Shown here in pieces: positions 1 through 64,000 of a stretch of DNA of 64,000 bases (the stretch's first letter is position 1; each line of letters starts with the position of its first letter). The notes under the pieces were generated by a model. It saw only the letters and a program-made list of their open reading frames with translations. It ran no database searches and was not told the DNA's origin. Made by a program: the position numbers and the translations under genes. This stretch comes from Lentzea tibetensis (GTDB lineage Bacteria > Actinomycetota > Actinomycetes > Mycobacteriales > Pseudonocardiaceae). The stretch lies in the NCBI RefSeq assembly GCF_007845675.1, contig NZ_VOBR01000032.1, positions 49,601 through 113,600 on the forward strand, read 5' to 3'.

Positions 1-1098
1 CTTCGCGAACTGCTTCGCGCTGCGCAGCGAGTCGCGAACGGCGGCGAACCCGTACTCCCTCATCCGCTCCTCGTATCGCCCGATCGCGTGAACGACCTCA
101 CAGTCCTCGGTCAGCGCGTGGACGAGCAGCCGGGCGTCCCGCAGCGCCGTGTTCGCCCCGATGCCGCGCATCGGCGTCATGCTGTGGATCGCGTCGCCGA
201 GCAGCGTGACAGTGGAGCTCGGCCACGGGTCGACGGGCACCGACGTGTGGATCGGCCACCACGACACGGCGTCCACGTGCGACTCGCGCACGATCCGCGC
301 CAGGTGCGGGTGCCAGCCCCTGATCCGGTCCGCCACCAGGGCGCGCTGGTCCACGCCATCCACAACGGACAGATCAGCCGCCGCGTACGCCCACATCAGG
401 TACGGCCGCGTGTTGTCGAACAGCGCGCCGTCCCGTTCGCTGACGCCCTGCCCGTCGTGCGGCGCGAGGAACATCCCGCAGTCCTTCGGCGCGATGATCG
501 AGTGCGCCCGCACCTTGAGGTCCTCCGGCAGCCAGCCCGCCTCGTCGAGGAACAGCTTGCCCGCGATCGCGACCACGCCGGTGTCGACGACCTCGGCGTG
601 CGGCAGGTACTGCGCCCGCACCCTGGAGTTCAGCCCGTCCGCGCCGACGAGCACGTCGCACGTTTCCGTTGTGCCGTCGGCGAAGTGCAGCGTGATGCCG
701 TTCGCGGTCCGCTCGTAGCGCTCGAACCTCCGGTCGAACCGGACCACGTCGCCCAGCCCGTCGAGCAGGATCTGCCGCAGCGTGATCCGGCTGACCGAGT
801 AGTGCCCCTCTGCGGGCTCGATCGTGAGGAGGTTGCGCAGCTTCTCATCCGCGAAGCTGAACCCCGCGCCACCGCTGCTGCCGTGCGTGTCGAGGAACGT
901 CCGCCAGTTCTCCGCGGGCAGGCAGTCGTGCAACGCCCGCGCGCCGTGCGGGTTGATGTGCAGGCGGTACCCCTGCAGCCGGTCGGTCCGCGACCGGTCC
1001 CGCTCGTACACCGCGACGGGCACGCCCGCCTTCTTCAGCCCCTGCGCCAGGCAGAGCCCGCCAAGTCCGCCACCGATCACCGCAACTCGTCTCGTCAT
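1..1098 (-). CDS. FAD-dependent monooxygenase, cut at the left edge
   Basis: PHBH-type flavoprotein hydroxylase that would use NAD(P)H, FAD and O2 on a small substrate I cannot identify. The N-terminus MTRRVAVIGGGLGG carries the Rossmann GxGxxG motif. The second FAD motif, GDAIHSMTPMRGIGANTALRDA, lies about 60 residues before the window edge. 366 codons are visible of the roughly 390-400 usual for the family, so only the C-terminal end is missing. The ATG at 1096-1098 directly follows the operator region. The gene diverges from a TetR gene with 74 bp between starts, which suggests that regulator controls it. Related enzymes include antibiotic-modifying hydroxylases. Confidence 0.88.
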   Translation of the reverse strand, partial: MTRRVAVIGGGLGGLCLAQGLKKAGVPVAVYERDRSRTDRLQGYRLHINPHGARALHDCLPAENWRTFLDTHGSSGGAGFSFADEKLRNLLTIEPAEGHYSVSRITLRQILLDGLGDVVRFDRRFERYERTANGITLHFADGTTETCDVLVGADGLNSRVRAQYLPHAEVVDTGVVAIAGKLFLDEAGWLPEDLKVRAHSIIAPKDCGMFLAPHDGQGVSERDGALFDNTRPYLMWAYAAADLSVVDGVDQRALVADRIRGWHPHLARIVRESHVDAVSWWPIHTSVPVDPWPSSTVTLLGDAIHSMTPMRGIGANTALRDARLLVHALTEDCEVVHAIGRYEERMREYGFAAVRDSLRSAKQFAK

Positions 1099-1107
1099 GA
1101 GACCACT

Positions 1108-1146
1108 ATCAACCCATCGGTTGATTAAGTCAACCCTATGGTTGAT
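1108..1146. promoter_or_regulatory. Tandem TetR operators in the divergent promoter
   Basis: Two copies of one inverted repeat lie between the monooxygenase and TetR starts. Copy 1 is ATCAACCCATCGGTTGAT at 1108-1125, a perfect 7-4-7 palindrome. Copy 2 at 1129-1146 has arms GTCAACC and GGTTGAT with one mismatch. The centres are 21 bp apart, two helical turns, so two dimers would bind the same face of the DNA. A paired palindrome beside a divergent TetR gene is the classic autoregulated arrangement. That the adjacent TetR binds here is inference. Confidence 0.8.
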
Positions 1147-1172
1147 TAACGGGCTGCACTAACCTGTGGATC

Positions 1173-1793
1173 GTGGATCACCAGACACGCCGCTCCCCCG
1201 CGCCAGGCGAGCGCAAGCGGGATCCCGAGCGCACGAAGGCGCGGATCGTCGAGGCGGCGATCGCCGAGTTCGGCGCGAAGGGCTACGCCGCGACCCGCAT
1301 CAGCGACATCGCGGACCGCGCCGGCGTGAACAAGCAGCTGATCTCGTACTACTTCGGCGGCAAGGAAGGCCTGTACAACGAGATCGCCCGCGCGTGGCAC
1401 CAGCGCGGCGGCGAGATGATGGACCCGGACCAGCCGCTGGCCGACGTCGTCGCGAGCTTCGTGATGACCACGGCCGAGCAACGCGCCCAGGGCAAGCTGA
1501 TGGTGTGGGCGAACCTGGCCGACGGCACACCGGAGTCGGGCGACGCCGAGTTCATGCGGGGCCAGGTGGCCCGCTTGGCCGAACGCCAGGCTGCGGGCGA
1601 GCTCCCGCCGGACATCGACCCGGCGTTCCTCATGCTGGTGCTGATGGCCGCCGCGAGCGCCCCGCTGGTGCTCCCCCAGGTCGCGCGCCAGATCACCGGC
1701 GAGGACCCCGAGTCACCCGAGTTCGCCCGCCGCTACGCGGACCAGCTGGCCCGCGTCGTGCGCCACCTGTCAGGTGGCGGCGCGCACGGTTAG
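1173..1793 (+). CDS. TetR/AcrR family transcriptional regulator
   Basis: 206-residue one-component repressor. The N-terminal HTH lies at about residues 20-66 (KARIVEAAIAEFGAKGY, then ISDIADRAGVNKQLISYYFGGKEGLY), the usual TetR helix 1-4 signature. The rest is an all-helical ligand-binding domain that does not reveal the ligand. The start is the GTG at 1173, the first in-frame start after the divergent operator. Two palindromes upstream (1108-1146) are the probable binding sites, and the divergent FAD monooxygenase is the probable target. Its last 24 bp overlap the convergent SRPBCC gene. Confidence 0.9.
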   Translation: MDHQTRRSPAPGERKRDPERTKARIVEAAIAEFGAKGYAATRISDIADRAGVNKQLISYYFGGKEGLYNEIARAWHQRGGEMMDPDQPLADVVASFVMTTAEQRAQGKLMVWANLADGTPESGDAEFMRGQVARLAERQAAGELPPDIDPAFLMLVLMAAASAPLVLPQVARQITGEDPESPEFARRYADQLARVVRHLSGGGAHG

Positions 1794-2225
1794 GTACTCG
1801 CGCAGCCCGCGCTCACCGCTGCGCATCATCATCTCGTGGTTGGCCCGGAACAACGGCCGGGCCACCAGCGCGGTCCGGCGCAGCACCGGCTTGCGCGCCT
1901 CGACCTCCTGGTCGAACAACAACTCGGTACCCCCGGCCCGCCCCGTCAGCTCCCAGCTCGCGTACCCCTCGAGGTCGCCGGTGAGCCGAGCCCGCAACAA
2001 CCCGGCCTGCCGGTCGCGCGTGCTGTGGTTGGCCTGGAACACCAGGTCGAACGGCAGCACCGACCGGCACCGCAGCTCAGCGCACTCGTCGTGCACCTCG
2101 GTCGCGCCCTTCACCTCGGGCCACCAGACGGGATAACTGCCGATGTCGGCCAGCACGTCGAACACGAACGACGGCGCCGCGTCGACGTGCCACACGCTCC
2201 GAAAGCGGTAGGTGTTGAGTGCCAC
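1770..2225 (-). CDS. SRPBCC (polyketide cyclase/coenzyme Q-binding-like) protein
   Basis: 151-residue START/SRPBCC-fold protein with a hydrophobic cavity for lipids or aromatic ligands. The family opening is visible in SVWHVDAAPSFVFDVLADIGSYPVWWPEVKG, and the long C-terminal helix ends with LRRTALVARPLFRANHEMMMRSGERGLREYL. No catalytic residues can be assigned, so a ligand-binding or cyclase-like role is known only at family level. The 3' end overlaps the convergent TetR gene by 24 bp. Confidence 0.82.
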   Translation of the reverse strand: MALNTYRFRSVWHVDAAPSFVFDVLADIGSYPVWWPEVKGATEVHDECAELRCRSVLPFDLVFQANHSTRDRQAGLLRARLTGDLEGYASWELTGRAGGTELLFDQEVEARKPVLRRTALVARPLFRANHEMMMRSGERGLREYLTVRAAT

Positions 2226-2248
2226 TTACACAGTATCCCTCGTCTTGG

Positions 2249-2941
2249 TTACTGATGAACGGCGCAACGTCCGCCACCGGTGGCGACCCCGCACGGCTCG
2301 CCGTTCTTCTTGCGCGCACCGCACTGCAACGCCGGGTCGTGGACGTGGCAGTACCCCGAGTCGCTGGCCCCGATCGGGCACGGCTTACCAGCCTTGGTCG
2401 TGGCCTGGCAGCTTCCGGTCAGCTCGCGCTTGACCTTGGGCGCGGCCTTGACCTTCGCCGCGGCGGGTTGCTTCTCCTGGTACTTCGGGTTGGCCTCCTG
2501 GGACCCCTTCACGGCGAGCCGGTCGGCCCGCTCGTTCTCGGGGTGCCCGGCGTGCCCCTTGACCCAGTGCCACTCGACGTCGTGCGTCCCGGTCGCCTCT
2601 TCGAGCCGCCGCCACAGGTCGGCGTTCTTCACCGGCTGCTTGGCACTGGTCATCCAGCCGTTGCGCTTCCAGTTGGCGAGCCAGCTGAGGATGCCGTTCC
2701 GGACGTACGTGCTGTCCGTGTAGATGCGCACGGTCGAGGGCCTGGTGAGGCTCTCCAACGCCTGGATGGGAGCCATGAGCTCCATCCGGTTGTTGGTCGT
2801 GGTCGAGGGCTCACCTCCGTAGAGGTCCTTCTCGTACTCGCCGTACCGAAGGACAGCACCCCAGCCACCGGGACCGGGGTTGGGGCTGCACGCACCGTCG
2901 GTGTAGATCTCCACGACCTGTTGTTCCACGCGAGGCAACAT
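2249..2941 (-). CDS. rnhA: Ribonuclease HI with a C-terminal Cys/His tail
   Basis: Cleaves the RNA strand of RNA:DNA hybrids. The catalytic carboxylates sit in [32 protein letters not shown] and NERADRLA, and the active-site His is in [14 protein letters not shown]. An Ala/Lys-rich linker follows the roughly 150-residue core. The tail then has two similar Cys/His units: one from [12 protein letters not shown] to YCHVH, one from [12 protein letters not shown] to RCAVH. Each is C-x7-C, then C-x2-H, which looks like tandem zinc binding and is absent from E. coli RNase HI. I chose the ATG at 2941; a TTG at 2968 would add nine residues. Confidence 0.9.
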
Positions 2942-3129
2942 ACCGAAGCGAGGAAAGACACGACCCAACGGAAGGCGGGCACAACGAAACCGGCACGAAC
3001 CAAAAGAAGGAGCGCCCGCCGCACTAGCAACCCCCGCACTGCCAAACGGGCGCGGCCCAACTACGAAACCGCCGGCCGGACCGTCCTGAACAGATCTTTC
3101 CCCCGGCCCGGCCCCAGCCCCAACCTCAA

Positions 3130-6006
<2,877 letters not shown>

Positions 6007-6035
6007 TGGGGTCCCTTCGGCTGCGATCTTGCGGC

Positions 6036-6051
6036 CCGAACAAGCGTTCGA
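6036..6051. promoter_or_regulatory. LexA (SOS) box upstream of uvrA
   Basis: CCGAACAAGCGTTCGA matches the Gram-positive/mycobacterial SOS consensus TCGAAC-N4-GTTCGA at 15 of 16 positions, counting the spacer as free. It sits 30-45 bp upstream of the uvrA GTG start, where LexA would block transcription until DNA damage. Location and match are seen directly; LexA control is established for uvrA in related actinobacteria. Confidence 0.85.
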
Positions 6052-6205
6052 AAGACTACTAGCACGCATCCAGACGACGCGACCGGGCCACCGACCATGC
6101 TAGGTGGGAGGTCCGACAAAAACGGACGGCGCGAGCTCTACCGGCCGGTATTGATCCCTCCTAGGCTGGTTGCTTTCCAGCCTCAACGTCGGGGAGAGGC
6201 AGCAC

Positions 6206-6955
6206 ATGACATCCACTTCGTCCACCCAGCACACCTCCGTACCCGCGCCGCGCGGCGTGCCCAAACGCATCGTCGACGCGGTCGAGCACGCGACAGGTGT
6301 GCTGTACGAGCTGGTGGAGGCCATCGACCAGGTCGCCGTCCGCAGGCCGTCACTGCTGCCCGGCTGGAGCCGCGCGCACGTGGTCACGCACCTCGCCCGC
6401 AACGCGGACGCGCTGGTCAACCTACTCACGTGGGCTCGAACCGGGGTGGAGCACCAGGCCTACGCGAGCCGCGCGGACCGGGACGCGGACATCGAGGAGG
6501 GCTCGGGCAGGCTGCTGCAGCTGCTGCGCGCGGACCTGGACTCGGCGTGCGCCCGCTTCACCACCGCGTGCCGCGAGCTGCCCGCGTCGGCGTGGCAGGC
6601 CGAGGTCGCCACACCGCGCGGCCAGCCGATGAGGGCGGACCTCGTCCCGTGGCTGCGCCTGTGCGAGCTGTGGATCCACATGGTCGACCTCGACCTCGGC
6701 GTCACGTTCGCCGACCTGCCGGACGAGCTCGCCGAGAAGTTGATCGACGACTCGGTCGAGCGGTTCGCCGGCCGGGGCCCGTCGTTCGACGTCGAGGCGA
6801 CGTTCCCCGACGGCCGTCAGCGCAGGTGGACGTTCAACAGCCCGGCGAGCGCGGCCGTCGCCGGGTCGTCCGCGGACGTCCTGGGCTGGCTGACCGGCCG
6901 GACGCGCGGCGAAGGCCTGCGCGGCGACCTGCCGGACCTGCCTTCCTGGGGCTGA
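6206..6955 (+). CDS. Mycothiol-dependent maleylpyruvate isomerase family protein (DinB-like four-helix fold)
   Basis: 249-residue protein of the MDMPI/DinB_2 superfamily. Members are metal-binding four-helix bundles that use mycothiol for isomerisation or transfer. The expected metal triad is present: H62 in VVTHLARNAD, with E154 and H158 in CELWIHMVDLD. The C-terminal lobe (about 185-249) matches the MDMPI C-terminal domain. The start is the ATG at 6206, preceded by GGGGAGAGG at proper distance. The substrate is unknown. The last 139 bp overlap the convergent acyltransferase gene. Confidence 0.85.
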   Translation: MTSTSSTQHTSVPAPRGVPKRIVDAVEHATGVLYELVEAIDQVAVRRPSLLPGWSRAHVVTHLARNADALVNLLTWARTGVEHQAYASRADRDADIEEGSGRLLQLLRADLDSACARFTTACRELPASAWQAEVATPRGQPMRADLVPWLRLCELWIHMVDLDLGVTFADLPDELAEKLIDDSVERFAGRGPSFDVEATFPDGRQRRWTFNSPASAAVAGSSADVLGWLTGRTRGEGLRGDLPDLPSWG

Positions 6956-7956
6956 GTCAACAGCCGGTACGCGGGGCGTTCGACGTACTTCGTGAGCAGC
7001 CAGCCGAGCACGACGGCCGAGGTCAGGAAGCCCGCCAGCAGCGACCACGACCCGAAGCCGTGCGCGGCGAGCCGGTCCATCACGACCGTGCCGATCTGCT
7101 CGTGCACCAGGTACACGCCGTAGGAGATCCCGGCGAGCCAGGTGATGACGCGCGAACGCCCCCAGTCCGGCCCCTTGGCGGCCGCGCAGACGAGCGCGAG
7201 CAGCACGCCGAACCCGACCGTCGACGCGGTCTCGTTCGTGTGGAAACCCTGCGCCAGCAACGCCGCGACCAGCAGCGCGACCAGGTGCTTCGCACCGAGC
7301 CGGTCCTTGGACCACAGGTAGATCGCGACGCCGGCGGCGAACAGCTGCGCGCGGTGCAGCGCGAACCCGTTGTAGACCGTGAACAGCACCGATGAGTGGC
7401 TGACCAGCGGGCTGAGCAGCAACGGCGTGACGATCAACGCCCACAGCAGCGCCCTGAGCCCCCGCCCGCGCAGGAATCCGACCAGCACGGCGCCCGCGAT
7501 GAACGCCGCGACCTGCACCGGAACCGTCCAGTACGCGAAGTCGACGATGTTGACGTCCGGGAACCACTGCGGCACCAGCAGCAGGTTGTAGACCAGGTCA
7601 CGCCCGTCGAGCTGGCTCCAGCCGTCCGGCGCGACCCAGCGCTGGACGGAGAACGTGAGCACGACCGCCGCCATGTACGCGGGCAGCAGCCTGGCGAGTC
7701 TTCTGCGGAGAAACCGTCCCGAACGTCCGCCTTCGAGGGACGTGCACGCGAAGAAGGCCGAGATGACCATCAGCGTGCTGGCTCCCATGGAGAGCGGGAA
7801 GACGAACGGTGGCGCGCCGAGCTGCGGGTGACTGCTGATGCTGGTCTGCGTCGCGTGGTGCAGCAGCACGCACGCGATCGCGACGACCCGGAGGACGTCC
7901 CAGCTGACCCTGCGGGCGGACCGTTGGGACGGTTCGGTTCGCTGAGCTGGAATCAC
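6817..7956 (-). CDS. Acyltransferase 3 family integral membrane protein
   Basis: Polytopic acyltransferase of the OafA/NolL type, which O-acylates sugars or lipids at the membrane. It opens with the family pattern SWDVLRVVAIACVLLHHATQ, with His on the first membrane helix, followed by about ten hydrophobic segments and the R-RR-LARLLPAYMAA loop. The last about 45 residues are hydrophilic and Arg/Pro-rich and are encoded antisense to the end of the MDMPI-like gene. The start is uncertain: the GTG at 7956 gives 379 residues, and a TTG at 8028 gives 403 with a GAGGAGG somewhat far upstream. Confidence 0.82.
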   Translation of the reverse strand: MIPAQRTEPSQRSARRVSWDVLRVVAIACVLLHHATQTSISSHPQLGAPPFVFPLSMGASTLMVISAFFACTSLEGGRSGRFLRRRLARLLPAYMAAVVLTFSVQRWVAPDGWSQLDGRDLVYNLLLVPQWFPDVNIVDFAYWTVPVQVAAFIAGAVLVGFLRGRGLRALLWALIVTPLLLSPLVSHSSVLFTVYNGFALHRAQLFAAGVAIYLWSKDRLGAKHLVALLVAALLAQGFHTNETASTVGFGVLLALVCAAAKGPDWGRSRVITWLAGISYGVYLVHEQIGTVVMDRLAAHGFGSWSLLAGFLTSAVVLGWLLTKYVERPAYRLLTQPQEGRSGRSPRRPSPRVRPVSQPRTSADDPATAALAGLLNVHLR

Positions 7957-8013
7957 GAGATGGGGGGACCTGTTCGAGGTTGCCGGTTGTTGATCGTTGT
8001 CTACCCTAAGAAG

Positions 8014-8031
8014 GCAACCTTTATGCAACCT
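8014..8031. repeat. Direct repeat GCAACCT x2 in a divergent promoter
   Basis: GCAACCT occurs at 8014-8020 and 8025-8031, separated by TTAT, an 11-bp period. It lies between the acyltransferase start and the MBL-fold gene start. Direct heptamers one turn apart are typical of OmpR-type and SARP-type regulators, but no such gene is adjacent, so function is conjectural. Confidence 0.35.
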
Positions 8032-8076
8032 GAAGGGTGTGCCTCCTCACCCCGGTTCCGACTACCGTCTGCCACC

Positions 8077-8754
8077 GTGGACGTACTCGAGGACTACACC
8101 GGTCACGTGGATCCAGGCGGCCCCGCCGCCCGCCGTGTTCTGGACGCGCTGACCATCACGAAGATCTCCGTCGGTCCGATGGACAACAACGCCTACCTGC
8201 TCGTTTGCCGTACGACCAACGAGGCGTTGCTCATCGACGCGGCCAACGACCCGGAGCGGATCGGCGATCTGCTCGGCTTCGAGCCGCAGCGCCCGCGACT
8301 GCGCACGATCGTGACCACCCACCAGCACGCCGATCACTGGCAGGCGTTGGGCGCGGTGGCCGGAGCACACGGTTCGAACACCGCCGCACACCCGCTCGAC
8401 GCCCCCGTCCTGCCCGTTCCGCCGGACTTCCTCGTGGAGCACGGCGACACCGTTGACGTGGGCGAAGCCCAGTTGTCGATCATCCACCTGCGCGGGCACA
8501 CGCCGGGGTCGATCGCGCTGCTCTACCGGGACCCGGCCGGGCACCCGCACCTGTTCACCGGAGATTCACTCTTTCCGGGGGGTGTGGGCAAGACCACGTC
8601 GGCCGACAACTTCGCGTCGCTCATCAACGACGTGGAGGACCGGATCTTCGGCACGCTGCCCGACGACACGTGGTTCTACCCCGGTCACGGGGACGACTCG
8701 ACGCTCGGCAAGGAGCGGTCGAACCTCGCGGAGTGGCGCACCCGCGGCTGGTGA
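8077..8754 (+). CDS. MBL-fold metallo-hydrolase (glyoxalase II-like)
   Basis: 225-residue beta-lactamase-fold hydrolase. The metal motif HQHADH is followed by a downstream His in RGHTPGS, Asp in TGDSLF and His in YPGHGDD, so the full dinuclear zinc ligand set is present. The closing GHGDDSTLGKE segment is typical of the actinobacterial glyoxalase II/hydroxyacylglutathione hydrolase-like branch. The substrate is probably a thioester, possibly of mycothiol, but this is inferred. The GTG at 8077 is the first start after the divergent promoter. The 3' end abuts the AT-rich island by 9 bp. Confidence 0.87.
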   Translation: MDVLEDYTGHVDPGGPAARRVLDALTITKISVGPMDNNAYLLVCRTTNEALLIDAANDPERIGDLLGFEPQRPRLRTIVTTHQHADHWQALGAVAGAHGSNTAAHPLDAPVLPVPPDFLVEHGDTVDVGEAQLSIIHLRGHTPGSIALLYRDPAGHPHLFTGDSLFPGGVGKTTSADNFASLINDVEDRIFGTLPDDTWFYPGHGDDSTLGKERSNLAEWRTRGW

Positions 8755-8763
8755 CGAATCGAA

Positions 8764-11700
8764 CTAGGTGGGTACGCCCCGGTTGCGCTCAATCAGCCTG
8801 CTTAGCCGGGGCTCGTACTCGCGAACAGCTCGATCGAACTGGAAGCTGTCGAGACTGATCTTACGACCGAGTTCAATCACCCCCTTGATAGTACTGACAG
8901 AAACAGAGAAGTCGCGCTCAAGCAGGAATTTGTATACAGTCTCCAACCATTCTGTACCGGCTCTAGCCATCACCACAAAACTATGCTCAGAAGAGGTTCC
9001 CCGCGTTCGGCAGACATCGTCGAGCGCCTTCAATGCAGCTATCGCGGCTTGACGTTTATCCGAATCGCTCGAATCCTCTGCCGACCTCCTCAAGGTCACG
9101 GACGCCCAACCGGTTTCAACTTTATAATCACCTTCACCACCGCACCCACGCGCGGACTGGAAATAGTTTGCAGCAATTCCAAGATGGTTGCGCTGAAGTT
9201 CAAACTCACCGCGCTGCAACCAGTAGTGGAAGTCGTAGTCCAAGAATTCTTGCACCGAATCATATATTTCCCTGACCGTGTCATCCGGTAGTCGAAATTC
9301 GATCATCAGGGCATGATTGAGAAGACGCACCATAGTTCGCCGATAGGGATTGTTACTGTCATCTATATGCCCCGCATAGCCCGCGTAAAAACGGATCAGC
9401 GACTTCATGACTTCACCCAACAATGACGTGCGCTTTTTGAGTACCACTTTGATCACAGTGTCGGCGATCGTCCGCTGCCTGCAGCGGATCATGCCATTGG
9501 AGCCCCGTACAACCAAGCGCATATGAATCAGTGAGGCTATAGCGCGTTCCATTCGAGCGCTCGGAGCTCCGGGCGACACGATCTGCAACAGATCCACAGA
9601 ATCGACGCCACGCCTTTTGAACACCTCGGCTGACTCAAGAACACAAATCGTCGCATAGACCAATGCCTGACCATCATCTAGTTGCTCGAACTCGCTGCGA
9701 ACCTTATCCTCAAATAATTGCCCTGTCACCACCTGAATCATGGCAACGAGCAGACTATGTTCACACATGCGGCGCAATTCTTCGAGACGCCTGAAAGGCC
9801 ATCGATGCTGCTTGAGCACACCAAGAAGGCCATGCGTCTTGAGCACCTTGATGAGCGATCTCAGGTCGTCGTCGGATAGAGGGTCATCAGCAGAAACATC
9901 GGCCGCCCGAAGGGTGCTGGGCACAAAATCGAGCTTTGTATTGCGTACTGCGGCAACCACCACCGTCTTGCCACCTCTGGTCAACTCCCGCAGTAGAGAT
10001 GCGGCACGGCTACCGAAGATGTCAACATCATCGACGAATATCGCGTCGAGCTCGAGTTCGAGGGCTTCAGCAAGGATCATCTCCAATGATTTAGTAGCCG
10101 ATCGATCCACCCAGCCGACGACGCTCCCCTCCTGATGGAGGCGATATGCACATTGCATCAATGTCGTCGTCTTGCTGAGCCAGCGGCTCCGCGCAGGATG
10201 ACGATGCTTCGACTTTCTCCGCCGAACTTGCGCGTCTCGTCGAGCACACGGTCCGACACCGAGAGCCGGGCAGCGTAATTCCCGGTGATGTCTCCCCACT
10301 CGGGCTCACTGCCTTTAAGGAATCCTTTTGACCCCTTAGCCAACTTGTCGATCATGGTCGATACCAGGGACATTCCTGTCGCCGCGTCGCGAACAGCCAG
10401 TGACTCGGCTAGCCGTCTTTTGCCCTGCTCAAGTCTCTGGTTGCCCGGCCGAAGCCGCGCATCTGCAAAGGAGGTGGGCGACTCACAGATGTGACGTAAT
10501 CCGCTGTGGTGGATGCGGGCGCGCTCGGAGGAACCCGCTTCGGGAGCAACGATAAAGCGAGGGTAACTGCCTGAGCCTGACGGGAGGTTCAACGACGATA
10601 GGACTCGCCACAATGCGACGCTGTGGGCCGACTCGGCGAAGAACACCACCGGGTGGTAAACGATCTCCGCTCGCAAGCGGTTGAACCACAGCGCTCGCGC
10701 CGATGGCGTATCTGCGGCAGGCACGCTGAAGTCAACAGAGATCGAGCTGCCATCGAAGCAGCCGTTCATCGCGGTGACCTCGCAGGCATTTTGCCGGTCT
10801 CCCGGCTTCTTCGTCAGCGCGCTCGTCAGTATCACGGGCGTCAGCTTGCCCTCGGCGAGCACTTTGATAGCGCCAGACGCGGAGAAGTCGTAGACCCGCC
10901 ACCACGGGCTGCTCAGTACCCGGTGAAGGTCGGGATAGAGTGAGTCCACATCACCCCGCAAACCGTTGAGCGTATTCTCCAAGCGGTTGGCGGGCAGGTG
11001 GGCCTGCGCTGCGGACCAAATCTCGTCCATACTCGGCTCCGGCTGTGGAACCTGGCCGAACACGTCCACCGCGAGCTGTCTACTGAGCGTGTCAAGGTCG
11101 ACCACCGCCCCACCTCCGGGGAGGCCGGATACCAAGACAGCGATCATCTGACCGGACTCAACCTGGCGATAGAAGTCCGACAACACCTGCGCAGCGTCGC
11201 AATCCTCCACGAGGGCATCAACGGGCGCGGGCGCAATAGCCAAGGAATTGTGAAAGGAAAGCGACGACAGCGGGATGGCAGACTTTCCAGCCCGTTTAGC
11301 CGAGTCCTGCACCACCGGTACACCCTTGTGATCGAAGCCGATCTTCATGCAAACAGGCTTTTTAGGATCAGCTACAAACCAGCCTCTCCGTTTAGGCGAT
11401 GGTTCGAGCCTCGCATTCCCACCTGAGATCAGTAGAGTCGACGACCGGGCATCCAACAGCCTCGGAGGAGGAGCTGATAAACCCGAGACAATCAAAGTGA
11501 GTGCGTTGGAGTTGGCCCACTCCTTCCAAGACTCGCCAACAGCGTGCTGCAGTTGTTCGCCGGCCAGCACGACGTGGTCGAGGCTTAGTTCCGGGCCAAC
11601 TCCGCGGAAGATCGAGTTGACCACCACGAGCCCGATCTGATGGTTTCCCGTCTTGACCGTGAGCGACCCTTCTCCCGGTAACACTCCCTGGTGCCAGTCC

Positions 11701-12140
11701 GGCAACTCCGCGACGACTGGTCGTTGCCACGCGAGGTAGTCGGGGAAAATCTTGTGCTCGAGAGCCTCGATGACATCTTCCTGTTCTCCGGCCCACACAC
11801 CCTGATCTACCTCGTGCCATCTTCGCACGAGAGTATCGACGAGCATGTGGCGTGACGGAATCGAGCGCATGTCTCCTAGCCCAGGCACTGGCACTACAAG
11901 CGGAAAGTCGGCGGCCCCAGCATCAAGACACCCCTCCTGGACGGCGTCTATCAACTGGTTGCCAGCGATGTAAATGCTGGAGTCAGGGGTACTCCCACCG
12001 ATGAGAACAACCAGGTCGAGTTCACCACCTACCTGACGAGCACTTTCGACAGAACGAGCAGTGAACCTCTGTAGCTCCTCGCACCACCCCTCATCCACCT
12101 TGTCGATGACAAGCGGCAGGACGTGCACAACCGGATCCAC
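8764..12140 (-). pseudogene. Giant STAND-type NTPase with phosphoesterase-like and SIR2-like N-terminal regions, frameshifted in its Walker A loop
   Basis: Two abutting reading frames form one gene. The first (10158-12140, GTG start) ends ...SIVILRGAAGSARRRH; the second (from about 10174 down to 8764) resumes KTTTLMQCAYRLHQ. Restoring one base near 10175 gives GAAGSGKTT, a perfect Walker A, and a protein of about 1125 residues. Walker B-like IFVDDVD falls near 703-707, followed by sensor-like TVVVAAVRNTK and a long helical tail. Residues 1-270 resemble a metal-less calcineurin-type phosphoesterase (VVVNSIFRG; SGLSAPPPRLL). Residues 290-560 resemble a SIR2 domain whose usual LHG reads MNG. Base composition is far less GC-rich than the neighbours. 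The start lies 2 nt after the membrane-protein stop. Real mutation or sequencing error cannot be separated here. Domain calls are by eye. Confidence 0.72.
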
Positions 12141-12142
12141 TT

Positions 12143-12829
12143 CTATTCACCTTCTAAGCTGACAGCTAGGATTTCACCCTTCGGAATGTGCAGCGCAAAC
12201 TTCTCGGCTGCGCACCCAGACTGGGTCAACTCGATCTCCACAAATTGAGTGACGAGAGATTCCTTGTTGATGTCGCCCACCAGTCTCTCGGTCAACAACG
12301 GACACAGCTTTTGCAACTCCACTACGTACTTCGCACTGACGAGCACATCACCGCGACCAGTCCGGCCAGATGAGCTAAATAGAAACAGCGCGAAGGTAAG
12401 CATCGTCAGTAAGACGGCGCCTACAACTGCAATATTCGCCCACTTCTGCCGGCTATCGATCTGCTCAGCCTCGTTTTGCGCCTTCTTGAGGACCAGATTA
12501 ATTAGGTCGAGACGGTTCTTTACATGGCTGGTATCTGTCCAGGCGCGCACTGGGACCGCTACCGCTCTCAAGTAGAGGATGCCCGCGCATAGCCACAACA
12601 CAACCGCAGCGAGACCTGCTACACGGATAAGTGGCGGCCTTTCCGCCAATGCGGTGAAGGTGAACGCTGCCACAAGGCCACCCGAAAAAACTGTGATGGT
12701 CGACTGCGCAGCCTGCGCTCGCACGCGAGCAGCACTACTCGAGCGCACACGATCGGAGTAATACGCCTCACTAGCAGGTCCGATCACCGCATCGATGAGG
12801 AGTTCTTGTTCAGAGTTCTCCGACGTCAC
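12143..12829 (-). CDS. Membrane protein, probable partner of the STAND NTPase
   Basis: 228 residues with a cytosolic N-terminus (AYYSDRVRSSSAARVRAQAAQ), two close membrane helices (about 45-98), a Lys/Glu-rich linker, a third helix (KWANIAVVGAVLLTMLTFALFLF, about 130-155) and a soluble C-terminal domain of about 70 residues. I do not recognise the family; the layout recalls SLATT-like proteins that sit beside sensor NTPases. The GTG at 12829 has GAAGGTGG 7 nt upstream; the frame stays open to 12913. It is the first gene of a tight two-gene unit with the NTPase and shares its AT-rich composition. Confidence 0.75.
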   Translation of the reverse strand: MTSENSEQELLIDAVIGPASEAYYSDRVRSSSAARVRAQAAQSTITVFSGGLVAAFTFTALAERPPLIRVAGLAAVVLWLCAGILYLRAVAVPVRAWTDTSHVKNRLDLINLVLKKAQNEAEQIDSRQKWANIAVVGAVLLTMLTFALFLFSSSGRTGRGDVLVSAKYVVELQKLCPLLTERLVGDINKESLVTQFVEIELTQSGCAAEKFALHIPKGEILAVSLEGE

Positions 12830-13231
12830 CCGAACACCACCTTCGAACCAAGGTCTACCCAGATCAACCAACCAGGCGAATCTGAAGCGGTGGCGTTCCG
12901 GGAGCTGGCGCACGCTAAATCGACCGCGAAGGCATATGCGTTACACGGTTATGAATTCGAGACCATCTTGAGGAGAGTTCGGCACGGTTTCACATCGCCG
13001 CCCAAGCTAGGTTTGACGCAGGGTGGGCAATCGGTCACGCACTGGGTATCACATGAAGACCTGACTGTATTCAAGCGACTCTGTACGCAACCGCCCATGA
13101 ACCACTCTCCCGCATTTGCTGATCCACACCGAGGCCTCAAGGTCAAAACCGTCGACCCACTGACAATCGAGCTCGCACAGGCCAGCTGCAGGACTTGACC
13201 TCCAGCGCGGTGGAGACCGCACGATCGGGTC
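12830..13231. other. Island flank without a convincing gene
   Basis: About 400 bp of composition between the island and normal chromosome. Open frames exist on both strands (12806-13198 plus, 12949-13398 minus) but neither has a coherent fold pattern, SD or recognisable motif. It probably holds the promoter of the membrane-protein/NTPase pair. I see no tRNA, att-like duplication or integrase. Confidence 0.5.
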
Positions 13232-13558
13232 ATGTCGACGAACCTGGTGTTACGCGCGGACCAACAGTCGCTCTGGCTGTGCTTCGAGCCGTGGGCGACG
13301 GAGTACACCGCCCTGCCCGGCACAACGATCGTCATCCGCTTCCACAACGAGACACCGGTCGAGGTGGCCCACCACCGCGACGGGATGACGTTCTTCACCC
13401 TCGGCCGGCACCCGGACCTCTACGCCGAGGACGGCACACCGGTGGAGATCTACAGCGAGTACCTGCCCGAGACGCCGAAAGGGGTCCCGATCAGCGGGTT
13501 CCGGTTCATCATGGAGGCGGTCCCGCCCGTCAGGAGCGAGCCGGACCGCCTGAACTAG
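13232..13558 (+). CDS. Small conserved protein of unknown function (108 aa)
   Basis: I do not recognise this family. The protein is acidic and compact with beta-rich stretches (LWLCFEPWATEYTALPGTTIVIRFHNE, then VEIYSEYLP) and no signal peptide or membrane segment. The codon pattern is GC-rich and matches the core chromosome, so it marks the right-hand return from the island. It converges 3 bp from the RCC1 gene. The ATG at 13232 gives the only well-formed start. Confidence 0.65.
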   Translation: MSTNLVLRADQQSLWLCFEPWATEYTALPGTTIVIRFHNETPVEVAHHRDGMTFFTLGRHPDLYAEDGTPVEIYSEYLPETPKGVPISGFRFIMEAVPPVRSEPDRLN

Positions 13559-14473
13559 CTACTTGAGAACGGCGTTGAAGTACCCGCCCGCGGAAATGGC
13601 CGTCACGCCGGACTTCGCGGTGACCGGTACGTCGCTCTGCCCGGAGTGGTTGTGCCACCAGGCGATGACCTCGCCGTTGTCCTTGAGCGCCAGGCTGTGT
13701 TGCGAGCCCGCGCTCACCGCGACCACGTGGTCGTCGACCTCGATGGGCATGTCGAGCTGGTGGTAGGCGTTGTTGCCCCAGCCGATGACCCGCCCGTTCT
13801 TGACGGCGACCGTGAACGACGCGCCCGCCGACACGGACGTGACGCCGGACTTCGCTTCCTCCGGGACGTCGCACTCACCGAAGTTGTTCGGCCCCCAGCA
13901 CAGCACCTCGCCGTCCTTCAGCGCCACGCTGAAGTACATGCCGGCGGAGATCGCGTCCACACCCGACTGCGCCTCGAGCGGAACCTTGAGCTCGCCGTGG
14001 TTCCCCATGCCCCACGCGATGACCTTGCCGTCGGTGTCGAGCGCGAGGTTGTGCAGGTAGCCCGCGGCGACGTGGGTGATGCCGGACTGCGTCTCGGGCG
14101 GCGGCGCCAGCACCTGGCCGGGCCCGGTGTACCGGCCCCACGACCAGACCTTGCCGTTCTTGATCGCGAGGCTCTGGTGGTTGCCCGCGGCGACCTCGGT
14201 GACGCCGCCGCGGCGCAGGTCGATCGGCACGAACGCCTTGTCCTCGGACGAGTCGCCCCAGTGGATCGGCACGCCGTTCTTGAGCGCCAGACCGTGTGCG
14301 AGGCCCGCGGAGACCATGGTGACGCCGTCCGCCGTGGTGGCGGGCGGCGTGGACTGACCGTAGTAGTTGCTGCCCCACGCGACGACCTGTCCGGTCGCCG
14401 GGGCAGCGGACGCTCCTGTAGCTGTCGAGGCCGCAGTCGCGATCAGAGCGATGCTCAATGCCAGTAATCGCAT
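13559..14473 (-). CDS. Secreted RCC1-repeat beta-propeller protein
   Basis: 304 residues with a Sec signal peptide (MRLLALSIALIATAASTATGASA, cleavage near 23). The rest is six or seven RCC1 repeats: VVAWGSNYYGQSTPP, VIAWGMGNHGELKVP, VIGWGNNAYHQLDMP, each followed by GVTxVSAGxxHSLALK. Eukaryotic RCC1 is a nucleotide exchange factor, but secreted bacterial repeats of this kind are binding scaffolds of unknown target. No extra domain is present. Confidence 0.88.
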   Translation of the reverse strand: MRLLALSIALIATAASTATGASAAPATGQVVAWGSNYYGQSTPPATTADGVTMVSAGLAHGLALKNGVPIHWGDSSEDKAFVPIDLRRGGVTEVAAGNHQSLAIKNGKVWSWGRYTGPGQVLAPPPETQSGITHVAAGYLHNLALDTDGKVIAWGMGNHGELKVPLEAQSGVDAISAGMYFSVALKDGEVLCWGPNNFGECDVPEEAKSGVTSVSAGASFTVAVKNGRVIGWGNNAYHQLDMPIEVDDHVVAVSAGSQHSLALKDNGEVIAWWHNHSGQSDVPVTAKSGVTAISAGGYFNAVLK

Positions 14474-14524
14474 TCGGGCGATCTTGGCGGTGCCGCGCGG
14501 ATCCTGTCAAAGATTTTCCAGGAT

Positions 14525-15121
14525 TCAACCTTTATTGGTAGTTGCTACCACGTCCAGCAGGTCGAGGTACCCGGTGGTGGTGCGCCAGAGCGCGTCGGAG
14601 TACGGGGTGAGCTTGCCGGGGCTCCAGCGGTGGTCGGTGTAGGCCTGGTTCTCCCGGCGCAGCGCGGCGAGGCTCACCGCGAACTCGTCCTCGACGCGCT
14701 TGTGCAGCTCCTCGGGTGACGGCGCGGCCTGGCGGACCAGTTCACCCGCGCCGTCGGACAGCGCGACCAGCGCTTCCTCGGCGATGCCGTCGGCCGCGCT
14801 CCAGACCAGCGCGGGGCGTTCGATGCGGTGGTTCCACACCGGTGCGCCCGCCGACCGCCAGAACGGCGTGATCGGGTTGCGCGACAAGCGGGTGGCGTTC
14901 GCCCAGTGCTCCGCGCCGACGGGCTCGGTGAGCCACGGCACCTCGTCGACCGGCAGGTCGGTCACCAGCGCGACCTCGATGCCGTCGAGGTCGCGCGGAA
15001 CGTCGAGCAGGTCGCCGACGGCCCACAGTTCGACCACCTGGAAGCGGAAGAACGAACCGTCCAGCCCGGCGCACTTCTCCGTGAGCTCCGTCAGGTGGTG
15101 CACCGCGCGTGTCCATTTCAC
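14525..15121 (-). CDS. Conserved actinobacterial protein of unknown function (198 aa)
   Basis: No catalytic motif is evident. Stretches that look strongly conserved are ELWAVGDLLDVPRDLDGIEVALV, VDEVPWLTEPVGAEHWANATRL and PVWNHRIERPALVW, followed by a C-terminal helical hairpin. I believe it belongs to an actinobacterial DUF family (DUF7711 in my memory, unverified). The GTG at 15121 begins MKWTRAVHHLTEL. It is soluble, with no signal peptide. Confidence 0.72.
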   Translation of the reverse strand: MKWTRAVHHLTELTEKCAGLDGSFFRFQVVELWAVGDLLDVPRDLDGIEVALVTDLPVDEVPWLTEPVGAEHWANATRLSRNPITPFWRSAGAPVWNHRIERPALVWSAADGIAEEALVALSDGAGELVRQAAPSPEELHKRVEDEFAVSLAALRRENQAYTDHRWSPGKLTPYSDALWRTTTGYLDLLDVVATTNKG

Positions 15122-15158
15122 GTGCCCATTCTGGGACCGCGAGCAGCCACGACGTTCG

Positions 15159-15521
15159 TCAGGGGTCGACCCTGGCGCGGCACAGGCAGAACTCGTTGCC
15201 CTCCGGATCCGCGAGCACGTGCCAGCTGACGTCGCCCTGGCCGACGTCGACGGGCACGGCGCCGAGCGCCCGCAACCGCGTCAGCTCGGCTTCCTGGTCG
15301 CGGTCGGTGGGGTTGATGTCCAGGTGCAGCCGGTTCTTCACCACCTTCCCGGCGTCCGGCACGACCCGAAAGTCGATCTCGAACGGGCCTGCCGACGGCC
15401 CGATGGTGACCCCGTAACCACCGCGTTTGGTGATCGGCCAGCCGAGCACCTGGGCCCAGAACGCCGCCAGCAACTCCGGGTCGGCGCAGTCGATGGGAAG
15501 CGAGACGATGCGACTTGCCAT
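15159..15521 (-). CDS. VOC (glyoxalase-like) family protein
   Basis: 120-residue single-module vicinal-oxygen-chelate protein. It shows the Glyoxalase_6 pattern: IDCADPELLAAFWAQVLGWPI, LHLDINPTDRD with a metal-type His, and the closing WHVLADPEGNEFCLC with Glu. Such proteins dimerise to form metal sites and range from lyases to resistance binders; the role is undetermined. It diverges from the Lrp gene with 88 bp between. Confidence 0.85.
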   Translation of the reverse strand: MASRIVSLPIDCADPELLAAFWAQVLGWPITKRGGYGVTIGPSAGPFEIDFRVVPDAGKVVKNRLHLDINPTDRDQEAELTRLRALGAVPVDVGQGDVSWHVLADPEGNEFCLCRARVDP

Positions 15522-15609
15522 GCGAGTTTCCTCTCTCCGAATGTTCTGGTGTCATGCTTGTAGGAGCAGAGAGCGAAGTACATGGCCATCTGAAGGTAGG
15601 AGCATCGAG

Positions 15610-16101
15610 TTGCCTGCAGAACAACGACAGAACGGCACTTCCGCCTTCAGCGGTGCGAACGCGCTGCTCGACGAGGTCAACCGGCGGCTGCTCAGCGAGT
15701 TGCACGCCGATCCGCGCATCACGATGTCCGCGCTCGCCCGCCGCGTGGGCATGAGCGCACCGGCGGTCACCGAACGGGTCCAACGGCTCGAACGGGCAGG
15801 CGTCATCACCGGCTACCGGATGGAGGTCGATCCCGTCGCGCTCGGCCTGCCGGTGACCGCGTTCGCCAGGGTCCGCCCGGCCCCCGGACAGCTGCCCAAG
15901 ATCGCGGAGCTCGCCGCGGCACTCCCCCAGGTCAGCGAATGTCACCGCATCACGGGTGAGGACTGCTTCCTGATCAAGGTGCACGCGGCGGCCGTCGACA
16001 AGCTCGAAGAGGTGCTCGACCGGTTCCTCATGTACGGGCAGACCACCACGTCCATCGTGGTCGCCACCCCGGTGCCGCCCCGGCCGCTGCCGGTGGGCTG
16101 A
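15610..16101 (+). CDS. Lrp/AsnC family transcriptional regulator
   Basis: 163 residues with the AsnC HTH at about 20-65 (NRRLLSELHADPRITMSALARRVGMSAPAVTERVQRLERAGVITGY) and a C-terminal RAM effector domain (VTAFARVRP; ECHRITGEDCFLIKVHA). The family binds amino acids and regulates metabolism. I chose the TTG at 15610 because AGGAG sits 7 nt before it, although the frame is open further upstream. The amidase starts 11 bp after the stop, so the two are probably cotranscribed. Confidence 0.88.
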   Translation: MPAEQRQNGTSAFSGANALLDEVNRRLLSELHADPRITMSALARRVGMSAPAVTERVQRLERAGVITGYRMEVDPVALGLPVTAFARVRPAPGQLPKIAELAAALPQVSECHRITGEDCFLIKVHAAAVDKLEEVLDRFLMYGQTTTSIVVATPVPPRPLPVG

Positions 16102-16112
16102 CGGGCACCACC

Positions 16113-17249
16113 TTGCGCATTCGGGCGGGAGTCCGCGATCTGAACGCGGTGGACATCGCCGCGACGGTCAACAGCGGCGCCACGACAGCGGTCGAGGTAA
16201 CGCGAAAAGCGTTGGAGCGCCTGCAGAAGGTCGAACCGGAGCTGCGCGCGTTCCACCACGTCGACCGCGAAAGCGCGCTGCACCAAGCGAATGAGATCGA
16301 CCGCCGGATCGCCCGAGGCGAGCACCTGCCACTGGCCGGAGTGCCGATCGGGGTCAAGCAGGGCGAACGAAAGCTCCAGCGCGAACGACTCGTGCGAGCG
16401 GGATGCGTCCCGCTCGGCACGACAACGGTGCCCGGCCCGTCGACGCCGTGGCAGACCTGGGGACGCAACGACCAGGGCCCCACCCGCAACCCCTGGTGCC
16501 CCGACCGCACACCCGGCGGTTCCTCGGCTGGCTCGGCGGCAGCGGTCGCGGCGGGCGTGGTGCCGCTCGCGACGGGTGTCGACGGCGCGGGATCGCTGCG
16601 CATCCCGGCCGCGTGGTGCGGAGTCCTCGGACTGAAGGTGACCGCTGGCGCACTGCCCGATCGGGCGGAGAACGACCTCGCCGCGGCAGGCCCGCTGGCT
16701 CGGCACCCGGACGACGCGGCCCGCTACCTGGAGGTCGTGCTCGGCCGCGACCTCGGTGAGCCGACGAGCAGCCCCAAGGCCGTCTGGTCCGCGGACCTCG
16801 GCTTCGCGGACACCGACCCGGTACAAGCGGCCACAGCGAGAGCCCGTGCGCGAGCACTGGCGCCAGAAGACACGGATTTCAGCCTGCTCGACCCGGAACC
16901 GGCGTGGTTCGCCGCACGCGCCCACGAGCCGACGACCGTGCGCGACGAGAACAACCGGCGCCTGGCCGAGCTCTTCGCGGACGCGGACCTGCTCCTCACG
17001 CCGACGACGCCCTGCCCGCCGCACGGCCACGAAGGGCCGGGGCAGCGGATGAGCACGAGCCTGACGTGGGCGTTCAACCTCAGCGGCCACCCCGCGATCA
17101 GCATCCCGGCGGGGTTCGACGAGCACGGCTGCCCGGTCGGCCTGCAGGTGGTGGCGAGGCACGGCCGCGAGACCGACCTGCTGGCCGCCGCTCGAGCCGT
17201 TTCGGCTGTTCCACCCCCATGCGACCGAGTACCCGCCATACGGTCGTGA
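16113..17249 (+). CDS. Amidase signature family protein, compact
   Basis: Ser-cisSer-Lys amide hydrolase. K82 lies in GVPIGVKQ, the cis-Ser in GGSSAGS (136-141) and the nucleophile S161 in GVDGAGSLRIP. At 378 residues it is about 80 shorter than usual, with short loops after the Lys and in the middle third. The C-terminal FNLSGHPAISIPAGFDEHGCPVGLQVV is typical. The substrate is unknown; cotranscription with an Lrp regulator suggests an amino-acid amide. The TTG at 16113 is used; a GTG at 16149 is possible. Confidence 0.84.
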   Translation: MRIRAGVRDLNAVDIAATVNSGATTAVEVTRKALERLQKVEPELRAFHHVDRESALHQANEIDRRIARGEHLPLAGVPIGVKQGERKLQRERLVRAGCVPLGTTTVPGPSTPWQTWGRNDQGPTRNPWCPDRTPGGSSAGSAAAVAAGVVPLATGVDGAGSLRIPAAWCGVLGLKVTAGALPDRAENDLAAAGPLARHPDDAARYLEVVLGRDLGEPTSSPKAVWSADLGFADTDPVQAATARARARALAPEDTDFSLLDPEPAWFAARAHEPTTVRDENNRRLAELFADADLLLTPTTPCPPHGHEGPGQRMSTSLTWAFNLSGHPAISIPAGFDEHGCPVGLQVVARHGRETDLLAAARAVSAVPPPCDRVPAIRS

Positions 17250-17354
17250 TCGCCTTCAACATGCACGTGGTCGCCGCCGCCGGGGTGATGTCGAGATCCG
17301 GTGGCCGGCTTCTACGTACCGGTGCAGAGTGAACCGAGCCGTGGAGGACCAGCC

Positions 17355-17750
17355 ATGACGTACACCGCCGACCCGCGCGTAGACGCCTACATCGACGCGC
17401 TCCCGCAGTGGCAGCAGGCCATCTGCCGGGAGGTCCGCGACCTGGTCCACGCCGCAGACCCCGAGGTCGAGGAGACCATCAAGTTCACGAACCGCCCGTA
17501 CTTCGTGCTCCAGGGCAACATCTGCGCCCTGCTCGCGGCGAAGACCCACGTCAACGTGTTCCTGTACGACGGCGCGATCATCCCCGACCCCGAGGGCATC
17601 ATCACCGCGGGCCACGACAACAAGACGGCGCGCACGGTGGCGTTCAGGCAGGGCGAGACGATCAACGCCGGCGCCCTCCAGGCCATGTTCCAGCACATCA
17701 TCGCGAACAACCGCGCGGGCGGCTGGCGCAAGCTCAAGGAGAAGAGCTAG
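17355..17750 (+). CDS. DUF1801 (YdhG-like) protein
   Basis: 131-residue small domain with the family pattern VDAYIDALPQWQQAICREVRDLVHAADPEVEETIKFTNRPYF, then ICALLAAKTHVNVFLYDGA. Function is unknown; relatives have a YdhG-like alpha/beta fold. GGAGG lies 7 nt before the ATG. It converges with metH over a 25-bp gap. Confidence 0.86.
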   Translation: MTYTADPRVDAYIDALPQWQQAICREVRDLVHAADPEVEETIKFTNRPYFVLQGNICALLAAKTHVNVFLYDGAIIPDPEGIITAGHDNKTARTVAFRQGETINAGALQAMFQHIIANNRAGGWRKLKEKS

Positions 17751-17775
17751 CCACGGTCTGGAGGGCCCGCCGCGA

Positions 17776-21321
<3,546 letters not shown>

Positions 21322-21420
21322 CCGTCACCTCCCGTTGTGGGAGGCGCCCTTGCAGCTGGAAAGACCCAGGTCGAGCGTGGCGGACCACCCGGTCCGTTGC
21401 AGCGCCTCTCGACCTCGGCC
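21322..21420 (-). promoter_or_regulatory. S-adenosylhomocysteine (SAH) riboswitch controlling metH translation
   Basis: The metH leader on the minus strand carries the SAH-riboswitch layout. P1 pairs GGTCGAG (21414-21408) with CTCGACC downstream. Between them are the conserved-type AGGCGCTGCAACGG and an inner hairpin from GGACC/GGTCC. The pseudoknot pairs GAGGCGC (21408-21402) with GCGCCTC (21347-21341). The latter overlaps CCTCCC, which can instead pair with the ribosome binding site GGGAGG (21333-21328) across ACAAC. Ligand binding should free the SD, turning metH on when SAH accumulates. Consensus match is from memory. Confidence 0.75.
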
Positions 21421-21434
21421 GCCCAGTTTACCGG

Positions 21435-24233
21435 TCATCTCCCTAGCTGGACAGGGTTCCCACTGCTTGGGAGCTCCTGAGCCAGTTGCACCGCAGCCTT
21501 GACGGGATCATGTCCGAACCTGCTGGCGAACGCGTCGTGCACCAGCCAACCCGCTCCGCGCAACGCCCGCCACCTGGCCAGATGCGCACGCGAGCCGTCC
21601 ACGTGCGGCCTGGTCTCCAGCGCGACGGCCGCCTCGCGCTCGCCCACGACCAGGTCGACGCGCCACTGCCCGACCGGGTAACCCGTCCGCACGGTGAGGC
21701 CCGCGGTGGTCAGTTCGGCGGCAAGCCGTGTGGTCCACTCGTCCGACGGTTCGGTGCCCGCGGTCTCGGTCGGTGGGACGGCCGCGTGCCGCAGGTACTC
21801 ACCCACCAGCCCAGGCGGCTCCGTCGCCGAGGTGATCACGTGCACCAGCCTGCGGGCGCGCGTGGTGAGCACGGCCAGCAGGTTGCGGTCGTTGGCGAAG
21901 CGCCACACGTTCGGCCGGTCCGCGTCGGCCAGCGCGAGGCTGATCACGACCTCGTCGAACTCCGAGCCCTGCACGCCGTGCACGGTGCCGACGCGCACGC
22001 CACCGGTCGTGATCTCGTCGAGGCTGAGCTGGTCGAGCAGCGCCTCCTCCAGCGCGTCGGCCTGCGCGCGGAACGGCGTGACCACGCCGATCGAGCGCAC
22101 GCCGCTGGAGATGCGCTTCTTCAGGTGGGCGAGCACGGCATCGACCTCGACCGCGTTGACGCCCTTCTTGTCGCGGCTGCCCTCGACGCGCTCGGTGTCG
22201 ATGCAGTCGACGTCCGCGATCGACGGGTGCGTGGTGAGCAGCGCGATCCTGCCCTCGTAGAACCGGGTCGCGGCGAAGCCGATCAGGTGCGGCGCGCAGC
22301 GGTGGTGCTCGGTCAGCCAGTGCACGCCCGCGGTCGTCGCCGCGGCGTCGAAGAGGCTCACCTTCGGCACGTCCAGGCGGTCGGAAAGCGCTTGCGTGCC
22401 TTCGGCTTTCAGCGCGTCGCGCACGGCGTCGTCGCTGACGAACGACACGTGCCGCAGCTGCCGCGGGTCACCACCGATCACGGCGCGTTTGCCGCGCAGC
22501 AGCGCGGGCGCGGCCAGCGGCTGGTCGACGTGGCTCGCCTCGTCGATGATCACGAGGTCGAACATGCCGGGCACCGGGGGCAGGATGTCCTCGACGTCCG
22601 CCAGCGTGCCCACCCACAGCGGCAGCGCCTCCAGCAGGTCCTCGGGTTTGATGTCCGCGAGCGCGCGGCGGCGGGCGGCGCGGCCGGACCGCAGCGCCGT
22701 CGCGAGTGCCGCGACCGCCCGGCGCGGACCCGCACCACGCCTGCTCACCGCGAGCGTCCTCAGCCACGCGGCCGTCTCCCGGTGGCTGCCGGCGTCCTCC
22801 TCGGCCAGCAGGTCTCTGAGCTCCGTGAGCTTCGTCCCGTCGTTGGCCGCGATCCGGACGTGCGCGGCGGACTGCTCAGCCGCCTTGATCGCGGCTTCGA
22901 GGTCCTCGCGGCTGACGTCCTTGCCCGCGTCGGTGAGTGAGCGCGCTCGGGAGAGCGCCCAGCGGGTCCGCAGGTTCGCGAGCAGGCCGGTGCGCGTGCA
23001 CAGCAGCTCGTGCAGCCGCTCGAAGTCCGTGTCGGCGCCGAACGCACCCGGCGCCACCTCGCGGTGCGCGGGCATCAGCGTCTGCTGCTTGCGCGCCTGT
23101 TCGGCGAGCTCCTCGTCGCGCAGTGCCTTCCCCGCGGCGCGTTCGACCCTGGTGACCGCGGCGTTCGCCGCCGTCCGCACGCGGTCGAGCTCGTCCAGCT
23201 CGCCGCGCTTGGTCGTCGCGCTGAGCCCGTCGCTGAGCTCCCGCGCCATCTCCTGCCGCAGCTCGGAGTCACCGAACAGGATCGGCACCGGTCCGCCCGC
23301 CTTGCGCAGCGCGGCGCCGAGCACGTCCGCCGCGTTGCGGGTGCGGCTCGCCAGCAGCACCGAACGTCCGGCGGCGACGGCGTCCAGCGCGAGCGCGGCG
23401 AGGGTGTGCGTCTTGCCGCTGCCGGGAGGCCCACCGACCACGGTGATCTTCGCCGCGCGCGCCGTCCGCACCGCGGCCTGCTGGCTGGGGCTCAGCGGCA
23501 GCGCCGCGTTGAGCTCGGCGTCGTCCTCCTCGACGGGCTCCAGCGTGTCGTACAGCGCTCCCAGCGCGGTCTTGTCGATGTGCTGCTTCGTCGCCCAGGT
23601 GTACAGGGCTGCTCCGTGCTCCGTGCTGACCACGGGCTCACCCGCGTGCACGCCGCAGCCCATCACGGCGACCAGCCGGTCACCGAAGATCAGGCTCCTC
23701 GGGTCCATCTCCTCCACGACGGGCACGTCCCCGAACCCGGAGGCGTGCAGCACCCTGCTGACCCACTCGCGGGTGGACGACAGCGATGCCTCCAGCTCGG
23801 CGGACTTCGCCCAGTCCTCCAGCAGCGGGAACATCGCGACGTCACCGGCGACGTGGTAGGCGTAGCTCCGCCCGCCCGCGTGGTGCAGCCGGATCGGCCG
23901 CGAGACCAGCGGCAGGCACACCCGCCGCCGCTGCCCGCCGATCTGCGCAGGCCCGGCGAGGAACGCGAAACCCAGCCGCAGCAACCGGTCTTCCTGGTGC
24001 AGCGCGTCGAAGCTCGCCAGCCGGTCGACGGCGTCCCGCTGGCCGGGCCGCGCCGTCCACGGCACGGGCGTCCACCGCGGCAGCTCCTGCGACAGCGTCA
24101 ACGCGCGCCACGACGGCTCGTGTTCGCCGAGCCACACGAGCCCCGCGGTCTTGGTGAGGTCGAGCTGGACGCGCTGCGGTTGCTCGGACGCGCTCAGGCG
24201 CGCCAGCGTCCGCAGAACCCCGGAAACTGTCAC
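21435..24233 (-). CDS. Superfamily 1 (Upf1-like) helicase with a C-terminal nuclease-like domain
   Basis: 932-residue ATP-dependent helicase. Walker A GGPPGSGKTHT is at about 267-277, Walker B DLVIIDEASHVDQ near 565, then GDPRQLRH and EHHRCAPHLIG. Motifs V-VI follow as VGTVHGVQGSEFDEVVIS and LAVLTTRARRL. A coiled helical insertion separates motifs Ia and II. The last about 90 residues (GYPVGQWRVDLVVGEREAAVALE) resemble a PD-(D/E)xK or DUF559-like endonuclease, with the usual ExK altered to ETR. It starts 11 bp after the upstream PEP-utilising enzyme. A role in DNA repair, RNA processing or defence is open. Confidence 0.85.
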   Translation of the reverse strand: MTVSGVLRTLARLSASEQPQRVQLDLTKTAGLVWLGEHEPSWRALTLSQELPRWTPVPWTARPGQRDAVDRLASFDALHQEDRLLRLGFAFLAGPAQIGGQRRRVCLPLVSRPIRLHHAGGRSYAYHVAGDVAMFPLLEDWAKSAELEASLSSTREWVSRVLHASGFGDVPVVEEMDPRSLIFGDRLVAVMGCGVHAGEPVVSTEHGAALYTWATKQHIDKTALGALYDTLEPVEEDDAELNAALPLSPSQQAAVRTARAAKITVVGGPPGSGKTHTLAALALDAVAAGRSVLLASRTRNAADVLGAALRKAGGPVPILFGDSELRQEMARELSDGLSATTKRGELDELDRVRTAANAAVTRVERAAGKALRDEELAEQARKQQTLMPAHREVAPGAFGADTDFERLHELLCTRTGLLANLRTRWALSRARSLTDAGKDVSREDLEAAIKAAEQSAAHVRIAANDGTKLTELRDLLAEEDAGSHRETAAWLRTLAVSRRGAGPRRAVAALATALRSGRAARRRALADIKPEDLLEALPLWVGTLADVEDILPPVPGMFDLVIIDEASHVDQPLAAPALLRGKRAVIGGDPRQLRHVSFVSDDAVRDALKAEGTQALSDRLDVPKVSLFDAAATTAGVHWLTEHHRCAPHLIGFAATRFYEGRIALLTTHPSIADVDCIDTERVEGSRDKKGVNAVEVDAVLAHLKKRISSGVRSIGVVTPFRAQADALEEALLDQLSLDEITTGGVRVGTVHGVQGSEFDEVVISLALADADRPNVWRFANDRNLLAVLTTRARRLVHVITSATEPPGLVGEYLRHAAVPPTETAGTEPSDEWTTRLAAELTTAGLTVRTGYPVGQWRVDLVVGEREAAVALETRPHVDGSRAHLARWRALRGAGWLVHDAFASRFGHDPVKAAVQLAQELPSSGNPVQLGR

Positions 24234-24244
24234 GGCAGTGGATC

Positions 24245-26482
24245 CTAGGTGAGGATCGTGACCGTTCCACGCGATCCGTCAACCCGAACCCGATCGCCGG
24301 TGGACAGCCTGCTCGTGGCGTTGCCGCAACCCACAACGGCCGGTATGCCCAGCTCCCGCGCGACGATCGCCGCGTGGCTCAGCGGTGCGCCGACGTCCGT
24401 GACGACCGCCGCCGCCCGCGGGAACAGCGGCGTCCAGCCGACGTTGGTCACCGCGGTCACCAGGATCTCACCCGGTTCCAACCCTTCGTCCACTGTGGAC
24501 AGAACACGGACCGTGCCCTCGACGACGCCGGACATGCCGGGGAAACCCTTGATGACGTCGCTTTCCGGTTGCTGCTCCGCGGACTCGTCGTAGAAGTCCT
24601 TCCGGCTCGCGGGATCGTTCGCCCAGGCCTCGGGATCGAATCGGCCGCGGATGAAAGTCGGGTAGACCGGCAGCGCCTGGTACCGCTCGTACGCGGCTTT
24701 CCGGGACCTGGTGTCAGGCTTGCGGTTGGTTGTGAGGAAGTCGACCAGCTCGTCGATCGTGAGGAAGAACAGGTCGTCGTTGTTCGTCAGCTCCATCGCC
24801 CTGCGAACGAAGTCGCGGAACACCCAGAACGTGCGGACCATCTCGGACCGCGCGCCTTCCCTGGCCCTGGCCGTCTCCGCCGCCTTGTCGAGCTGCTTGG
24901 CGATCTTGTCAGCCTTGCCGGGATGCGCTGCCTTCAGCCGCTGCCAGGCTTCGTCGCGCGTCTTGCCCTGCCGTCGCAGCAGTTCTTCGGGGTCCGCGGC
25001 GAGCTGACGGTCGACCCACCGCGGGTCCTCGCCTGGTCGCGGCGCGGACACCTCGAACTCGTCCGGACCGCGATGTCCCCAGGTGCGCAGGAACGCGTCC
25101 CGGTCCAGCTCACCGCGCCGCAGCTCGGCGAGCCCGATCAGCGGGCCGAGGCTGGCCAGCTCACCGAGTCCGGTGAGCAGCGTGATCGCGTCCTCTTCGC
25201 CGACCAGCTCCTTCAGCTGGTCCGCGACCTTGGGGTGCGCGACCGTCCGGGCGCCTGCGTCCAACGTCCTGGCCGTGGTGAGGAGCAGGTCCTCCACGTC
25301 GGACCGCCAGAGCTGCTCCAGTTGGCCCTCGCTCGTCGCCTCTTTGATCTTCTTTCGCAGCGCGTCGCACTTCTTCGGCGTCTCGGCGAGCATGTCGTCG
25401 AGGTGCCTGCGGTAGGCGATGGCCTGCTTGGCGAGCGGCGGCGCGGACTTCAGCAGCGACGTGATGACGCTGACCTTGCTCACCGGCAGCTTCGGCGGCG
25501 TGATCTGCTCGGGAACCCGGCCGAGCAGCTCGGTGTTGCTGGTCCCGAGCGAGGACGACACGGTGAGGTTGAGGTAGAAGCGTCCGCCGATGTTGCCGGT
25601 GACCGGGAACCCGCCGATCTTCACCTGCTGCGACAACACCCTGACCAGCGACCACGTCATCGGTGTCATGACGCTCGGCACGGCTTCGCCGAGGTTGACG
25701 CTGGTCCACAGGAAGTCACCCAGGGTGGTGTCGTTCCACCGCTCCTGGAAGTTCGTGATGGGCCTGGCCTGGACGATCTGGAACCGTCCGTTGTGGAGGG
25801 TCCACTCGATGTCCATGTGCGTCCCGTGGAGACGCTCGATGCGCTCGCCCAGCTCGGCGAGCTCAGCCGTTCGCGCTCGGGTGAGCACCGGCCTGTCGTT
25901 GACCTGACGACGGACTTCCTCGCCGTTCCTGACGACGTAGACGTCCGGGGTCACGTGTCCGCTGACCAGGCTCTCGCCGAGCCCCCACCCGGCGTTGACC
26001 ACCGTCTCGCCGGTGGCTCCGGTGTCCGGGTTGGCGGTGAACACGACACCCGCCGCGTCGGCCGGGACCATCTCCTGCACCACGACCGCCATGTGCGCGT
26101 CGTCGATGCCGTTGCGCTCGCGGTACTCGACGGCCCGCTCGGTGTGCAGCGAAGCCCAGCAGCGCTTGACCGCTGCCACGACCTCGTCCGCGCCGGTGAC
26201 GTTCAGGTAGCTGTCGTGCTGGCCCGCGAAGCTCAGGTCGGGGAGGTCTTCCGCCGTTGCCGACGAGCGGACGGCCACCGGGCCGCCCTGGTAGGCGTCT
26301 CTGATCGCGTGCTCCACCGCTGCCGGGTTCGTCTCGCGGTCGCGGTAGGCGTGCGTGGTGATGTGGAAGCCGGGTGGGACCGGGAGGCCCGCTCGCGTGA
26401 GCTTGGCCAGCGACGCGCCCTTGCCCCCTGCGGTGGCCAGGTCGGCTTCTTCGGCGTCGAGCGGTAGTACGTACTCCCCCAT
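24245..26482 (-). CDS. Rifampin phosphotransferase-like PEP-utilising enzyme
   Basis: 745-residue three-part dikinase. The N-terminal ATP-binding PPDK-type domain (1 to about 270) shows GGKGASLAKLTRAGLPVPPGFHIT and AVRSSATAEDLPDLSFAGQHDSYLNV. A divergent helical middle domain spans about 290-640. A C-terminal phosphohistidine swivel domain shows KGFPGMSGVVEGTVRV and VVTDVGAPLSHAAIVARELGIPAVVG with the catalytic His. This order matches rifampin phosphotransferase rather than classical PEP synthase, which has a C-terminal PEP-binding barrel. It is about 120 residues shorter than Listeria RPH, mostly in the middle domain, so rifamycin as substrate is uncertain. No rifamycin-associated element is visible upstream. 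Confidence 0.82.
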   Translation of the reverse strand: MGEYVLPLDAEEADLATAGGKGASLAKLTRAGLPVPPGFHITTHAYRDRETNPAAVEHAIRDAYQGGPVAVRSSATAEDLPDLSFAGQHDSYLNVTGADEVVAAVKRCWASLHTERAVEYRERNGIDDAHMAVVVQEMVPADAAGVVFTANPDTGATGETVVNAGWGLGESLVSGHVTPDVYVVRNGEEVRRQVNDRPVLTRARTAELAELGERIERLHGTHMDIEWTLHNGRFQIVQARPITNFQERWNDTTLGDFLWTSVNLGEAVPSVMTPMTWSLVRVLSQQVKIGGFPVTGNIGGRFYLNLTVSSSLGTSNTELLGRVPEQITPPKLPVSKVSVITSLLKSAPPLAKQAIAYRRHLDDMLAETPKKCDALRKKIKEATSEGQLEQLWRSDVEDLLLTTARTLDAGARTVAHPKVADQLKELVGEEDAITLLTGLGELASLGPLIGLAELRRGELDRDAFLRTWGHRGPDEFEVSAPRPGEDPRWVDRQLAADPEELLRRQGKTRDEAWQRLKAAHPGKADKIAKQLDKAAETARAREGARSEMVRTFWVFRDFVRRAMELTNNDDLFFLTIDELVDFLTTNRKPDTRSRKAAYERYQALPVYPTFIRGRFDPEAWANDPASRKDFYDESAEQQPESDVIKGFPGMSGVVEGTVRVLSTVDEGLEPGEILVTAVTNVGWTPLFPRAAAVVTDVGAPLSHAAIVARELGIPAVVGCGNATSRLSTGDRVRVDGSRGTVTILT

Positions 26483-26627
26483 GCGGTCAGCCTAATGGCG
26501 GTTCCGCGGACCTTCCCTCACCTTTTGGTGGTTGTTCCACCTCGGCCCGTTCAAGGGACGCGAACGTGGTCAACGCCATGGCCGAAGTCGCAGCGCAACC
26601 GCCCAGACCCTGACTAAGGTCCGAACT

Positions 26628-27431
26628 GTGCCGCCCTGTACGTGCGTGATCTGCGAAGACCTGCCCCCTGGCCGGGACGCCGCCATCGTGGGCCACATCC
26701 GCGAGCACGGCTGGAGCGTTCTGCGCGTCGGTGGCGGCGAGTTCGAGTTCGCGTACACGGTCGGCCTGTGGCACACGTTCCGCAGGCCCGAGATCGTGAT
26801 GTTCGGGCTCGACGGGCAGCACATGCAGCAGTGGCTCAACGCGTCCGTCGAGGTGGGACAGCCCGCCGACGACGAACCGTTCCGCGGCGTGATCGACGGC
26901 TTCGAGACGCGGTTTCGCCCGGTTCACCCGGACTGGCACGACCCGCTGTTCGGCACGCTCTACCGCGTCTACCACCAGGAAGTGCCTGTGCGGCAACTGG
27001 TCTGGCCGGACAAGAACGGCCAGTGGCCGTGGGAGGCCGAGAGCAGGCGCCAGGCCAGGGCGTGGCTGCCGGTCGCCGAGCACCCCGCCGACGGCTGGCG
27101 GCTCGTCGGCGAGCTCGAACCGGGTTTTCCGTTCCCGGTCGGGCCGGACAGCTGGGCGCTCACCACCGCGGCGATCGTCGACGGGACCAGGAAACCGTTG
27201 TGGGTCCTGCACGACGAGGGCGTGTTCGACGTGCTGGACGAGCGCCGCTACGAGGCGGACGACCTGCGGCTCGCCTACCTCGGCGAGATCGTCCGGCAGC
27301 ACCCGCACCTCGAGGACTGCGCGAGCGTCCCGGACGGGCACACCGCGACCCGGCAGGACAGGTGGACCACCGCGCCCGCGGGCGACCTGGATCGGCACCG
27401 CAGCAAGAAGGCATGGGAGACCACGACATGA
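26628..27431 (+). CDS. DUF4262 domain protein
   Basis: 267 residues. It opens with CTCVICEDLPPG, a Cys cluster, then IREHGWSVLRVGGGEFEFAYTVGLWHTFRRPEIVMFGL, the DUF4262 signature. The C-terminal half has a second WALTTAAIVDGTRKPLWVLHDEG unit. Function is unknown. The GTG at 26628 has AAGGT 7 nt upstream. Its TGA overlaps the ATG of the next gene by 4 nt, so the two are translationally coupled. Confidence 0.84.
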   Translation: MPPCTCVICEDLPPGRDAAIVGHIREHGWSVLRVGGGEFEFAYTVGLWHTFRRPEIVMFGLDGQHMQQWLNASVEVGQPADDEPFRGVIDGFETRFRPVHPDWHDPLFGTLYRVYHQEVPVRQLVWPDKNGQWPWEAESRRQARAWLPVAEHPADGWRLVGELEPGFPFPVGPDSWALTTAAIVDGTRKPLWVLHDEGVFDVLDERRYEADDLRLAYLGEIVRQHPHLEDCASVPDGHTATRQDRWTTAPAGDLDRHRSKKAWETTT

Positions 27432-27973
27432 CGGCATGGCTCGAAGCCCACGGCGCCAAGGACATCGACCACCCCGGCGGCACGCTCCACGCGCACCTGG
27501 TCCGCATCCGCGACCGGCTGAAGGAACTGGGCTGCGCCGAGCACGTCCAGCAAGCGGGTCTCCTGCACGCCGTCTACGGCACCGCCGGGTTCGACGTGAA
27601 GCTGGCGGAGCGCGACGAGATCCGCGACCTGGTCGGCGAAACCGCGGAGACCCTCATCTACCGCTACTGCGCGTGCGACCGCGACGTGACGTGGCCGGAG
27701 CTGGCGACGACCCGCGTCCTCACGAACCGGTTCACCGGTGGCACCGAACTGCTCGGCGAAGCCGACACCAGGGACCTCATCGACCTCAGCATCGTCAACG
27801 AGCTGGACGTGTACGAGCACTCGCAGGAGATCGCCGACAAGTACGGCGACTACTTCGTCGAGCTGTTCCGGTCCTGGGCTCCGGCGGCGTCGCCGAGCGT
27901 CATCGAGGAAGCGGACAGGGTCCTCAGCAACCGCAGGGCGTCGGCCGACGGCGAACCCGGCTCGGGCGTGTAG
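27428..27973 (+). CDS. DUF6817 (HD-like helical) protein
   Basis: 181 residues. The pattern WLEAHGAKDIDHPGGTLHAHLVRIRDRLKELG, then AGLLHAVYGTAGF, has spaced His and Asp residues in an HD-domain-like arrangement, which suggests but does not prove a metal phosphohydrolase. I recall it as DUF6817. It is coupled to the DUF4262 gene by an ATGA overlap. The last 124 bp overlap the convergent MmyB-type regulator. Confidence 0.78.
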   Translation: MTAWLEAHGAKDIDHPGGTLHAHLVRIRDRLKELGCAEHVQQAGLLHAVYGTAGFDVKLAERDEIRDLVGETAETLIYRYCACDRDVTWPELATTRVLTNRFTGGTELLGEADTRDLIDLSIVNELDVYEHSQEIADKYGDYFVELFRSWAPAASPSVIEEADRVLSNRRASADGEPGSGV

Positions 27974-28695
27974 GTCACCAGCACCGCGCCGTCCGGCAGG
28001 GTCATCGTCTCGGTCGCCACCTCCAGCTCGCCGAGCATCGGGTGGCTGACGCGCTTGAACCCCGGTGCCTTGCGCCGCACCGGGTGCTCGGCCCACCAGC
28101 GCCGGAAGTCGGCGCTCTTGATGGACAGCTCACCCACGAGCGCCATCAGCGCGGGGTCGTCCGGGTGGTGCCCGGCGTCCAGCCGCAGGTACGCGACGTT
28201 CTCGCGAGCGCACTCCTCCCACGGCGAGAACAGGCTGCGCGCCAACGGGTCCAGGAACATGAAGCGCATCAGGTTGCCGTGCGCCAGCGCGTCCGGCAGC
28301 AACGCGCCCGCCAGGCTGTTCCACGCCAGCAGGTCCATCCGCCTGCCGAGCACGAACGCGGGCACGTTCTCCAGCGAGTCCAGCAGCCAGCGCAACGCCG
28401 GGCGCACCTTCACCTGCGGCACCGGTCCGCGGGCGGGGTGAGCGAGCCGCGTCAGGTGCGCGCGCTCGTCCGCGTCCAGGCCCAGCACCCGGCCGAGCGC
28501 GTCGAGTATCGACGGTGACGCGTTCGTCGCGCGGCCCTGTTCGAGGCGCGTGTAGTAGTCCGCGCTGATACCCGCCAGCTGGGCGAGCTCCTCGCGCCGC
28601 AGGCCGGGCACCCTGCGACGGGCGCCGGGCAGGCCGAAGTCCGCCGGGTTCAGCTTGGCCCTGCGTGCGCGGAGGAACTCACCCAGTTCGGTCAT
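27850..28695 (-). CDS. XRE family regulator with MmyB-like ligand-binding domain
   Basis: 281 residues. The N-terminal HTH (LGEFLRARRAKLNPADFGLP, RRVPGLRREELAQLAGISADYYTRLEQGR) is followed by a PAS-like MmyB domain (about 105-270, VPAFVLGRRMDLLAWNSLAGAL; FLDPLARSLFSPWEE). Such regulators often control adjacent short-chain dehydrogenases through a fatty-acid-like ligand. The ATG at 28695 is used; a GTG at 28698 is possible. The SDR gene ends 1-4 nt upstream, so the pair is an operon. The 3' end overlaps the DUF6817 gene by 124 bp. Confidence 0.88.
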   Translation of the reverse strand: MTELGEFLRARRAKLNPADFGLPGARRRVPGLRREELAQLAGISADYYTRLEQGRATNASPSILDALGRVLGLDADERAHLTRLAHPARGPVPQVKVRPALRWLLDSLENVPAFVLGRRMDLLAWNSLAGALLPDALAHGNLMRFMFLDPLARSLFSPWEECARENVAYLRLDAGHHPDDPALMALVGELSIKSADFRRWWAEHPVRRKAPGFKRVSHPMLGELEVATETMTLPDGAVLVTYTPEPGSPSADALRLLRTLSASSMTLGDAAGAQDRNSSTK

Positions 28696-28699
28696 CACT

Positions 28700-29389
28700 T
28701 CATACTGCCGGAACGGCGCCGAGCATTCCGCCGTCGACGACGAGATCCTGCGCGGTCACGTAGGAAGCACCTGGTGACAGCAGGAAAGCCACGACCGCCG
28801 CGACCTCCTCAGGCGTGCCCAGCCGCCGCACCGGAACCTGCGCGCGCAACGCCTCGGCGAACTCCTCGGTCGGCACGTTGGCGCGGAACATGTCCGTCAC
28901 GATGAAGCCCGGACTGACCGAGTTCACCCGGACCGGCGCCAGCTCTGCCGCCAGCGTGCGCGCCATGCCCGCCACCGCGGCCTTGCTCGCCGCGTACAGC
29001 GGCGCGATCGCCATCCCCCGGTGCCCCAGCCACGACGCGTTCAGCACGATCGAGGCATCGGACTCCAGCAGCGGCACCGCTTTCCGCACGGTGTGGTAGA
29101 CGCCGAACACGTTCGTCTCGAACACGGCGCCGTCGAAGACACCGGCGTTCGCGAACACCCCGGCCAGCTTGCCGGGCACCTGCGCCATCAGGTTGTCGAG
29201 GTCATCTTCCCGCGCCACGTCCGTAGGCACGGTCAGCACGCGGTCGCCCGCGTCGAGCGTCTTGGCGGCGGACGACAGGCGTTCCGCGTCGCGTCCGGCG
29301 AGCACGACGCGGTCGCCGTTGTCGAGCAGAAGGCGGGCGGTGGCCAGTCCCATGCCGCTGCCGCCACCGGTGATCAGCACTGTTCTCAT
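28700..29389 (-). CDS. Short-chain dehydrogenase/reductase
   Basis: 229-residue NAD(P)-dependent oxidoreductase. The TGGGSGMG cofactor motif is near the N-terminus, FANAGVF follows, the catalytic Ser lies in VLNASWLG and the YxxxK pair in PLYAASKAAV. NSVSPGFIVTDM closes the fold. ATG at 29389. It is cotranscribed with, and probably regulated by, the MmyB-type regulator that follows within a few nucleotides. The substrate cannot be inferred. Confidence 0.9.
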   Translation of the reverse strand: MRTVLITGGGSGMGLATARLLLDNGDRVVLAGRDAERLSSAAKTLDAGDRVLTVPTDVAREDDLDNLMAQVPGKLAGVFANAGVFDGAVFETNVFGVYHTVRKAVPLLESDASIVLNASWLGHRGMAIAPLYAASKAAVAGMARTLAAELAPVRVNSVSPGFIVTDMFRANVPTEEFAEALRAQVPVRRLGTPEEVAAVVAFLLSPGASYVTAQDLVVDGGMLGAVPAV

Positions 29390-29453
29390 GGCACTGAGCC
29401 TGCAAGAACTCCGTGCGCGCAACCAGATCCGGCGAAACCCGGGTCTGGCAGTC

Positions 29454-29690
29454 CTACCCTTCCTCGAGCAGGTTCGCGCGCTCCGCCAGGTAGAGGTTGC
29501 CGAGATCGAGGAGGAACTGGCCGAGCTCGGCGTAGCGCTCGGCACGTTCGTGCGCCGGGATCAGCCCGCACGTGCCGAGCATGTGCCTGGCGAGCGCCGG
29601 CCCCAGCTCGGGAACGTCCTTGCGGACCTCTTGGGACAGTCGCTGCAGCGACAGTCGCAACAGGTCGTCGGTCAGCACGTCACCGGCCAC
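29454..29690 (-). CDS. Small helical protein of unknown function (78 aa)
   Basis: Predicted all-helical, with charged amphipathic repeats: LTDDLLRLSLQRLSQEVRKDVPELGPALARHM, then ERAERYAELGQFLLDLGNLYLAERANLLEEG. No motif is recognised. The frame is GC3-rich and coherent, which supports a real gene. GTG at 29690, with GGAAGGTG slightly far upstream; a second GTG at 29678 is possible. It diverges from the XRE/DUF397 pair and may share its promoter region. Confidence 0.6.
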   Translation of the reverse strand: MAGDVLTDDLLRLSLQRLSQEVRKDVPELGPALARHMLGTCGLIPAHERAERYAELGQFLLDLGNLYLAERANLLEEG

Positions 29691-29760
29691 GGCTGCAACA
29701 CCTTCCGCTCGGAGTCATGCACTCAATGCTGGAACACGGAAGCCTTCCAAACAGACGCCT

Positions 29761-29784
29761 GTTCGGGTTGTCTTGGGCCCGAAC
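29761..29784. promoter_or_regulatory. Inverted repeat upstream of the XRE gene
   Basis: GTTCGGG at 29761-29767 and CCCGAAC at 29778-29784 form a 7-10-7 inverted repeat 40-63 bp before the XRE ATG. The spacing suits a dimeric HTH operator with sites one and a half turns apart. Autoregulation is inference. Confidence 0.4.
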
Positions 29785-29823
29785 GATGGAGCGGAGGTGA
29801 AGCCACGCCCTAGCTTTTCCACC

Positions 29824-30654
29824 ATGCCAAGGCGAATCTCCACGGTGCGCGGACGGGAGTTCGGTGACGGTGTCCGCGCGACTCTGGCGGCGGCCGGGTT
29901 GACCTCGCGCGCCGCCTGCCAGTTGCTGGACTGGGACGAGGCCAAGCTCTCCGACCTCGTGAACGGCAAGGGCGGCTCGACCGAGCTCGAACTCGGTTTC
30001 CTGCTGGGCATCTGCCGAACTCCCCCACTGGAGCGCGACCACCTGGTCACGATCTTCCGCGAACTGAACGTGCGAGGGTGGTGGCAACAGCACGGCGCCA
30101 GCCTCCCGATCATGCCGCGCACGTTCATCGAGCACCTCAACGCCGCGACCGAGTTCATCAGCTGGTCGCCACTGCTGGTGCCAGGACTCCTGCAGATCCC
30201 GGACTACATGCGCGCCATCACCCTCGCGAGCGCAACCGCGCCTGCTGCGGAGGTCGAAGATCGAGTGGCCGCGCGTCTGGCCATGCAAGAGGTGTTCAGG
30301 CGACAGCTCAAGTGCACCTTCTACGTCCATGAGTTCGCCCTCCGCCTCCCGGCTGGCGGCGCGCAACTGATGTCCGCACAGCTGCATCACCTGCTCCGGC
30401 TGTCGGTGCGGCCGTACATCACCATCCGAATGATGCCCACCGAGGTCGGCGCACACGCCGGGCTGGCGGGACCGTTCATCACGATGAAGTTCGACAAGAT
30501 CGAGCCAGTGGTGTTCCTGGAGAGCGAGAACTCCAGCCTGTTCATCGAGGAGTCGAACTCCGTCGACGGCTACAAGAAGGTCTTGGCGTCACTCGATCGG
30601 ACCGCCTTGGATGCGGAACAATCGCGAAGGAGGATCACCGAGCTCGCGACCTGA
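29824..30654 (+). CDS. XRE family regulator with DUF5753 domain
   Basis: 276 residues. A divergent N-terminal HTH (about 15-70, DGVRATLAAAGLTSRAACQLLDWDEAKLSDLVNGKGG) precedes DUF5753 (about 95-270, ATEFISWSPLLVPGLLQIPDYMRAIT; EVFRRQLKCTFYVHEFALRLP). In actinomycetes these proteins regulate development and antibiotic production, usually paired with a DUF397 partner, as here 10 bp downstream. The ATG at 29824 begins MPRRISTVRGREFGDGV. An inverted repeat upstream may be its operator. Confidence 0.88.
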   Translation: MPRRISTVRGREFGDGVRATLAAAGLTSRAACQLLDWDEAKLSDLVNGKGGSTELELGFLLGICRTPPLERDHLVTIFRELNVRGWWQQHGASLPIMPRTFIEHLNAATEFISWSPLLVPGLLQIPDYMRAITLASATAPAAEVEDRVAARLAMQEVFRRQLKCTFYVHEFALRLPAGGAQLMSAQLHHLLRLSVRPYITIRMMPTEVGAHAGLAGPFITMKFDKIEPVVFLESENSSLFIEESNSVDGYKKVLASLDRTALDAEQSRRRITELAT

Positions 30655-30664
30655 GGAGGCGCCG

Positions 30665-30838
30665 ATGACCACCTGGCGCAAGAGCAGCTACAGCGCGAAC
30701 GCCATGGACTGCGTCGAGGTCGGCCACGGCGTCGGCATCCGCGACAGCAAGGCCCCGACCAGCCACATTCCAGTCGAAGCGCAGGCGTGGCGTTCGTTCC
30801 TCACCGCTCTCAAGGCGAACCTGATCGGCGAGGCGTAA
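30665..30838 (+). CDS. DUF397 protein, partner of the XRE regulator
   Basis: 57 residues with the full DUF397 pattern TWRKSSYSANAMDCVEVG, then VGIRDSKAPTSHIPVEAQAWRSFLTALKA. GAGGAGG lies just upstream of the ATG at 30665. The stop of the XRE gene is 10 bp upstream. Such partners act as antagonists or cofactors of the DUF5753 regulator; this pairing is established, the direction of control here is not. Confidence 0.88.
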   Translation: MTTWRKSSYSANAMDCVEVGHGVGIRDSKAPTSHIPVEAQAWRSFLTALKANLIGEA

Positions 30839-30848
30839 CTTCGGCGGC

Positions 30849-31271
30849 ATGACCGCCATCCCCGACAGCGCCCGCGAACTGTTGGAGTCCAACAGGCTCG
30901 CCCACCTGGTCACCCTCGAGCCCAACGGCAACCCGCAGGTGACGATCGTCTGGGTCGGCCTCGACGGCGACGAGATCGTCGCGTGCCACCTCGCGGAGCA
31001 GCGCAAGATCCGCAACATGCGCAACGACAGCCGCGTCGCGCTGTCCATCGAGACCGACAAGCTCAACGAGTACGGGCTGCACGAGTACCTCGTCGTGTAC
31101 GGCACGGCCACGATCACCGAGGGTGGTGCGCCCGAGATGCTGCAGGAGCTCGCGCACACCTACCTCGGCCCGGACGTGAAGTTCCCGCCGATGGACAACC
31201 CGCCGCCCGGTTTCATCACCCACATCAAGGTCAACCGGATCAGCGGAGTCGGTCCCTGGGCTCAGTCGTAG
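30849..31271 (+). CDS. PPOX class F420-dependent oxidoreductase
   Basis: 140-residue split-barrel flavin/deazaflavin protein of the pyridoxamine-phosphate-oxidase superfamily. The opening ARELLESNRLAHLVTLEPNGNPQVTIVWVGLDGDEIV matches actinobacterial F420-type members (TIGR03618-like). QRKIRNMRNDSRVALSIE is the cofactor-binding segment. It probably reduces small organic substrates. ATG at 30849, 10 bp after DUF397. The stop overlaps the convergent methyltransferase by 10 bp. Confidence 0.86.
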   Translation: MTAIPDSARELLESNRLAHLVTLEPNGNPQVTIVWVGLDGDEIVACHLAEQRKIRNMRNDSRVALSIETDKLNEYGLHEYLVVYGTATITEGGAPEMLQELAHTYLGPDVKFPPMDNPPPGFITHIKVNRISGVGPWAQS

Positions 31272-31888
31272 TACGAGTGCACCGCGGGCTGTCCGGTGTA
31301 GTTCGGGCCGGCCTGGTCGTCCGCGCCGAGGTAGGTGAACGGCAGCCGCGGCCGGCCGGGCCCGGTGAAACGGACCCGGTGCCGCCGCCCGTCGTAGCTG
31401 AACCCGGCTTCGCGCAACGCTTTCGTCAGTCTGCGTCCGGCGGCGAGCCCGTCGCCCAGCCGGATGCTCACCGCCTCGAAGTTCGCCACGAGCAGCCCGC
31501 CGGGCGCGAGCCACGACGCCGCGCGTTCGAGCAGACCGAGCTTGTCGCCGACGTAGTGCACGCCGTGCACGCACGTCACGAGGTCGACCGGCCCGTCGAG
31601 CTCCCACGTGTCCACCGACGCCGTCACGAAGCGGACACCGGGCGGTGGCGCCGAGTGGAAGTGGCCGACGAGGTCGACACCGGTCACGTTCTCCACGCGA
31701 CCGGCGGCCTCCAGCAACGCCTTGCCCGAGCCGCAGCACAGGTCGACCCAACTGCGTCCGGCCGACGCGAGCACGTCGATGCCCAGCTCGCGCTGATAGC
31801 TGCTGAGCCCGCGTTCGCGGTTCATCGCGCAGTTGGCGACAACCGAAGAGCCGGCCAGGGTTTCGTCGTCAACGAGCCGCGGGTGCAC
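31262..31888 (-). CDS. Class I SAM-dependent methyltransferase
   Basis: 208 residues with motif I VDLCCGSGKALLEAA, motif II-like VDLVTCVHGVHYVGDKLGLLERA and LAPGGLLVANFE. The substrate is unknown. The GTG at 31888 is chosen because HPRLVDDETLAGSSVVANCAMNRERGL resembles the conserved N-terminus of relatives; the frame is open to 31960. The first 20 bp overlap the end of the membrane-protein gene on the same strand, so the two may be coupled. Confidence 0.84.
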   Translation of the reverse strand: MHPRLVDDETLAGSSVVANCAMNRERGLSSYQRELGIDVLASAGRSWVDLCCGSGKALLEAAGRVENVTGVDLVGHFHSAPPPGVRFVTASVDTWELDGPVDLVTCVHGVHYVGDKLGLLERAASWLAPGGLLVANFEAVSIRLGDGLAAGRRLTKALREAGFSYDGRRHRVRFTGPGRPRLPFTYLGADDQAGPNYTGQPAVHSYYD

Positions 31889-32567
31889 GCTCTCCAACGT
31901 AGTCGCGCCGCAGCATCGACACGCCGATCGGCACGAACACCAGACACGCCGCCACACCACCGTGCAGCACGGTCAGCAGGTCGCTTTCCTTGAGCACCCC
32001 CATGAACACCCATGCGTACGACACCAGCAACGCACACCGCACCAGCCCGAGCACACCGGCCCGGTAGGCACCGATGGCGAGCAGCACCCCACCCACGATC
32101 GAACCCGCCGACGCGGAAACCGGGACGCGCCACAGCCCGTAGGACAGCTCCACGTAGTTGCCCATGACGATGTCCGTCGCGCGCGACAGCCCGAGCGTGT
32201 CGACGAGCCGGAACGCCGTCAGGTCGACGCCCGAGAAGTACCACCGCGCGAACAGGCCGGCCACGAACGCCGTCCCGCCCAGCCCGGCGAGCCACGGCGA
32301 CCGGACCGCGACCATCCGCGCGAACGCCACGACCGCGGGGAACATCAGGACCACACCGGCGGCGAACAACGCGTACCCGGCCGTCACCAGGCCGGGGTTG
32401 TGCGCGTACGCCGCGAGTTGTTCAGGCGCCGCAAAGGGTTGCTGCGAGTACGCGGCACGTTGCTCCGGCGAGAAGCCCGCCGTCTCGACGCCGAGGTGCC
32501 GCACCACCAGTCCCGCCAGCCACACCAACGGTCCCACGACCAATGCGCCACCGATGACCCTGTTCAT
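31869..32567 (-). CDS. Polytopic membrane protein of unknown function
   Basis: 232 residues with about six hydrophobic helices: GALVVGPLVWLAGLVV, ALFAAGVVLMFPAVVAFARMV, GLGGTAFVAGLFARWYF, SIVGGVLLAIGAYRAGVL, VRCALLVSYAWVFMGVL and VLHGGVAACLVFVPIGV. No active-site motif. ATG at 32567. It is followed with overlap by a methyltransferase. It lacks a recognised transport signature. Confidence 0.75.
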   Translation of the reverse strand: MNRVIGGALVVGPLVWLAGLVVRHLGVETAGFSPEQRAAYSQQPFAAPEQLAAYAHNPGLVTAGYALFAAGVVLMFPAVVAFARMVAVRSPWLAGLGGTAFVAGLFARWYFSGVDLTAFRLVDTLGLSRATDIVMGNYVELSYGLWRVPVSASAGSIVGGVLLAIGAYRAGVLGLVRCALLVSYAWVFMGVLKESDLLTVLHGGVAACLVFVPIGVSMLRRDYVGERAPAAR

Positions 32568-32622
32568 GGTGATCGACGCTAGGCGCGTGCGACGCATCCC
32601 GGATCGGACCTGGGGCCGAACC

Positions 32623-33096
32623 TCAGTGGTCGTACACGGTCGTGGGCACGGAACGGGCCAGCAGGGTGTCCGCGATGAGCGGCTCGACGAGCTCCCACCG
32701 TCCACCCGCGAGACCGCACCCGATGCGCGGCATGTGCACGCTCGCCTCCAGCCGCACGGCGTGGTCGGCGAGCACACCCAAACACCGCGCGAGCGCGTCG
32801 TAGCGGATCGGCGGGCCTTTGCTGCCGGTCCTCATGCCGTGCTGCCCGACCATGTTCGCCACCCACGTGTCCGGCCGGACCTGCACGAGCTGCGTACCGC
32901 CGAGCCCGAAGTGGTTGTGCGCGCGCTCGCGGTGCCAGTCGCGGTAGGCGCGTTCCGGCTCAGGCCACCGCTTCGACACGGCGACCACGAAACCTTTGCC
33001 CCAGCCGCCGAGGTCGTTGCAGACGTGCGCGATGATCTTCGGCCCCTTGGCCTGCGGACTCGTCGCATCTCCCTTGATCACTCGTAGTGCCCCCAT
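32623..33096 (-). CDS. Macro domain protein (ADP-ribose binding/hydrolase type)
   Basis: 157-residue single macro domain. RVIKGDATSPQAKGPKIIAHVCNDLGGWGKGFVVAVSKRWPEPERAYRDW contains the ADP-ribose-binding opening and the IAHVCND loop; PRIGCGLAGGRWELVEPLI is the second binding loop. This subclass hydrolyses ADP-ribose-1''-phosphate or removes ADP-ribose from targets. No DarT-like toxin gene is adjacent, so housekeeping or NAD metabolism is as likely as antitoxin. I use the ATG at 33096, where MGALRVIKG begins the fold. Confidence 0.87.
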   Translation of the reverse strand: MGALRVIKGDATSPQAKGPKIIAHVCNDLGGWGKGFVVAVSKRWPEPERAYRDWHRERAHNHFGLGGTQLVQVRPDTWVANMVGQHGMRTGSKGPPIRYDALARCLGVLADHAVRLEASVHMPRIGCGLAGGRWELVEPLIADTLLARSVPTTVYDH

Positions 33097-33139
33097 TCCG
33101 CAGATGCTGCCAGCACCGCGGACGGAGCGTCCACGCATT

Positions 33140-33748
33140 TCACAGCACCTCCGCCAGCTCGTCCGCCGTCCACGCACCGGCAGCACCGGGCAGCCAGGCG
33201 AGGTGGTCCGCCGCCTCTCGCGCGCTCCACCCGTGCGCCGCCATCAGCCCGCGCCCGAGCATGCGCAGGTACGGCAGGGAGGGCGCGACGAGCGGTTCGT
33301 CGCCGAACGACCAGGGCGCGGTGAAGGTGAGCATCGGGCAGGAGTCGTCGCCGAGGCGCACCAACGTCTCATAGCGCCCCTCCCCCAGCCGAGCCCGCCC
33401 GGTCTCCAGCACCTCGCCCAGATCGAGGTCGACACCGGGCTCGCGGTACATCTCCTGCGCGCACACGTCGGAGAACTGCGCCGCGGTGACCAGGTATGCG
33501 CGCCCGTGCATGACGCCGGGTAAGCCGGGGTCGTAGAAAGCGCGCCCACCGCCCCACACCGGCGACGTGGTCGCGAAGTAGACCCCGCCGGGCGCCGAGC
33601 AGCCTCGGGCCGCCCGCGGCGGAGTGGGGTCACGGCACCCCGGATAGCGCCGGTTCCCGCCCTCCGGAACACCTCCCTCGAGGTAGCAGGCGAACCGGTC
33701 CGCGTGCATGTTCGACCCGTAGCTCACGTACCAGACGAGATCGGTCAC
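33140..33748 (-). CDS. Gamma-glutamylcyclotransferase-like protein
   Basis: 202 residues beginning MTDLVWYVSYGSNMHADRF, the YGSNM substrate-binding loop of the GGCT fold. GGRAFYDPGLPGVMHGRAYLVT continues the barrel, with Glu in EMYREPG as a possible catalytic acid. Relatives are often mislabelled histone deacetylase. The GTG at 33748 overlaps the upstream DUF1905 stop as GTGA, so translation is coupled. Confidence 0.78.
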   Translation of the reverse strand: MTDLVWYVSYGSNMHADRFACYLEGGVPEGGNRRYPGCRDPTPPRAARGCSAPGGVYFATTSPVWGGGRAFYDPGLPGVMHGRAYLVTAAQFSDVCAQEMYREPGVDLDLGEVLETGRARLGEGRYETLVRLGDDSCPMLTFTAPWSFGDEPLVAPSLPYLRMLGRGLMAAHGWSAREAADHLAWLPGAAGAWTADELAEVL

Positions 33749-34041
33749 ACCACCACCTCGACGGACACGGTCGCGACGTCACCGGCCTCGAGCTTCTCGG
33801 CCGTCCGCACCGCGCGTTTGACGGGCAGCACGTAACGACCGCTCGCCTTGTCCGGAAAGATCGAGGTCGCCCAGGCGGTGCCGCCCACCGACACCCGCAC
33901 GCGCACGGACCCGAACCCGCGCGGCGGACCGGCCAGCTCGCGAATCTCCTCGGACGCGCCCTCGGGCAGACTCACGAACGTCCAGGCGTCATGGCGGCGC
34001 GCGTCCCATATCCACAGCTCAGCGTCGAAGTTGAAGACCAC
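33745..34041 (-). CDS. DUF1905 protein
   Basis: 98-residue small beta-barrel protein. The family signature is FDAELWIWDARRHDAWTFVSLPEGASEEIREL, GFGSVRVRVSVGGTAWATSIFPDK and YVLPVKRAVRTAEKLEAGD. Biochemical function is unknown. I use the GTG at 34041, where the fold starts; an ATG at 34080 would overlap the sigma-factor start codon. It is coupled to the GGCT-like gene by a 4-nt overlap. Confidence 0.82.
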   Translation of the reverse strand: MVFNFDAELWIWDARRHDAWTFVSLPEGASEEIRELAGPPRGFGSVRVRVSVGGTAWATSIFPDKASGRYVLPVKRAVRTAEKLEAGDVATVSVEVVV

Positions 34042-34078
34042 ACGGCCAGCATCACATGCGACACCGACAATTCCCGGC

Positions 34079-34972
34079 ATGGACGACAGGTATCGGGCCG
34101 AACTGACGGGCTACTGCTACCGCATGCTCGGCAGCGGCTTCGAGGCCGAGGACGCGGTGCAGGAGACCCTCGTCCGAGGCTGGCACACCTTCGACGGCAC
34201 CAAGGGCACCGAACGCGCCTGGCTGTACAAGATCGCCACGAACGTCTGCGTCGACATGCTCCGCAGCGCGCAGCGCCGGGCGGTCGCGATGGACCTGACG
34301 CCCCCGAGCAGCGGCGGTGACATCGGCGAACCGCTGCCGGAAACCGCGTGGGTGCAACCGATCCCGGACCCGGCGGACACCGCGGTCGACCGGGAGACGA
34401 TCCGGCTCGCGTTCGTCGCGGCGCTCCAGCACCTCGCGCCGAAGCAACGCGCGGTGCTGATCCTGCGCGACGTGCTGTGCTGGAAGGCCGACGAGGTCGC
34501 CGAGCTGCTGGACACGACGACGGCATCGGTGAACAGCGCGCTGCAACGCGCGCGAGCGACGATGAAGGCGCCGAAACCGCTGGGGCCGTTGAAGGAGTCC
34601 GACCGGGACCTGTTCGCGCGGTACGTGAGCGCGTTCGAGCGGTACGACGTGGAGACGCTCGTGTCGCTGCTGCACGAGGACGCGACGATGACGATGCCGC
34701 CGTTCGCGTACTGGCTGCGCGGCCGCGAGACCATCCGCGCGGCGCTGCTCATGTCGCCGAACAGGGCCTGCGAGAACGCCCAGGTCGTCCTGACCGCGGC
34801 CAACGGCTGCCCGGCGTTCGGGCAGTACCAGGACGGCGAGCCGTTCGCGCTGGTCGTCGTCGAGATCTCGGACGGCCTGATCACCGGCACGTCGACCTAC
34901 CTCGGCGTGCACCTGTTCCCGTTGTTCGAGTTGCCGATGAGTTTGGGGTCGTCGTCTCGTAGTAATGGGTGA
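34079..34972 (+). CDS. ECF sigma factor with C-terminal SnoaL-like domain
   Basis: 297 residues. Region 2 is YRAELTGYCYRMLGSGFEAEDAVQETLVRGWHTF, region 4 is HLAPKQRAVLILRDVLCWKADEVAELLDTTTASVNSALQRAR. A C-terminal SnoaL/NTF2-like domain (about 190-297) replaces an anti-sigma partner, as in the SigX5/SigJ-type families. No anti-sigma gene is adjacent. The following GyrI-like gene, starting 22 bp later, may be a target or cofactor. ATG at 34079. Confidence 0.9.
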   Translation: MDDRYRAELTGYCYRMLGSGFEAEDAVQETLVRGWHTFDGTKGTERAWLYKIATNVCVDMLRSAQRRAVAMDLTPPSSGGDIGEPLPETAWVQPIPDPADTAVDRETIRLAFVAALQHLAPKQRAVLILRDVLCWKADEVAELLDTTTASVNSALQRARATMKAPKPLGPLKESDRDLFARYVSAFERYDVETLVSLLHEDATMTMPPFAYWLRGRETIRAALLMSPNRACENAQVVLTAANGCPAFGQYQDGEPFALVVVEISDGLITGTSTYLGVHLFPLFELPMSLGSSSRSNG

Positions 34973-34994
34973 AGCCACTCCGAGGGAGGACCTG

Positions 34995-35456
34995 ATGAAG
35001 ATCGAGACGCGTCCCGAGCAGCCGTACGTCGCCGTCCGGGGCACGGTCACGATGACCACGTTCAGCAAGATCGCGGACCGGCTGCCGGAACTGTTCGGCC
35101 TGCTCAACGCGCGTGGTGTGCCCATCGCGGGCGCGCCGTTCTTCCGCTACCTGGTGATCGACATGGAAGGTGACATCGAGGTCGAGGCGGGCATCCCGAT
35201 CACCGAACCGATCGAGGTCGACGGCGACCTGTTCTGCTCCACCCTGCCCGCGGGCCAGTACGCGACGGAGACCCACCACGGCCACCCGGACGGGCTGGTC
35301 GCGGTGTGGGACGAGCTGCTGTCGCAGGACCTGGACTTCGACGTCAGCGGCCGGGTGTGGGGCTGCCGGACCGAGTCCTACTTCACCCACCCGATGGTCG
35401 AGCCGGACCTGAACAACTGGGACACCGAGGTGGCGGTTCGCCTTAATATGCCGTAG
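34995..35456 (+). CDS. GyrI-like small-molecule-binding protein
   Basis: 153 residues, a stand-alone SOUL/GyrI effector-binding domain: VAVRGTVTMTTFSKIADRLPELFGLLNARGVPIAGAPFFRYLVID, then EAGIPITEPIEVDGDLFCSTLPAGQYATETHHGHPDGL. No DNA-binding domain. GAGGGAGGA precedes the ATG at 34995. It is probably cotranscribed with the sigma factor. The final codons lie within the ArsR promoter. Confidence 0.84.
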   Translation: MKIETRPEQPYVAVRGTVTMTTFSKIADRLPELFGLLNARGVPIAGAPFFRYLVIDMEGDIEVEAGIPITEPIEVDGDLFCSTLPAGQYATETHHGHPDGLVAVWDELLSQDLDFDVSGRVWGCRTESYFTHPMVEPDLNNWDTEVAVRLNMP

Positions 35457-35478
35457 CGGCTATATTGCCAATATGGCA
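35444..35478. promoter_or_regulatory. ArsR operator overlapping the promoter and start codon
   Basis: A run of overlapping inverted repeats reaches into the ArsR start codon. TAATAT at 35444-35449 is a plausible -10. ATATTGCCAATAT (35462-35474) is a perfect palindrome around one C. TGCCAATATGGCA (35466-35478) is a second perfect one that includes the ATG. AT-rich repeats are unusual in this GC-rich DNA and suit ArsR/SmtB binding, so autorepression is likely. Confidence 0.6.
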
Positions 35479-35778
35479 TCTACGTTCGCGGTGCTGGCCG
35501 ACCCGAGCCGGCGGGAGATCCTCGACCTGCTGCGCTCGGGCGAACGGCCGGTGAACGACCTGGTCTCTCGACTGGCGCTGACCCAGCCGACGGTGTCGAA
35601 GCACCTCAAGCTGCTGCGCGAGGCCGGGCTCGTCGAGGTGCGGGTCGACGCGCAACGCCGGTGGTACCGGCTGAACCCGCGCCCGCTCGCGGAGATCGAC
35701 ACGTGGCTCGCGCCGTACCGGCGGATGTGGGAGGCCAGCTTCGACGCACTCGAACGACACCTCGAGGAGATGGACTGA
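35473..35778 (+). CDS. ArsR family winged-helix regulator
   Basis: 101 residues: FAVLADPSRREILDLLRSGERPVNDLVSRLALTQPTVSKHLKLLREAGLVEVRVDAQRRWYRL is the complete winged HTH. It lacks the Cys metal-site motifs of ArsR/SmtB metal sensors and belongs to the branch paired with SRPBCC proteins, which follows after 1 nt. No SD is visible; the leader would be short. The start codon lies within its own likely operator. Confidence 0.9.
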   Translation: MASTFAVLADPSRREILDLLRSGERPVNDLVSRLALTQPTVSKHLKLLREAGLVEVRVDAQRRWYRLNPRPLAEIDTWLAPYRRMWEASFDALERHLEEMD

Positions 35779-35779
35779 A

Positions 35780-36682
35780 GTGGACGCGGAACTCCTGACC
35801 GTCGACGGCAAACCCGTGCTCCGGTTCGAGCGGCGCCTGGCGCATCCGCCCGCGAAGGTGTGGCGCGCGATCACCGATCCGGGCGAGCTGAAGCACTGGT
35901 TCCCGGCCGCGGTGTCGATCGAGGGCACCCGCATGACGTTCACGTTCCCCGACGAGGCCCCGGTCGACGACGTCAGCTCCGGCGAGGTGCTGACGTTCGA
36001 CGAGCCGCGCGTGTTCGCGTTTCGCTGGAACCACGACGTGCTGCGGTTCGAGATCGTGCCGGACGGCGACGGCTGCCGGTTGCTGATGACGCAGGTGCTC
36101 GGCGACGGCGGGCTCTCGGCGGGCCGCAACGCGATCGGCTGGGACGTCTGCCTGGACACGCTCGTCGCTCGACTCTCCGATGTGGAGTTCACCCCGCCGT
36201 CCGACTGGCTCGGGCCGATGGAGGCGTACGTCGAGAAGTTCGGTCTCGGCGAGGGCGCTGTGACTCCTGAGGGCGTGCGCTTCGAACGCGACCTCGTGTG
36301 GAAGCCCGTCGCGGACATGTGGGCGCTGCTCGTGGAGGACTCCGCTGTCGTGGTCGGCGGTGAGCCGCCTGTGCGCGCCACCAACGGGTACGTGCGGCCG
36401 GGTGCCGTGACGGTCGCCGACGCGCCGCACGTGCTGGAGTACGAGTGGCTGCACTCGGACGTCGTCGCGGGACGCGTGCGGTGGGAGTTCCGGCAGGACC
36501 CGGCCTCTGGGACCTCGGTGACGTTGACGCAGTCCGTGCGGGACAAGGAGTTGTTGCCGACGATGCTCGCCGTCTGGCAGGTGCAGCTGGAGCTGTTCTT
36601 CGCGGCGTCGTTCGGCGAGGTCCGCTGCCCGTGGCCGGCCGAACGCACCGAGGAGCTACGCGCCCGGTACGCCCAGCGCTAG
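35780..36682 (+). CDS. Double SRPBCC (AHSA1-like) protein
   Basis: 300 residues with two START/AHSA1-like halves. The first is FERRLAHPPAKVWRAITDPGELKHWFPAAVSIEG to about 150. The second starts around FERDLVWKPVADMWALLVED and ends with SVTLTQSVRDKELLPTMLAVWQVQLELFF. Single AHSA1 domains normally follow this ArsR type; here two are fused. The ligand is unknown. The GTG at 35780 is 1 nt after the ArsR stop. The 3' end overlaps the convergent gene by 27 bp. Confidence 0.82.
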   Translation: MDAELLTVDGKPVLRFERRLAHPPAKVWRAITDPGELKHWFPAAVSIEGTRMTFTFPDEAPVDDVSSGEVLTFDEPRVFAFRWNHDVLRFEIVPDGDGCRLLMTQVLGDGGLSAGRNAIGWDVCLDTLVARLSDVEFTPPSDWLGPMEAYVEKFGLGEGAVTPEGVRFERDLVWKPVADMWALLVEDSAVVVGGEPPVRATNGYVRPGAVTVADAPHVLEYEWLHSDVVAGRVRWEFRQDPASGTSVTLTQSVRDKELLPTMLAVWQVQLELFFAASFGEVRCPWPAERTEELRARYAQR

Positions 36683-37498
36683 CCGGTCAACACCGACACC
36701 GCTGATCAGCATGCGCTCCTTGCGGTCGGCGAGCAGGTGACGCGACCAGTCGACGAACCCGCCGTCACCGACCTCGACGCCGTCGCGGAACACCTTGAAG
36801 CACAGACCTTCGTAGTACCCGGTCTGCCTGGTCGGGTCCTCGACGACGTCCGGAAGGTCGAGCGCCCAGCGGAACCGCGGGTCGAAGCAGGTGACCCGGA
36901 ACTCGGCGGGCGCGCACACCTGCGCCAGGAACCGCATGTGCGCCACGAGGTTCGCGCGCTCGAACTCCCTGTTCCCCGTGTCGCGCCCGGCTGACACCCG
37001 ACCGAACAGCGTGAAGTGCGCGAACCTGGCCGCGCCGTCGACCACCTGCGCGCGCACCACGCGTTGCACCGAAGCGAGCTCGACGAGGTCCTGACCGGCA
37101 CGCCTGCGGACGGCCGCCTCCAGCGCGAGCGCGTTGGTCGGGTCGGCGGCGACCTCCGTGCCGCGGATGGTCGACACCACGTTGTTCTGGTCCACAGTGG
37201 ACATCACGGAGTGCGTGCCGAGCGGGACGACCGGTGCCAGCTGCAGCAGTTCCACGTCGTCGGGCAGCGCGTCCAGCAAGGCGTTCTCGGCGCGTCTGAT
37301 GTCGCGGAACGGCACCTGCGCGGGCGTGACGAAGCGGTCGGTGCGGTAGCGGCGCAGCACGTCCGGTGCGGTCAGGTTGTTCGCGCGCTTGCGCATGACG
37401 GCCAGCAGCAACGTCGCCAGGTCGGCACCCGGCAACGCGGCCAGCCGATCGAGCGTCTCGTCCCCGACCTCGCGCAACACCCTGTCCAGCGCACCCAT
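36656..37498 (-). CDS. Unrecognised 280-aa protein with class-II-synthetase-like traits
   Basis: I cannot assign a family. RDIRRAENALLDALPDDVELLQLAPVVPLGTHSVMSTVDQNNVVSTIRGTEVAADPTNALALEAA looks highly conserved, and ERMLISGVGVDRLALGVPGA at the C-terminus resembles motif 3 of HisRS/HisZ. A paralogue of class II aminoacyl-tRNA synthetases lacking a tRNA-binding domain is one reading. ATG at 37498 with GGGG just upstream; an ATG at 37507 is also in frame. Confidence 0.65.
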   Translation of the reverse strand: MGALDRVLREVGDETLDRLAALPGADLATLLLAVMRKRANNLTAPDVLRRYRTDRFVTPAQVPFRDIRRAENALLDALPDDVELLQLAPVVPLGTHSVMSTVDQNNVVSTIRGTEVAADPTNALALEAAVRRRAGQDLVELASVQRVVRAQVVDGAARFAHFTLFGRVSAGRDTGNREFERANLVAHMRFLAQVCAPAEFRVTCFDPRFRWALDLPDVVEDPTRQTGYYEGLCFKVFRDGVEVGDGGFVDWSRHLLADRKERMLISGVGVDRLALGVPGA

Positions 37499-37536
37499 GC
37501 ACCCCATTGTCACGACACCCGCCACCGAGTTTGAGG

Positions 37537-37554
37537 TAGTTTTGTAGAAAACTA
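37537..37554. promoter_or_regulatory. Perfect inverted repeat in the NmrA-like gene promoter
   Basis: TAGTTTTGTAGAAAACTA is a perfect 7-4-7 palindrome 16 bp before the ATG. It fills the spacer between a possible TTGAGG (37531) and AACTAT. The AT-rich arms recall HxlR operators, often found before NmrA/QorB-type genes, but no HxlR gene is adjacent here; the nearest is at 43.5 kb. Confidence 0.6.
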
Positions 37555-37569
37555 TCTGGGGGCAGACGA

Positions 37570-38367
37570 ATGAAGACGATCGTGGTCACCGGCGCGACCG
37601 GCAAGCAGGGCGGCGCGACGGCTCGGCATCTGGTCGCGCGCGGCTGGCAGGTCCGGGCGCTGACCCGCAACCCGTCCGCGCAGGTCACGGGCGCGGAGAC
37701 GGTTGTCGCCGACCTGGATGATCCCGGCTCACTCGACCGAGCGATGGCGGGCGCGTACGGCGTGTTCAGCGTCCAGCCCGCGCCGCACGACCCGCGCGCG
37801 CCGCAGGGCTACGACACCTCCGTCGAGACGCGGTGGGGCAAGAACGTGGCCGACGCGGCTTCGAGGGCAGGCGTGGAGCACCTCGTGTACGCCTCGCTGA
37901 TGGCCTCCACGTCGCAGACGGGGGTTCCGTCGTTCGACAGCAAGTGGGAGGTCGAGGAGCACATCCGCTCGCTCGGCCAGCCCTCGACGGTGCTGCGGCC
38001 GGGGACGTTCATGGACGGCCTGCACTCGCCCGGGATGACGAAGCTGACGCACCTGCTCGACCCGGACACCCGCTACCAGCTGATCGCGGTCGACGACATC
38101 GGCGCGATCGCCGCATCCGTCTTCGCTTCACCCGATCTGGTGGGCACGTCGCTCGCGCTGGCGGGTGACGAACTGACGCCGCGCGAGATCGCGGCGGCCA
38201 TGGGCGTCGAGTACGAACAGTTCCAGGTGGACGATCCAGCACTCGCGAAGGTGTTCGCGCATCGCGAGGAACCACGCGCGGACATCGCACTGCTGCGGCG
38301 GATTCATCCTGGTCTCCTCACCTTCGCGGCGTTTTTGTCAGGGGTGCGCGGTAGCTTCGAGTCATGA
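37570..38367 (+). CDS. NmrA/NAD(P)H-azoreductase-like atypical SDR
   Basis: 265 residues. The Rossmann opening is IVVTGATGKQGGATARHLVARGWQVRALTRNP, then ETVVADLDDPGSL and VYASLMAS. It lacks the classical YxxxK, as is usual for NmrA-type redox sensors and quinone reductases. A tight palindrome upstream suggests redox-responsive repression. It overlaps the next methyltransferase by ATGA. Confidence 0.88.
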   Translation: MKTIVVTGATGKQGGATARHLVARGWQVRALTRNPSAQVTGAETVVADLDDPGSLDRAMAGAYGVFSVQPAPHDPRAPQGYDTSVETRWGKNVADAASRAGVEHLVYASLMASTSQTGVPSFDSKWEVEEHIRSLGQPSTVLRPGTFMDGLHSPGMTKLTHLLDPDTRYQLIAVDDIGAIAASVFASPDLVGTSLALAGDELTPREIAAAMGVEYEQFQVDDPALAKVFAHREEPRADIALLRRIHPGLLTFAAFLSGVRGSFES

Positions 38368-39146
38368 GGGGAAGCACGACCGCAGAGGTGCACGGCCCGC
38401 GCTGGGGAGCGCGGGCCGAGGCGAGGGCTGAGCTGTACGCGCACATGTCGATGCCGGTGTGGGAGTTGGTCGCGCGAACCGTGCGTGCCGGTTCCGCGGT
38501 GCTCGACATCGGTTGCGGCAGCGGGGAGTTCTGCCGATTAGCCGCCGCGCGCGGTGCTGCGGTCAGCGGTCTCGACGCGGCCGAGGCCATGGTCGCCATC
38601 GCGCGCCGCGTCGTGCCCGGCGACTTCCGCGTGGGCGCGATGGAGTCGTTGCCGTGGGAGGACGAGACCTTCGACCTGGTGACCGGTTTCAACGCCTTCC
38701 ACATGGCAGCGGACTTCGGCGTCGCCTTAGCCGAGGCGCGTCGTGTCACGCGCGTGGGTGGCACGGTCGTGCTGAGCAACTGGACCGAGGTGCACCGCAA
38801 CGACGTGCTGGTGCTCGGAAAGGCCGTGCGCCCGCTGCAACCGCCGGAGTGGGCGCCTCGCCCGTCACCTCCGGTGGGCGAGCCCGGCGTGCTCGAGTCG
38901 CTTGCGGTGGAAGCCGGTCTGACCGTGGACTCGACGGGCGAGATCGACGTGCCGTGGGAGGCGCCGGATCGGCGGACTCTGGTGCGCGCGCTGCTCACCG
39001 CCGGTTCGTACTACCTGGCCATCGAGCACTCGGGCGAAGCCGCGGTCGCGGAGACACTGGCGGAAGCCTCCGAACCGTTCCGCCGCCCGGACGGCTCGTA
39101 CCGCTTCGAGAACAGCTACCGGTACGTGGTCACCACCAGGCGATGA
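38364..39146 (+). CDS. Class I SAM-dependent methyltransferase
   Basis: 260 residues with motif I VLDIGCGSGEFCRLAAARGA, GLDAAEAMVAIARR, DETFDLVTGFNAFHMAAD and ARRVTRVGGTVVLSNW, the UbiE/Methyltransf_11 pattern. The substrate is unknown. Its ATG overlaps the NmrA stop (ATGA), so it is the second gene of that operon. A strong hairpin follows 6 bp after the stop. Confidence 0.88.
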   Translation: MRGSTTAEVHGPRWGARAEARAELYAHMSMPVWELVARTVRAGSAVLDIGCGSGEFCRLAAARGAAVSGLDAAEAMVAIARRVVPGDFRVGAMESLPWEDETFDLVTGFNAFHMAADFGVALAEARRVTRVGGTVVLSNWTEVHRNDVLVLGKAVRPLQPPEWAPRPSPPVGEPGVLESLAVEAGLTVDSTGEIDVPWEAPDRRTLVRALLTAGSYYLAIEHSGEAAVAETLAEASEPFRRPDGSYRFENSYRYVVTTRR

Positions 39147-39152
39147 CCCCGT

Positions 39153-39178
39153 GTCGGAGCCGGGCGCCCGGCTCCGAC
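39153..39178 (+). terminator. Hairpin terminator after the methyltransferase
   Basis: A perfect 26-bp GC-rich palindrome (left arm GTCGGAGCCGGGC at 39153-39165) begins 7 bp after the methyltransferase stop. There is no U tract, as is common for actinobacterial intrinsic terminators. The loop must open a few central pairs. Confidence 0.65.
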
Positions 39179-39191
39179 GTCTCCAGCGACC

Positions 39192-39500
39192 AGGCGCGAG
39201 GCGCGGGCCGCAATCGCGGCACTGCACGACGAGGCGGAACGAGCGGAGGACACCGACTGGCCCCAGATACTCGCGCTGCACCGGTTGCTGGAGAAGTTCG
39301 GCGACAACCCGGTGGTGACGCTCAACCACGCGGTCGCGGAAGCGATGGCGCACAGGCCCGGCGCGGGCCTGAAGATGTTGGTACCACTGGCGGATCGGCT
39401 GCCGGAGCATCACCGAGTGGACGCGGTCAGAGCGCATCCTGCCGGCGATGACGGGCGATCACGAAGCGGCACGCGGATGCACGGCGGCAGGCGCAACTCA
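39192..39500 (+). pseudogene. Fragment of an ECF-like sigma factor (DUF6596 type), C-terminal end only
   Basis: The frame from 39192 reads AAIAALHDEAERAEDTDWPQ, ILALHRLLEKFGDNPVVTLNHAV and LADRLPEHHRVDAVRAH, which is the C-terminal helical repeat of DUF6596 sigma factors. After about 39435 the homologous reading continues in another frame as MTGDHEAARGC (from 39448), which implies a one-base insertion. Regions 2 and 4 of the sigma factor are missing entirely. It is a decayed remnant with no start. Confidence 0.7.
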
Positions 39501-39580
39501 CCCGCACACGCCGGGCGTCCCGGTGCAGCGGTGCTTCAGGTCTCGCGCGGCGACCCGCTAGGGATCGCGGCCGGTGTTCT

Positions 39581-39799
39581 TCACGCGGCTTCGAGCAGCG
39601 CGCGGCCGGTCTCGGTCAAGCTGGCGACACCGGGGTCGGAACTGATCAGTCCGGCTTCTGTCAGTCGTGGTCCGACGAACTGGTCGCAGCACCCCATTCC
39701 GTCGACGAGCAGGAAGCGACCGGAGAGCTGGCAACGACCGGCGGCGACGGCGCGGAGAACGGCGCGGTCACGGTGGCTGATGGCGGTGATGGTGCTCAT
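39581..39799 (-). CDS. Small protein of unknown function (72 aa)
   Basis: MSTITAISHRDRAVLRAVAAGRCQLS, then FLLVDGMGCCDQFVGPRLTEAGLISSDPGVASLTETGRALLEAA. The C-terminal half reads like a winged-helix motif ending in LTETGRALLE, as in MarR-type minimal domains. Three Cys residues, two adjacent. GAGGAGAAGG precedes the ATG. I recall similar proteins in related genera but no function. Confidence 0.68.
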   Translation of the reverse strand: MSTITAISHRDRAVLRAVAAGRCQLSGRFLLVDGMGCCDQFVGPRLTEAGLISSDPGVASLTETGRALLEAA

Positions 39800-39832
39800 G
39801 ACCTTCTCCTCAGGCGGTAAGAGAACTTCTAC

Positions 39833-40891
39833 TTACCGATACGTCGAAGAAGGCTCCGGCGGTTCGACATCCGTCACAAACTCCGCTCGAACTCCGAGCA
39901 GCCGAACCGGCCTCGTGTGCTCGAAACGATCGACGACGGCGAGTGCGGCGCGCTCGATAACGGCACCGTCCTGTGTCGGTTCAGACAGCGTCATGCTGCG
40001 GGTTTGCGTGAAGAACGGCGCGAAGCGGACCTTCACGCCGACCCTCGCGCAGAGCCTTCCTTCGGCCAGAACTTCCTCAGAAACCCGTCTGGCCAGCAGG
40101 ACAACTTGTTCGTCGATGTCGGACCGGGAAGTGAGGTTCTCCTGGAACGTGGTCTCGTGGCTGCGCGAGCGGGGCACGTAGGGCGTCGCGGTCACGGTGG
40201 TGTCGCCCGCACCCAGTGCGAGCGAACGGAAATAGGGCCCCATCCGCGGTCCGAACCGGGCGGCCAGGTCCGGCTCGGGGGCTCGCGCGAGATCGGCGAC
40301 GGTCGCGATGCCCATGTCGGCCAGCTTGGCGGACGTCCGGCTGCCGATCCCCCACAGCGCCCGCGTGGGCAGCGTCGCCATCACCGGCACCCAGTTGGCG
40401 ATCGTGAGCCGGAAGATCCCGGCCGGCTTGGCGAAGCCGGTCGCGAGCTTGGCGCGCAGCTTGTTGTCGCCGATGCCGACGGACGAGTCGAGTCCGGTCT
40501 CGTCGAGCACCGCCTGCCGCAGCTGCGCGGCCAGCGACTCGGGGTCGTCGACGTGGGCTCCGACGAACGCCTCGTCCCAGCCGATGACCTCGACGACGAC
40601 CGGGAACTCGCGCAGCACCGCCATCACCCGAGAGGAGGCCTCTTCGTAGACGGCGTTGTCGGCGGGCAGGAACACGGCGTCCGGGCAGCGCTTCAACGCC
40701 GTGCGCAGCGGCATGCCCGAGTGCACGCCGAACGCGCGCGCCTCGTAGGACGCGGTCGCGACGACGGCGCGCGCGGTGGGGTCGCCGTTGCCGCCGACGA
40801 CCACGGGCAGGCCGCGCAGCTCCGGCCGTCGACCGACCTCGACCGCGGCGATGAACTGGTCCAGGTCGAAGTGCAAGACCCAGTCCGACAT
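39833..40891 (-). CDS. dinB: Y-family DNA polymerase IV, DinB2 type
   Basis: 352-residue translesion polymerase. Catalytic D9 is in FDLDQFIAAVE and D106-E107 in GWDEAFVG. The fingers, palm, thumb (GIGSRTSAKLADMGIATVADLA) and little finger (VPRSRSHETTFQENLT) are present. There is no C-terminal beta-clamp tail. Residue 14, the steric gate that is Phe or Tyr in most DinBs, is Ile. The best comparison is mycobacterial DinB2, with Leu at 14, which readily uses ribonucleotides. ATG at 40891, 9 bp from the divergent NUDIX start. Confidence 0.9.
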   Translation of the reverse strand: MSDWVLHFDLDQFIAAVEVGRRPELRGLPVVVGGNGDPTARAVVATASYEARAFGVHSGMPLRTALKRCPDAVFLPADNAVYEEASSRVMAVLREFPVVVEVIGWDEAFVGAHVDDPESLAAQLRQAVLDETGLDSSVGIGDNKLRAKLATGFAKPAGIFRLTIANWVPVMATLPTRALWGIGSRTSAKLADMGIATVADLARAPEPDLAARFGPRMGPYFRSLALGAGDTTVTATPYVPRSRSHETTFQENLTSRSDIDEQVVLLARRVSEEVLAEGRLCARVGVKVRFAPFFTQTRSMTLSEPTQDGAVIERAALAVVDRFEHTRPVRLLGVRAEFVTDVEPPEPSSTYR

Positions 40892-40900
40892 GCTGTGAGT

Positions 40901-41347
40901 ATGCGACGCAGCGCCGGAATACTCCTGTTCAGGAGAAACCCCGAGGTCCAGATCCTGCTGGGGCACATGGGCGGGCCGTTCTGGGCGCGCAAGGACGACG
41001 GCGCGTGGACGATCCCGAAGGGCGAGTACACCGACGAGGAGACGGCGGAGCAGGCCGCGCGGCGGGAGTTCGAGGAGGAGCTGGGCCTGCCGGTGCCCGC
41101 AGGCGAGCTCGTGGACCTCGGCGAGGTCAAGCAGTCCGGCAAGGTCGTGACGGTGTGGGCGCTCGAAGGCGACATCGACCTGGAGAAGGTCGTGCTCGGC
41201 ACGTTCGACATGGAGTGGCCCAAGGGCTCCGGGAAGATCAAGACCTTCCCGGAGCTCGACCGGGTCGCCTGGTTCGGGCTGGAAGACGCGCGCGCGAAGG
41301 TGGTCTCCGCGCAGCGCGCCTTCCTGGACAGGATCAGCCCCAGATAG
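40901..41347 (+). CDS. NUDIX hydrolase
   Basis: 148 residues with the NUDIX box GEYTDEETAEQAARREFEEELG (G-x5-E-x7-REFEEE-LG pattern). SAGILLFRRNPEVQILLGHMGGPFWARKDDGAWTIPKGEY precedes it. It probably cleans up nucleoside diphosphate derivatives. The start lies 9 bp from the divergent DinB2 gene, so the two must have overlapping promoters or leaderless transcripts. A shared nucleotide-pool role is tempting but unproven. Confidence 0.9.
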   Translation: MRRSAGILLFRRNPEVQILLGHMGGPFWARKDDGAWTIPKGEYTDEETAEQAARREFEEELGLPVPAGELVDLGEVKQSGKVVTVWALEGDIDLEKVVLGTFDMEWPKGSGKIKTFPELDRVAWFGLEDARAKVVSAQRAFLDRISPR

Positions 41348-42476
41348 AGGCAGCCCACTCCGGGTGGTCGATGAACGGGTTCCGGTTGTGCTGGTAGCTG
41401 TCGAAGATCACCTTGTTGCGGCGCTGCTCGAACGCGTCCGGCGGGTCCGCGCTGTTCCACTGGAGCAGCAGGGACAGCCTGCCCATGTACGGGGCGGAGC
41501 CGTTGTTGACGTTGTTGTTCAGCTCCAGGTCCGCGAACCCGTCGCCGCCCTCGTAGCGCACGGCCATGTAGAAGAGCATGCGCGCGACGTCGCCCTTGAC
41601 GGCAGCACGCGGCTCCCAGGAGTCGGCGTCGGTTTTGTTGCCGGGCGCCTCGGCCGCGACGGAACCGCCGAGGTCGAAGTCCTTGTTGCCGCGGTTGGCG
41701 TTGACCGAGACATCCTCGGGACGCAGGTGGTGGATGTCGGTGCCCGGCCCGGTCGCGGTGCCGAAGTCGCCGTGCGACTTGGCCCAGACGTGCTCGCGGT
41801 TCCAGTCGTTCGCGTTGCCGCCGTTGGTGGACTTGCTCTGCGAGCGGCCGCTGTACAGCAGGATGACGTTGGCCTGGTTGCTCGGGTCCTGGTCGGTGTC
41901 CTTGAGCGCGTCCCACACCTGGTCGTAGCTCAGCTTCGCGTTGGTGCTGATGATCTGGTGCAGCGCGTCGCGCAGCTGGTCACCGGACTTGCCGATGGCC
42001 GGGGCGTAGTAGTCGTCGGTCGGTGGCGTGGTGGTCGTGGTGGTGGTCGTCGTCGTGGTCGGTGGCGGCGTGCCGACCTTGGCGAACGCCGTGGTCGACG
42101 TCAGGCCCGCGTGCGAGAAGTACGCCGAGCGCGAGCCGGTGACGTCGAGCTGCTTCCCCAGCAGGGCGGGGTTGGTCTGCAGCCCGTACGCCGCGCGGAA
42201 GCTCGACGCGATCTGGACGTAGATCATCTTCGACGTGTTCGTCTCGCTCGCCGTGTCGGCCAGCGCGAGCGCGTAGTCGTTGGGGAAGTTCGACCGCACG
42301 ACGGTGTTCGTCGCGGTCGGTTGCCCGACGACGTAGCCGCGAACGGTCGCGGAAGCGCCGGTCTGCGGGCTGATCGCCTGGGCAACGGTGAGCGGTGTGG
42401 CCGCCGTCGCGGTCGACCCGAGTAGGCCGACCGCGACGAGCAGACCGAGGACAAGCGGCAGGGGTGTCCATCGCAT
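41334..42476 (-). CDS. Secreted endonuclease I with N-terminal OB-like domain
   Basis: 380 residues: signal peptide (about 1-25, ending TATAA), an OB-fold-like domain (about 28-135; GASATVRGYVVGQPTATNTVV and LLGKQLDVTGSRSAYFSHAGL), a Thr-rich linker with about 11 consecutive Thr, then the endonuclease I domain (DDYYAPAIGKSGDQLRDALHQIIS). Catalytic NREHVWAKSHGDFG and the DIHHLRPEDVSVN metal site are intact. It degrades extracellular DNA/RNA. The 3' end overlaps the NUDIX gene by 14 bp. Confidence 0.9.
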   Translation of the reverse strand: MRWTPLPLVLGLLVAVGLLGSTATAATPLTVAQAISPQTGASATVRGYVVGQPTATNTVVRSNFPNDYALALADTASETNTSKMIYVQIASSFRAAYGLQTNPALLGKQLDVTGSRSAYFSHAGLTSTTAFAKVGTPPPTTTTTTTTTTTPPTDDYYAPAIGKSGDQLRDALHQIISTNAKLSYDQVWDALKDTDQDPSNQANVILLYSGRSQSKSTNGGNANDWNREHVWAKSHGDFGTATGPGTDIHHLRPEDVSVNANRGNKDFDLGGSVAAEAPGNKTDADSWEPRAAVKGDVARMLFYMAVRYEGGDGFADLELNNNVNNGSAPYMGRLSLLLQWNSADPPDAFEQRRNKVIFDSYQHNRNPFIDHPEWAASIWG

Positions 42477-42534
42477 GATTCACACGATCGGGTGACATCC
42501 CATGTTTGTCGATCACTTCCTCGTGAACTTCAGG

Positions 42535-43446
42535 TCACGGCACCAGGATGATCTTTCCGCTGGTCCGCCCGGACGCGATGAGCTCGTGCGCCTTGACGAC
42601 GTCCGCGAGCGGCAGCACCTGCTCGACGTGCACCTTCAGTCCGACGACCTGCGCGAGGTCGACCGCCGACGGGCGGACGGACACGACGTGGAACCGGATG
42701 CCCAGCTCAGCGGCCCTTTCCTCGGTGAGGCCGGGGTTGCCGCCGATCGCGGTGACCAGCACTCCACCGGGCTTGAGCACCTTGGCCGACCGCTCCGCGT
42801 ACTCGCCGCCGACGAGGTCGAACACGACGTCCACCGGGTCGACGTCACCGAAGTCCTGCGTCCGGTAGTCGATCAGCTCATCGGCACCGAGGCCGCGCAC
42901 GAAGTCGTGCTTGGCCGCGCTGGCCGTGCCGATGACGTGGGCGCCGCGCGCCTTCGCGACCTGCACCGCCAGGTGCCCGACGCCTCCCGCCGCGGCGTGG
43001 ATCAGCACCCGCTGACCGGCTTCGAGCCCGGCCAGGCCGACCAGCGCCTGCCACGAGGTGAGCCCGACGCACGGCAGTCCGGCCGCTTCCTCGACGCTCA
43101 GCGAGGCGGGCCTCTTGATCAGCTCGTCGGCCTTGGCGACGGTGTACTCCGCGTAAGCGTTGCCGGCCTCGGGGAAGCTGATGAGTCCGAGCACCTCGTC
43201 ACCGGGCGCGAACTCGGTGACCCCGGCGCCGACCTCCTCGACGGTGCCCGCGACGTCCCAGCCGAGCGTGAACGGCGGCTCGCCGAGCAGCGGGAACCAT
43301 CCGGCGCGGACGGCGACGTCGACCGGGTTCACCCCCGCTGCCCCGACCTTGATGAGCACTTGCCCGGCCTGCGGCCTCGGCTTGTCGACGTCCGCTACCT
43401 GCAGCACAGCCGCGTCGCCGACGGTGTTCTGGGTGATGACTCGCAC
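42535..43446 (-). CDS. Zinc-free NADP-dependent oxidoreductase (quinone reductase type MDR)
   Basis: 303 residues. GVNPVDVAVRAGWFPLLGEPPFTLGWDVAGTVEEVGAGV is the MDR catalytic-domain opening without zinc Cys, and VLIHAAAGGVGHLAVQVAKARGAHVIGTAS is the NADPH Rossmann motif. The GTG at 43446 has AGGAGGAG upstream. It diverges from an HxlR regulator over 91 bp with a palindrome, so redox-controlled quinone reduction is likely. Confidence 0.9.
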   Translation of the reverse strand: MRVITQNTVGDAAVLQVADVDKPRPQAGQVLIKVGAAGVNPVDVAVRAGWFPLLGEPPFTLGWDVAGTVEEVGAGVTEFAPGDEVLGLISFPEAGNAYAEYTVAKADELIKRPASLSVEEAAGLPCVGLTSWQALVGLAGLEAGQRVLIHAAAGGVGHLAVQVAKARGAHVIGTASAAKHDFVRGLGADELIDYRTQDFGDVDPVDVVFDLVGGEYAERSAKVLKPGGVLVTAIGGNPGLTEERAAELGIRFHVVSVRPSAVDLAQVVGLKVHVEQVLPLADVVKAHELIASGRTSGKIILVP

Positions 43447-43503
43447 GATGATCTCCTCCTGTTGTTCCTTCAGGAGCCATCCTGCGGTGAGCGCTGCATA
43501 TTG

Positions 43504-43519
43504 GAAAGTAGGCACTTTC
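43504..43519. promoter_or_regulatory. HxlR operator
   Basis: GAAAGTAGGCACTTTC is a perfect 6-4-6 palindrome midway between the oxidoreductase and HxlR starts, with TATATAG just downstream as a possible -10 for the regulator. HxlR proteins bind such sites and respond to electrophiles. Confidence 0.65.
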
Positions 43520-43537
43520 AGGGTATATAGGTACCTT

Positions 43538-43927
43538 GTGGATACCACCCTGAGCAAGGTCGACTGCTACCTGCGCACCTGCCCGTCGCGGACGGTGCTC
43601 GAGGCCATCGCCAACAAGTGGGCGGCGCTGCTCGTCGACACGCTGCGACACGGCACGCTGCGGTTCGGCGAGCTGCGCCGCCGTCTCGACGGCATCACCC
43701 AGAAGAGCCTCACGCAGGGCCTGCGCACGCTGGAACGCGACGGCATGGTGGTGCGGACCGTCTACCCGACCGTCCCGCCGCGCGTCGAGTACTCGCTCAG
43801 CCCGCTCGGGCACAGCGTCGCGGACCTGATGTCGGGCATCCGCAGCTGGTCCGAGGAGCACCTGCTGGAGATCCTCGACGCCCGCGACGCCTACGACAAC
43901 CGGCCGGAGCCCGCACCCGTGAGCTGA
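43538..43927 (+). CDS. HxlR family transcriptional regulator
   Basis: 129 residues. Cysteines lie in DCYLRTCPSRTVLEAIANKWAALLVDTLRHGTLRFGELRRRL, followed by GITQKSLTQGLRTLERDGMVVRTVYPTVPPRVEYSLSPLG, the HxlR wing. The N-terminal CxxxxC pair is where redox-sensing members react. GTG at 43538 with AGGT upstream. It probably represses the divergent oxidoreductase and itself. The 3' end overlaps the next gene by 37 bp. Confidence 0.9.
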   Translation: MDTTLSKVDCYLRTCPSRTVLEAIANKWAALLVDTLRHGTLRFGELRRRLDGITQKSLTQGLRTLERDGMVVRTVYPTVPPRVEYSLSPLGHSVADLMSGIRSWSEEHLLEILDARDAYDNRPEPAPVS

Positions 43928-44427
43928 TCCGCGCGCAGGTACAGGTCGCGCAGCAACGAGACCTCGGCCAGGTGGTGGATCGCCTCGCGGTTGATGTGCA
44001 GCACCAGCGTCGCGAAGGGGTACTCGGCGTACGGTCCCTCGGCCTCACCGCACGGCCGGTCCAGGTCCGCGGTGCGCACGCCGTCGATCCACGTCTGGTA
44101 CGCGTCGTCGAGCTGCTTCAACGCCTCGTCGGCGCTCTTCGCGTACGGCCAGGTGAGGTAGTCGGCGGGCGGGCCACCGAAGTGCGAGGCGCTGCGGGCG
44201 CCGAACACGCCCACGATGACGTGCGCCATCCGCCACGCGATCGTGGTGAACGGCGCGGGCTCCGGTTGCGGGTACTCCCAGTCGATCCCGCCGTCGCGGT
44301 GGACGTTCCACGCGCCTGGAACGGGTTGCCAGAAGTACTCGTCGTCGGTCATGCCCTCCAGCCGCGCCCGCAGCTGGTGCTGCCAGTGCCAGTCGAGCTG
44401 GTCCACGAGTTCCTTGTGCCAGTCCAT
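43891..44427 (-). CDS. DinB_2 superfamily protein
   Basis: 178-residue four-helix DinB/YfiT-like protein (not a polymerase). WHKELVDQLDWHWQHQLRARLEGMTDDEYFWQPVPGAWNVH carries the first metal His, WRMAHVIVGVFGARS the second and NREAIHHLAEVSLLRDL the third. Such proteins are metal-dependent thiol S-transferases that use mycothiol or bacillithiol. ATG at 44427. Confidence 0.85.
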   Translation of the reverse strand: MDWHKELVDQLDWHWQHQLRARLEGMTDDEYFWQPVPGAWNVHRDGGIDWEYPQPEPAPFTTIAWRMAHVIVGVFGARSASHFGGPPADYLTWPYAKSADEALKQLDDAYQTWIDGVRTADLDRPCGEAEGPYAEYPFATLVLHINREAIHHLAEVSLLRDLYLRADQLTGAGSGRLS

Positions 44428-44479
44428 GCCTCCGACCGTAAATCCGATTGCGGACAACCACCGTCCTGGAAACACTGCC

Positions 44480-45604
44480 GTGGTGGAGATTCGCACCGCG
44501 CGCCCGTCCGACCTCGACCAGATCGCCGCGCTGCTGACGGCCCGCGGTGAACCCGAGGACGCAGCCGACCATCGCCTCGTCGTCGAGGATCCGGACGCGG
44601 GCTGGGAGGCGTGTGCGGTCGCGGTGGACGGCGACCGCGTGGTGTCGACCGCGACCCTGCTGGACGAGACCGTCGTGCTCGGCGGCGTCGAGATCCCCAC
44701 CGGGCAGGTGGAACTGGTGGCGACGGATGTCGAGTACGAGGGACGCGGCCTGGTGCGCGCGTTGATGGACTGGGCGCACCAGCGCTCCGCCGACCGCGGT
44801 CACCTGCTCCAGGTGATGATCGGCATTCCCTACTTCTACCGGCAGTTCGGCTACTCGTACTCGACGCCGATGCCGTTGCCGCGTCCGGTGCAGTCGGTTC
44901 CGACCGGCGAGGACCTGGTGCGGGAGGCCCGGCTCTCCGACATCCCGGATCTGGTGCGGTTGCAGGACATCGCGCAGTCGGGCGTCGAGCTGCGCGTGCC
45001 GCGGTCGGCGGCGTGCTGGCGATGGGTCATCGCGCAGCCGGGGTCCTCGCTGCACGTCGCGACCCGCGCCGATCAGGTCGTGGGGTGCGCCCGCATGGCC
45101 GAGGACACCATGCACGAGTTCGTCGCGCTCGACTCGGACGCCGCGATGTCGTTGCTGAGCCTGGCGCCCGCGACCGTCGACGCGCGGCCCGGCCTGGCGC
45201 TGGACGCGTTCCTCGGGCCGCCTTCCGGTCAGCTGCAGGAGTTCTACTTCCGCATCCCGTCGGCCGCGGCCCTGCTGGAACACCTGCGGCCGTTGCTGGC
45301 TCGCCGGCTGGCCGGGTTCGACGACACCGACGTGCTGGTGTCGTTCTTCCGGTCGCACGTGCGTTTCGCTTGGCAGGACGGCGAAGTCGGCCCCGTGCGG
45401 CCGGGCGGCACGCTGCAGGGGCCGTACTCCCAGGGCGGGGCGGGCGTGGCGCCGGACCTGCTGGCGCCGCTGCTGTTCGGGCCGCACGGCATGGCGGGCC
45501 TGAGGCAGCGTCACTCGGACTGCTACCCAGGCCCGCACGCCGAGCTGATGGAGGCGCTCTTCCCGCCTGTCACCAGCGACCTGCTGCTCTGGTACCTCCC
45601 CTAG
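44480..45604 (+). CDS. GNAT family N-acetyltransferase, long form
   Basis: 374 residues. The N-terminal GNAT domain (IRTARPSDLDQIAALLTARGE; QVELVATDVEYEGRGLVRALMDWAHQRS) lacks a canonical RxxGxG/A loop, having EYEGRGLVR. A second, more divergent GNAT-like half follows from about 165 (VREARLSDIPDLVRLQDIAQ), an Eis-like duplicated layout. Substrate unknown. Tandem GTG starts at 44480 and 44483. The stop overlaps the GH95-like gene by 4 bp. Confidence 0.8.
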   Translation: MVEIRTARPSDLDQIAALLTARGEPEDAADHRLVVEDPDAGWEACAVAVDGDRVVSTATLLDETVVLGGVEIPTGQVELVATDVEYEGRGLVRALMDWAHQRSADRGHLLQVMIGIPYFYRQFGYSYSTPMPLPRPVQSVPTGEDLVREARLSDIPDLVRLQDIAQSGVELRVPRSAACWRWVIAQPGSSLHVATRADQVVGCARMAEDTMHEFVALDSDAAMSLLSLAPATVDARPGLALDAFLGPPSGQLQEFYFRIPSAAALLEHLRPLLARRLAGFDDTDVLVSFFRSHVRFAWQDGEVGPVRPGGTLQGPYSQGGAGVAPDLLAPLLFGPHGMAGLRQRHSDCYPGPHAELMEALFPPVTSDLLLWYLP

Positions 45605-47835
45605 GGCATGCCCCAGTAGCGCTTGGTGTTGGCGCCCGCCGGTTCGATGACGAGGTCGGGGTTCGCGCCCTTCGTGGAGATCACGACGTCCTGGTTGCGC
45701 GCCAACGGGATGGTGAGCGTGCCGTCGGCGTTCTGCTGGAAGCTCACCTGGTTGCCGCTCGGCAGCTCCCTGACCTCGACCGGGCCGGGCAGGTTGCCGG
45801 GGTGCAGCCGCAGCGGCTCGCCCGCCTCGCTCTTCACCCGCACGAACACCGTCTTGCCCGCCTTGCGCACCGCGGAGATCCGGAACGCACCTTCGGTCTT
45901 GACGTTGTGCAGCGTCACGCTCGCCCACGCCGCCGGTGCGGCCGGGAAGATCCGCACGATGCCGCCCCAGCTCTGCACCAGCATGTCGTGCATCGTCTGC
46001 GCGCCGGACAGCGGCGTCTCGATGACCGGCCCGGACTCCTTGTACATCGTGTTGGGCTGGACGTACTTGTCCAGCAGCGTGACCAGCTGCCCGCGCGCCT
46101 TGTCACCGTCGCCGAGCAGCGCGTACATCGAGCCGGACCCGGTGAACGTGTAGCCCTGCTGCGCGCCGGTGAAACTGAGCCAGTGCTTGACGGACTTGGT
46201 GAGCGCGTCGCGGTGCGCGGCGTTCGTCGTCACGTCGTGCTCGTACAGCGGGTAGAACCACAGCAGGTGCGAGTAGTGCCGGTGCGACTTGTTGAACTTG
46301 ACGTCCGCGCCGATCCAGTACCCGGACGTGCTGTCCTGCGGCGGTTTCGTGAGGTTGTCGAGCACGTCGCGCCACTTGGGGACGAGCGGGTCGTTGAGGT
46401 TCAGCCGCTGGTTGGCCTGGATGAGTGCCGTGCAGCCCCAGTGCAGCAGCGCGAGGTCGTAGTTGCAGTCCTTTGAGGACGCGTACTCCGGCGAGAACGT
46501 CTTCGGCAGGTGGTAGACGCCCTTCGAGTCCTTGGTGAGGAAGTGCAGGTGGTAGTTGACCGCCTTGCGCAGCAACGGGAAGACGAAGTTCCGCAGCGCG
46601 TCGTCGTCCATGCTGTGCCGGTAGCCGAGCCACGCGTTGTGCAACGCCCACAGCAGGTTCCCGCACTCCGGGTCACCGTCCGCACCCGGTTGCGCGACCC
46701 CGCCCTTGAGGTCTTCCTGGGTGGTGCGGGCGATGCCCATCGAGTCACTTCGGTACTGGCTCGGCACGTTCGCGACCAGCGCGTCGCGGGACCTGTCGAG
46801 CGAGTAGCTCAGCGAGTCCAGCTCCTGGTGGTTGGTGGCGTTGAGGATCCAGTACTCCAGCTGCACGTTGAGGTTCCACCACGTGCCGGGCCACGGCGTC
46901 GGCTCCAGCCACGGCCCGCACGTGCCGAGCACCGGCCGGTCCCTGCGCGTGGCGCTGGCCAGCTTGTACAGCTGGATCCAGTAGAAGCTCTCCAGCCTGG
47001 TGTCCGCCACCGACACGAAACTCTTGGGGTAGAAGGAGTTCCACCACCGGACGTGCTCGTTCCTCAGCTGGGCGTTGCTCGTGGCCGCGGCGAGCGTCTG
47101 CGTGGCCTTGGCGTTGGCCGTCTTGTCCGGGAACGTGTGCGCGACCGTGGCGTACATCGTGTCGCCGTTGATCTGCCACTTGGTGACGGTCTGCCCACCC
47201 GCCGCGAGGTCCTGCGTGCACGTGGTGCCGCTGACCTTCGGGTCGGGGTTGGTCTTCAACCCGCTCGGCGCGGGCTTGAAGTCGAGTCGCGGGCTGCGCG
47301 CCTTCGACGGCGTGAACGTCCAGGCGACCTTCTCGTTGCCCGACTTGACGGTCGCGGTCACCACGAGCACGTCCTGCTCCGCGTGGACGTACGCGCTGAT
47401 GTTCAGCACGCCGCTGGCCGTGGTGACGGTGCCGGTGAGCTCGGCGTTGTGCAGGCTGAGGCGCAGGTCGACGTCCGTGACGTTGCCGGTGGTGTTGAGC
47501 GTCAGGTGCCCGATGGGCAGCCGCGCGTTGCCGAAGTTCGTGCCGCCCGTCCCCTGGTGATCGCGGACTCTGGTGTCACCGAGCTTGAACGCGAGCTTGT
47601 TGCTGATCCGGTAGACCGCCGCACCCAGACCGCCGTTGCCGAGGAACGGCCCCTGGTAGAAGGTCGTCGGCACGCTGGCCCAGACGGGGTCGAGTCCTCC
47701 GAGGTATGTCCCCCAGTTGACACGATCGTCAACGCCTATGGCTGCAGCGTGCGCCTGCCCGGTCGCGGTCAGGGCGATTGCGCCTGCGGCGGTTCCTGCG
47801 AACAGCGTGCGGCGGGAAAAGGGTGTGCTCGGCAT
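45601..47835 (-). CDS. Tat-exported GH95-like glycoside hydrolase
   Basis: 744 residues with a twin-arginine signal (FSRRTLFAGTAAGAIALTATGQAHA). An N-terminal beta-sandwich (FLGNGGLGAAVYRISNKLAFKLGD) precedes the (alpha/alpha)6 barrel (about 270-640; WNLNVQLEYWILNATNHQEL, ECGNLLWALHNAWLGYRHSMDDDAL, HRHYSHLLWFYPLYEHD) and a C-terminal beta domain. This matches GH95 alpha-L-fucosidase/galactosidase architecture. A substrate from plant or glycan fucosides is inferred. A sigma70-like promoter with an upstream TetR palindrome lies at 47882-47928. Confidence 0.84.
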   Translation of the reverse strand: MPSTPFSRRTLFAGTAAGAIALTATGQAHAAAIGVDDRVNWGTYLGGLDPVWASVPTTFYQGPFLGNGGLGAAVYRISNKLAFKLGDTRVRDHQGTGGTNFGNARLPIGHLTLNTTGNVTDVDLRLSLHNAELTGTVTTASGVLNISAYVHAEQDVLVVTATVKSGNEKVAWTFTPSKARSPRLDFKPAPSGLKTNPDPKVSGTTCTQDLAAGGQTVTKWQINGDTMYATVAHTFPDKTANAKATQTLAAATSNAQLRNEHVRWWNSFYPKSFVSVADTRLESFYWIQLYKLASATRRDRPVLGTCGPWLEPTPWPGTWWNLNVQLEYWILNATNHQELDSLSYSLDRSRDALVANVPSQYRSDSMGIARTTQEDLKGGVAQPGADGDPECGNLLWALHNAWLGYRHSMDDDALRNFVFPLLRKAVNYHLHFLTKDSKGVYHLPKTFSPEYASSKDCNYDLALLHWGCTALIQANQRLNLNDPLVPKWRDVLDNLTKPPQDSTSGYWIGADVKFNKSHRHYSHLLWFYPLYEHDVTTNAAHRDALTKSVKHWLSFTGAQQGYTFTGSGSMYALLGDGDKARGQLVTLLDKYVQPNTMYKESGPVIETPLSGAQTMHDMLVQSWGGIVRIFPAAPAAWASVTLHNVKTEGAFRISAVRKAGKTVFVRVKSEAGEPLRLHPGNLPGPVEVRELPSGNQVSFQQNADGTLTIPLARNQDVVISTKGANPDLVIEPAGANTKRYWGMP

Positions 47836-47881
47836 CGACCGCTCCTCTCACGGAGTCGGCGGCGGCACTCCAGTCATCGGA

Positions 47882-47928
47882 TGTGTAGTCCCTTCGCGCG
47901 TTCCATGTCAATAAACCGAGCGCTCGGT
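47882..47928 (-). promoter_or_regulatory. Promoter of the GH95-like gene with a TetR-type palindrome
   Basis: On the minus strand TTGACA (47911-47906) and TACACA (47887-47882) are separated by 18 bp. Immediately upstream of the -35 is ACCGAGCGCTCGGT (47915-47928), a perfect 14-bp palindrome of the kind TetR regulators bind. A headless TetR remnant begins 14 bp beyond it, so the operator may be orphaned. Confidence 0.6.
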
Positions 47929-47941
47929 CTCTGGACGACCC

Positions 47942-48250
47942 GTGGCCGGGGTGCTGGCAGTCGTCGATCACCTGACTGAGCCACTCGACACTCCTGATGG
48001 CCGGGCCGCGGTGGTCGTGCGCAACGAGTTGACGATTCAGGACGGGTTGGCCTCATTGATTCAGCGGGCGGCTGCGGCTGGGCTCGTTGATGTCTCTGTC
48101 GCGCCGTTGACCGCGGCCAGTTGGATTCAGGGGCTGGTCGACGGGTTGTTCGGGCGGACCAGCCTGGATCCGTCGTTCGATCCGCGGGAACAGGTTCCGG
48201 TCATGAAACTGATCCTGACCCGGTTTCTCCGGCCCTGGGTGAGCACCCAG
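47942..48250 (+). pseudogene. TetR regulator remnant without its DNA-binding domain
   Basis: The frame from 47942 reads DHLTEPLDTPDGRAAVVVRNELTIQDGLASLIQRAAAAGLVDV, then TAASWIQGLVDGLFGR and VPVMKLILTRFLRPWV, which is the TetR C-terminal ligand-binding domain. No HTH is found in any frame upstream; the frame begins 14 bp after the palindrome. It is probably a 5'-deleted gene. Confidence 0.62.
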
Positions 48251-48390
48251 CCGCGTCAGCCACCGATTGAATCTTTTCCACACCTCGGACCAGCCACTGC
48301 TGGTTGCAAATCGCCCGCATTTCACTTATTGCGCGCAATTGCCAGTTAGCGGGCCGCCATCAGGCAGGCTCAGGCGAGCACCCAGCCGCG
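48241..48390. repeat. 15-bp direct repeat bounding an AT-richer 120-bp segment
   Basis: GAGCACCCAGCCGCG occurs at 48241-48255 and again at 48376-48390, the second copy inside the 3' end of the cyclase-like gene. The segment between is AT-richer than its surroundings and has no gene. It could be a recombination scar from the event that removed the TetR 5' end. Confidence 0.55.
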
Positions 48391-48981
48391 GTAAACATTG
48401 CCGTTGCCGACGTCTCTGCGACGGATGGGCGTGAACCGCAAAGCGGACTCGGGGAAGTACTGCAGCACGACCGACCGGTAGATGTCGTCGGAGATCACGA
48501 GCAGCAGCGGCGAGCCCATGTGGACGTCGAACCGCTTGACCTCTCTGGACTCCAGCAGCCGGAACGCCGAGTCGAGTGCCTCGCCGAACGGGCCCCAGCC
48601 GTCGTCGTGCACCTCGCCCGCGTGCAGCACCGCCCGCAGGCGCAGCGGTGAGCGCAGCTCGCCCTCGACCTGGCCGGCCAGGAGCTCGCGGAGTTTCGGG
48701 ATGAGGCTGCCGAGCACGAGGCTCTTGGGCACCTCGTCGAGCGGGCGGATCAGCGCGAGGATGCCGTCTCCCCGGTCGACCAGCGGGTCGCAGTAGTGCG
48801 GCTTGATGCCGCACGACTCGAACGCGTCGCCGACCACGCGGTACATCAGCCCGCGGCCGATCTCCTTCTCTCCGTTGGTCCACTTGGTGGACCCGATGGC
48901 GTCCACTGAGAAGATCGTTCTGTAGCCCTGCCACTTACCGCGCGAAGGGCTACGACTGGGTTCAATGATGTTCGTGGCCAT
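48370..48981 (-). CDS. Class III nucleotidyl cyclase-like protein
   Basis: 203 residues. YRTIFSVDAIGSTKWTN corresponds to the first metal-Asp segment of class III cyclases, LVDRGDGILALI to the GDG loop, and LRAVLHAGEVHDDGWGPFGEALDSAFRLLES to the final G...G..VNxAaRL segment. The usual VN before the final Arg segment is LD, and the transition-state Arg is not obvious, so catalysis is uncertain. The ATG at 48981 has GAGGGAGG. A TGCCACATGGCA site upstream is shared with the XRE gene. Confidence 0.7.
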   Translation of the reverse strand: MATNIIEPSRSPSRGKWQGYRTIFSVDAIGSTKWTNGEKEIGRGLMYRVVGDAFESCGIKPHYCDPLVDRGDGILALIRPLDEVPKSLVLGSLIPKLRELLAGQVEGELRSPLRLRAVLHAGEVHDDGWGPFGEALDSAFRLLESREVKRFDVHMGSPLLLVISDDIYRSVVLQYFPESALRFTPIRRRDVGNGNVYRGWVLA

Positions 48982-49016
48982 GTCCCCTCCCTCGCCACGT
49001 GCAGCAGATAGCAATC

Positions 49017-49028
49017 TGCCACATGGCA
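49017..49028. promoter_or_regulatory. XRE-type operator copy 1
   Basis: TGCCACATGGCA (TGCCA-CA-TGGCA) lies 36 bp upstream of the cyclase-like start. The identical 12-mer recurs at 49982-49993, before the XRE gene. Identity of a palindromic 12-mer upstream of two nearby genes suggests one regulator for both. Confidence 0.6.
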
Positions 49029-49088
49029 CTAGGGTAACAGGCACAGTGCCCCCAGCCATAGATGAAGTTGGCTTTCGCTACCTGGCGT

Positions 49089-49949
49089 TCAGCCAGGCAA
49101 CTTCCCCAGGAGGCGATCGATGAGCACGAGCGAGTCCTCCGGCGACAGCGCGACCTTCTCCAGCTCGGCGAAGATGGCGACGTAGTCCTTGGTCTCCTCG
49201 TTGCTCTCTTCGATCAAGCGGTCCTGGTAGGGCAGCTCGACGACCATCGCGTAGTCGTCCTCCTGCTCGCTCAGCTGGAAGATCTCGAACGACGAGGCGA
49301 GCCCGCGGTGCACGCCCGCGGTGAACGGCACGACCTGAATGCTGACGTTCGGCTTGCCCGCGAGCTCCTTGAGGTGCAACAACTGCCCGCGCATCACCCA
49401 CTCGTCGCCGATCAGCCGGTGCAACACCGACTCGTCGACGATGAAGTACGTCTCAACGTTGTTCTCGACCATGACGACGCGCTGCCGCTCCGAACGCACC
49501 GCCGCGCCGCGCTCGATCACTTCCGGCGAGTTGCCGTAGGACTTCAGCAGTGCGCGCATGTACTCGGGCGACTGCAGCAGACCGGGCACGAGCATCTGCT
49601 GGAACTGCCGGATCCGGATCGCCGACGACTCCAGCCCCAGGAACGTGAGGAACTTGGCGCTGTAAACGTCCTTGAACCGGTGCCACCACGCCGGCTGCTT
49701 GCTGCCGCGAGCCAGCTCGAGAAGGTCGTCGACCCGCTGGTCGTCCGTCACCTTGTAGTGGAAGAGCAACGCCTTGAGGTCGGTGATCGAAATGCCGACC
49801 GGGCCGTTCTCGATCCTGATCACCTTCGACGAGGACCACTCCAGCGCGTCTGCCACGTCTTTCTGGGTCTGCCCCAGGTCCTCGCGCAGGGTTTTCAACT
49901 CCGCGCGCAAACGCCGGAGCTGACTCACTGGGGTGCCTCCCCGCGGCAT
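49089..49949 (-). CDS. XRE family regulator with DUF5753 domain
   Basis: 286 residues. The HTH is at about 20-75 (LGQTQKDVADALEWSSSKVIRIENGPVGISITDLKALLFHYKV), with DUF5753 following (ESSAIRIRQFQQMLVPGLLQSPEYMRALL; RVVMVENNVETYFIVDESVLHRLIG). The ATG at 49949 has GAGGAG 5 nt upstream. The DUF397 partner precedes it on the same strand. The cyclase-like gene lies downstream and shares its operator sequence. Confidence 0.9.
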   Translation of the reverse strand: MPRGGTPVSQLRRLRAELKTLREDLGQTQKDVADALEWSSSKVIRIENGPVGISITDLKALLFHYKVTDDQRVDDLLELARGSKQPAWWHRFKDVYSAKFLTFLGLESSAIRIRQFQQMLVPGLLQSPEYMRALLKSYGNSPEVIERGAAVRSERQRVVMVENNVETYFIVDESVLHRLIGDEWVMRGQLLHLKELAGKPNVSIQVVPFTAGVHRGLASSFEIFQLSEQEDDYAMVVELPYQDRLIEESNEETKDYVAIFAELEKVALSPEDSLVLIDRLLGKLPG

Positions 49950-49981
49950 GGGATCTCCTCGTCGTCCGACAGCAAGCGTCC

Positions 49982-49993
49982 TGCCACATGGCA
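49982..49993. promoter_or_regulatory. XRE-type operator copy 2
   Basis: TGCCACATGGCA lies 33 bp upstream of the XRE start, identical to the site before the cyclase-like gene. A looser relative, GCCATGTGGC, is at 50042-50051. Spacing to the start is nearly equal at both genes (33 and 36 bp), which supports a shared mechanism. Confidence 0.6.
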
Positions 49994-50085
49994 AGTTGCT
50001 CAGACCCTATCGCCTACCGGCAATTTATCACGCAGCGGGTGGCCATGTGGCTCGAACGCAACGGTCCCGGCGTTGTATAGGGAAA

Positions 50086-50295
50086 TCATCGAGCCTTGCT
50101 GGAGGCGATGAACGACGCCCAAGCGGACCATTCGAACGTGAGGCGCCCACCGTCTCTGACCTTTGAGTCGCGGACGAACACGACCTCGCCCGTCGTGGCC
50201 AGTTCGACGCAGGCACCTTGCTCGTTGCCGCTGGCTGAGCTCTTCACCCAACGGAGGCCGGCGGGTTCTTCTTGCGCACTGTTCCGTTGGGCCAC
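50086..50295 (-). CDS. DUF397 protein
   Basis: 69 residues: LRWVKSSASGNEQGACVELATTGEVVFVRDSKVRDGGRLTFEWSAWASFIASSKA is a complete DUF397. GTG at 50295 with GGGGAG upstream. It lies 136 bp upstream of, and on the same strand as, the DUF5753 regulator, the reverse order to the pair at 30 kb. Confidence 0.88.
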   Translation of the reverse strand: MAQRNSAQEEPAGLRWVKSSASGNEQGACVELATTGEVVFVRDSKVRDGGRLTFEWSAWASFIASSKAR

Positions 50296-50397
50296 GTGTA
50301 CTCCCCGTTGTCTCACAAGCGGTCCAGACAACTGAGAGTATGTGGATACTTAATTGGGCGACTACCACCGATCGACTCAACTGCCAGTATCAGCCAC

Positions 50398-51549
50398 GTG
50401 GACTATGACGTTGCAGCTGTACGCAGTCACTTTCCAGCGCTGAACGAAGGCGCGAGCCACTTCGACGGCCCCGGAGGATCGCAAACGCCCGACGTGGTCG
50501 CCGAGGCCGTGACCAGCGCGTTGACGGCGGCGATCGCCAACCGCGGCTCCATCACACGGGCGGAGCAGCGGGCCGAGGAGATCGTCGCGACCGCCCGCCG
50601 CACGATGGCGGGATTCCTCAACGCGGAAACGGTCGTCTTCGGGCGGAGCATGACCCAGTTGACGTACGACTTCGCGAGAACGCTGGCCAGAAATTGGACA
50701 GCGCAAGACGAAGTGATCGTCACCAGGCTCGACCACGACGCCAACATCCGGCCGTGGGTCCAGGCGGCCGAGGCGGTGGGAGCGACAGTCCGCTGGGCCG
50801 CGTTCGACAAGGACACCGCCGAACTGCACACGAAGGACATAACGGACCTGCTGACCGACCGAACCAGACTGGTGGCGGTCACCGGGGCGTCGAACCTCCT
50901 GGGCACCAAACCGGACATCGAGGCCATCACGCGGAAAGCGCACGAAGCCAACGCCCTGGTGTACGTGGACGGCGTGCACCTCACCCCGCACGCAAAAGTG
51001 GATGTGGAAGCTATGGGCGCCGACTTCTACGCCTGCTCGCCCTACAAGTTCCTGGGCCCGCACCTGGGTGTGCTGGCGGCCAAAGCCGAAACGCTGGAGC
51101 AGCTGCACCCCGACAAGCTCCTGCCGTCGACCAACGAGGTGCCGGAACGGTTCGAGCTCGGCACGTTGCCGTACGAGCTGCTGGCCGGCACGACGGCGGC
51201 GGTCGACTTCCTCGAAAGCCTCGGCATGGACGCGCTCGAAGCGCACGAGAACGCGTTGAGGGACCGACTGGAAGCCGGGCTGAGGGAAATCCCCGACATC
51301 AAGATCTACGGATCACCAGAACGGGACCGCACCCCCACCGTGCTCTTCACCGCGGAAGGCGAAGAGCCGCAGGAGGTGTACCGCAGGCTGGCCGCGCACA
51401 ACGTCAACGCACCTGCCAGCCACTTCTACGCCATCGAGGCCTCGCGGTGGCTCGGCCTCGGCGACAAGGGCGGGGTCAGAGCAGGTATCGCGCCGTACAC
51501 GAACGAGTCCGATGTGGACCGACTGCTGGAGGCGCTGGCTCAGCGCTGA
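50398..51549 (+). CDS. Cysteine desulfurase-like PLP enzyme
   Basis: 383-residue class V aminotransferase-fold protein of the TIGR01976-like branch. The PLP lysine is in ACSPYKFLGPHLGVL, the Asp/His cofactor contacts in VYVDGVHLTPH, and RPWVQAAEAVGATVRWAAF is typical. It lacks an obvious mobile Cys loop, so desulfurase activity is uncertain; relatives may be aminotransferases or lyases. GTG at 50398 without a clear SD. It diverges from DUF397. Confidence 0.85.
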   Translation: MDYDVAAVRSHFPALNEGASHFDGPGGSQTPDVVAEAVTSALTAAIANRGSITRAEQRAEEIVATARRTMAGFLNAETVVFGRSMTQLTYDFARTLARNWTAQDEVIVTRLDHDANIRPWVQAAEAVGATVRWAAFDKDTAELHTKDITDLLTDRTRLVAVTGASNLLGTKPDIEAITRKAHEANALVYVDGVHLTPHAKVDVEAMGADFYACSPYKFLGPHLGVLAAKAETLEQLHPDKLLPSTNEVPERFELGTLPYELLAGTTAAVDFLESLGMDALEAHENALRDRLEAGLREIPDIKIYGSPERDRTPTVLFTAEGEEPQEVYRRLAAHNVNAPASHFYAIEASRWLGLGDKGGVRAGIAPYTNESDVDRLLEALAQR

Positions 51550-51746
51550 TTGCGCGGGTGGTTGCGGGCGGTGCGTTCGTTGCCGCGCTTGTAGTTTCCC
51601 GTCCAGCGGGCCATCACGAGCTGCGGGTCGGTCTCGACCTCGGCGAGGAACTCGGCCGCCCGCATGCCGCGCAGCGTGGTGGCTGCGCGGCCGTGGTGGA
51701 GGATCACCACGGTGCCGTCGCGGGAGGTGTACGAGAAACCGCTCAC
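51540..51746 (-). CDS. Small protein of unknown function (68 aa)
   Basis: MSGFSYTSRDGTVVILHHGRAATTLRGMRAAEFLAEVE, then LVMARWTGNYKRGNERTARNHPRNQR. It has a short beta start and a basic tail that could bind nucleic acid. Its GTG overlaps the upstream membrane-protein stop as GTGA, so translation is coupled. It ends 10 bp inside the convergent PLP-enzyme gene. Confidence 0.68.
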   Translation of the reverse strand: MSGFSYTSRDGTVVILHHGRAATTLRGMRAAEFLAEVETDPQLVMARWTGNYKRGNERTARNHPRNQR

Positions 51747-53278
51747 AGGAACCAGCCTACGACGAGGTACGCGAGCACGGCGATCGGTACCGGGCCGAGC
51801 GTGCGCGTGACCGCGGCGGAACCGTCCGCGATCAGCGCACGCGCGCGCAGGCCCATCAGCTCCGACCCCAGCCCCGGCAAGGAAGGCACGGTCACCAGGT
51901 CACCGGAAGGCCCGTAGGCCAGCACGAGGCGGTCACCCGCCAGCCGGACGCCGTGCAGCTGCGGCCACGGCACTCGGTACACGTACAAACCCACGCGCAG
52001 CACCAGAACCGTGTGCTCCAGGCGCATCTGGGGCTGCAGACGCATCCACGCGCCCGCGAGGCAAAGCGCGCCAACGGGTACCGCGTAGAACCAGAACAGC
52101 ACGGCCAGTCCCAGCAGGAGCAGGCCTTCGGTGAGGCCCCAGCGGATCACGCGCGGCACGGTGCCCGGTGAGCCCGCGGACACCGGCGTGCCGGGCAGCG
52201 AGTGGTCCAGTGCGCGGCGGAACGGTCGCAGCACGGACGAGAGCAGGACCTCGTCGCCGAGCAGCAGGACCACCCGGCCGCCGTGGCACAGCTCCCCCGC
52301 CACCGTCACCACGGGCAGGTCCGGCTCGGGTGGTGGTGGTTCCTCGCCGCGCCACACGCGGCCGAAGTGAGCGGCGTCGGTGAACCGCGGTGGCGCGGAC
52401 GGCACGTCGGCGTCGACGCGGAGCAGCGCGAAGGCGCCGCCGGACGACGACAGCAGAACTCGGTGCGCCCCAACGGATTCCACGGCCAGCGGAAGCGAGG
52501 GCAGCGGCCGCGACCACAGCGAGCGGCGGTGCCACGTGCGCACCACGAGCAGGAAAACGGCCAGGCACAAGGCGGAACCGAGGGTGAGGCGCCACGTCGC
52601 GTCCTCCGGTTCGGCGACCAGGCGCACCCACGTGTCATCGGCGAGCAGCGGCACGCGGTCGCCGACGTGGTACTGGTCTGCCACCGCCGCAACGGGAACG
52701 CGCTGGCGGTCGGGCAGTTCCACGGTCAGACCGGTCGGGCGTACCTCGACGATCTGGCCCTCGACCCGCGTGGCGGCCAGCACGTGCGACTCGATCGACG
52801 CCGCGGCCGCGTCGTAGGACAGGAACGCCCACGCGGCGGCGGCGAAGCACAGCAGCGCCATCAACGGCGACACGCCCCACGGCAGGTCACCGGACAAGCG
52901 CACCGCGGAACCGCCGGCGATCTGCCGTTGCGTCGCACGGGACCGCAGGATCCACAAGGCCACCACCGCGCAGCAGAAACCGTGCAGCCCGAAGGCCACC
53001 TGCGCCACCGGCAGGTCGTCGAACAACAGGTCCAGCACCGCGAAACCCACACCCGCGAGGCACCCCGTCACCGGCATCCAGAACAGCAGGACGGGCGTCG
53101 CGAGCAGCAGCACGAGTGCCATCGCGAACACCGTGTCCGGCGAGCACGGGACGTCCGGGGTGCAGGTGACGGTGGACGACGACACCGCGACGATCACGGC
53201 CGCCAGCCAGCCCGCGACGAGCACGACGCGGGTGACCCACCAGGGCACCGCGGCGGCCACCCAGCGCGAGACGTCCAT
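51743..53278 (-). CDS. Large membrane protein of unknown function
   Basis: 511 residues. Four N-terminal helices (about 15-125), a soluble stretch with VEGQIVEVRPTGLTVELPDRQRVPVAAVADQYHVGDRVPLL (a small beta-barrel-like module), a fifth helix near 225-245, a second soluble domain, a helix pair near 400-440, then a PH-like tail (HTVLVLRVGLYVYRVPWPQLHGVRLAGDRLVLAYG) and a final helix. I know no function. ATG at 53278. Coupled to the 68-aa gene. Confidence 0.72.
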   Translation of the reverse strand: MDVSRWVAAAVPWWVTRVVLVAGWLAAVIVAVSSSTVTCTPDVPCSPDTVFAMALVLLLATPVLLFWMPVTGCLAGVGFAVLDLLFDDLPVAQVAFGLHGFCCAVVALWILRSRATQRQIAGGSAVRLSGDLPWGVSPLMALLCFAAAAWAFLSYDAAAASIESHVLAATRVEGQIVEVRPTGLTVELPDRQRVPVAAVADQYHVGDRVPLLADDTWVRLVAEPEDATWRLTLGSALCLAVFLLVVRTWHRRSLWSRPLPSLPLAVESVGAHRVLLSSSGGAFALLRVDADVPSAPPRFTDAAHFGRVWRGEEPPPPEPDLPVVTVAGELCHGGRVVLLLGDEVLLSSVLRPFRRALDHSLPGTPVSAGSPGTVPRVIRWGLTEGLLLLGLAVLFWFYAVPVGALCLAGAWMRLQPQMRLEHTVLVLRVGLYVYRVPWPQLHGVRLAGDRLVLAYGPSGDLVTVPSLPGLGSELMGLRARALIADGSAAVTRTLGPVPIAVLAYLVVGWFL

Positions 53279-53385
53279 CGCCGGATCATGCCGCACGGGG
53301 GCACCACAGTGGACCCGATTGCTCCGAACGGCCCGGTTGCGCCGGGCGCCAGCGGGTATCCGACCAGCGACAACAGGAGGTTCAC

Positions 53386-53568
53386 ATGATGGCCATCGTT
53401 GCCGCGGTCGTGTTCGGGCTAGCGCTGATCCTCGACCTCGCAGGCGCGTCGCTCGGCCCGATCGGTACGGGCACGCTCGTGACGCTCGGACTGCTGCTCG
53501 TCGCGCTGCACCTCGCCGGGATCGGCGCGGCCAGGCGTTCCCTCAACTGGCGCCGTGCCCGCAGGTGA
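53386..53568 (+). CDS. Small membrane protein (60 aa)
   Basis: Two predicted helices (VAAVVFGLALILDLAGASLG and TGTLVTLGLLLVALHLAGIGA) and a basic C-terminal tail RRSLNWRRARR. AGGAGG lies 5 nt upstream of the ATG. The stop overlaps the next GTG (GTGA), so it is coupled to the YihY-like gene and may act with it. Confidence 0.78.
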   Translation: MMAIVAAVVFGLALILDLAGASLGPIGTGTLVTLGLLLVALHLAGIGAARRSLNWRRARR

Positions 53569-54431
53569 CTGAGGCGGACCGCCCCACCGAGCTGCCGAGG
53601 CGGACTTGGTGGGGCGTCCTCCGGCGGACCGTCAAGGGGTTCAACGACGACCACCTGACGGACTGGGCGGCTGCGCTCACTTACTACGGCGTGCTGTCGG
53701 TGTTCCCCGGCATCATCGTGCTCACGTCGGTGCTGGGCCTGCTCGGCGACTCCGCGACGCGCGAGCTGGTGAAGTACGTCGACCAGGTCGCGCCGGGCGA
53801 AGCCGGGCAGCTGATCAAGACCGCCATCGAGGACCTGCAGCAGAGCCAGCACCTGGCCGGGCCGCTCGCGATACTGGGGCTGGTGCTCGCGCTGTGGACC
53901 GCATCCGGCTACCTCGGCGCGTTCGTCCGCGCCTGCAACGCCTTGTACGACGTCGAGGAGAAAAGGCCGTTCTGGAAGACCATTCCGCTGCAGGTGGTGC
54001 TCACGCTCGGCATGGTCGCGGTGCTGGCGCTGACGATCGGCGCGCTCGTGGTCACCGGCGGGGTCGCGGACGCCGTTGGCAGCGCCATCGGGCTCGGTGA
54101 CACCGTCGTCACGGCGTGGGACATCGCCAAGTGGCCGGTGATCGCGCTGCTGGTGACCCTCGCGATCGCCGTGCTCTACTGGCTCGCACCGGACGTCGAG
54201 CAGCCGAAGTTCCGCTGGATCACGCCGGGCAGCGTGCTCGCGATCCTGCTGTGGGCGATCGCGACGGCCGGGTTCGCCGTCTACGTCGCGAACTTCGCCA
54301 CGTACAACAAGACCTACGGTTCGCTCGGCGGTGTCATCGTCTTCCTGGTGTGGCTGTGGATCTCGAACATCGCCGTGCTGCTGGGTGCCGAGTTCGACAG
54401 CGAGCTGCGCAAAGCTAGCCCAGTCGCTTGA
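53565..54431 (+). CDS. YihY/BrkB family inner membrane protein
   Basis: 288 residues with about six helices and the family signatures WWGVLRRTVKGFNDDHLTDWAAALTYYGVLSVFPGIIVL and YNKTYGSLGGVIVFLVWLWISNIAVLLGAEFDSEL. Often mislabelled RNase BN; a transporter or envelope role is more likely. GTG at 53565 coupled to the 60-aa membrane protein. It converges and overlaps the lipoprotein gene by 17 bp. Confidence 0.9.
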   Translation: MTEADRPTELPRRTWWGVLRRTVKGFNDDHLTDWAAALTYYGVLSVFPGIIVLTSVLGLLGDSATRELVKYVDQVAPGEAGQLIKTAIEDLQQSQHLAGPLAILGLVLALWTASGYLGAFVRACNALYDVEEKRPFWKTIPLQVVLTLGMVAVLALTIGALVVTGGVADAVGSAIGLGDTVVTAWDIAKWPVIALLVTLAIAVLYWLAPDVEQPKFRWITPGSVLAILLWAIATAGFAVYVANFATYNKTYGSLGGVIVFLVWLWISNIAVLLGAEFDSELRKASPVA

Positions 54432-54792
54432 TCTCCTCCGGCAGCTCGCTGTCCGCGACGCGGTGCCAGGCGCCCTGGGCGTCGGGTTCGACGCGCTGGT
54501 GCGTCGAACCCGGTACCAGGAGCCACAACTGGTCGCGGTCCGACAGCCACAGCACGCCGACGCCGTCGTTGCGCTCGGACGTCCAGTACTCCAGCGAGTC
54601 GCGGTACAGCTCGTCGCCCGCCGGGTTGGTGATCAGCAGGACGGTCTTGCCGCTGACGCTCTCCGTGTGCGCCACGTAGTTGCCGGACGGCGAGGTCCTC
54701 GGCACGCCGGGGCGCACGAACCGGTCCTCCTGGCTGCCGCAGGCGACCAGTGCGAGCAGCAGGACCGCGACGATGGCACGCATGACGGACAT
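54415..54792 (-). CDS. Small lipoprotein
   Basis: 125 residues. The signal peptide and lipobox LLALVACG place the lipidated Cys at residue 18. The mature part has short beta strands (GNYVAHTESVSGKTVLLITNPAGDELYRDSLEYW; VGVLWLSDRDQLWLLVPG) like a single propeller blade. Function unknown. ATG at 54792, or the in-frame ATG at 54783. Confidence 0.78.
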   Translation of the reverse strand: MSVMRAIVAVLLLALVACGSQEDRFVRPGVPRTSPSGNYVAHTESVSGKTVLLITNPAGDELYRDSLEYWTSERNDGVGVLWLSDRDQLWLLVPGSTHQRVEPDAQGAWHRVADSELPEEIKRLG

Positions 54793-54798
54793 TCTGTC

Positions 54799-55630
54799 CT
54801 AGGCCATCGCGCGGAGCTGTTCCCGCGCGGCCGCCACGTGACGTTCCTGGCCCGAGTCGATGCCGTACAGGCCGCTGTCCACCGGGCCCATCCGCACCCG
54901 TTCCTCGACGTGCGCGCGCATGCCGGGCCACACCTGACCACCGTGCCGTTCGTAGGACGCGATCAGCTCGTCCAGCGCTGAGGGCCCGAACGCCTTGCGC
55001 AGCCTGCGGAAGTCGGCCGCCGGGTCGCCGACCAGCGCGTCGCTCCAGTCCAGCAGACCGACGACGCGGCCGTCCGCGACCAGGGTGTGCGACGGGATCA
55101 CGTCGGCGTGCGCGAGCACGGACCGCGGCGGCCACGTGCTGTCGTCGGCCAGCCAGCGCTGCCAGTGCTCCCACAACGCGGTGGAGATGCCGAGCTCAGC
55201 GCGCGCCCGGTGCACCTTGCGAGCGATCGTCTCGCGGATGGCGGCGGCCGACCGGATCTCCAGCCCGGTCGCGGCCACCTCGTCGACCGGCACCGCGTGC
55301 AGTGCGGCCAGGAAGCGGCCGACGTCGTCGAAGTAGCGTTGCGGCAACGGATCGGCGGCCGCGCCGGGTAGCCGCTCGTACGCGACGAAGTCAGGAGTGC
55401 GCACGGTCCAGCGCGGCACCGCGACGGGCAGCCGGTCCGCGATCAGGTCGAGCAGAGCGCCCTCGACGGGCACCCGCGCCGCCACCGAAGGACGCCTCGG
55501 TGCTCGCAACACCCATTTCACGTCGTCCGGTGCGGAAGCGTGCAACACGAGGAAGTCGCCGCCCGACTCGTCGAACTCCCCCGGCTCCAGCCCGATCTCC
55601 TCGGCCGAGCGCCAAATTCCGATGCGTCAC
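54799..55630 (-). CDS. Aminoglycoside/macrolide phosphotransferase-like kinase with an apparent 5' frameshift
   Basis: Kinase fold with HADVIPSHTLVADGRVVGLLDWSDALVGDPAADF: the catalytic HxDxxxxN loop reads HADVIPSH, so the Asn is His, and the DxD-like metal site is LDWSD. WVLRAPRRP matches macrolide 2'-phosphotransferases. The longest simple frame starts with a TTG at 55548, but homologous residues (EEIGLEPGEFDESGGDFLVL) continue upstream in that frame to an in-frame stop near 55627. A good GTG with MTHRNLA at 55630 lies one base out of frame. I infer a one-base insertion (or two-base deletion) near 55607. A resistance role is unproven. Confidence 0.7.
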
Positions 55631-55659
55631 CCGCCCCAACCTACGTACCGTGATCGCCC

Positions 55660-56412
55660 GTGTGGGAGACCCTGGAAGAGTTCTACGACGCCGTTCCGCG
55701 CCACAGCGCCCGAGTCGAGGAACACGGTTCGCTCGTGCTCTTCGTCCAGGCGCACGAGGGCGGCTGGCCGCTCTACGCGCGACCGAGGTTCCCCGGCGGT
55801 GAGCCGACGGTCGACGACGTCGCCGAGATGCGTGCACGCCAACGCGAACTGGGCGTGCCCGAGGCGTTCGAGTGGGTGCACGAGACCACGCCGGGCCTCC
55901 TGGAGGCAGCCGAGCAGGCCGGGCTGAGCGTGCTGCGCGCCCCGTTGCTCGTGCTCGACCCGCACCTGCTGCCACCGGCCGACGACGAGCGGGTGCGGGT
56001 GCTCGACGAGGCGCCCGAGGTGCTCGGCGTGGTGGGACGACTGGCGTTCTCGGTGCCGGGCACCGAGAAGGGCGAGCTGGGCACCGCCGAGCGCGACGCG
56101 GAGCTGACCGGCGCCGCACCCGAGCCGAGCATGAACCGGCACGCTGCCGCTGAGCTGCCCGGACACGGCGTCGTGGCGGTGGGGACGGCGCAGCGCGCCG
56201 GTGACGTCGTGGAGATCGCGGGCGTCGGCACGCTGCCGGCGGCACGCAGGCAGGGGCTCGGCGGCGCGATCACGGCCGCGCTCGCCCACGACGCGCTCGA
56301 CCGCGGCGCGAAGATCGTGTTCGTGTCCGCGGGCAGCGAGACGATCGCCCAGGTCTACGAGCGCGTCGGCTTCCGGCGCGTCGGCACCGCCTGCATCGCC
56401 GAACCCGGCTGA
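55660..56412 (+). CDS. GNAT family N-acetyltransferase
   Basis: 250 residues. The C-terminal GNAT domain is clear: VVEIAGVGTLPAARRQGLGGAITAALAHDALDRGAKIVFVSAGSETIAQVYERVGFRRVGTACIAEPG, with the RRQGLG acetyl-CoA loop. The N-terminal half is a divergent, probably GNAT-like module. GTG at 55660, divergent from the kinase gene by 29 bp. Substrate unknown. Confidence 0.85.
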   Translation: MWETLEEFYDAVPRHSARVEEHGSLVLFVQAHEGGWPLYARPRFPGGEPTVDDVAEMRARQRELGVPEAFEWVHETTPGLLEAAEQAGLSVLRAPLLVLDPHLLPPADDERVRVLDEAPEVLGVVGRLAFSVPGTEKGELGTAERDAELTGAAPEPSMNRHAAAELPGHGVVAVGTAQRAGDVVEIAGVGTLPAARRQGLGGAITAALAHDALDRGAKIVFVSAGSETIAQVYERVGFRRVGTACIAEPG

Positions 56413-56418
56413 AACGCC

Positions 56419-56455
56419 GTCAGGGCCACCCCGACGGACCGGGGGTGGCCCTGAC
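56419..56455. terminator. Bidirectional hairpin terminator
   Basis: A 14-bp stem from GTCAGGGCCACCCC (56419-56432) and GGGGTGGCCCTGAC (56442-56455) sits between the converging GNAT and OsmC genes, 7 bp from each stop. Confidence 0.8.
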
Positions 56456-56461
56456 GGACAG

Positions 56462-56884
56462 CTAGTCGAGAGTGGTCTCGATCTTGATCTCGGCGGTCAG
56501 GGTGCGGTGCACCGGGCAGCGACCGGCGATGCGGAGCAGGTCGGCGCGCTGCTCGTCGGTGAGGTCGCCGGTGAGCGTGATCCGCACCCGGATCCGGGTG
56601 ACGTACCCGGACTTGGTGTCGCAGTCCGCGCAGTCCTCGGCGTGGATCCGGTCGTGCTCGAGCGCGACGCCGACCTCGTCGAGCGGGTAGCCGCGCTTGC
56701 GCGCGTACAGCCGCAACGTCATGGACGTGCACGTCCCGAGCGCGGCCAGCAGCAGGTCGTACGGCGTCGGCCCCAGGTCGTCGCCACCGCAGGAAGCCGG
56801 CTCGTCGGCCACGAAGTCGTACCCGCTCGCGGAGACCGAGGTCGTGAAGATCCTCGGCCCCGCTCCTGTCACCTGGACTGTCAT
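56462..56884 (-). CDS. OsmC/Ohr family peroxiredoxin-like protein
   Basis: 140 residues. PTPYDLLLAALGTCTSMTLRLYARKRG carries the first redox Cys and GRCPVHRTL the second, the OsmC pair that reduces organic hydroperoxides. An extra HAEDCADCDTKSGY loop with two Cys is characteristic of one OsmC subgroup. ATG at 56884. Confidence 0.9.
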   Translation of the reverse strand: MTVQVTGAGPRIFTTSVSASGYDFVADEPASCGGDDLGPTPYDLLLAALGTCTSMTLRLYARKRGYPLDEVGVALEHDRIHAEDCADCDTKSGYVTRIRVRITLTGDLTDEQRADLLRIAGRCPVHRTLTAEIKIETTLD

Positions 56885-56920
56885 GCCACCAGGTAAGGCG
56901 GCCGGAACGGCCGCGGCAAG

Positions 56921-57196
56921 TCAGAGGGGCCAGTCACTCTGGTGCAGCTCACCACTTCGGGGCATCGGGACGCGGAAGAGGCAGCCCACGCAGGGCATGC
57001 CGGACGGTTGGGTGAGCAGCTCGGCCTCACCCCGGTGGATCAGTTCGCCGCAGTACGCCGTCAGCGCGAGCGGCGGCCTGCCGTCGTCGGGCATCGGGAC
57101 GAGGTGGCAGGTGCGCTGGGTCTCCCCGACCACGCCGGCCCGCTTGCGGACCAGGAGCACCGGCAGGCGCGCCTCTGTACGTTCCTGCGTGCTCAT
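56921..57196 (-). CDS. Small Cys-rich protein (91 aa)
   Basis: TCHLVPMPDDGRPPLALTAYCGELIHRGEAELLTQPSGMPCVGCLF contains C-H, C and CxxC ligands that could bind one zinc. GAGGTGAA precedes the ATG at 57196, which overlaps the upstream 58-aa stop as ATGA. The pair lies downstream of a TPR-type XRE regulator and a set of repeats, and is probably its target. No function is known. Confidence 0.72.
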   Translation of the reverse strand: MSTQERTEARLPVLLVRKRAGVVGETQRTCHLVPMPDDGRPPLALTAYCGELIHRGEAELLTQPSGMPCVGCLFRVPMPRSGELHQSDWPL

Positions 57197-57369
57197 GAGT
57201 TCACCTCGGCGTCGTCCACCACGCACACGACGGCGTGCGGGGTCGCGTAGAACTGCAGCCGGTACGGCCCGCAGCTCTGCTGGGCCACGGCGGCGCAGAA
57301 CTCCTCCGGCGCCCCCTGAGTCGATTCAGGAAGTCCGGTTCGCGGCGTGCGGTCGGCTAGGTCGATCAC
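57193..57369 (-). CDS. Tiny protein (58 aa), first gene of a coupled pair
   Basis: GTG at 57369 reads VIDLADRTPRTGLP, then EEFCAAVAQQSCGPYRLQFYATPHAVVCVVDDAEVNS, ending in a TGA that overlaps the next ATG. Three Cys, no membrane segment. It is too short for standard size cut-offs but is coherent, GC3-rich and coupled, so I regard it as real. Likely regulated through the repeats at 57411-57448. Confidence 0.62.
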   Translation of the reverse strand: MIDLADRTPRTGLPESTQGAPEEFCAAVAQQSCGPYRLQFYATPHAVVCVVDDAEVNS

Positions 57370-57410
57370 ACCTAGATCGTGAGGTGCGGGCCGGAAAACT
57401 GGGAGGGTTC

Positions 57411-57448
57411 CATACGAATTGCGGGTTGCGTATGCGGAATCCGCATAC
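57411..57448. promoter_or_regulatory. Overlapping inverted repeats, likely XRE operator
   Basis: CATACG (57411-57416) pairs with CGTATG (57429-57434) over 12 bp, and GTATGCGGAATCCGCATAC (57430-57448) is a perfect 8-3-8 palindrome that shares the middle half-site. This gives three half-sites between the XRE stop and the 58-aa start. Binding by the adjacent regulator is inference; a terminator hairpin for the XRE gene is the alternative. Confidence 0.5.
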
Positions 57449-57452
57449 TTCG

Positions 57453-58796
57453 CTAGCGCATGTGGGTGACAGCCTCCGTGAGCTCTGCAATTTGCACAGA
57501 CTGAGCGTAGGGCTCGAGCCTTTTCAGCTCGTTGACGATCAGCAATGAACCCGTCGCGCGGTAGAGATCGAGCGCCGCGAAACCGAGCCCCGCGGCGATT
57601 TCCGAGTCACCGCGAGCGGCGTGCGCGTAGGCCAGCTTGGCCGTGTGGACGCCCTGCTCCCACTGACAGATCTGGCCCCAGCGCTGCTGCACGTCCTCGT
57701 ACTCCCGGATCGCCTGGCGGTAGCCCTCCAGGTCGATCCAGCACGAGGCGCGTTGCATCGCGACGTGGTGCTCGGTGTAGCAGTAGCCGATCCAGTACTG
57801 GTCCGACGGCGGCCGCTCGGCGCGCAGCACCAGCTGCGTCGACAGCTCCAGCCGGTTCATGCACAGGTCGCTGCCCGCGCGCGCCAGTCCGCGTGCCTCC
57901 TGCTTGAGCGCCATCGAGCGGACCACCTCGCTCGCGCCGGTCTCGCGCTGCGCGGCGCGCGCCAGCCCGATGACGCGGTCGTCGTCGCCGTCGACCTCGG
58001 CCAGCTGGCTCATCCGCACGTAGCAGTACGCGACGACGTCGCGGTCGTCCGCGGCCTGGCCCTGTTCGAGCGCGCGGCTCGTCCACTGGCACGCGCCGCG
58101 CATGTCGCCGATCTCCTCGTGCAGCCAGCCGTAGAACTCGGCGTACATCGCGCCGACGCCCAGCAGCTTGCGGCGCAGGTCGCCGCGCGCGGACCGGCGG
58201 AGCACGTCGATGAAGTCGTACATCGACCGCACGGCGGGCATGAGAGCGCCGGTGCCGCGGAAGTTGTGCGCGTCGTTGACGATGCGGCGCAGCACCAGCA
58301 GCTGGGTGATCGCGTCGTCGGACACGCTGCCGCCGGGCGTGGCGGCGCCGAACACGGCCGAGGCGCACAACGCCATCAGCGCCTTGCCCTCCATGCCGAC
58401 GACGAGATCCTTCGCGACGGTGTCCAGCCCGGCGAACTCGGGCACGCCGCTGGTGAGCCTGCGCGCCTCACCGGAGCGGATCGGGATCGTGCGGTCGGTG
58501 AGGCCCAGCAGGTGCGCGGGGATGCCGAGCAGCCGCTGCAACGTCCTGAGCACGCGCATGTCGTAGGCGATGTTGCTGCCCGACTCGAGCCGGGAGATCG
58601 CGGACTGGGAGAAGCCGGCGAGCGTGCCCAGCTCGTCCTGCCGCAGGCCGTGCGCCTTGCGGGCGATCGCGACGACCGCTCCCGGCGACTCGGCGGCGAC
58701 CGCGTCGCGGATCTCTCTCGACTCCCAGATGGCCGGCGGCAGCATGGGCAGCGGACCGTCGGGGACCACGACGGCGTTCTTCGCTGGTGTGCTCAA
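57453..58796 (-). CDS. XRE family regulator with TPR-like C-terminal domain
   Basis: 447 residues. The HTH is at about 38-85 (AIARKAHGLRQDELGTLAGFSQSAISRLESGSNIAYDMRVLRTLQRLLGIP), followed by a long helical region with TPR-like repeats (AYCYVRMSQLAEVDGDDDRVIGLARAAQRE; HHVAMQRASCWIDLEGYRQAIREYEDV). Such regulators may sense peptides. TTG at 58796 with GGAGCGAG upstream. The coupled small genes downstream are probable partners. Confidence 0.86.
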   Translation of the reverse strand: MSTPAKNAVVVPDGPLPMLPPAIWESREIRDAVAAESPGAVVAIARKAHGLRQDELGTLAGFSQSAISRLESGSNIAYDMRVLRTLQRLLGIPAHLLGLTDRTIPIRSGEARRLTSGVPEFAGLDTVAKDLVVGMEGKALMALCASAVFGAATPGGSVSDDAITQLLVLRRIVNDAHNFRGTGALMPAVRSMYDFIDVLRRSARGDLRRKLLGVGAMYAEFYGWLHEEIGDMRGACQWTSRALEQGQAADDRDVVAYCYVRMSQLAEVDGDDDRVIGLARAAQRETGASEVVRSMALKQEARGLARAGSDLCMNRLELSTQLVLRAERPPSDQYWIGYCYTEHHVAMQRASCWIDLEGYRQAIREYEDVQQRWGQICQWEQGVHTAKLAYAHAARGDSEIAAGLGFAALDLYRATGSLLIVNELKRLEPYAQSVQIAELTEAVTHMR

Positions 58797-58959
58797 CTCG
58801 CTCCGCCTCCCGTTTCGGCGAGCAGGGGTTGCACCCGATCATGCCTGTCCGAACGACCTGTGTGCACTCCGCCCACTCCCTAGGGTGGTTCACCGCAGGC
58901 CGAACCGGAAGAAGCCAACGGTTGGATTGCCGGACACGGTGCGTGGTTATGCTCCTGCG

Positions 58960-59730
58960 GTGATCAAGGTACTGCGGGACTTCGGATCCGGCTCGCGCCT
59001 GCTGCTGCGCGGCTTCCAGCTCGTGTTCAGCTCTCCCCGCAGGGTCCTGGTCGGCATGCTCCCCGCGCTGCTCACGGCCGTGCTGATGATCGGCGGCATC
59101 GTGCTGCTGGCGTCGAACATCAACGAGCTCTCGGCGTGGGCGACGGGCTTCGCGTCCGACTGGTCGGAGGGTCTGCGCGTCGCCGTGCAGGTCGCCGTCG
59201 GCGTGTCGTTCGTCGTGGCGGCGCTCGGGTTGAGCGTGCTGCTGTTCACCGCGGTCAGCCTCATCATCGGCGGCCCGTTCTACGAGTACATCGCCGAGCA
59301 GGTCGAGGACGAGCTCGGCGGCGTGCCCGAGGCCGAGCAGGCCGGGTGGTGGCGCTGCTTCGTCATCGGCATCCGCGACGCGGTGCTGCTCATCGGTCTG
59401 TCCCTGCTCTTCACGATTCCCCTCTTCTTCATGGGGTTCATCCCGTTCATCGGGCAGACCGTCATCCCGGTGATCGCGGTGAGCGTCAACGCCTACCTCC
59501 TCAGCATCGAGCTCACGGGCGTCCCGTTCATCCGGCGCGGCCGTTCGCTCAAGGACCGCCGCCGCGCGCTGGCCAGTCGCCGCGCGGTGGTGCTGGGGTT
59601 CGCCGTGCCCACCTACCTGCTGTGCCTGATCCCGCTGGCGGCGCTGGTCGTGATCCCGGCGGCGATGGCAGGCGGCACGGTTCTCGCGCACCGCCTGCTC
59701 TCGCCACAGGCTCAGCCTCGGGTCAGCTGA
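58960..59730 (+). CDS. EI24-domain membrane protein
   Basis: 256 residues with about six helices. VLVGMLPALLTAVLMIGGIVLL, LSVLLFTAVSLIIGGPFYEYIAEQVEDELGG and LLFTIPLFFMGFIPFIGQTVIPVIAVSVNAYLLSIELTG are the EI24/CysZ-like signature. CysZ transports sulfate; the role of the actinobacterial form is unproven. GTG at 58960, with TTATGC just upstream as a possible -10. Confidence 0.87.
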   Translation: MIKVLRDFGSGSRLLLRGFQLVFSSPRRVLVGMLPALLTAVLMIGGIVLLASNINELSAWATGFASDWSEGLRVAVQVAVGVSFVVAALGLSVLLFTAVSLIIGGPFYEYIAEQVEDELGGVPEAEQAGWWRCFVIGIRDAVLLIGLSLLFTIPLFFMGFIPFIGQTVIPVIAVSVNAYLLSIELTGVPFIRRGRSLKDRRRALASRRAVVLGFAVPTYLLCLIPLAALVVIPAAMAGGTVLAHRLLSPQAQPRVS

Positions 59731-61675
59731 ACGGGATCCACGCCTGCTCGGCCAGCCCGTCCATCGCGTTGGCGCTGGCACCGATCGACGACACGGTCCA
59801 CAGCTGGTCGCCGATGACGATCGCGCGCCGCGCGCCGTTGTCGAAGCCGGACGCCCGCTGCTGCAGCGTGCCGACCTCGGTGAACGCGCCGTCGCGCACG
59901 CGCAGCACCAGCGAGCCGGACACCGGCCCCGACGTGCTGGCGCGGTCGAACGACATGATCGGGATGACGAGCATCCCGTTGGCGGGCCAGTAGAGGAACG
60001 CGTGCGGGTCGAACTCGGCCTCGGAGTTGGAGTTCGGCAGGTGGTGCTGCGCGAGCCTGCGCGGTGCGGCCAGGTTGCTGACGTCGAACAGCGACACCTG
60101 AGTGCCGGTCGCGCGGCCCTGGTCGGTCGCCTCCTGGCCGATGCCGATGAGCTTGCCGCCGCCGATCGGGTGCAGGTAGGCGGAGTAGCCGGTGATCTTC
60201 AGCTCGCCGACGGTCTTCGGCTGCTTCGGATCCTTGAGATCGAGCGTGTAGAGCGGGTCGGTCTGCCGGAACGTGACGACGTAGCCGATGTCCCCGGCGA
60301 ACCGGACGCCGCGGATGCGTTCGCCCTTGCCGAGTCCGTCGACGCGGCCGGTCTCGGCGAGGGTGTTGCCCTGCCGGGCGAGCACGGTGACGCTGCTCTG
60401 CGTCAGTGCCTGTTGCGACGACTGCGGCTGGTCAGCGCGCCAGCAGCAGGTGAACTCGTTGCCGGTGGTCGTCGCGACGCGCAGGTGACCGTCGTGCTCG
60501 GACAGCGCGTACTGGTTGAGCAGCGTGCCCTTCACCTCGCCGGACGCCACGTGCACGGGCGGTCCCGGCTTGCTGGTGTCGAACTGGTGGATCGCGGTGA
60601 CCGCGGGCGTCGGCACGATGTTCGGCCGCTGCGGCATGATCTGCCGCGCCAGCCGGTGGTCGTCCGCGACGTACAGGTTCTTGCCGGAGCCGTAGACGGT
60701 GTCGCCGTCCGCGACGATCGAGACGGGCTGGCCGGTGCCCAGCTCGCGCGGCAGGTCGAAGGACAGCACGGTGAGCATCGACGTCGCCGTGTGGATGACC
60801 GGGTGGCTGACCTTCGCGCAGTCGACGAGGGTGCCGCTGGACTTCTTGCCCTCGAGCTCCAGCTCGTAGCGCGGCAGCCACGTGTCGATCGGCGCCGAGC
60901 CGAGGATCTCGCGGTTCTTCCGGATCGCGCCCAGCTCGTCGATGGTGCCGTCCGGGTAGATGAACGGGATCCGCGGCGTGGAGCGGATGACGACGCGCGC
61001 GGTGCCGTCGGTCTGCCGGGCGTCGACGTAGACGCCCTCGGTCTTCAGCGTGCCCATGATCCGCGGCGGGCCCGCGAGGTCGACGAGCATCAGCTGCGTG
61101 CCGTCGAAGAACTGCTGCCCGTCCGGCGGAACGGGCTTCGCGATGCCCGGCCGGTCGTAGATGTAGCCGCCGGAGCTGACGACCAGCGCGCGGTCGCCGT
61201 GCATCAGCAGCTGGGTGGCCTGCGCGGGGAAGTCGAGCGTGCCGGTGACCTTCTTCGACTTCACGTCGATGACGCGCAGCTTGCCGTCGGTGATCGAGAC
61301 GATCCGCTGGCCGTCGGTCTTCACCAGGTCCGGCTCGTCGACGCCCTGCTCGTGGGTGTTGGTCGACGAGTGCTCCTGCGGTGCCTGCATGGGCGGCGTG
61401 GCCGCCTTGCCCGCCGAGTCGGCCGCCGACACCCTGGCGTCCGCCTCGGCGGTCATGTACGGGGCGCCGCCGAAGCCGTACGCGGTGACGTGGGGCAGCG
61501 CGGCGCGGCGGAGCTCGGTGAGGGCGGCGTCGCACGAGTCGAACGCGATGAGGCGCACCGGGCCGGTGTCCGCGATCGGCTGCGGCGGAGCCTGTTCATC
61601 GCCAAAGGGGTTCGCGGCGGTGACGCCGACGACGATGGCCAGGGCGGTTCCGGCCAGTACCCATCTTCCGGTCAT
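59723..61675 (-). CDS. Secreted or anchored beta-propeller protein
   Basis: 650 residues. A hydrophobic N-terminus (WVLAGTALAIVVGVTAA) is a signal or anchor. The rest is the PF09826-type beta propeller, with blades opening in GVDEPDLVKTDGQRIVSITDGKLRVIDVKSKK, LLMHGDRALVVSSGGYIY and VRFAGDIGYVVTFRQTDPLYTLDLKDPKQPKTVGELKITGYSAYLHPIGGGKLIGIGQ. Enzymatic function unknown. ATG at 61675. Overlaps the EI24 gene by 8 bp. Confidence 0.85.
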   Translation of the reverse strand: MTGRWVLAGTALAIVVGVTAANPFGDEQAPPQPIADTGPVRLIAFDSCDAALTELRRAALPHVTAYGFGGAPYMTAEADARVSAADSAGKAATPPMQAPQEHSSTNTHEQGVDEPDLVKTDGQRIVSITDGKLRVIDVKSKKVTGTLDFPAQATQLLMHGDRALVVSSGGYIYDRPGIAKPVPPDGQQFFDGTQLMLVDLAGPPRIMGTLKTEGVYVDARQTDGTARVVIRSTPRIPFIYPDGTIDELGAIRKNREILGSAPIDTWLPRYELELEGKKSSGTLVDCAKVSHPVIHTATSMLTVLSFDLPRELGTGQPVSIVADGDTVYGSGKNLYVADDHRLARQIMPQRPNIVPTPAVTAIHQFDTSKPGPPVHVASGEVKGTLLNQYALSEHDGHLRVATTTGNEFTCCWRADQPQSSQQALTQSSVTVLARQGNTLAETGRVDGLGKGERIRGVRFAGDIGYVVTFRQTDPLYTLDLKDPKQPKTVGELKITGYSAYLHPIGGGKLIGIGQEATDQGRATGTQVSLFDVSNLAAPRRLAQHHLPNSNSEAEFDPHAFLYWPANGMLVIPIMSFDRASTSGPVSGSLVLRVRDGAFTEVGTLQQRASGFDNGARRAIVIGDQLWTVSSIGASANAMDGLAEQAWIPFS

Positions 61676-61709
61676 GTCACCAGGACGGACGGATCACCCG
61701 AAAGGGTTG

Positions 61710-61733
61710 CGCGGGCGTCCGAAGACGCCCGCG
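61710..61733 (-). terminator. Terminator of the trypsin gene
   Basis: CGCGGGCGTC and GACGCCCGCG form a 10-bp stem with a TTCG loop when read on the minus strand, 8 bp past the protease stop. A stable UUCG tetraloop with no U tract is normal for actinobacteria. Confidence 0.75.
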
Positions 61734-61740
61734 CGGTCAC

Positions 61741-62544
61741 TCAGGAGTTGATCTGCTGCTGGATCGCGGTCGCGTAGGTCGAGACGCGTGAGTACACGCC
61801 GGGGTAACCGGCGTCCGCGCAACCCTCGCCCCACGAGGTGATGCCGATCAGCTTGCCGCCCGCGACGAGCGGGCCGCCGGAGTCACCCTGACAGGTGTCC
61901 GTGCCGCCCTGCGAGTAGCCCGCGCACACCATGTGCGTGGCGTTGAAGTCCGTGCCGTACGCCGTCTTGCAGGTGGAGTTGCTGGTCAGCGGCACCGTTG
62001 CCGTGAGCAGGTAGCGGCTGGCCGAACCACCGGACGAGGTGGTGCCCCAGCCGAGGATGCGGGAGCTGGTGCCCGCCGCGTACAGGGCGCTGTCCGCCGA
62101 GGTGGCGAACGGGATCGTGCGCTGCGACAGGTTGCGGTCCAGCGTGAGCACCGAGACGTCGTTGCCGATCGTCACGTCCTGGTAGCTCGGGTGGATCCAG
62201 ATCTTCGTGACCTTCGCGACGGTGCCCGCGGTGGAGTTCTTGTCGTCCCGGCCCGCGACGACGCGCACGGCCGACGGCGAGTCGCCCTCGGTGCAGTGCG
62301 CGGCCGTGACGACCTTGTTGGGAGCGACCAGCGTGCCGCCGCAGTACTGGAATCCGCTGGAGGTCGCGAGGTAGACGACCCACGGGTAGGTGGACGTGCT
62401 CGCGCGCGTGCCACCGACGATCTGGGTGCCGACCTCACCGTCGGGCTGATCAGCTGAGGCCACGCTGACGCTCGCCGCTGGTAGCACCATCGCCACCAGC
62501 AGCACGCCGAGCCATGACCGCAGGCGGTGCAGGGTTTCCGCCAT
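61741..62544 (-). CDS. Secreted trypsin-like serine protease
   Basis: 267-residue S1 family protease. A Sec signal (LGVLLVAMVLPAASVSVASA) and a short pro-segment precede IVGGTRASTSTYPWVV, where cleavage before Ile would activate it. The triad is His in TAAHC, Asp in NDVSVL and Ser in GDSGGP. The Asp in TDTCQGDSGGP lies at the base of the S1 pocket, giving trypsin (Lys/Arg) specificity. The ATG at 62544 is preferred over 62550 because AGGAG spaces correctly. Like Streptomyces griseus trypsin. Confidence 0.93.
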   Translation of the reverse strand: MAETLHRLRSWLGVLLVAMVLPAASVSVASADQPDGEVGTQIVGGTRASTSTYPWVVYLATSSGFQYCGGTLVAPNKVVTAAHCTEGDSPSAVRVVAGRDDKNSTAGTVAKVTKIWIHPSYQDVTIGNDVSVLTLDRNLSQRTIPFATSADSALYAAGTSSRILGWGTTSSGGSASRYLLTATVPLTSNSTCKTAYGTDFNATHMVCAGYSQGGTDTCQGDSGGPLVAGGKLIGITSWGEGCADAGYPGVYSRVSTYATAIQQQINS

Positions 62545-62707
62545 GATCATTCTCCTTCAGTTGTGCGCCCCCGTCAGGAAGGGGGCCTTCATAGATCAAC
62601 AGACCGTGGGTGCGGCAACAAGAGCCAGTAGACGTAGGCCAATCGGCCGCTCCCGCGTCGGCATGATTGACTCGCGCGGAGCAATTCCGACTCGAGGAGG
62701 ACATCGC

Positions 62708-63082
62708 ATGGCCGCGCAGAAGCCCGAGATCGCCCCGATCGACGGGCCGCCGCCCGCCGAGCTGGTCGTCACGGACATCACCGTTGGTGACGGCGCCACG
62801 GCCGAGCCCGGCCAGCACGTCACGGTCCACTACGTCGGTGTGTCGCACTCCACCGGCGAGCAGTTCGACGCGTCGTGGGACCGCCGCGAGCCGTTCGACT
62901 TCCCGCTCGGTGGCGGCCGCGTCATCGCGGGCTGGGACCAGGGCGTCGCGGGCATGAAGGTCGGCGGCCGCCGTCAGCTCGTCATCCCGCCGCACCTGGG
63001 CTACGGCGCGCACGGCGCCGGTGGCGTGATCAAGCCGAACGAGACCCTCATCTTCGTCGTCGACCTGCTCGGCGTCAGCTGA
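62708..63082 (+). CDS. FKBP-type peptidyl-prolyl isomerase
   Basis: 124 residues, one FKBP domain: VTVHYVGVSHSTGEQFDASWDRREPFDFPLGGGRVIAGWDQGVAGMKVGGRRQLVIPPHLGYGAHGAGGVIKPNETLIFVVDLLGV. The aromatic pocket (Tyr, Phe, Trp, Ile) is intact. No signal peptide. GAGGAGG lies 7 nt before the ATG at 62708. Followed by a strong terminator. Confidence 0.95.
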   Translation: MAAQKPEIAPIDGPPPAELVVTDITVGDGATAEPGQHVTVHYVGVSHSTGEQFDASWDRREPFDFPLGGGRVIAGWDQGVAGMKVGGRRQLVIPPHLGYGAHGAGGVIKPNETLIFVVDLLGVS

Positions 63083-63098
63083 CCTCTTCTTTCAACCG

Positions 63099-63131
63099 CG
63101 GCGTTCCCCTGATGCGCTCAGGGGAACGCCG
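63099..63131 (+). terminator. Terminator after the FKBP gene
   Basis: A 14-bp stem (CGGCGTTCCCCTGA at 63099-63112, TCAGGGGAACGCCG at 63118-63131) with a 5-nt loop, followed by TTGGTCTGT. It lies 17 bp after the stop. Confidence 0.82.
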
Positions 63132-63236
63132 TTGGTCTGTCCGGACGATTTGCGCTTCACTCGGAACCCGTTGGCGAAGCGCTGCGTCATCCTGAAGAAC
63201 GAGTGCGTACCGCCGCGTACGGGGAGGGACACCACG

Positions 63237-63767
63237 GTGCCCGAGGACATCGCCGAGTCCGAGCGAATGGTTTCCGACTGGGAACGGAACGTCAAAGAAC
63301 GCGCCAACCGCTACCAGGAGATGGCGACGCGCGTGCAGGGCATGACCATCAGCGAGCGGTCGTCCGACGGTTCCATCGAGCTCACCATCGGCTCGAACGG
63401 CATCCTGCAGAACCTGGTGATCGCCGAGACCGCCCGCGACAAGCGGATGGCGGAGGTCAGCGGCGAGATCATGAAGTGCCTGCAGCGCGCCCAGTCGCGC
63501 ATCCCCGAGCTGCTGCAGGAAGCGATGGCCGACACCATCGGCACCCAGGACGAGACGGCCAACGTGCTGTTCAACGAGGCCAAGAAGAACTTCCCGGCGC
63601 CTCCGTCCGACGACCCCGTCCCGCCGGCTCCCGCGGGCCCTCGTTTCAACGCCGACGAGGAGGAGCAGGCGATCACCCGCACCCCGCCACCTCCTGCCGC
63701 GCCGCCGCGCCGCCGTCCTCCCAGGGACGACGATGACGACTTCGGTGGCGAGTCCGTACTGACCTGA
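63237..63767 (+). CDS. YbaB/EbfC-like protein linked to type VII secretion
   Basis: 176 residues. The N-terminal half is a coiled YbaB-like domain (MVSDWERNVKERANRYQEMATRVQGMTISERSSDGSIELTIGSNGILQNLVIAE), and the C-terminal half is Pro-rich and acidic ([22 protein letters not shown]). YbaB proteins bind nucleic acid; in actinomycetes this extended form sits beside WXG-type secretion genes, as here. GTG at 63237 with GGGGAGGG upstream. The next gene starts 35 bp after the stop. Confidence 0.78.
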   Translation: MPEDIAESERMVSDWERNVKERANRYQEMATRVQGMTISERSSDGSIELTIGSNGILQNLVIAETARDKRMAEVSGEIMKCLQRAQSRIPELLQEAMADTIGTQDETANVLFNEAKKNFPAPPSDDPVPPAPAGPRFNADEEEQAITRTPPPPAAPPRRRPPRDDDDDFGGESVLT

Positions 63768-63801
63768 TCGCTCAGCTCTGCGCACCTGAGGGGGAAGACC
63801 G

Positions 63802-64000
63802 ATGACTGCCGGTGGTTTCGGTGTCACCGCGGAGGCGCTGGACGCGCACGCCAAGGCTCTCGAGGGCCTGCAGGGTCGTCTGCAGACGGCGGTGGATGCG
63901 GCTCGTTCGGTGTCGATGCCGACGGATGCGTACGGGATCATCTGCCAGCCGTTCCGGATGATGCTGGACCCGGTGGAGCAGTGGGGTCTGGACGCTCTGT
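63802..64000 (+). CDS. Type VII secretion target/WXG-like protein, cut at the right edge
   Basis: 66 codons visible. MTAGGFGVTAEALDAHAKALEGLQGRLQTAVDAARSV is a helical ESX-target N-terminus and MPTDAYGIICQPFRMMLDPVEQWGLDAL follows. GGGGAAG precedes the ATG. The gene continues beyond the window. Confidence 0.78.
   Translation, partial: MTAGGFGVTAEALDAHAKALEGLQGRLQTAVDAARSVSMPTDAYGIICQPFRMMLDPVEQWGLDAL

What the first reader, a model, noticed from the sequence alone, without database searches (positions are those of the whole stretch)
8764..12829. Candidate defence cassette: membrane protein plus phosphoesterase-like/SIR2-like/STAND NTPase in an AT-rich island
Seen: two tightly spaced minus-strand genes (2-nt gap) with far lower GC than all neighbours, flanked by ordinary GC-rich genes. 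The large product (about 1125 aa when rejoined) has a P-loop, a Walker B (IFVDDVD) and a long helical tail, the STAND layout. Its N-terminal thirds read to me as a metal-less calcineurin-type phosphoesterase and a SIR2-like domain. The partner has three membrane helices. Known: SIR2-STAND (Avs5-type) and other STAND proteins are anti-phage sensors, and membrane effectors often accompany them. Inference: a two-gene, possibly undescribed, abortive-infection-type system in which the phosphoesterase-like and SIR2-like parts are scaffolds and the membrane protein is effector or anchor.
Basis: partly seen in the sequence, partly recalled or inferred. Interest (0 to 1): 0.85.

Follow-up and report, generated by a model that had tools for sequence, protein, structure and literature searches.

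The report
Broken immune sensor with membrane partner
An actinobacterial genome carries a damaged copy of a rare, mobile two-gene set, probably a virus-defence system, in which a switch protein wearing two apparently dead enzyme domains is paired with a small membrane protein that may do the killing.

Summary
Two minus-strand genes, 2 nt apart, have the lowest GC3 of 55 ORFs picked in the window. The large gene is frame-broken inside its P-loop; its halves carry positions 2-52 and 54-136 of Pfam nSTAND_NTPase5. I found 14 other genomes (8 Streptomyces, 5 Micromonospora, 1 Modestobacter). All 14 keep an intact 1115-1139-aa version directly behind the same membrane gene. The two proteins co-vary (r = 0.985), yet the pair occurs in about 1% of genomes sampled. 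The middle domain has a sirtuin fold by profile comparison, without sirtuin active-site motifs in 15 of 15 rows. The N-terminal domain may be a metal-less phosphoesterase; that evidence is weak. Four relatives with sirtuin motifs lack the membrane partner. Best reading: a SIR2-nSTAND5 immune switch whose NADase died and whose output passed to a membrane effector. The N-domain evolves fastest, NTPase and tail slowest, so the dead domains may face the phage. Defence is inferred; 0 of 10 neighbouring ORFs tested matched defence models. The window copy is probably inactive, or mis-assembled. No description was found in ten searches of one paper library.

The parts
12143..12829 (-). Three-helix membrane partner, 228 aa (ORF listed from 12913). 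Hydrophobic segments about 12644-12700, 12575-12631, 12377-12433; invariant Cys at 12302-12304 and 12212-12214 in the C-terminal part after the third segment
   Evidence: adjacent to the STAND gene in 14 of 14 homologous genomes
10158..12140 (-). STAND gene, first ORF (660 aa): N-domain, SIR2-like domain, first part of the NTPase
11202..12140 (-). N-terminal domain, possibly a metal-less calcineurin-type phosphoesterase; fastest evolving part of the family
   Evidence: weak fold assignment
10380..11201 (-). SIR2-like domain without the GxG glycine pair and TTNxD; NG in place of HG
   Evidence: hhalign 92.4% to a sirtuin set; colinear HMM match to SIR2-nSTAND5 proteins; motif table; bounds
10176..10325 (-). 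First part of nSTAND5 NTPase (PF25199 positions 2-52), ending in the P-loop
10158..10299 (-). Overlap of the two ORFs; the frame break lies here, inside the P-loop
   Evidence: unbroken in 14 of 14 homologues
8764..10173 (-). STAND gene, second part (listed as ORF 8764-10299): rest of the P-loop, Walker B and helical tail
9934..10173 (-). Second part of nSTAND5 NTPase (PF25199 positions 54-136); Walker B DDVD at 10021-10032
8764..9933 (-). Helical tail (helical by my reading of the sequence), slow evolving like the NTPase; conserved HYWLQ motif (about 9214-9228) gives a weak match to Avs5 models
8755..15158 (.). Accessory segment absent at this place from the closest relative examined (G024); part of it (14551-15122) has a homologue elsewhere in that relative

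Best explanation
The pair is a rare, horizontally moving, two-gene immune module of actinobacteria. The large protein is a SIR2-nSTAND5 switch whose sirtuin has lost its NADase residues and which carries a second, apparently dead enzyme-like domain at its N-terminus. On sensing an infection signal it binds nucleotide and oligomerises (inferred from the STAND class). Because it has no visible catalytic domain left, the output is passed to the co-translated three-helix membrane protein, which then permeabilises or depolarises the membrane, stopping or killing the cell (inferred). Shown here: the conserved pairing, gene order and co-variation; the intact NTPase in relatives; loss of the sirtuin motifs; dN/dS below 1 in all domains; patchy distribution; and an empty site. 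Inferred: phage as trigger, oligomerisation, direct contact of the two proteins, and membrane killing. The copy in this window is frame-broken in the P-loop and is probably inactive unless that is an assembly error.
For: Pair in 14 of 14 genomes, same strand, gap -8 to +8 nt. Distance-matrix correlation 0.985, 0 of 2000 permutations reach it. The STAND tree splits the 6 Micromonospora and Modestobacter copies from the 9 others, window and Streptomyces together, at 97/97, although Micromonospora and Modestobacter share the window's order and Streptomyces does not. PF25199 far above cut-off in 4 of 4 intact homologues scanned. Sirtuin fold: 92.4%, score 54 against null 13.3 +/- 2.3, 0 of 60 shuffles; motifs absent in 15 of 15. 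Four SIR2-nSTAND5 loci with sirtuin motifs have no homologue of the membrane protein. dN/dS below 1 for every domain in 7 pairs. Patchy: 4 of 397 genomes of the order including the window's own, 3 of 295 Streptomyces genomes with a full-length match. The STAND gene has lower GC than the rest of its locus in 13 of 14.
Against: No functional data. PADLOC gives no strong match to the proteins and none to 10 of 10 neighbouring ORFs at the five copies not beside argC or metG; PycTM 5.7 kb from one copy is the only defence gene seen. No family member in phage, plasmid or viral collections with the queries used. Two relatives of the membrane protein occur without this STAND, so it could be a general component.
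Confidence: 0.45

Rival explanations
1. The membrane protein is an anchor or inhibitor, not the killer. The STAND protein is the effector, for example through a residual nucleotide- or ADP-ribose-binding role of the SIR2-like domain or through filament formation alone, and the membrane protein places it at sites of phage entry.
For: The membrane protein has a charged stretch between its second and third hydrophobic segments and a two-cysteine C-terminal part that could be receptor-like. Avs5 itself gathers at membrane-associated entry sites (PMC12931631, passages seen). The HG or NG pair of the SIR2 fold is kept (8 HG, 7 NG of 15), as in Avs5.
Against: No sirtuin active-site motif is left in any of 15 rows; four SIR2-nSTAND5 loci with motifs do without a membrane gene of this family.
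Confidence: 0.25
2. The pair is not anti-phage but a stress or developmental signalling pair of actinobacteria that uses STAND chemistry.
For: argC within 0.5 kb in 7 of 14 and metG beside it in 2; all five Micromonospora copies at one site; GC in Micromonospora only 0.02-0.07 below the rest of the locus; no PADLOC match in 10 of 10 neighbouring ORFs tested.
Against: About 1% prevalence, low GC in the window, empty site in a relative, probable transfer between families.
Confidence: 0.25
3. Toxin-antitoxin-like pair: the membrane protein is toxic and the STAND protein normally holds it inactive; loss or alteration of the STAND protein releases it.
For: Pairing in 14 of 14 and genes close enough for translational coupling.
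Against: The window copy has a broken STAND next to an intact membrane ORF, which such a pair should not survive, if the break is real; membrane relatives without the STAND exist.
Confidence: 0.05

Closest known systems
Avs5 (AVAST type 5, SIR2-STAND)
   Same: SIR2 fold followed by a STAND NTPase and a repeat tail; short shared C-terminal motif (NF041814 match at 957-986 of L054, E 2.6e-4; PDB 9nah, titled only 'SIR2 family protein', E 0.023); NG in place of HG is also common in Avs5 (PMC12931631 passage)
   Different: The Avs5 proteins studied use nSTAND3 and an active sirtuin needing GAGXS/TTNXD (PMC12931631, passages, section 9); here nSTAND5, no motifs, an extra N-domain, a constant membrane partner; 19 bits against a cut-off of 1000
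SIR2-nSTAND5 proteins without this partner (L048, L049, L050; Psychrobacter plasmid WP_068039562.1)
   Same: Family HMM aligns colinearly to three of the four from the start of the SIR2-like domain through the NTPase (E 2.5e-20 to 3.3e-12); to L048 only over the NTPase and beyond, weakly, with filters off (E 1.7e-4), though it has a strong PF25199 match (121.6 bits)
   Different: GxG and (T/S)TNxD motifs present, no N-terminal 310-aa domain, no membrane partner of this family
Conflict systems with inactive enzyme domains (Kaur et al. 2020, PMC7159879)
   Same: Inactive enzyme modules proposed there as decoys or binding domains; 2TM SLATT proteins beside nucleotide-related effectors (passages seen)
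   Different: Those passages concern MoxR-vWA and GTPase systems; 'SIR2' and '3TM' have no occurrence in the main text
Pycsar/SLATT-type transmembrane effectors
   Same: Small multi-helix membrane proteins as presumed effectors
   Different: The partner matches no PycTM or SLATT model over a cut-off in Pfam and nothing in PADLOC (window copy only); that Pfam holds SLATT models is recalled

Membership tests
STAND NTPase, nSTAND5 (PF25199) | Match above the curated cut-off of 34 bits | tested here: met
   94-134 bits in 4 of 4 intact homologues scanned; window 60.2 bits in the second piece, 32.3 in the first
STAND NTPase, nSTAND5 (PF25199) | Intact Walker A in one frame | tested here: not met
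   Broken in the window copy; the frame is intact in 14 of 14 homologues
Avs5 | Sirtuin motifs GAGXS and TTNXD | tested here: not met
   0 of 15 rows
Avs5 | Whole-protein model NF041814 (cut-off 1000 bits) | tested here: not met
   19 bits at best in 3 scanned; PADLOC Avs5 E 5.6e-4 at best
Avs5 | nSTAND3 (PF20720) as NTPase | tested here: not met
   22.8 bits at best in 4 scanned, cut-off 27.2, far below nSTAND5
Active SIR2 NADase | Sirtuin fold | tested here: met
   Profile comparison 92.4%; other pairings tested as controls 0.03-0.8%; colinear HMM match. Against: no Pfam SIR2 match in 15 rows; not checked by structure
Active SIR2 NADase | NAD-binding and catalytic residues | tested here: not met
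Calcineurin-type phosphoesterase | Fold | tested here: inconclusive
   Score 30 against null maximum 23 (0 of 60), but probability 24% with a 7-sequence and 14% with a 5-sequence reference set; no Pfam match in 15 rows
Calcineurin-type phosphoesterase | Metal ligands (DxH, GD, GNH, GHxH; motifs recalled) | tested here: not met
   No row has the set; single remnants in some (read by eye)
SLATT or PycTM membrane effector | Match to family models | tested here: not met
Anti-phage defence system | Protects against phage | not testable with these tools
   needs an experiment
Anti-phage defence system | Near other defence genes | tested here: inconclusive
   0 of 10 nearest ORFs at five copies match PADLOC; PycTM 5.7 kb from one copy; neighbours of the nine copies beside argC or metG were not scanned and no control loci were run

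The most novel reading that the evidence does not exclude
A bacterial 'integrated decoy' receptor: two dead enzyme domains, a pseudo-phosphoesterase and a pseudo-sirtuin, are the pathogen-facing bait at the front of a STAND switch, the conserved tail contacts the switch or the membrane partner, and the membrane protein is the executioner. This reverses the usual order of Avs proteins (N-terminal effector, C-terminal sensor) and captures an effector swap from NAD depletion to membrane attack.
Probability: 0.15. Interest if true: 0.85.

Novelty: new variant of a known kind. Interest (0 to 1): 0.55.

Why it matters
If true, it shows how a NADase immune protein can keep its body, lose its enzyme and hand killing to a membrane protein, with relatives that keep the sirtuin motifs available as the 'before' state. 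It also makes testable in bacteria whether dead enzyme domains serve as bait, as in plant NLRs with integrated decoys (recalled; only a search listing was seen). Each step can be tested with one intact Streptomyces pair.

Tried and rejected
Single-sequence scan of genome contigs with the 660-aa piece found nothing; the C-part alignment found 11 loci. A class-wide search with PF25199 was too unspecific (286 of 296 genomes match at E <= 0.001, 33 over the cut-off). PDB searches with the N-domain and the SIR2-like alignments alone gave only chance hits; the full alignment gave weak hits to ThsA over the SIR2-like part (E 0.027) and to 9nah over a short tail motif (E 0.023), behind stronger generic P-loop hits. 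Pfam scans of 15 rows of each domain gave no SIR2 and no phosphoesterase match; these count against the fold assignments and are why profile-profile comparison was used. The N-domain alignment also scored above its shuffled null against the sirtuin set (20.3, null maximum 17.2), so the shuffle null is lenient. One weak hit to the N-domain elsewhere (L082) proved to be the antisense of another gene. L048 gave no match to the family HMM with normal filters and a weak one over the NTPase and beyond without them. Programmed frameshifting was rejected because 14 of 14 homologues are unbroken. A toxin-antitoxin reading was considered and ranked low. The paper library was searched ten times. None of the listings, nor the passages read of PMC8195603, PMC12931631, PMC7159879 and PMC12700824, nor section 9 of PMC12931631 describes this pair; most preprints and most subscription papers are not in that library, and no paper was read whole.
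Full report
What is there. On the minus strand of the window lie a membrane-protein ORF (12143-12913; likely start at 12829) and, 2 nt further, a large gene split over two overlapping ORFs, 10158-12140 and 8764-10299. The two ORFs carry complementary parts of Pfam nSTAND_NTPase5, profile positions 2-52 and 54-136, so the frame changes inside the P-loop. The three ORFs have the lowest GC3 of the 55 ORFs of at least 150 aa picked mechanically in the window (0.59, 0.62, 0.68; the next lowest is 0.705; the picking rule favours high GC3). The region has one match in its own genome.

Relatives. With the first piece as query, 2 of 100 relatives (own genome included) and 4 of 397 genomes of the order (own included) match. 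A scan of genome contigs with an alignment of the second part found 11 loci in named Streptomyces (6), Micromonospora (4) and Modestobacter (1) genomes. Among 295 Streptomyces genomes, 5 match at E <= 0.001, 3 of them over the full length (one already known, two new). No member was found in viral contigs, phage records or plasmids, where the one hit is a SIR2-nSTAND5 protein without the N-domain.

The pair is conserved. In 14 of 14 the large gene is a single open frame of 1115-1139 aa and is directly preceded by the membrane gene on the same strand, with gaps from -8 to +8 nt; in 5 of the 14 the two overlap by 4 nt (start codons chosen by me from homology). Distances of the two proteins over the 91 pairs of genomes correlate at r = 0.985, and 0 of 2000 label permutations reach that. 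In the STAND tree the 6 Micromonospora and Modestobacter copies are split from the 9 others, window and Streptomyces together, with support 97/97; the membrane tree shows the same grouping with weaker support (84/95) and 5 of 13 inner forks open. The genomes of Micromonospora and Modestobacter share the window's order, those of Streptomyces only its class, which suggests transfer. The program warns of long branches, among them Modestobacter and the window.

Mobility. In the closest relative examined (G024, 87% identity in the protein of window 17776-21321), the homologue of the gene ending at window 8754 is followed after about 40 bp by the homologue of window 15159, so window 8755-15158 is an accessory segment there; a homologue of 14551-15122 and a second partial copy of the 8563-8754 stretch lie elsewhere in the same locus, and synteny is rearranged further out. 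Two other relatives gave no match in this stretch. The STAND gene has lower GC than the rest of its locus in 13 of 14 genomes, by 0.02-0.07 in the five Micromonospora and by 0.12 for the pair in the window; the exception is L060. In the five Micromonospora the cassette lies between pheT and argC; in two Streptomyces argC follows within 0.5 kb, in two others metG lies beside it (these gene names are mine, from recalled sequence, and no annotation was available).

Anatomy of the large protein. Residues about 1-312 (L054 numbering): N-domain. Residues about 313-589: SIR2-like. Then the nSTAND5 NTPase and a tail that I read as helical. Profile comparison of the SIR2-like alignment (15 rows) with eight sirtuin domains from fetched loci gives 92.4% probability over 249 columns, score 54 against 13.3 +/- 2.3 for 60 column shuffles; four other pairings give 0.03-0.8%. 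Independently, the family HMM aligns in one stretch from its position about 321 through the NTPase to three SIR2-nSTAND5 proteins with sirtuin motifs (E 2.5e-20, 2e-16, 3.3e-12); the fourth protein tested (L048) matched only over the NTPase and beyond, weakly and with filters off. In those alignments the first glycine of GxG and the residues of TTNxD are replaced in the family, in 15 of 15 rows, while the HG position is H in 8 and N in 7. In Avs5 such residues are essential (three substitutions tested) and NG is about as common as HG (PMC12931631, passages seen). None of the four SIR2-nSTAND5 loci (13-20 kb each) encodes a relative of the membrane protein at E <= 10. The N-domain resembles phosphoesterases only weakly: probability 24% and 14% with two reference sets of 7 and 5 sequences, score 30 against a null maximum of 23 with the second set, no Pfam match in 15 rows, and no true relative in 295 other genomes of the phylum. 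Metal-ligand motifs are not kept.

The membrane protein. Three hydrophobic segments in the window copy (the simple scale splits or misses segments in other rows), an Arg-rich stretch before the first, a charged stretch between the second and third, and a C-terminal part with two cysteines invariant in 16 of 16 aligned rows. It matches no effector model over a cut-off. In 229 genomes of the order, 5 match its profile (own, two Micromonospora, and two others). The two others have no STAND gene of this family in view: L015 has two partners of no Pfam family next to an integrase, and L103 seems to have none. That fits a module used with several sensors.

Neighbours. Only part was scanned. At the five copies not beside argC or metG, 0 of 10 nearest mechanically picked ORFs match PADLOC at E <= 0.001. 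Of three further ORFs beside L068, one is a PycTM (E 1e-12 in Pfam), 5.7 kb away. Enrichment near defence genes is therefore not shown.

Rates. In seven close pairs, dN/dS is 0.25-0.44 for the N-domain, 0.21-0.33 for the SIR2-like domain, 0.10-0.29 for the NTPase, 0.12-0.21 for the tail and 0.14-0.33 for the membrane protein. In the five pairs bootstrapped, the N-domain exceeds the tail in 98.4-99.9% of resamples, the NTPase in 88-100%, and the SIR2-like domain in 64-98% (two of the five pairs share a sequence). All domains thus average below 1, so the dead domains are kept, but the N-domain changes fastest. In the Avs5 proteins the region between Sir2 and nSTAND3, the ATPase and the carboxy-terminal repeats are poorly conserved, and the first and last are thought to recognise phage ligands (PMC12931631 section 9); here the NTPase and tail are the conserved parts. 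Relaxed constraint on a mere scaffold would also explain this, so the decoy reading stays a minority view.

Verdict. A rare, mobile pair: a STAND switch with a dead sirtuin and probably a second dead enzyme domain, plus a membrane protein, best explained as an abortive-infection-type system whose output moved from NADase to membrane effector. Shown: pairing, motif loss, selection, mobility. Inferred: phage trigger, oligomerisation, membrane attack. The window copy itself is broken in the P-loop; reads are not available to tell a real mutation from an assembly error.

Noticed in passing
L051, L053, L012, L056, L057, L058, L061: argC follows the pair within 0.5 kb in 7 of 14 genomes across two families (between pheT and argC in Micromonospora), and metG lies beside it in two Streptomyces: a possible insertion hotspot (gene names recalled).
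   Followed up: partly
L068:17339-17863: A PycTM (Pycsar effector, PF18967, E 1e-12) lies 5.7 kb downstream of one copy of the STAND gene.
   Followed up: partly
L015:9611-13172: A relative of the membrane protein in a low-GC three-gene set with a 171-aa and an 801-aa protein without Pfam match at E <= 0.01, beside a phage integrase: possibly another undescribed module.
   Followed up: partly
L103:9250-9882: Orphan relative of the membrane protein between an ABC exporter and what looks like a transposase gene (neighbours named by recall).
   Followed up: no
window 13559-14473: RCC1-repeat protein (PF13540, E 1.6e-37) inside the same accessory segment as the cassette.
   Followed up: no
L104:5074-8217: SIR2-nSTAND5 protein with sirtuin motifs on a mobilizable Psychrobacter plasmid, beside type I restriction genes.
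   Followed up: partly
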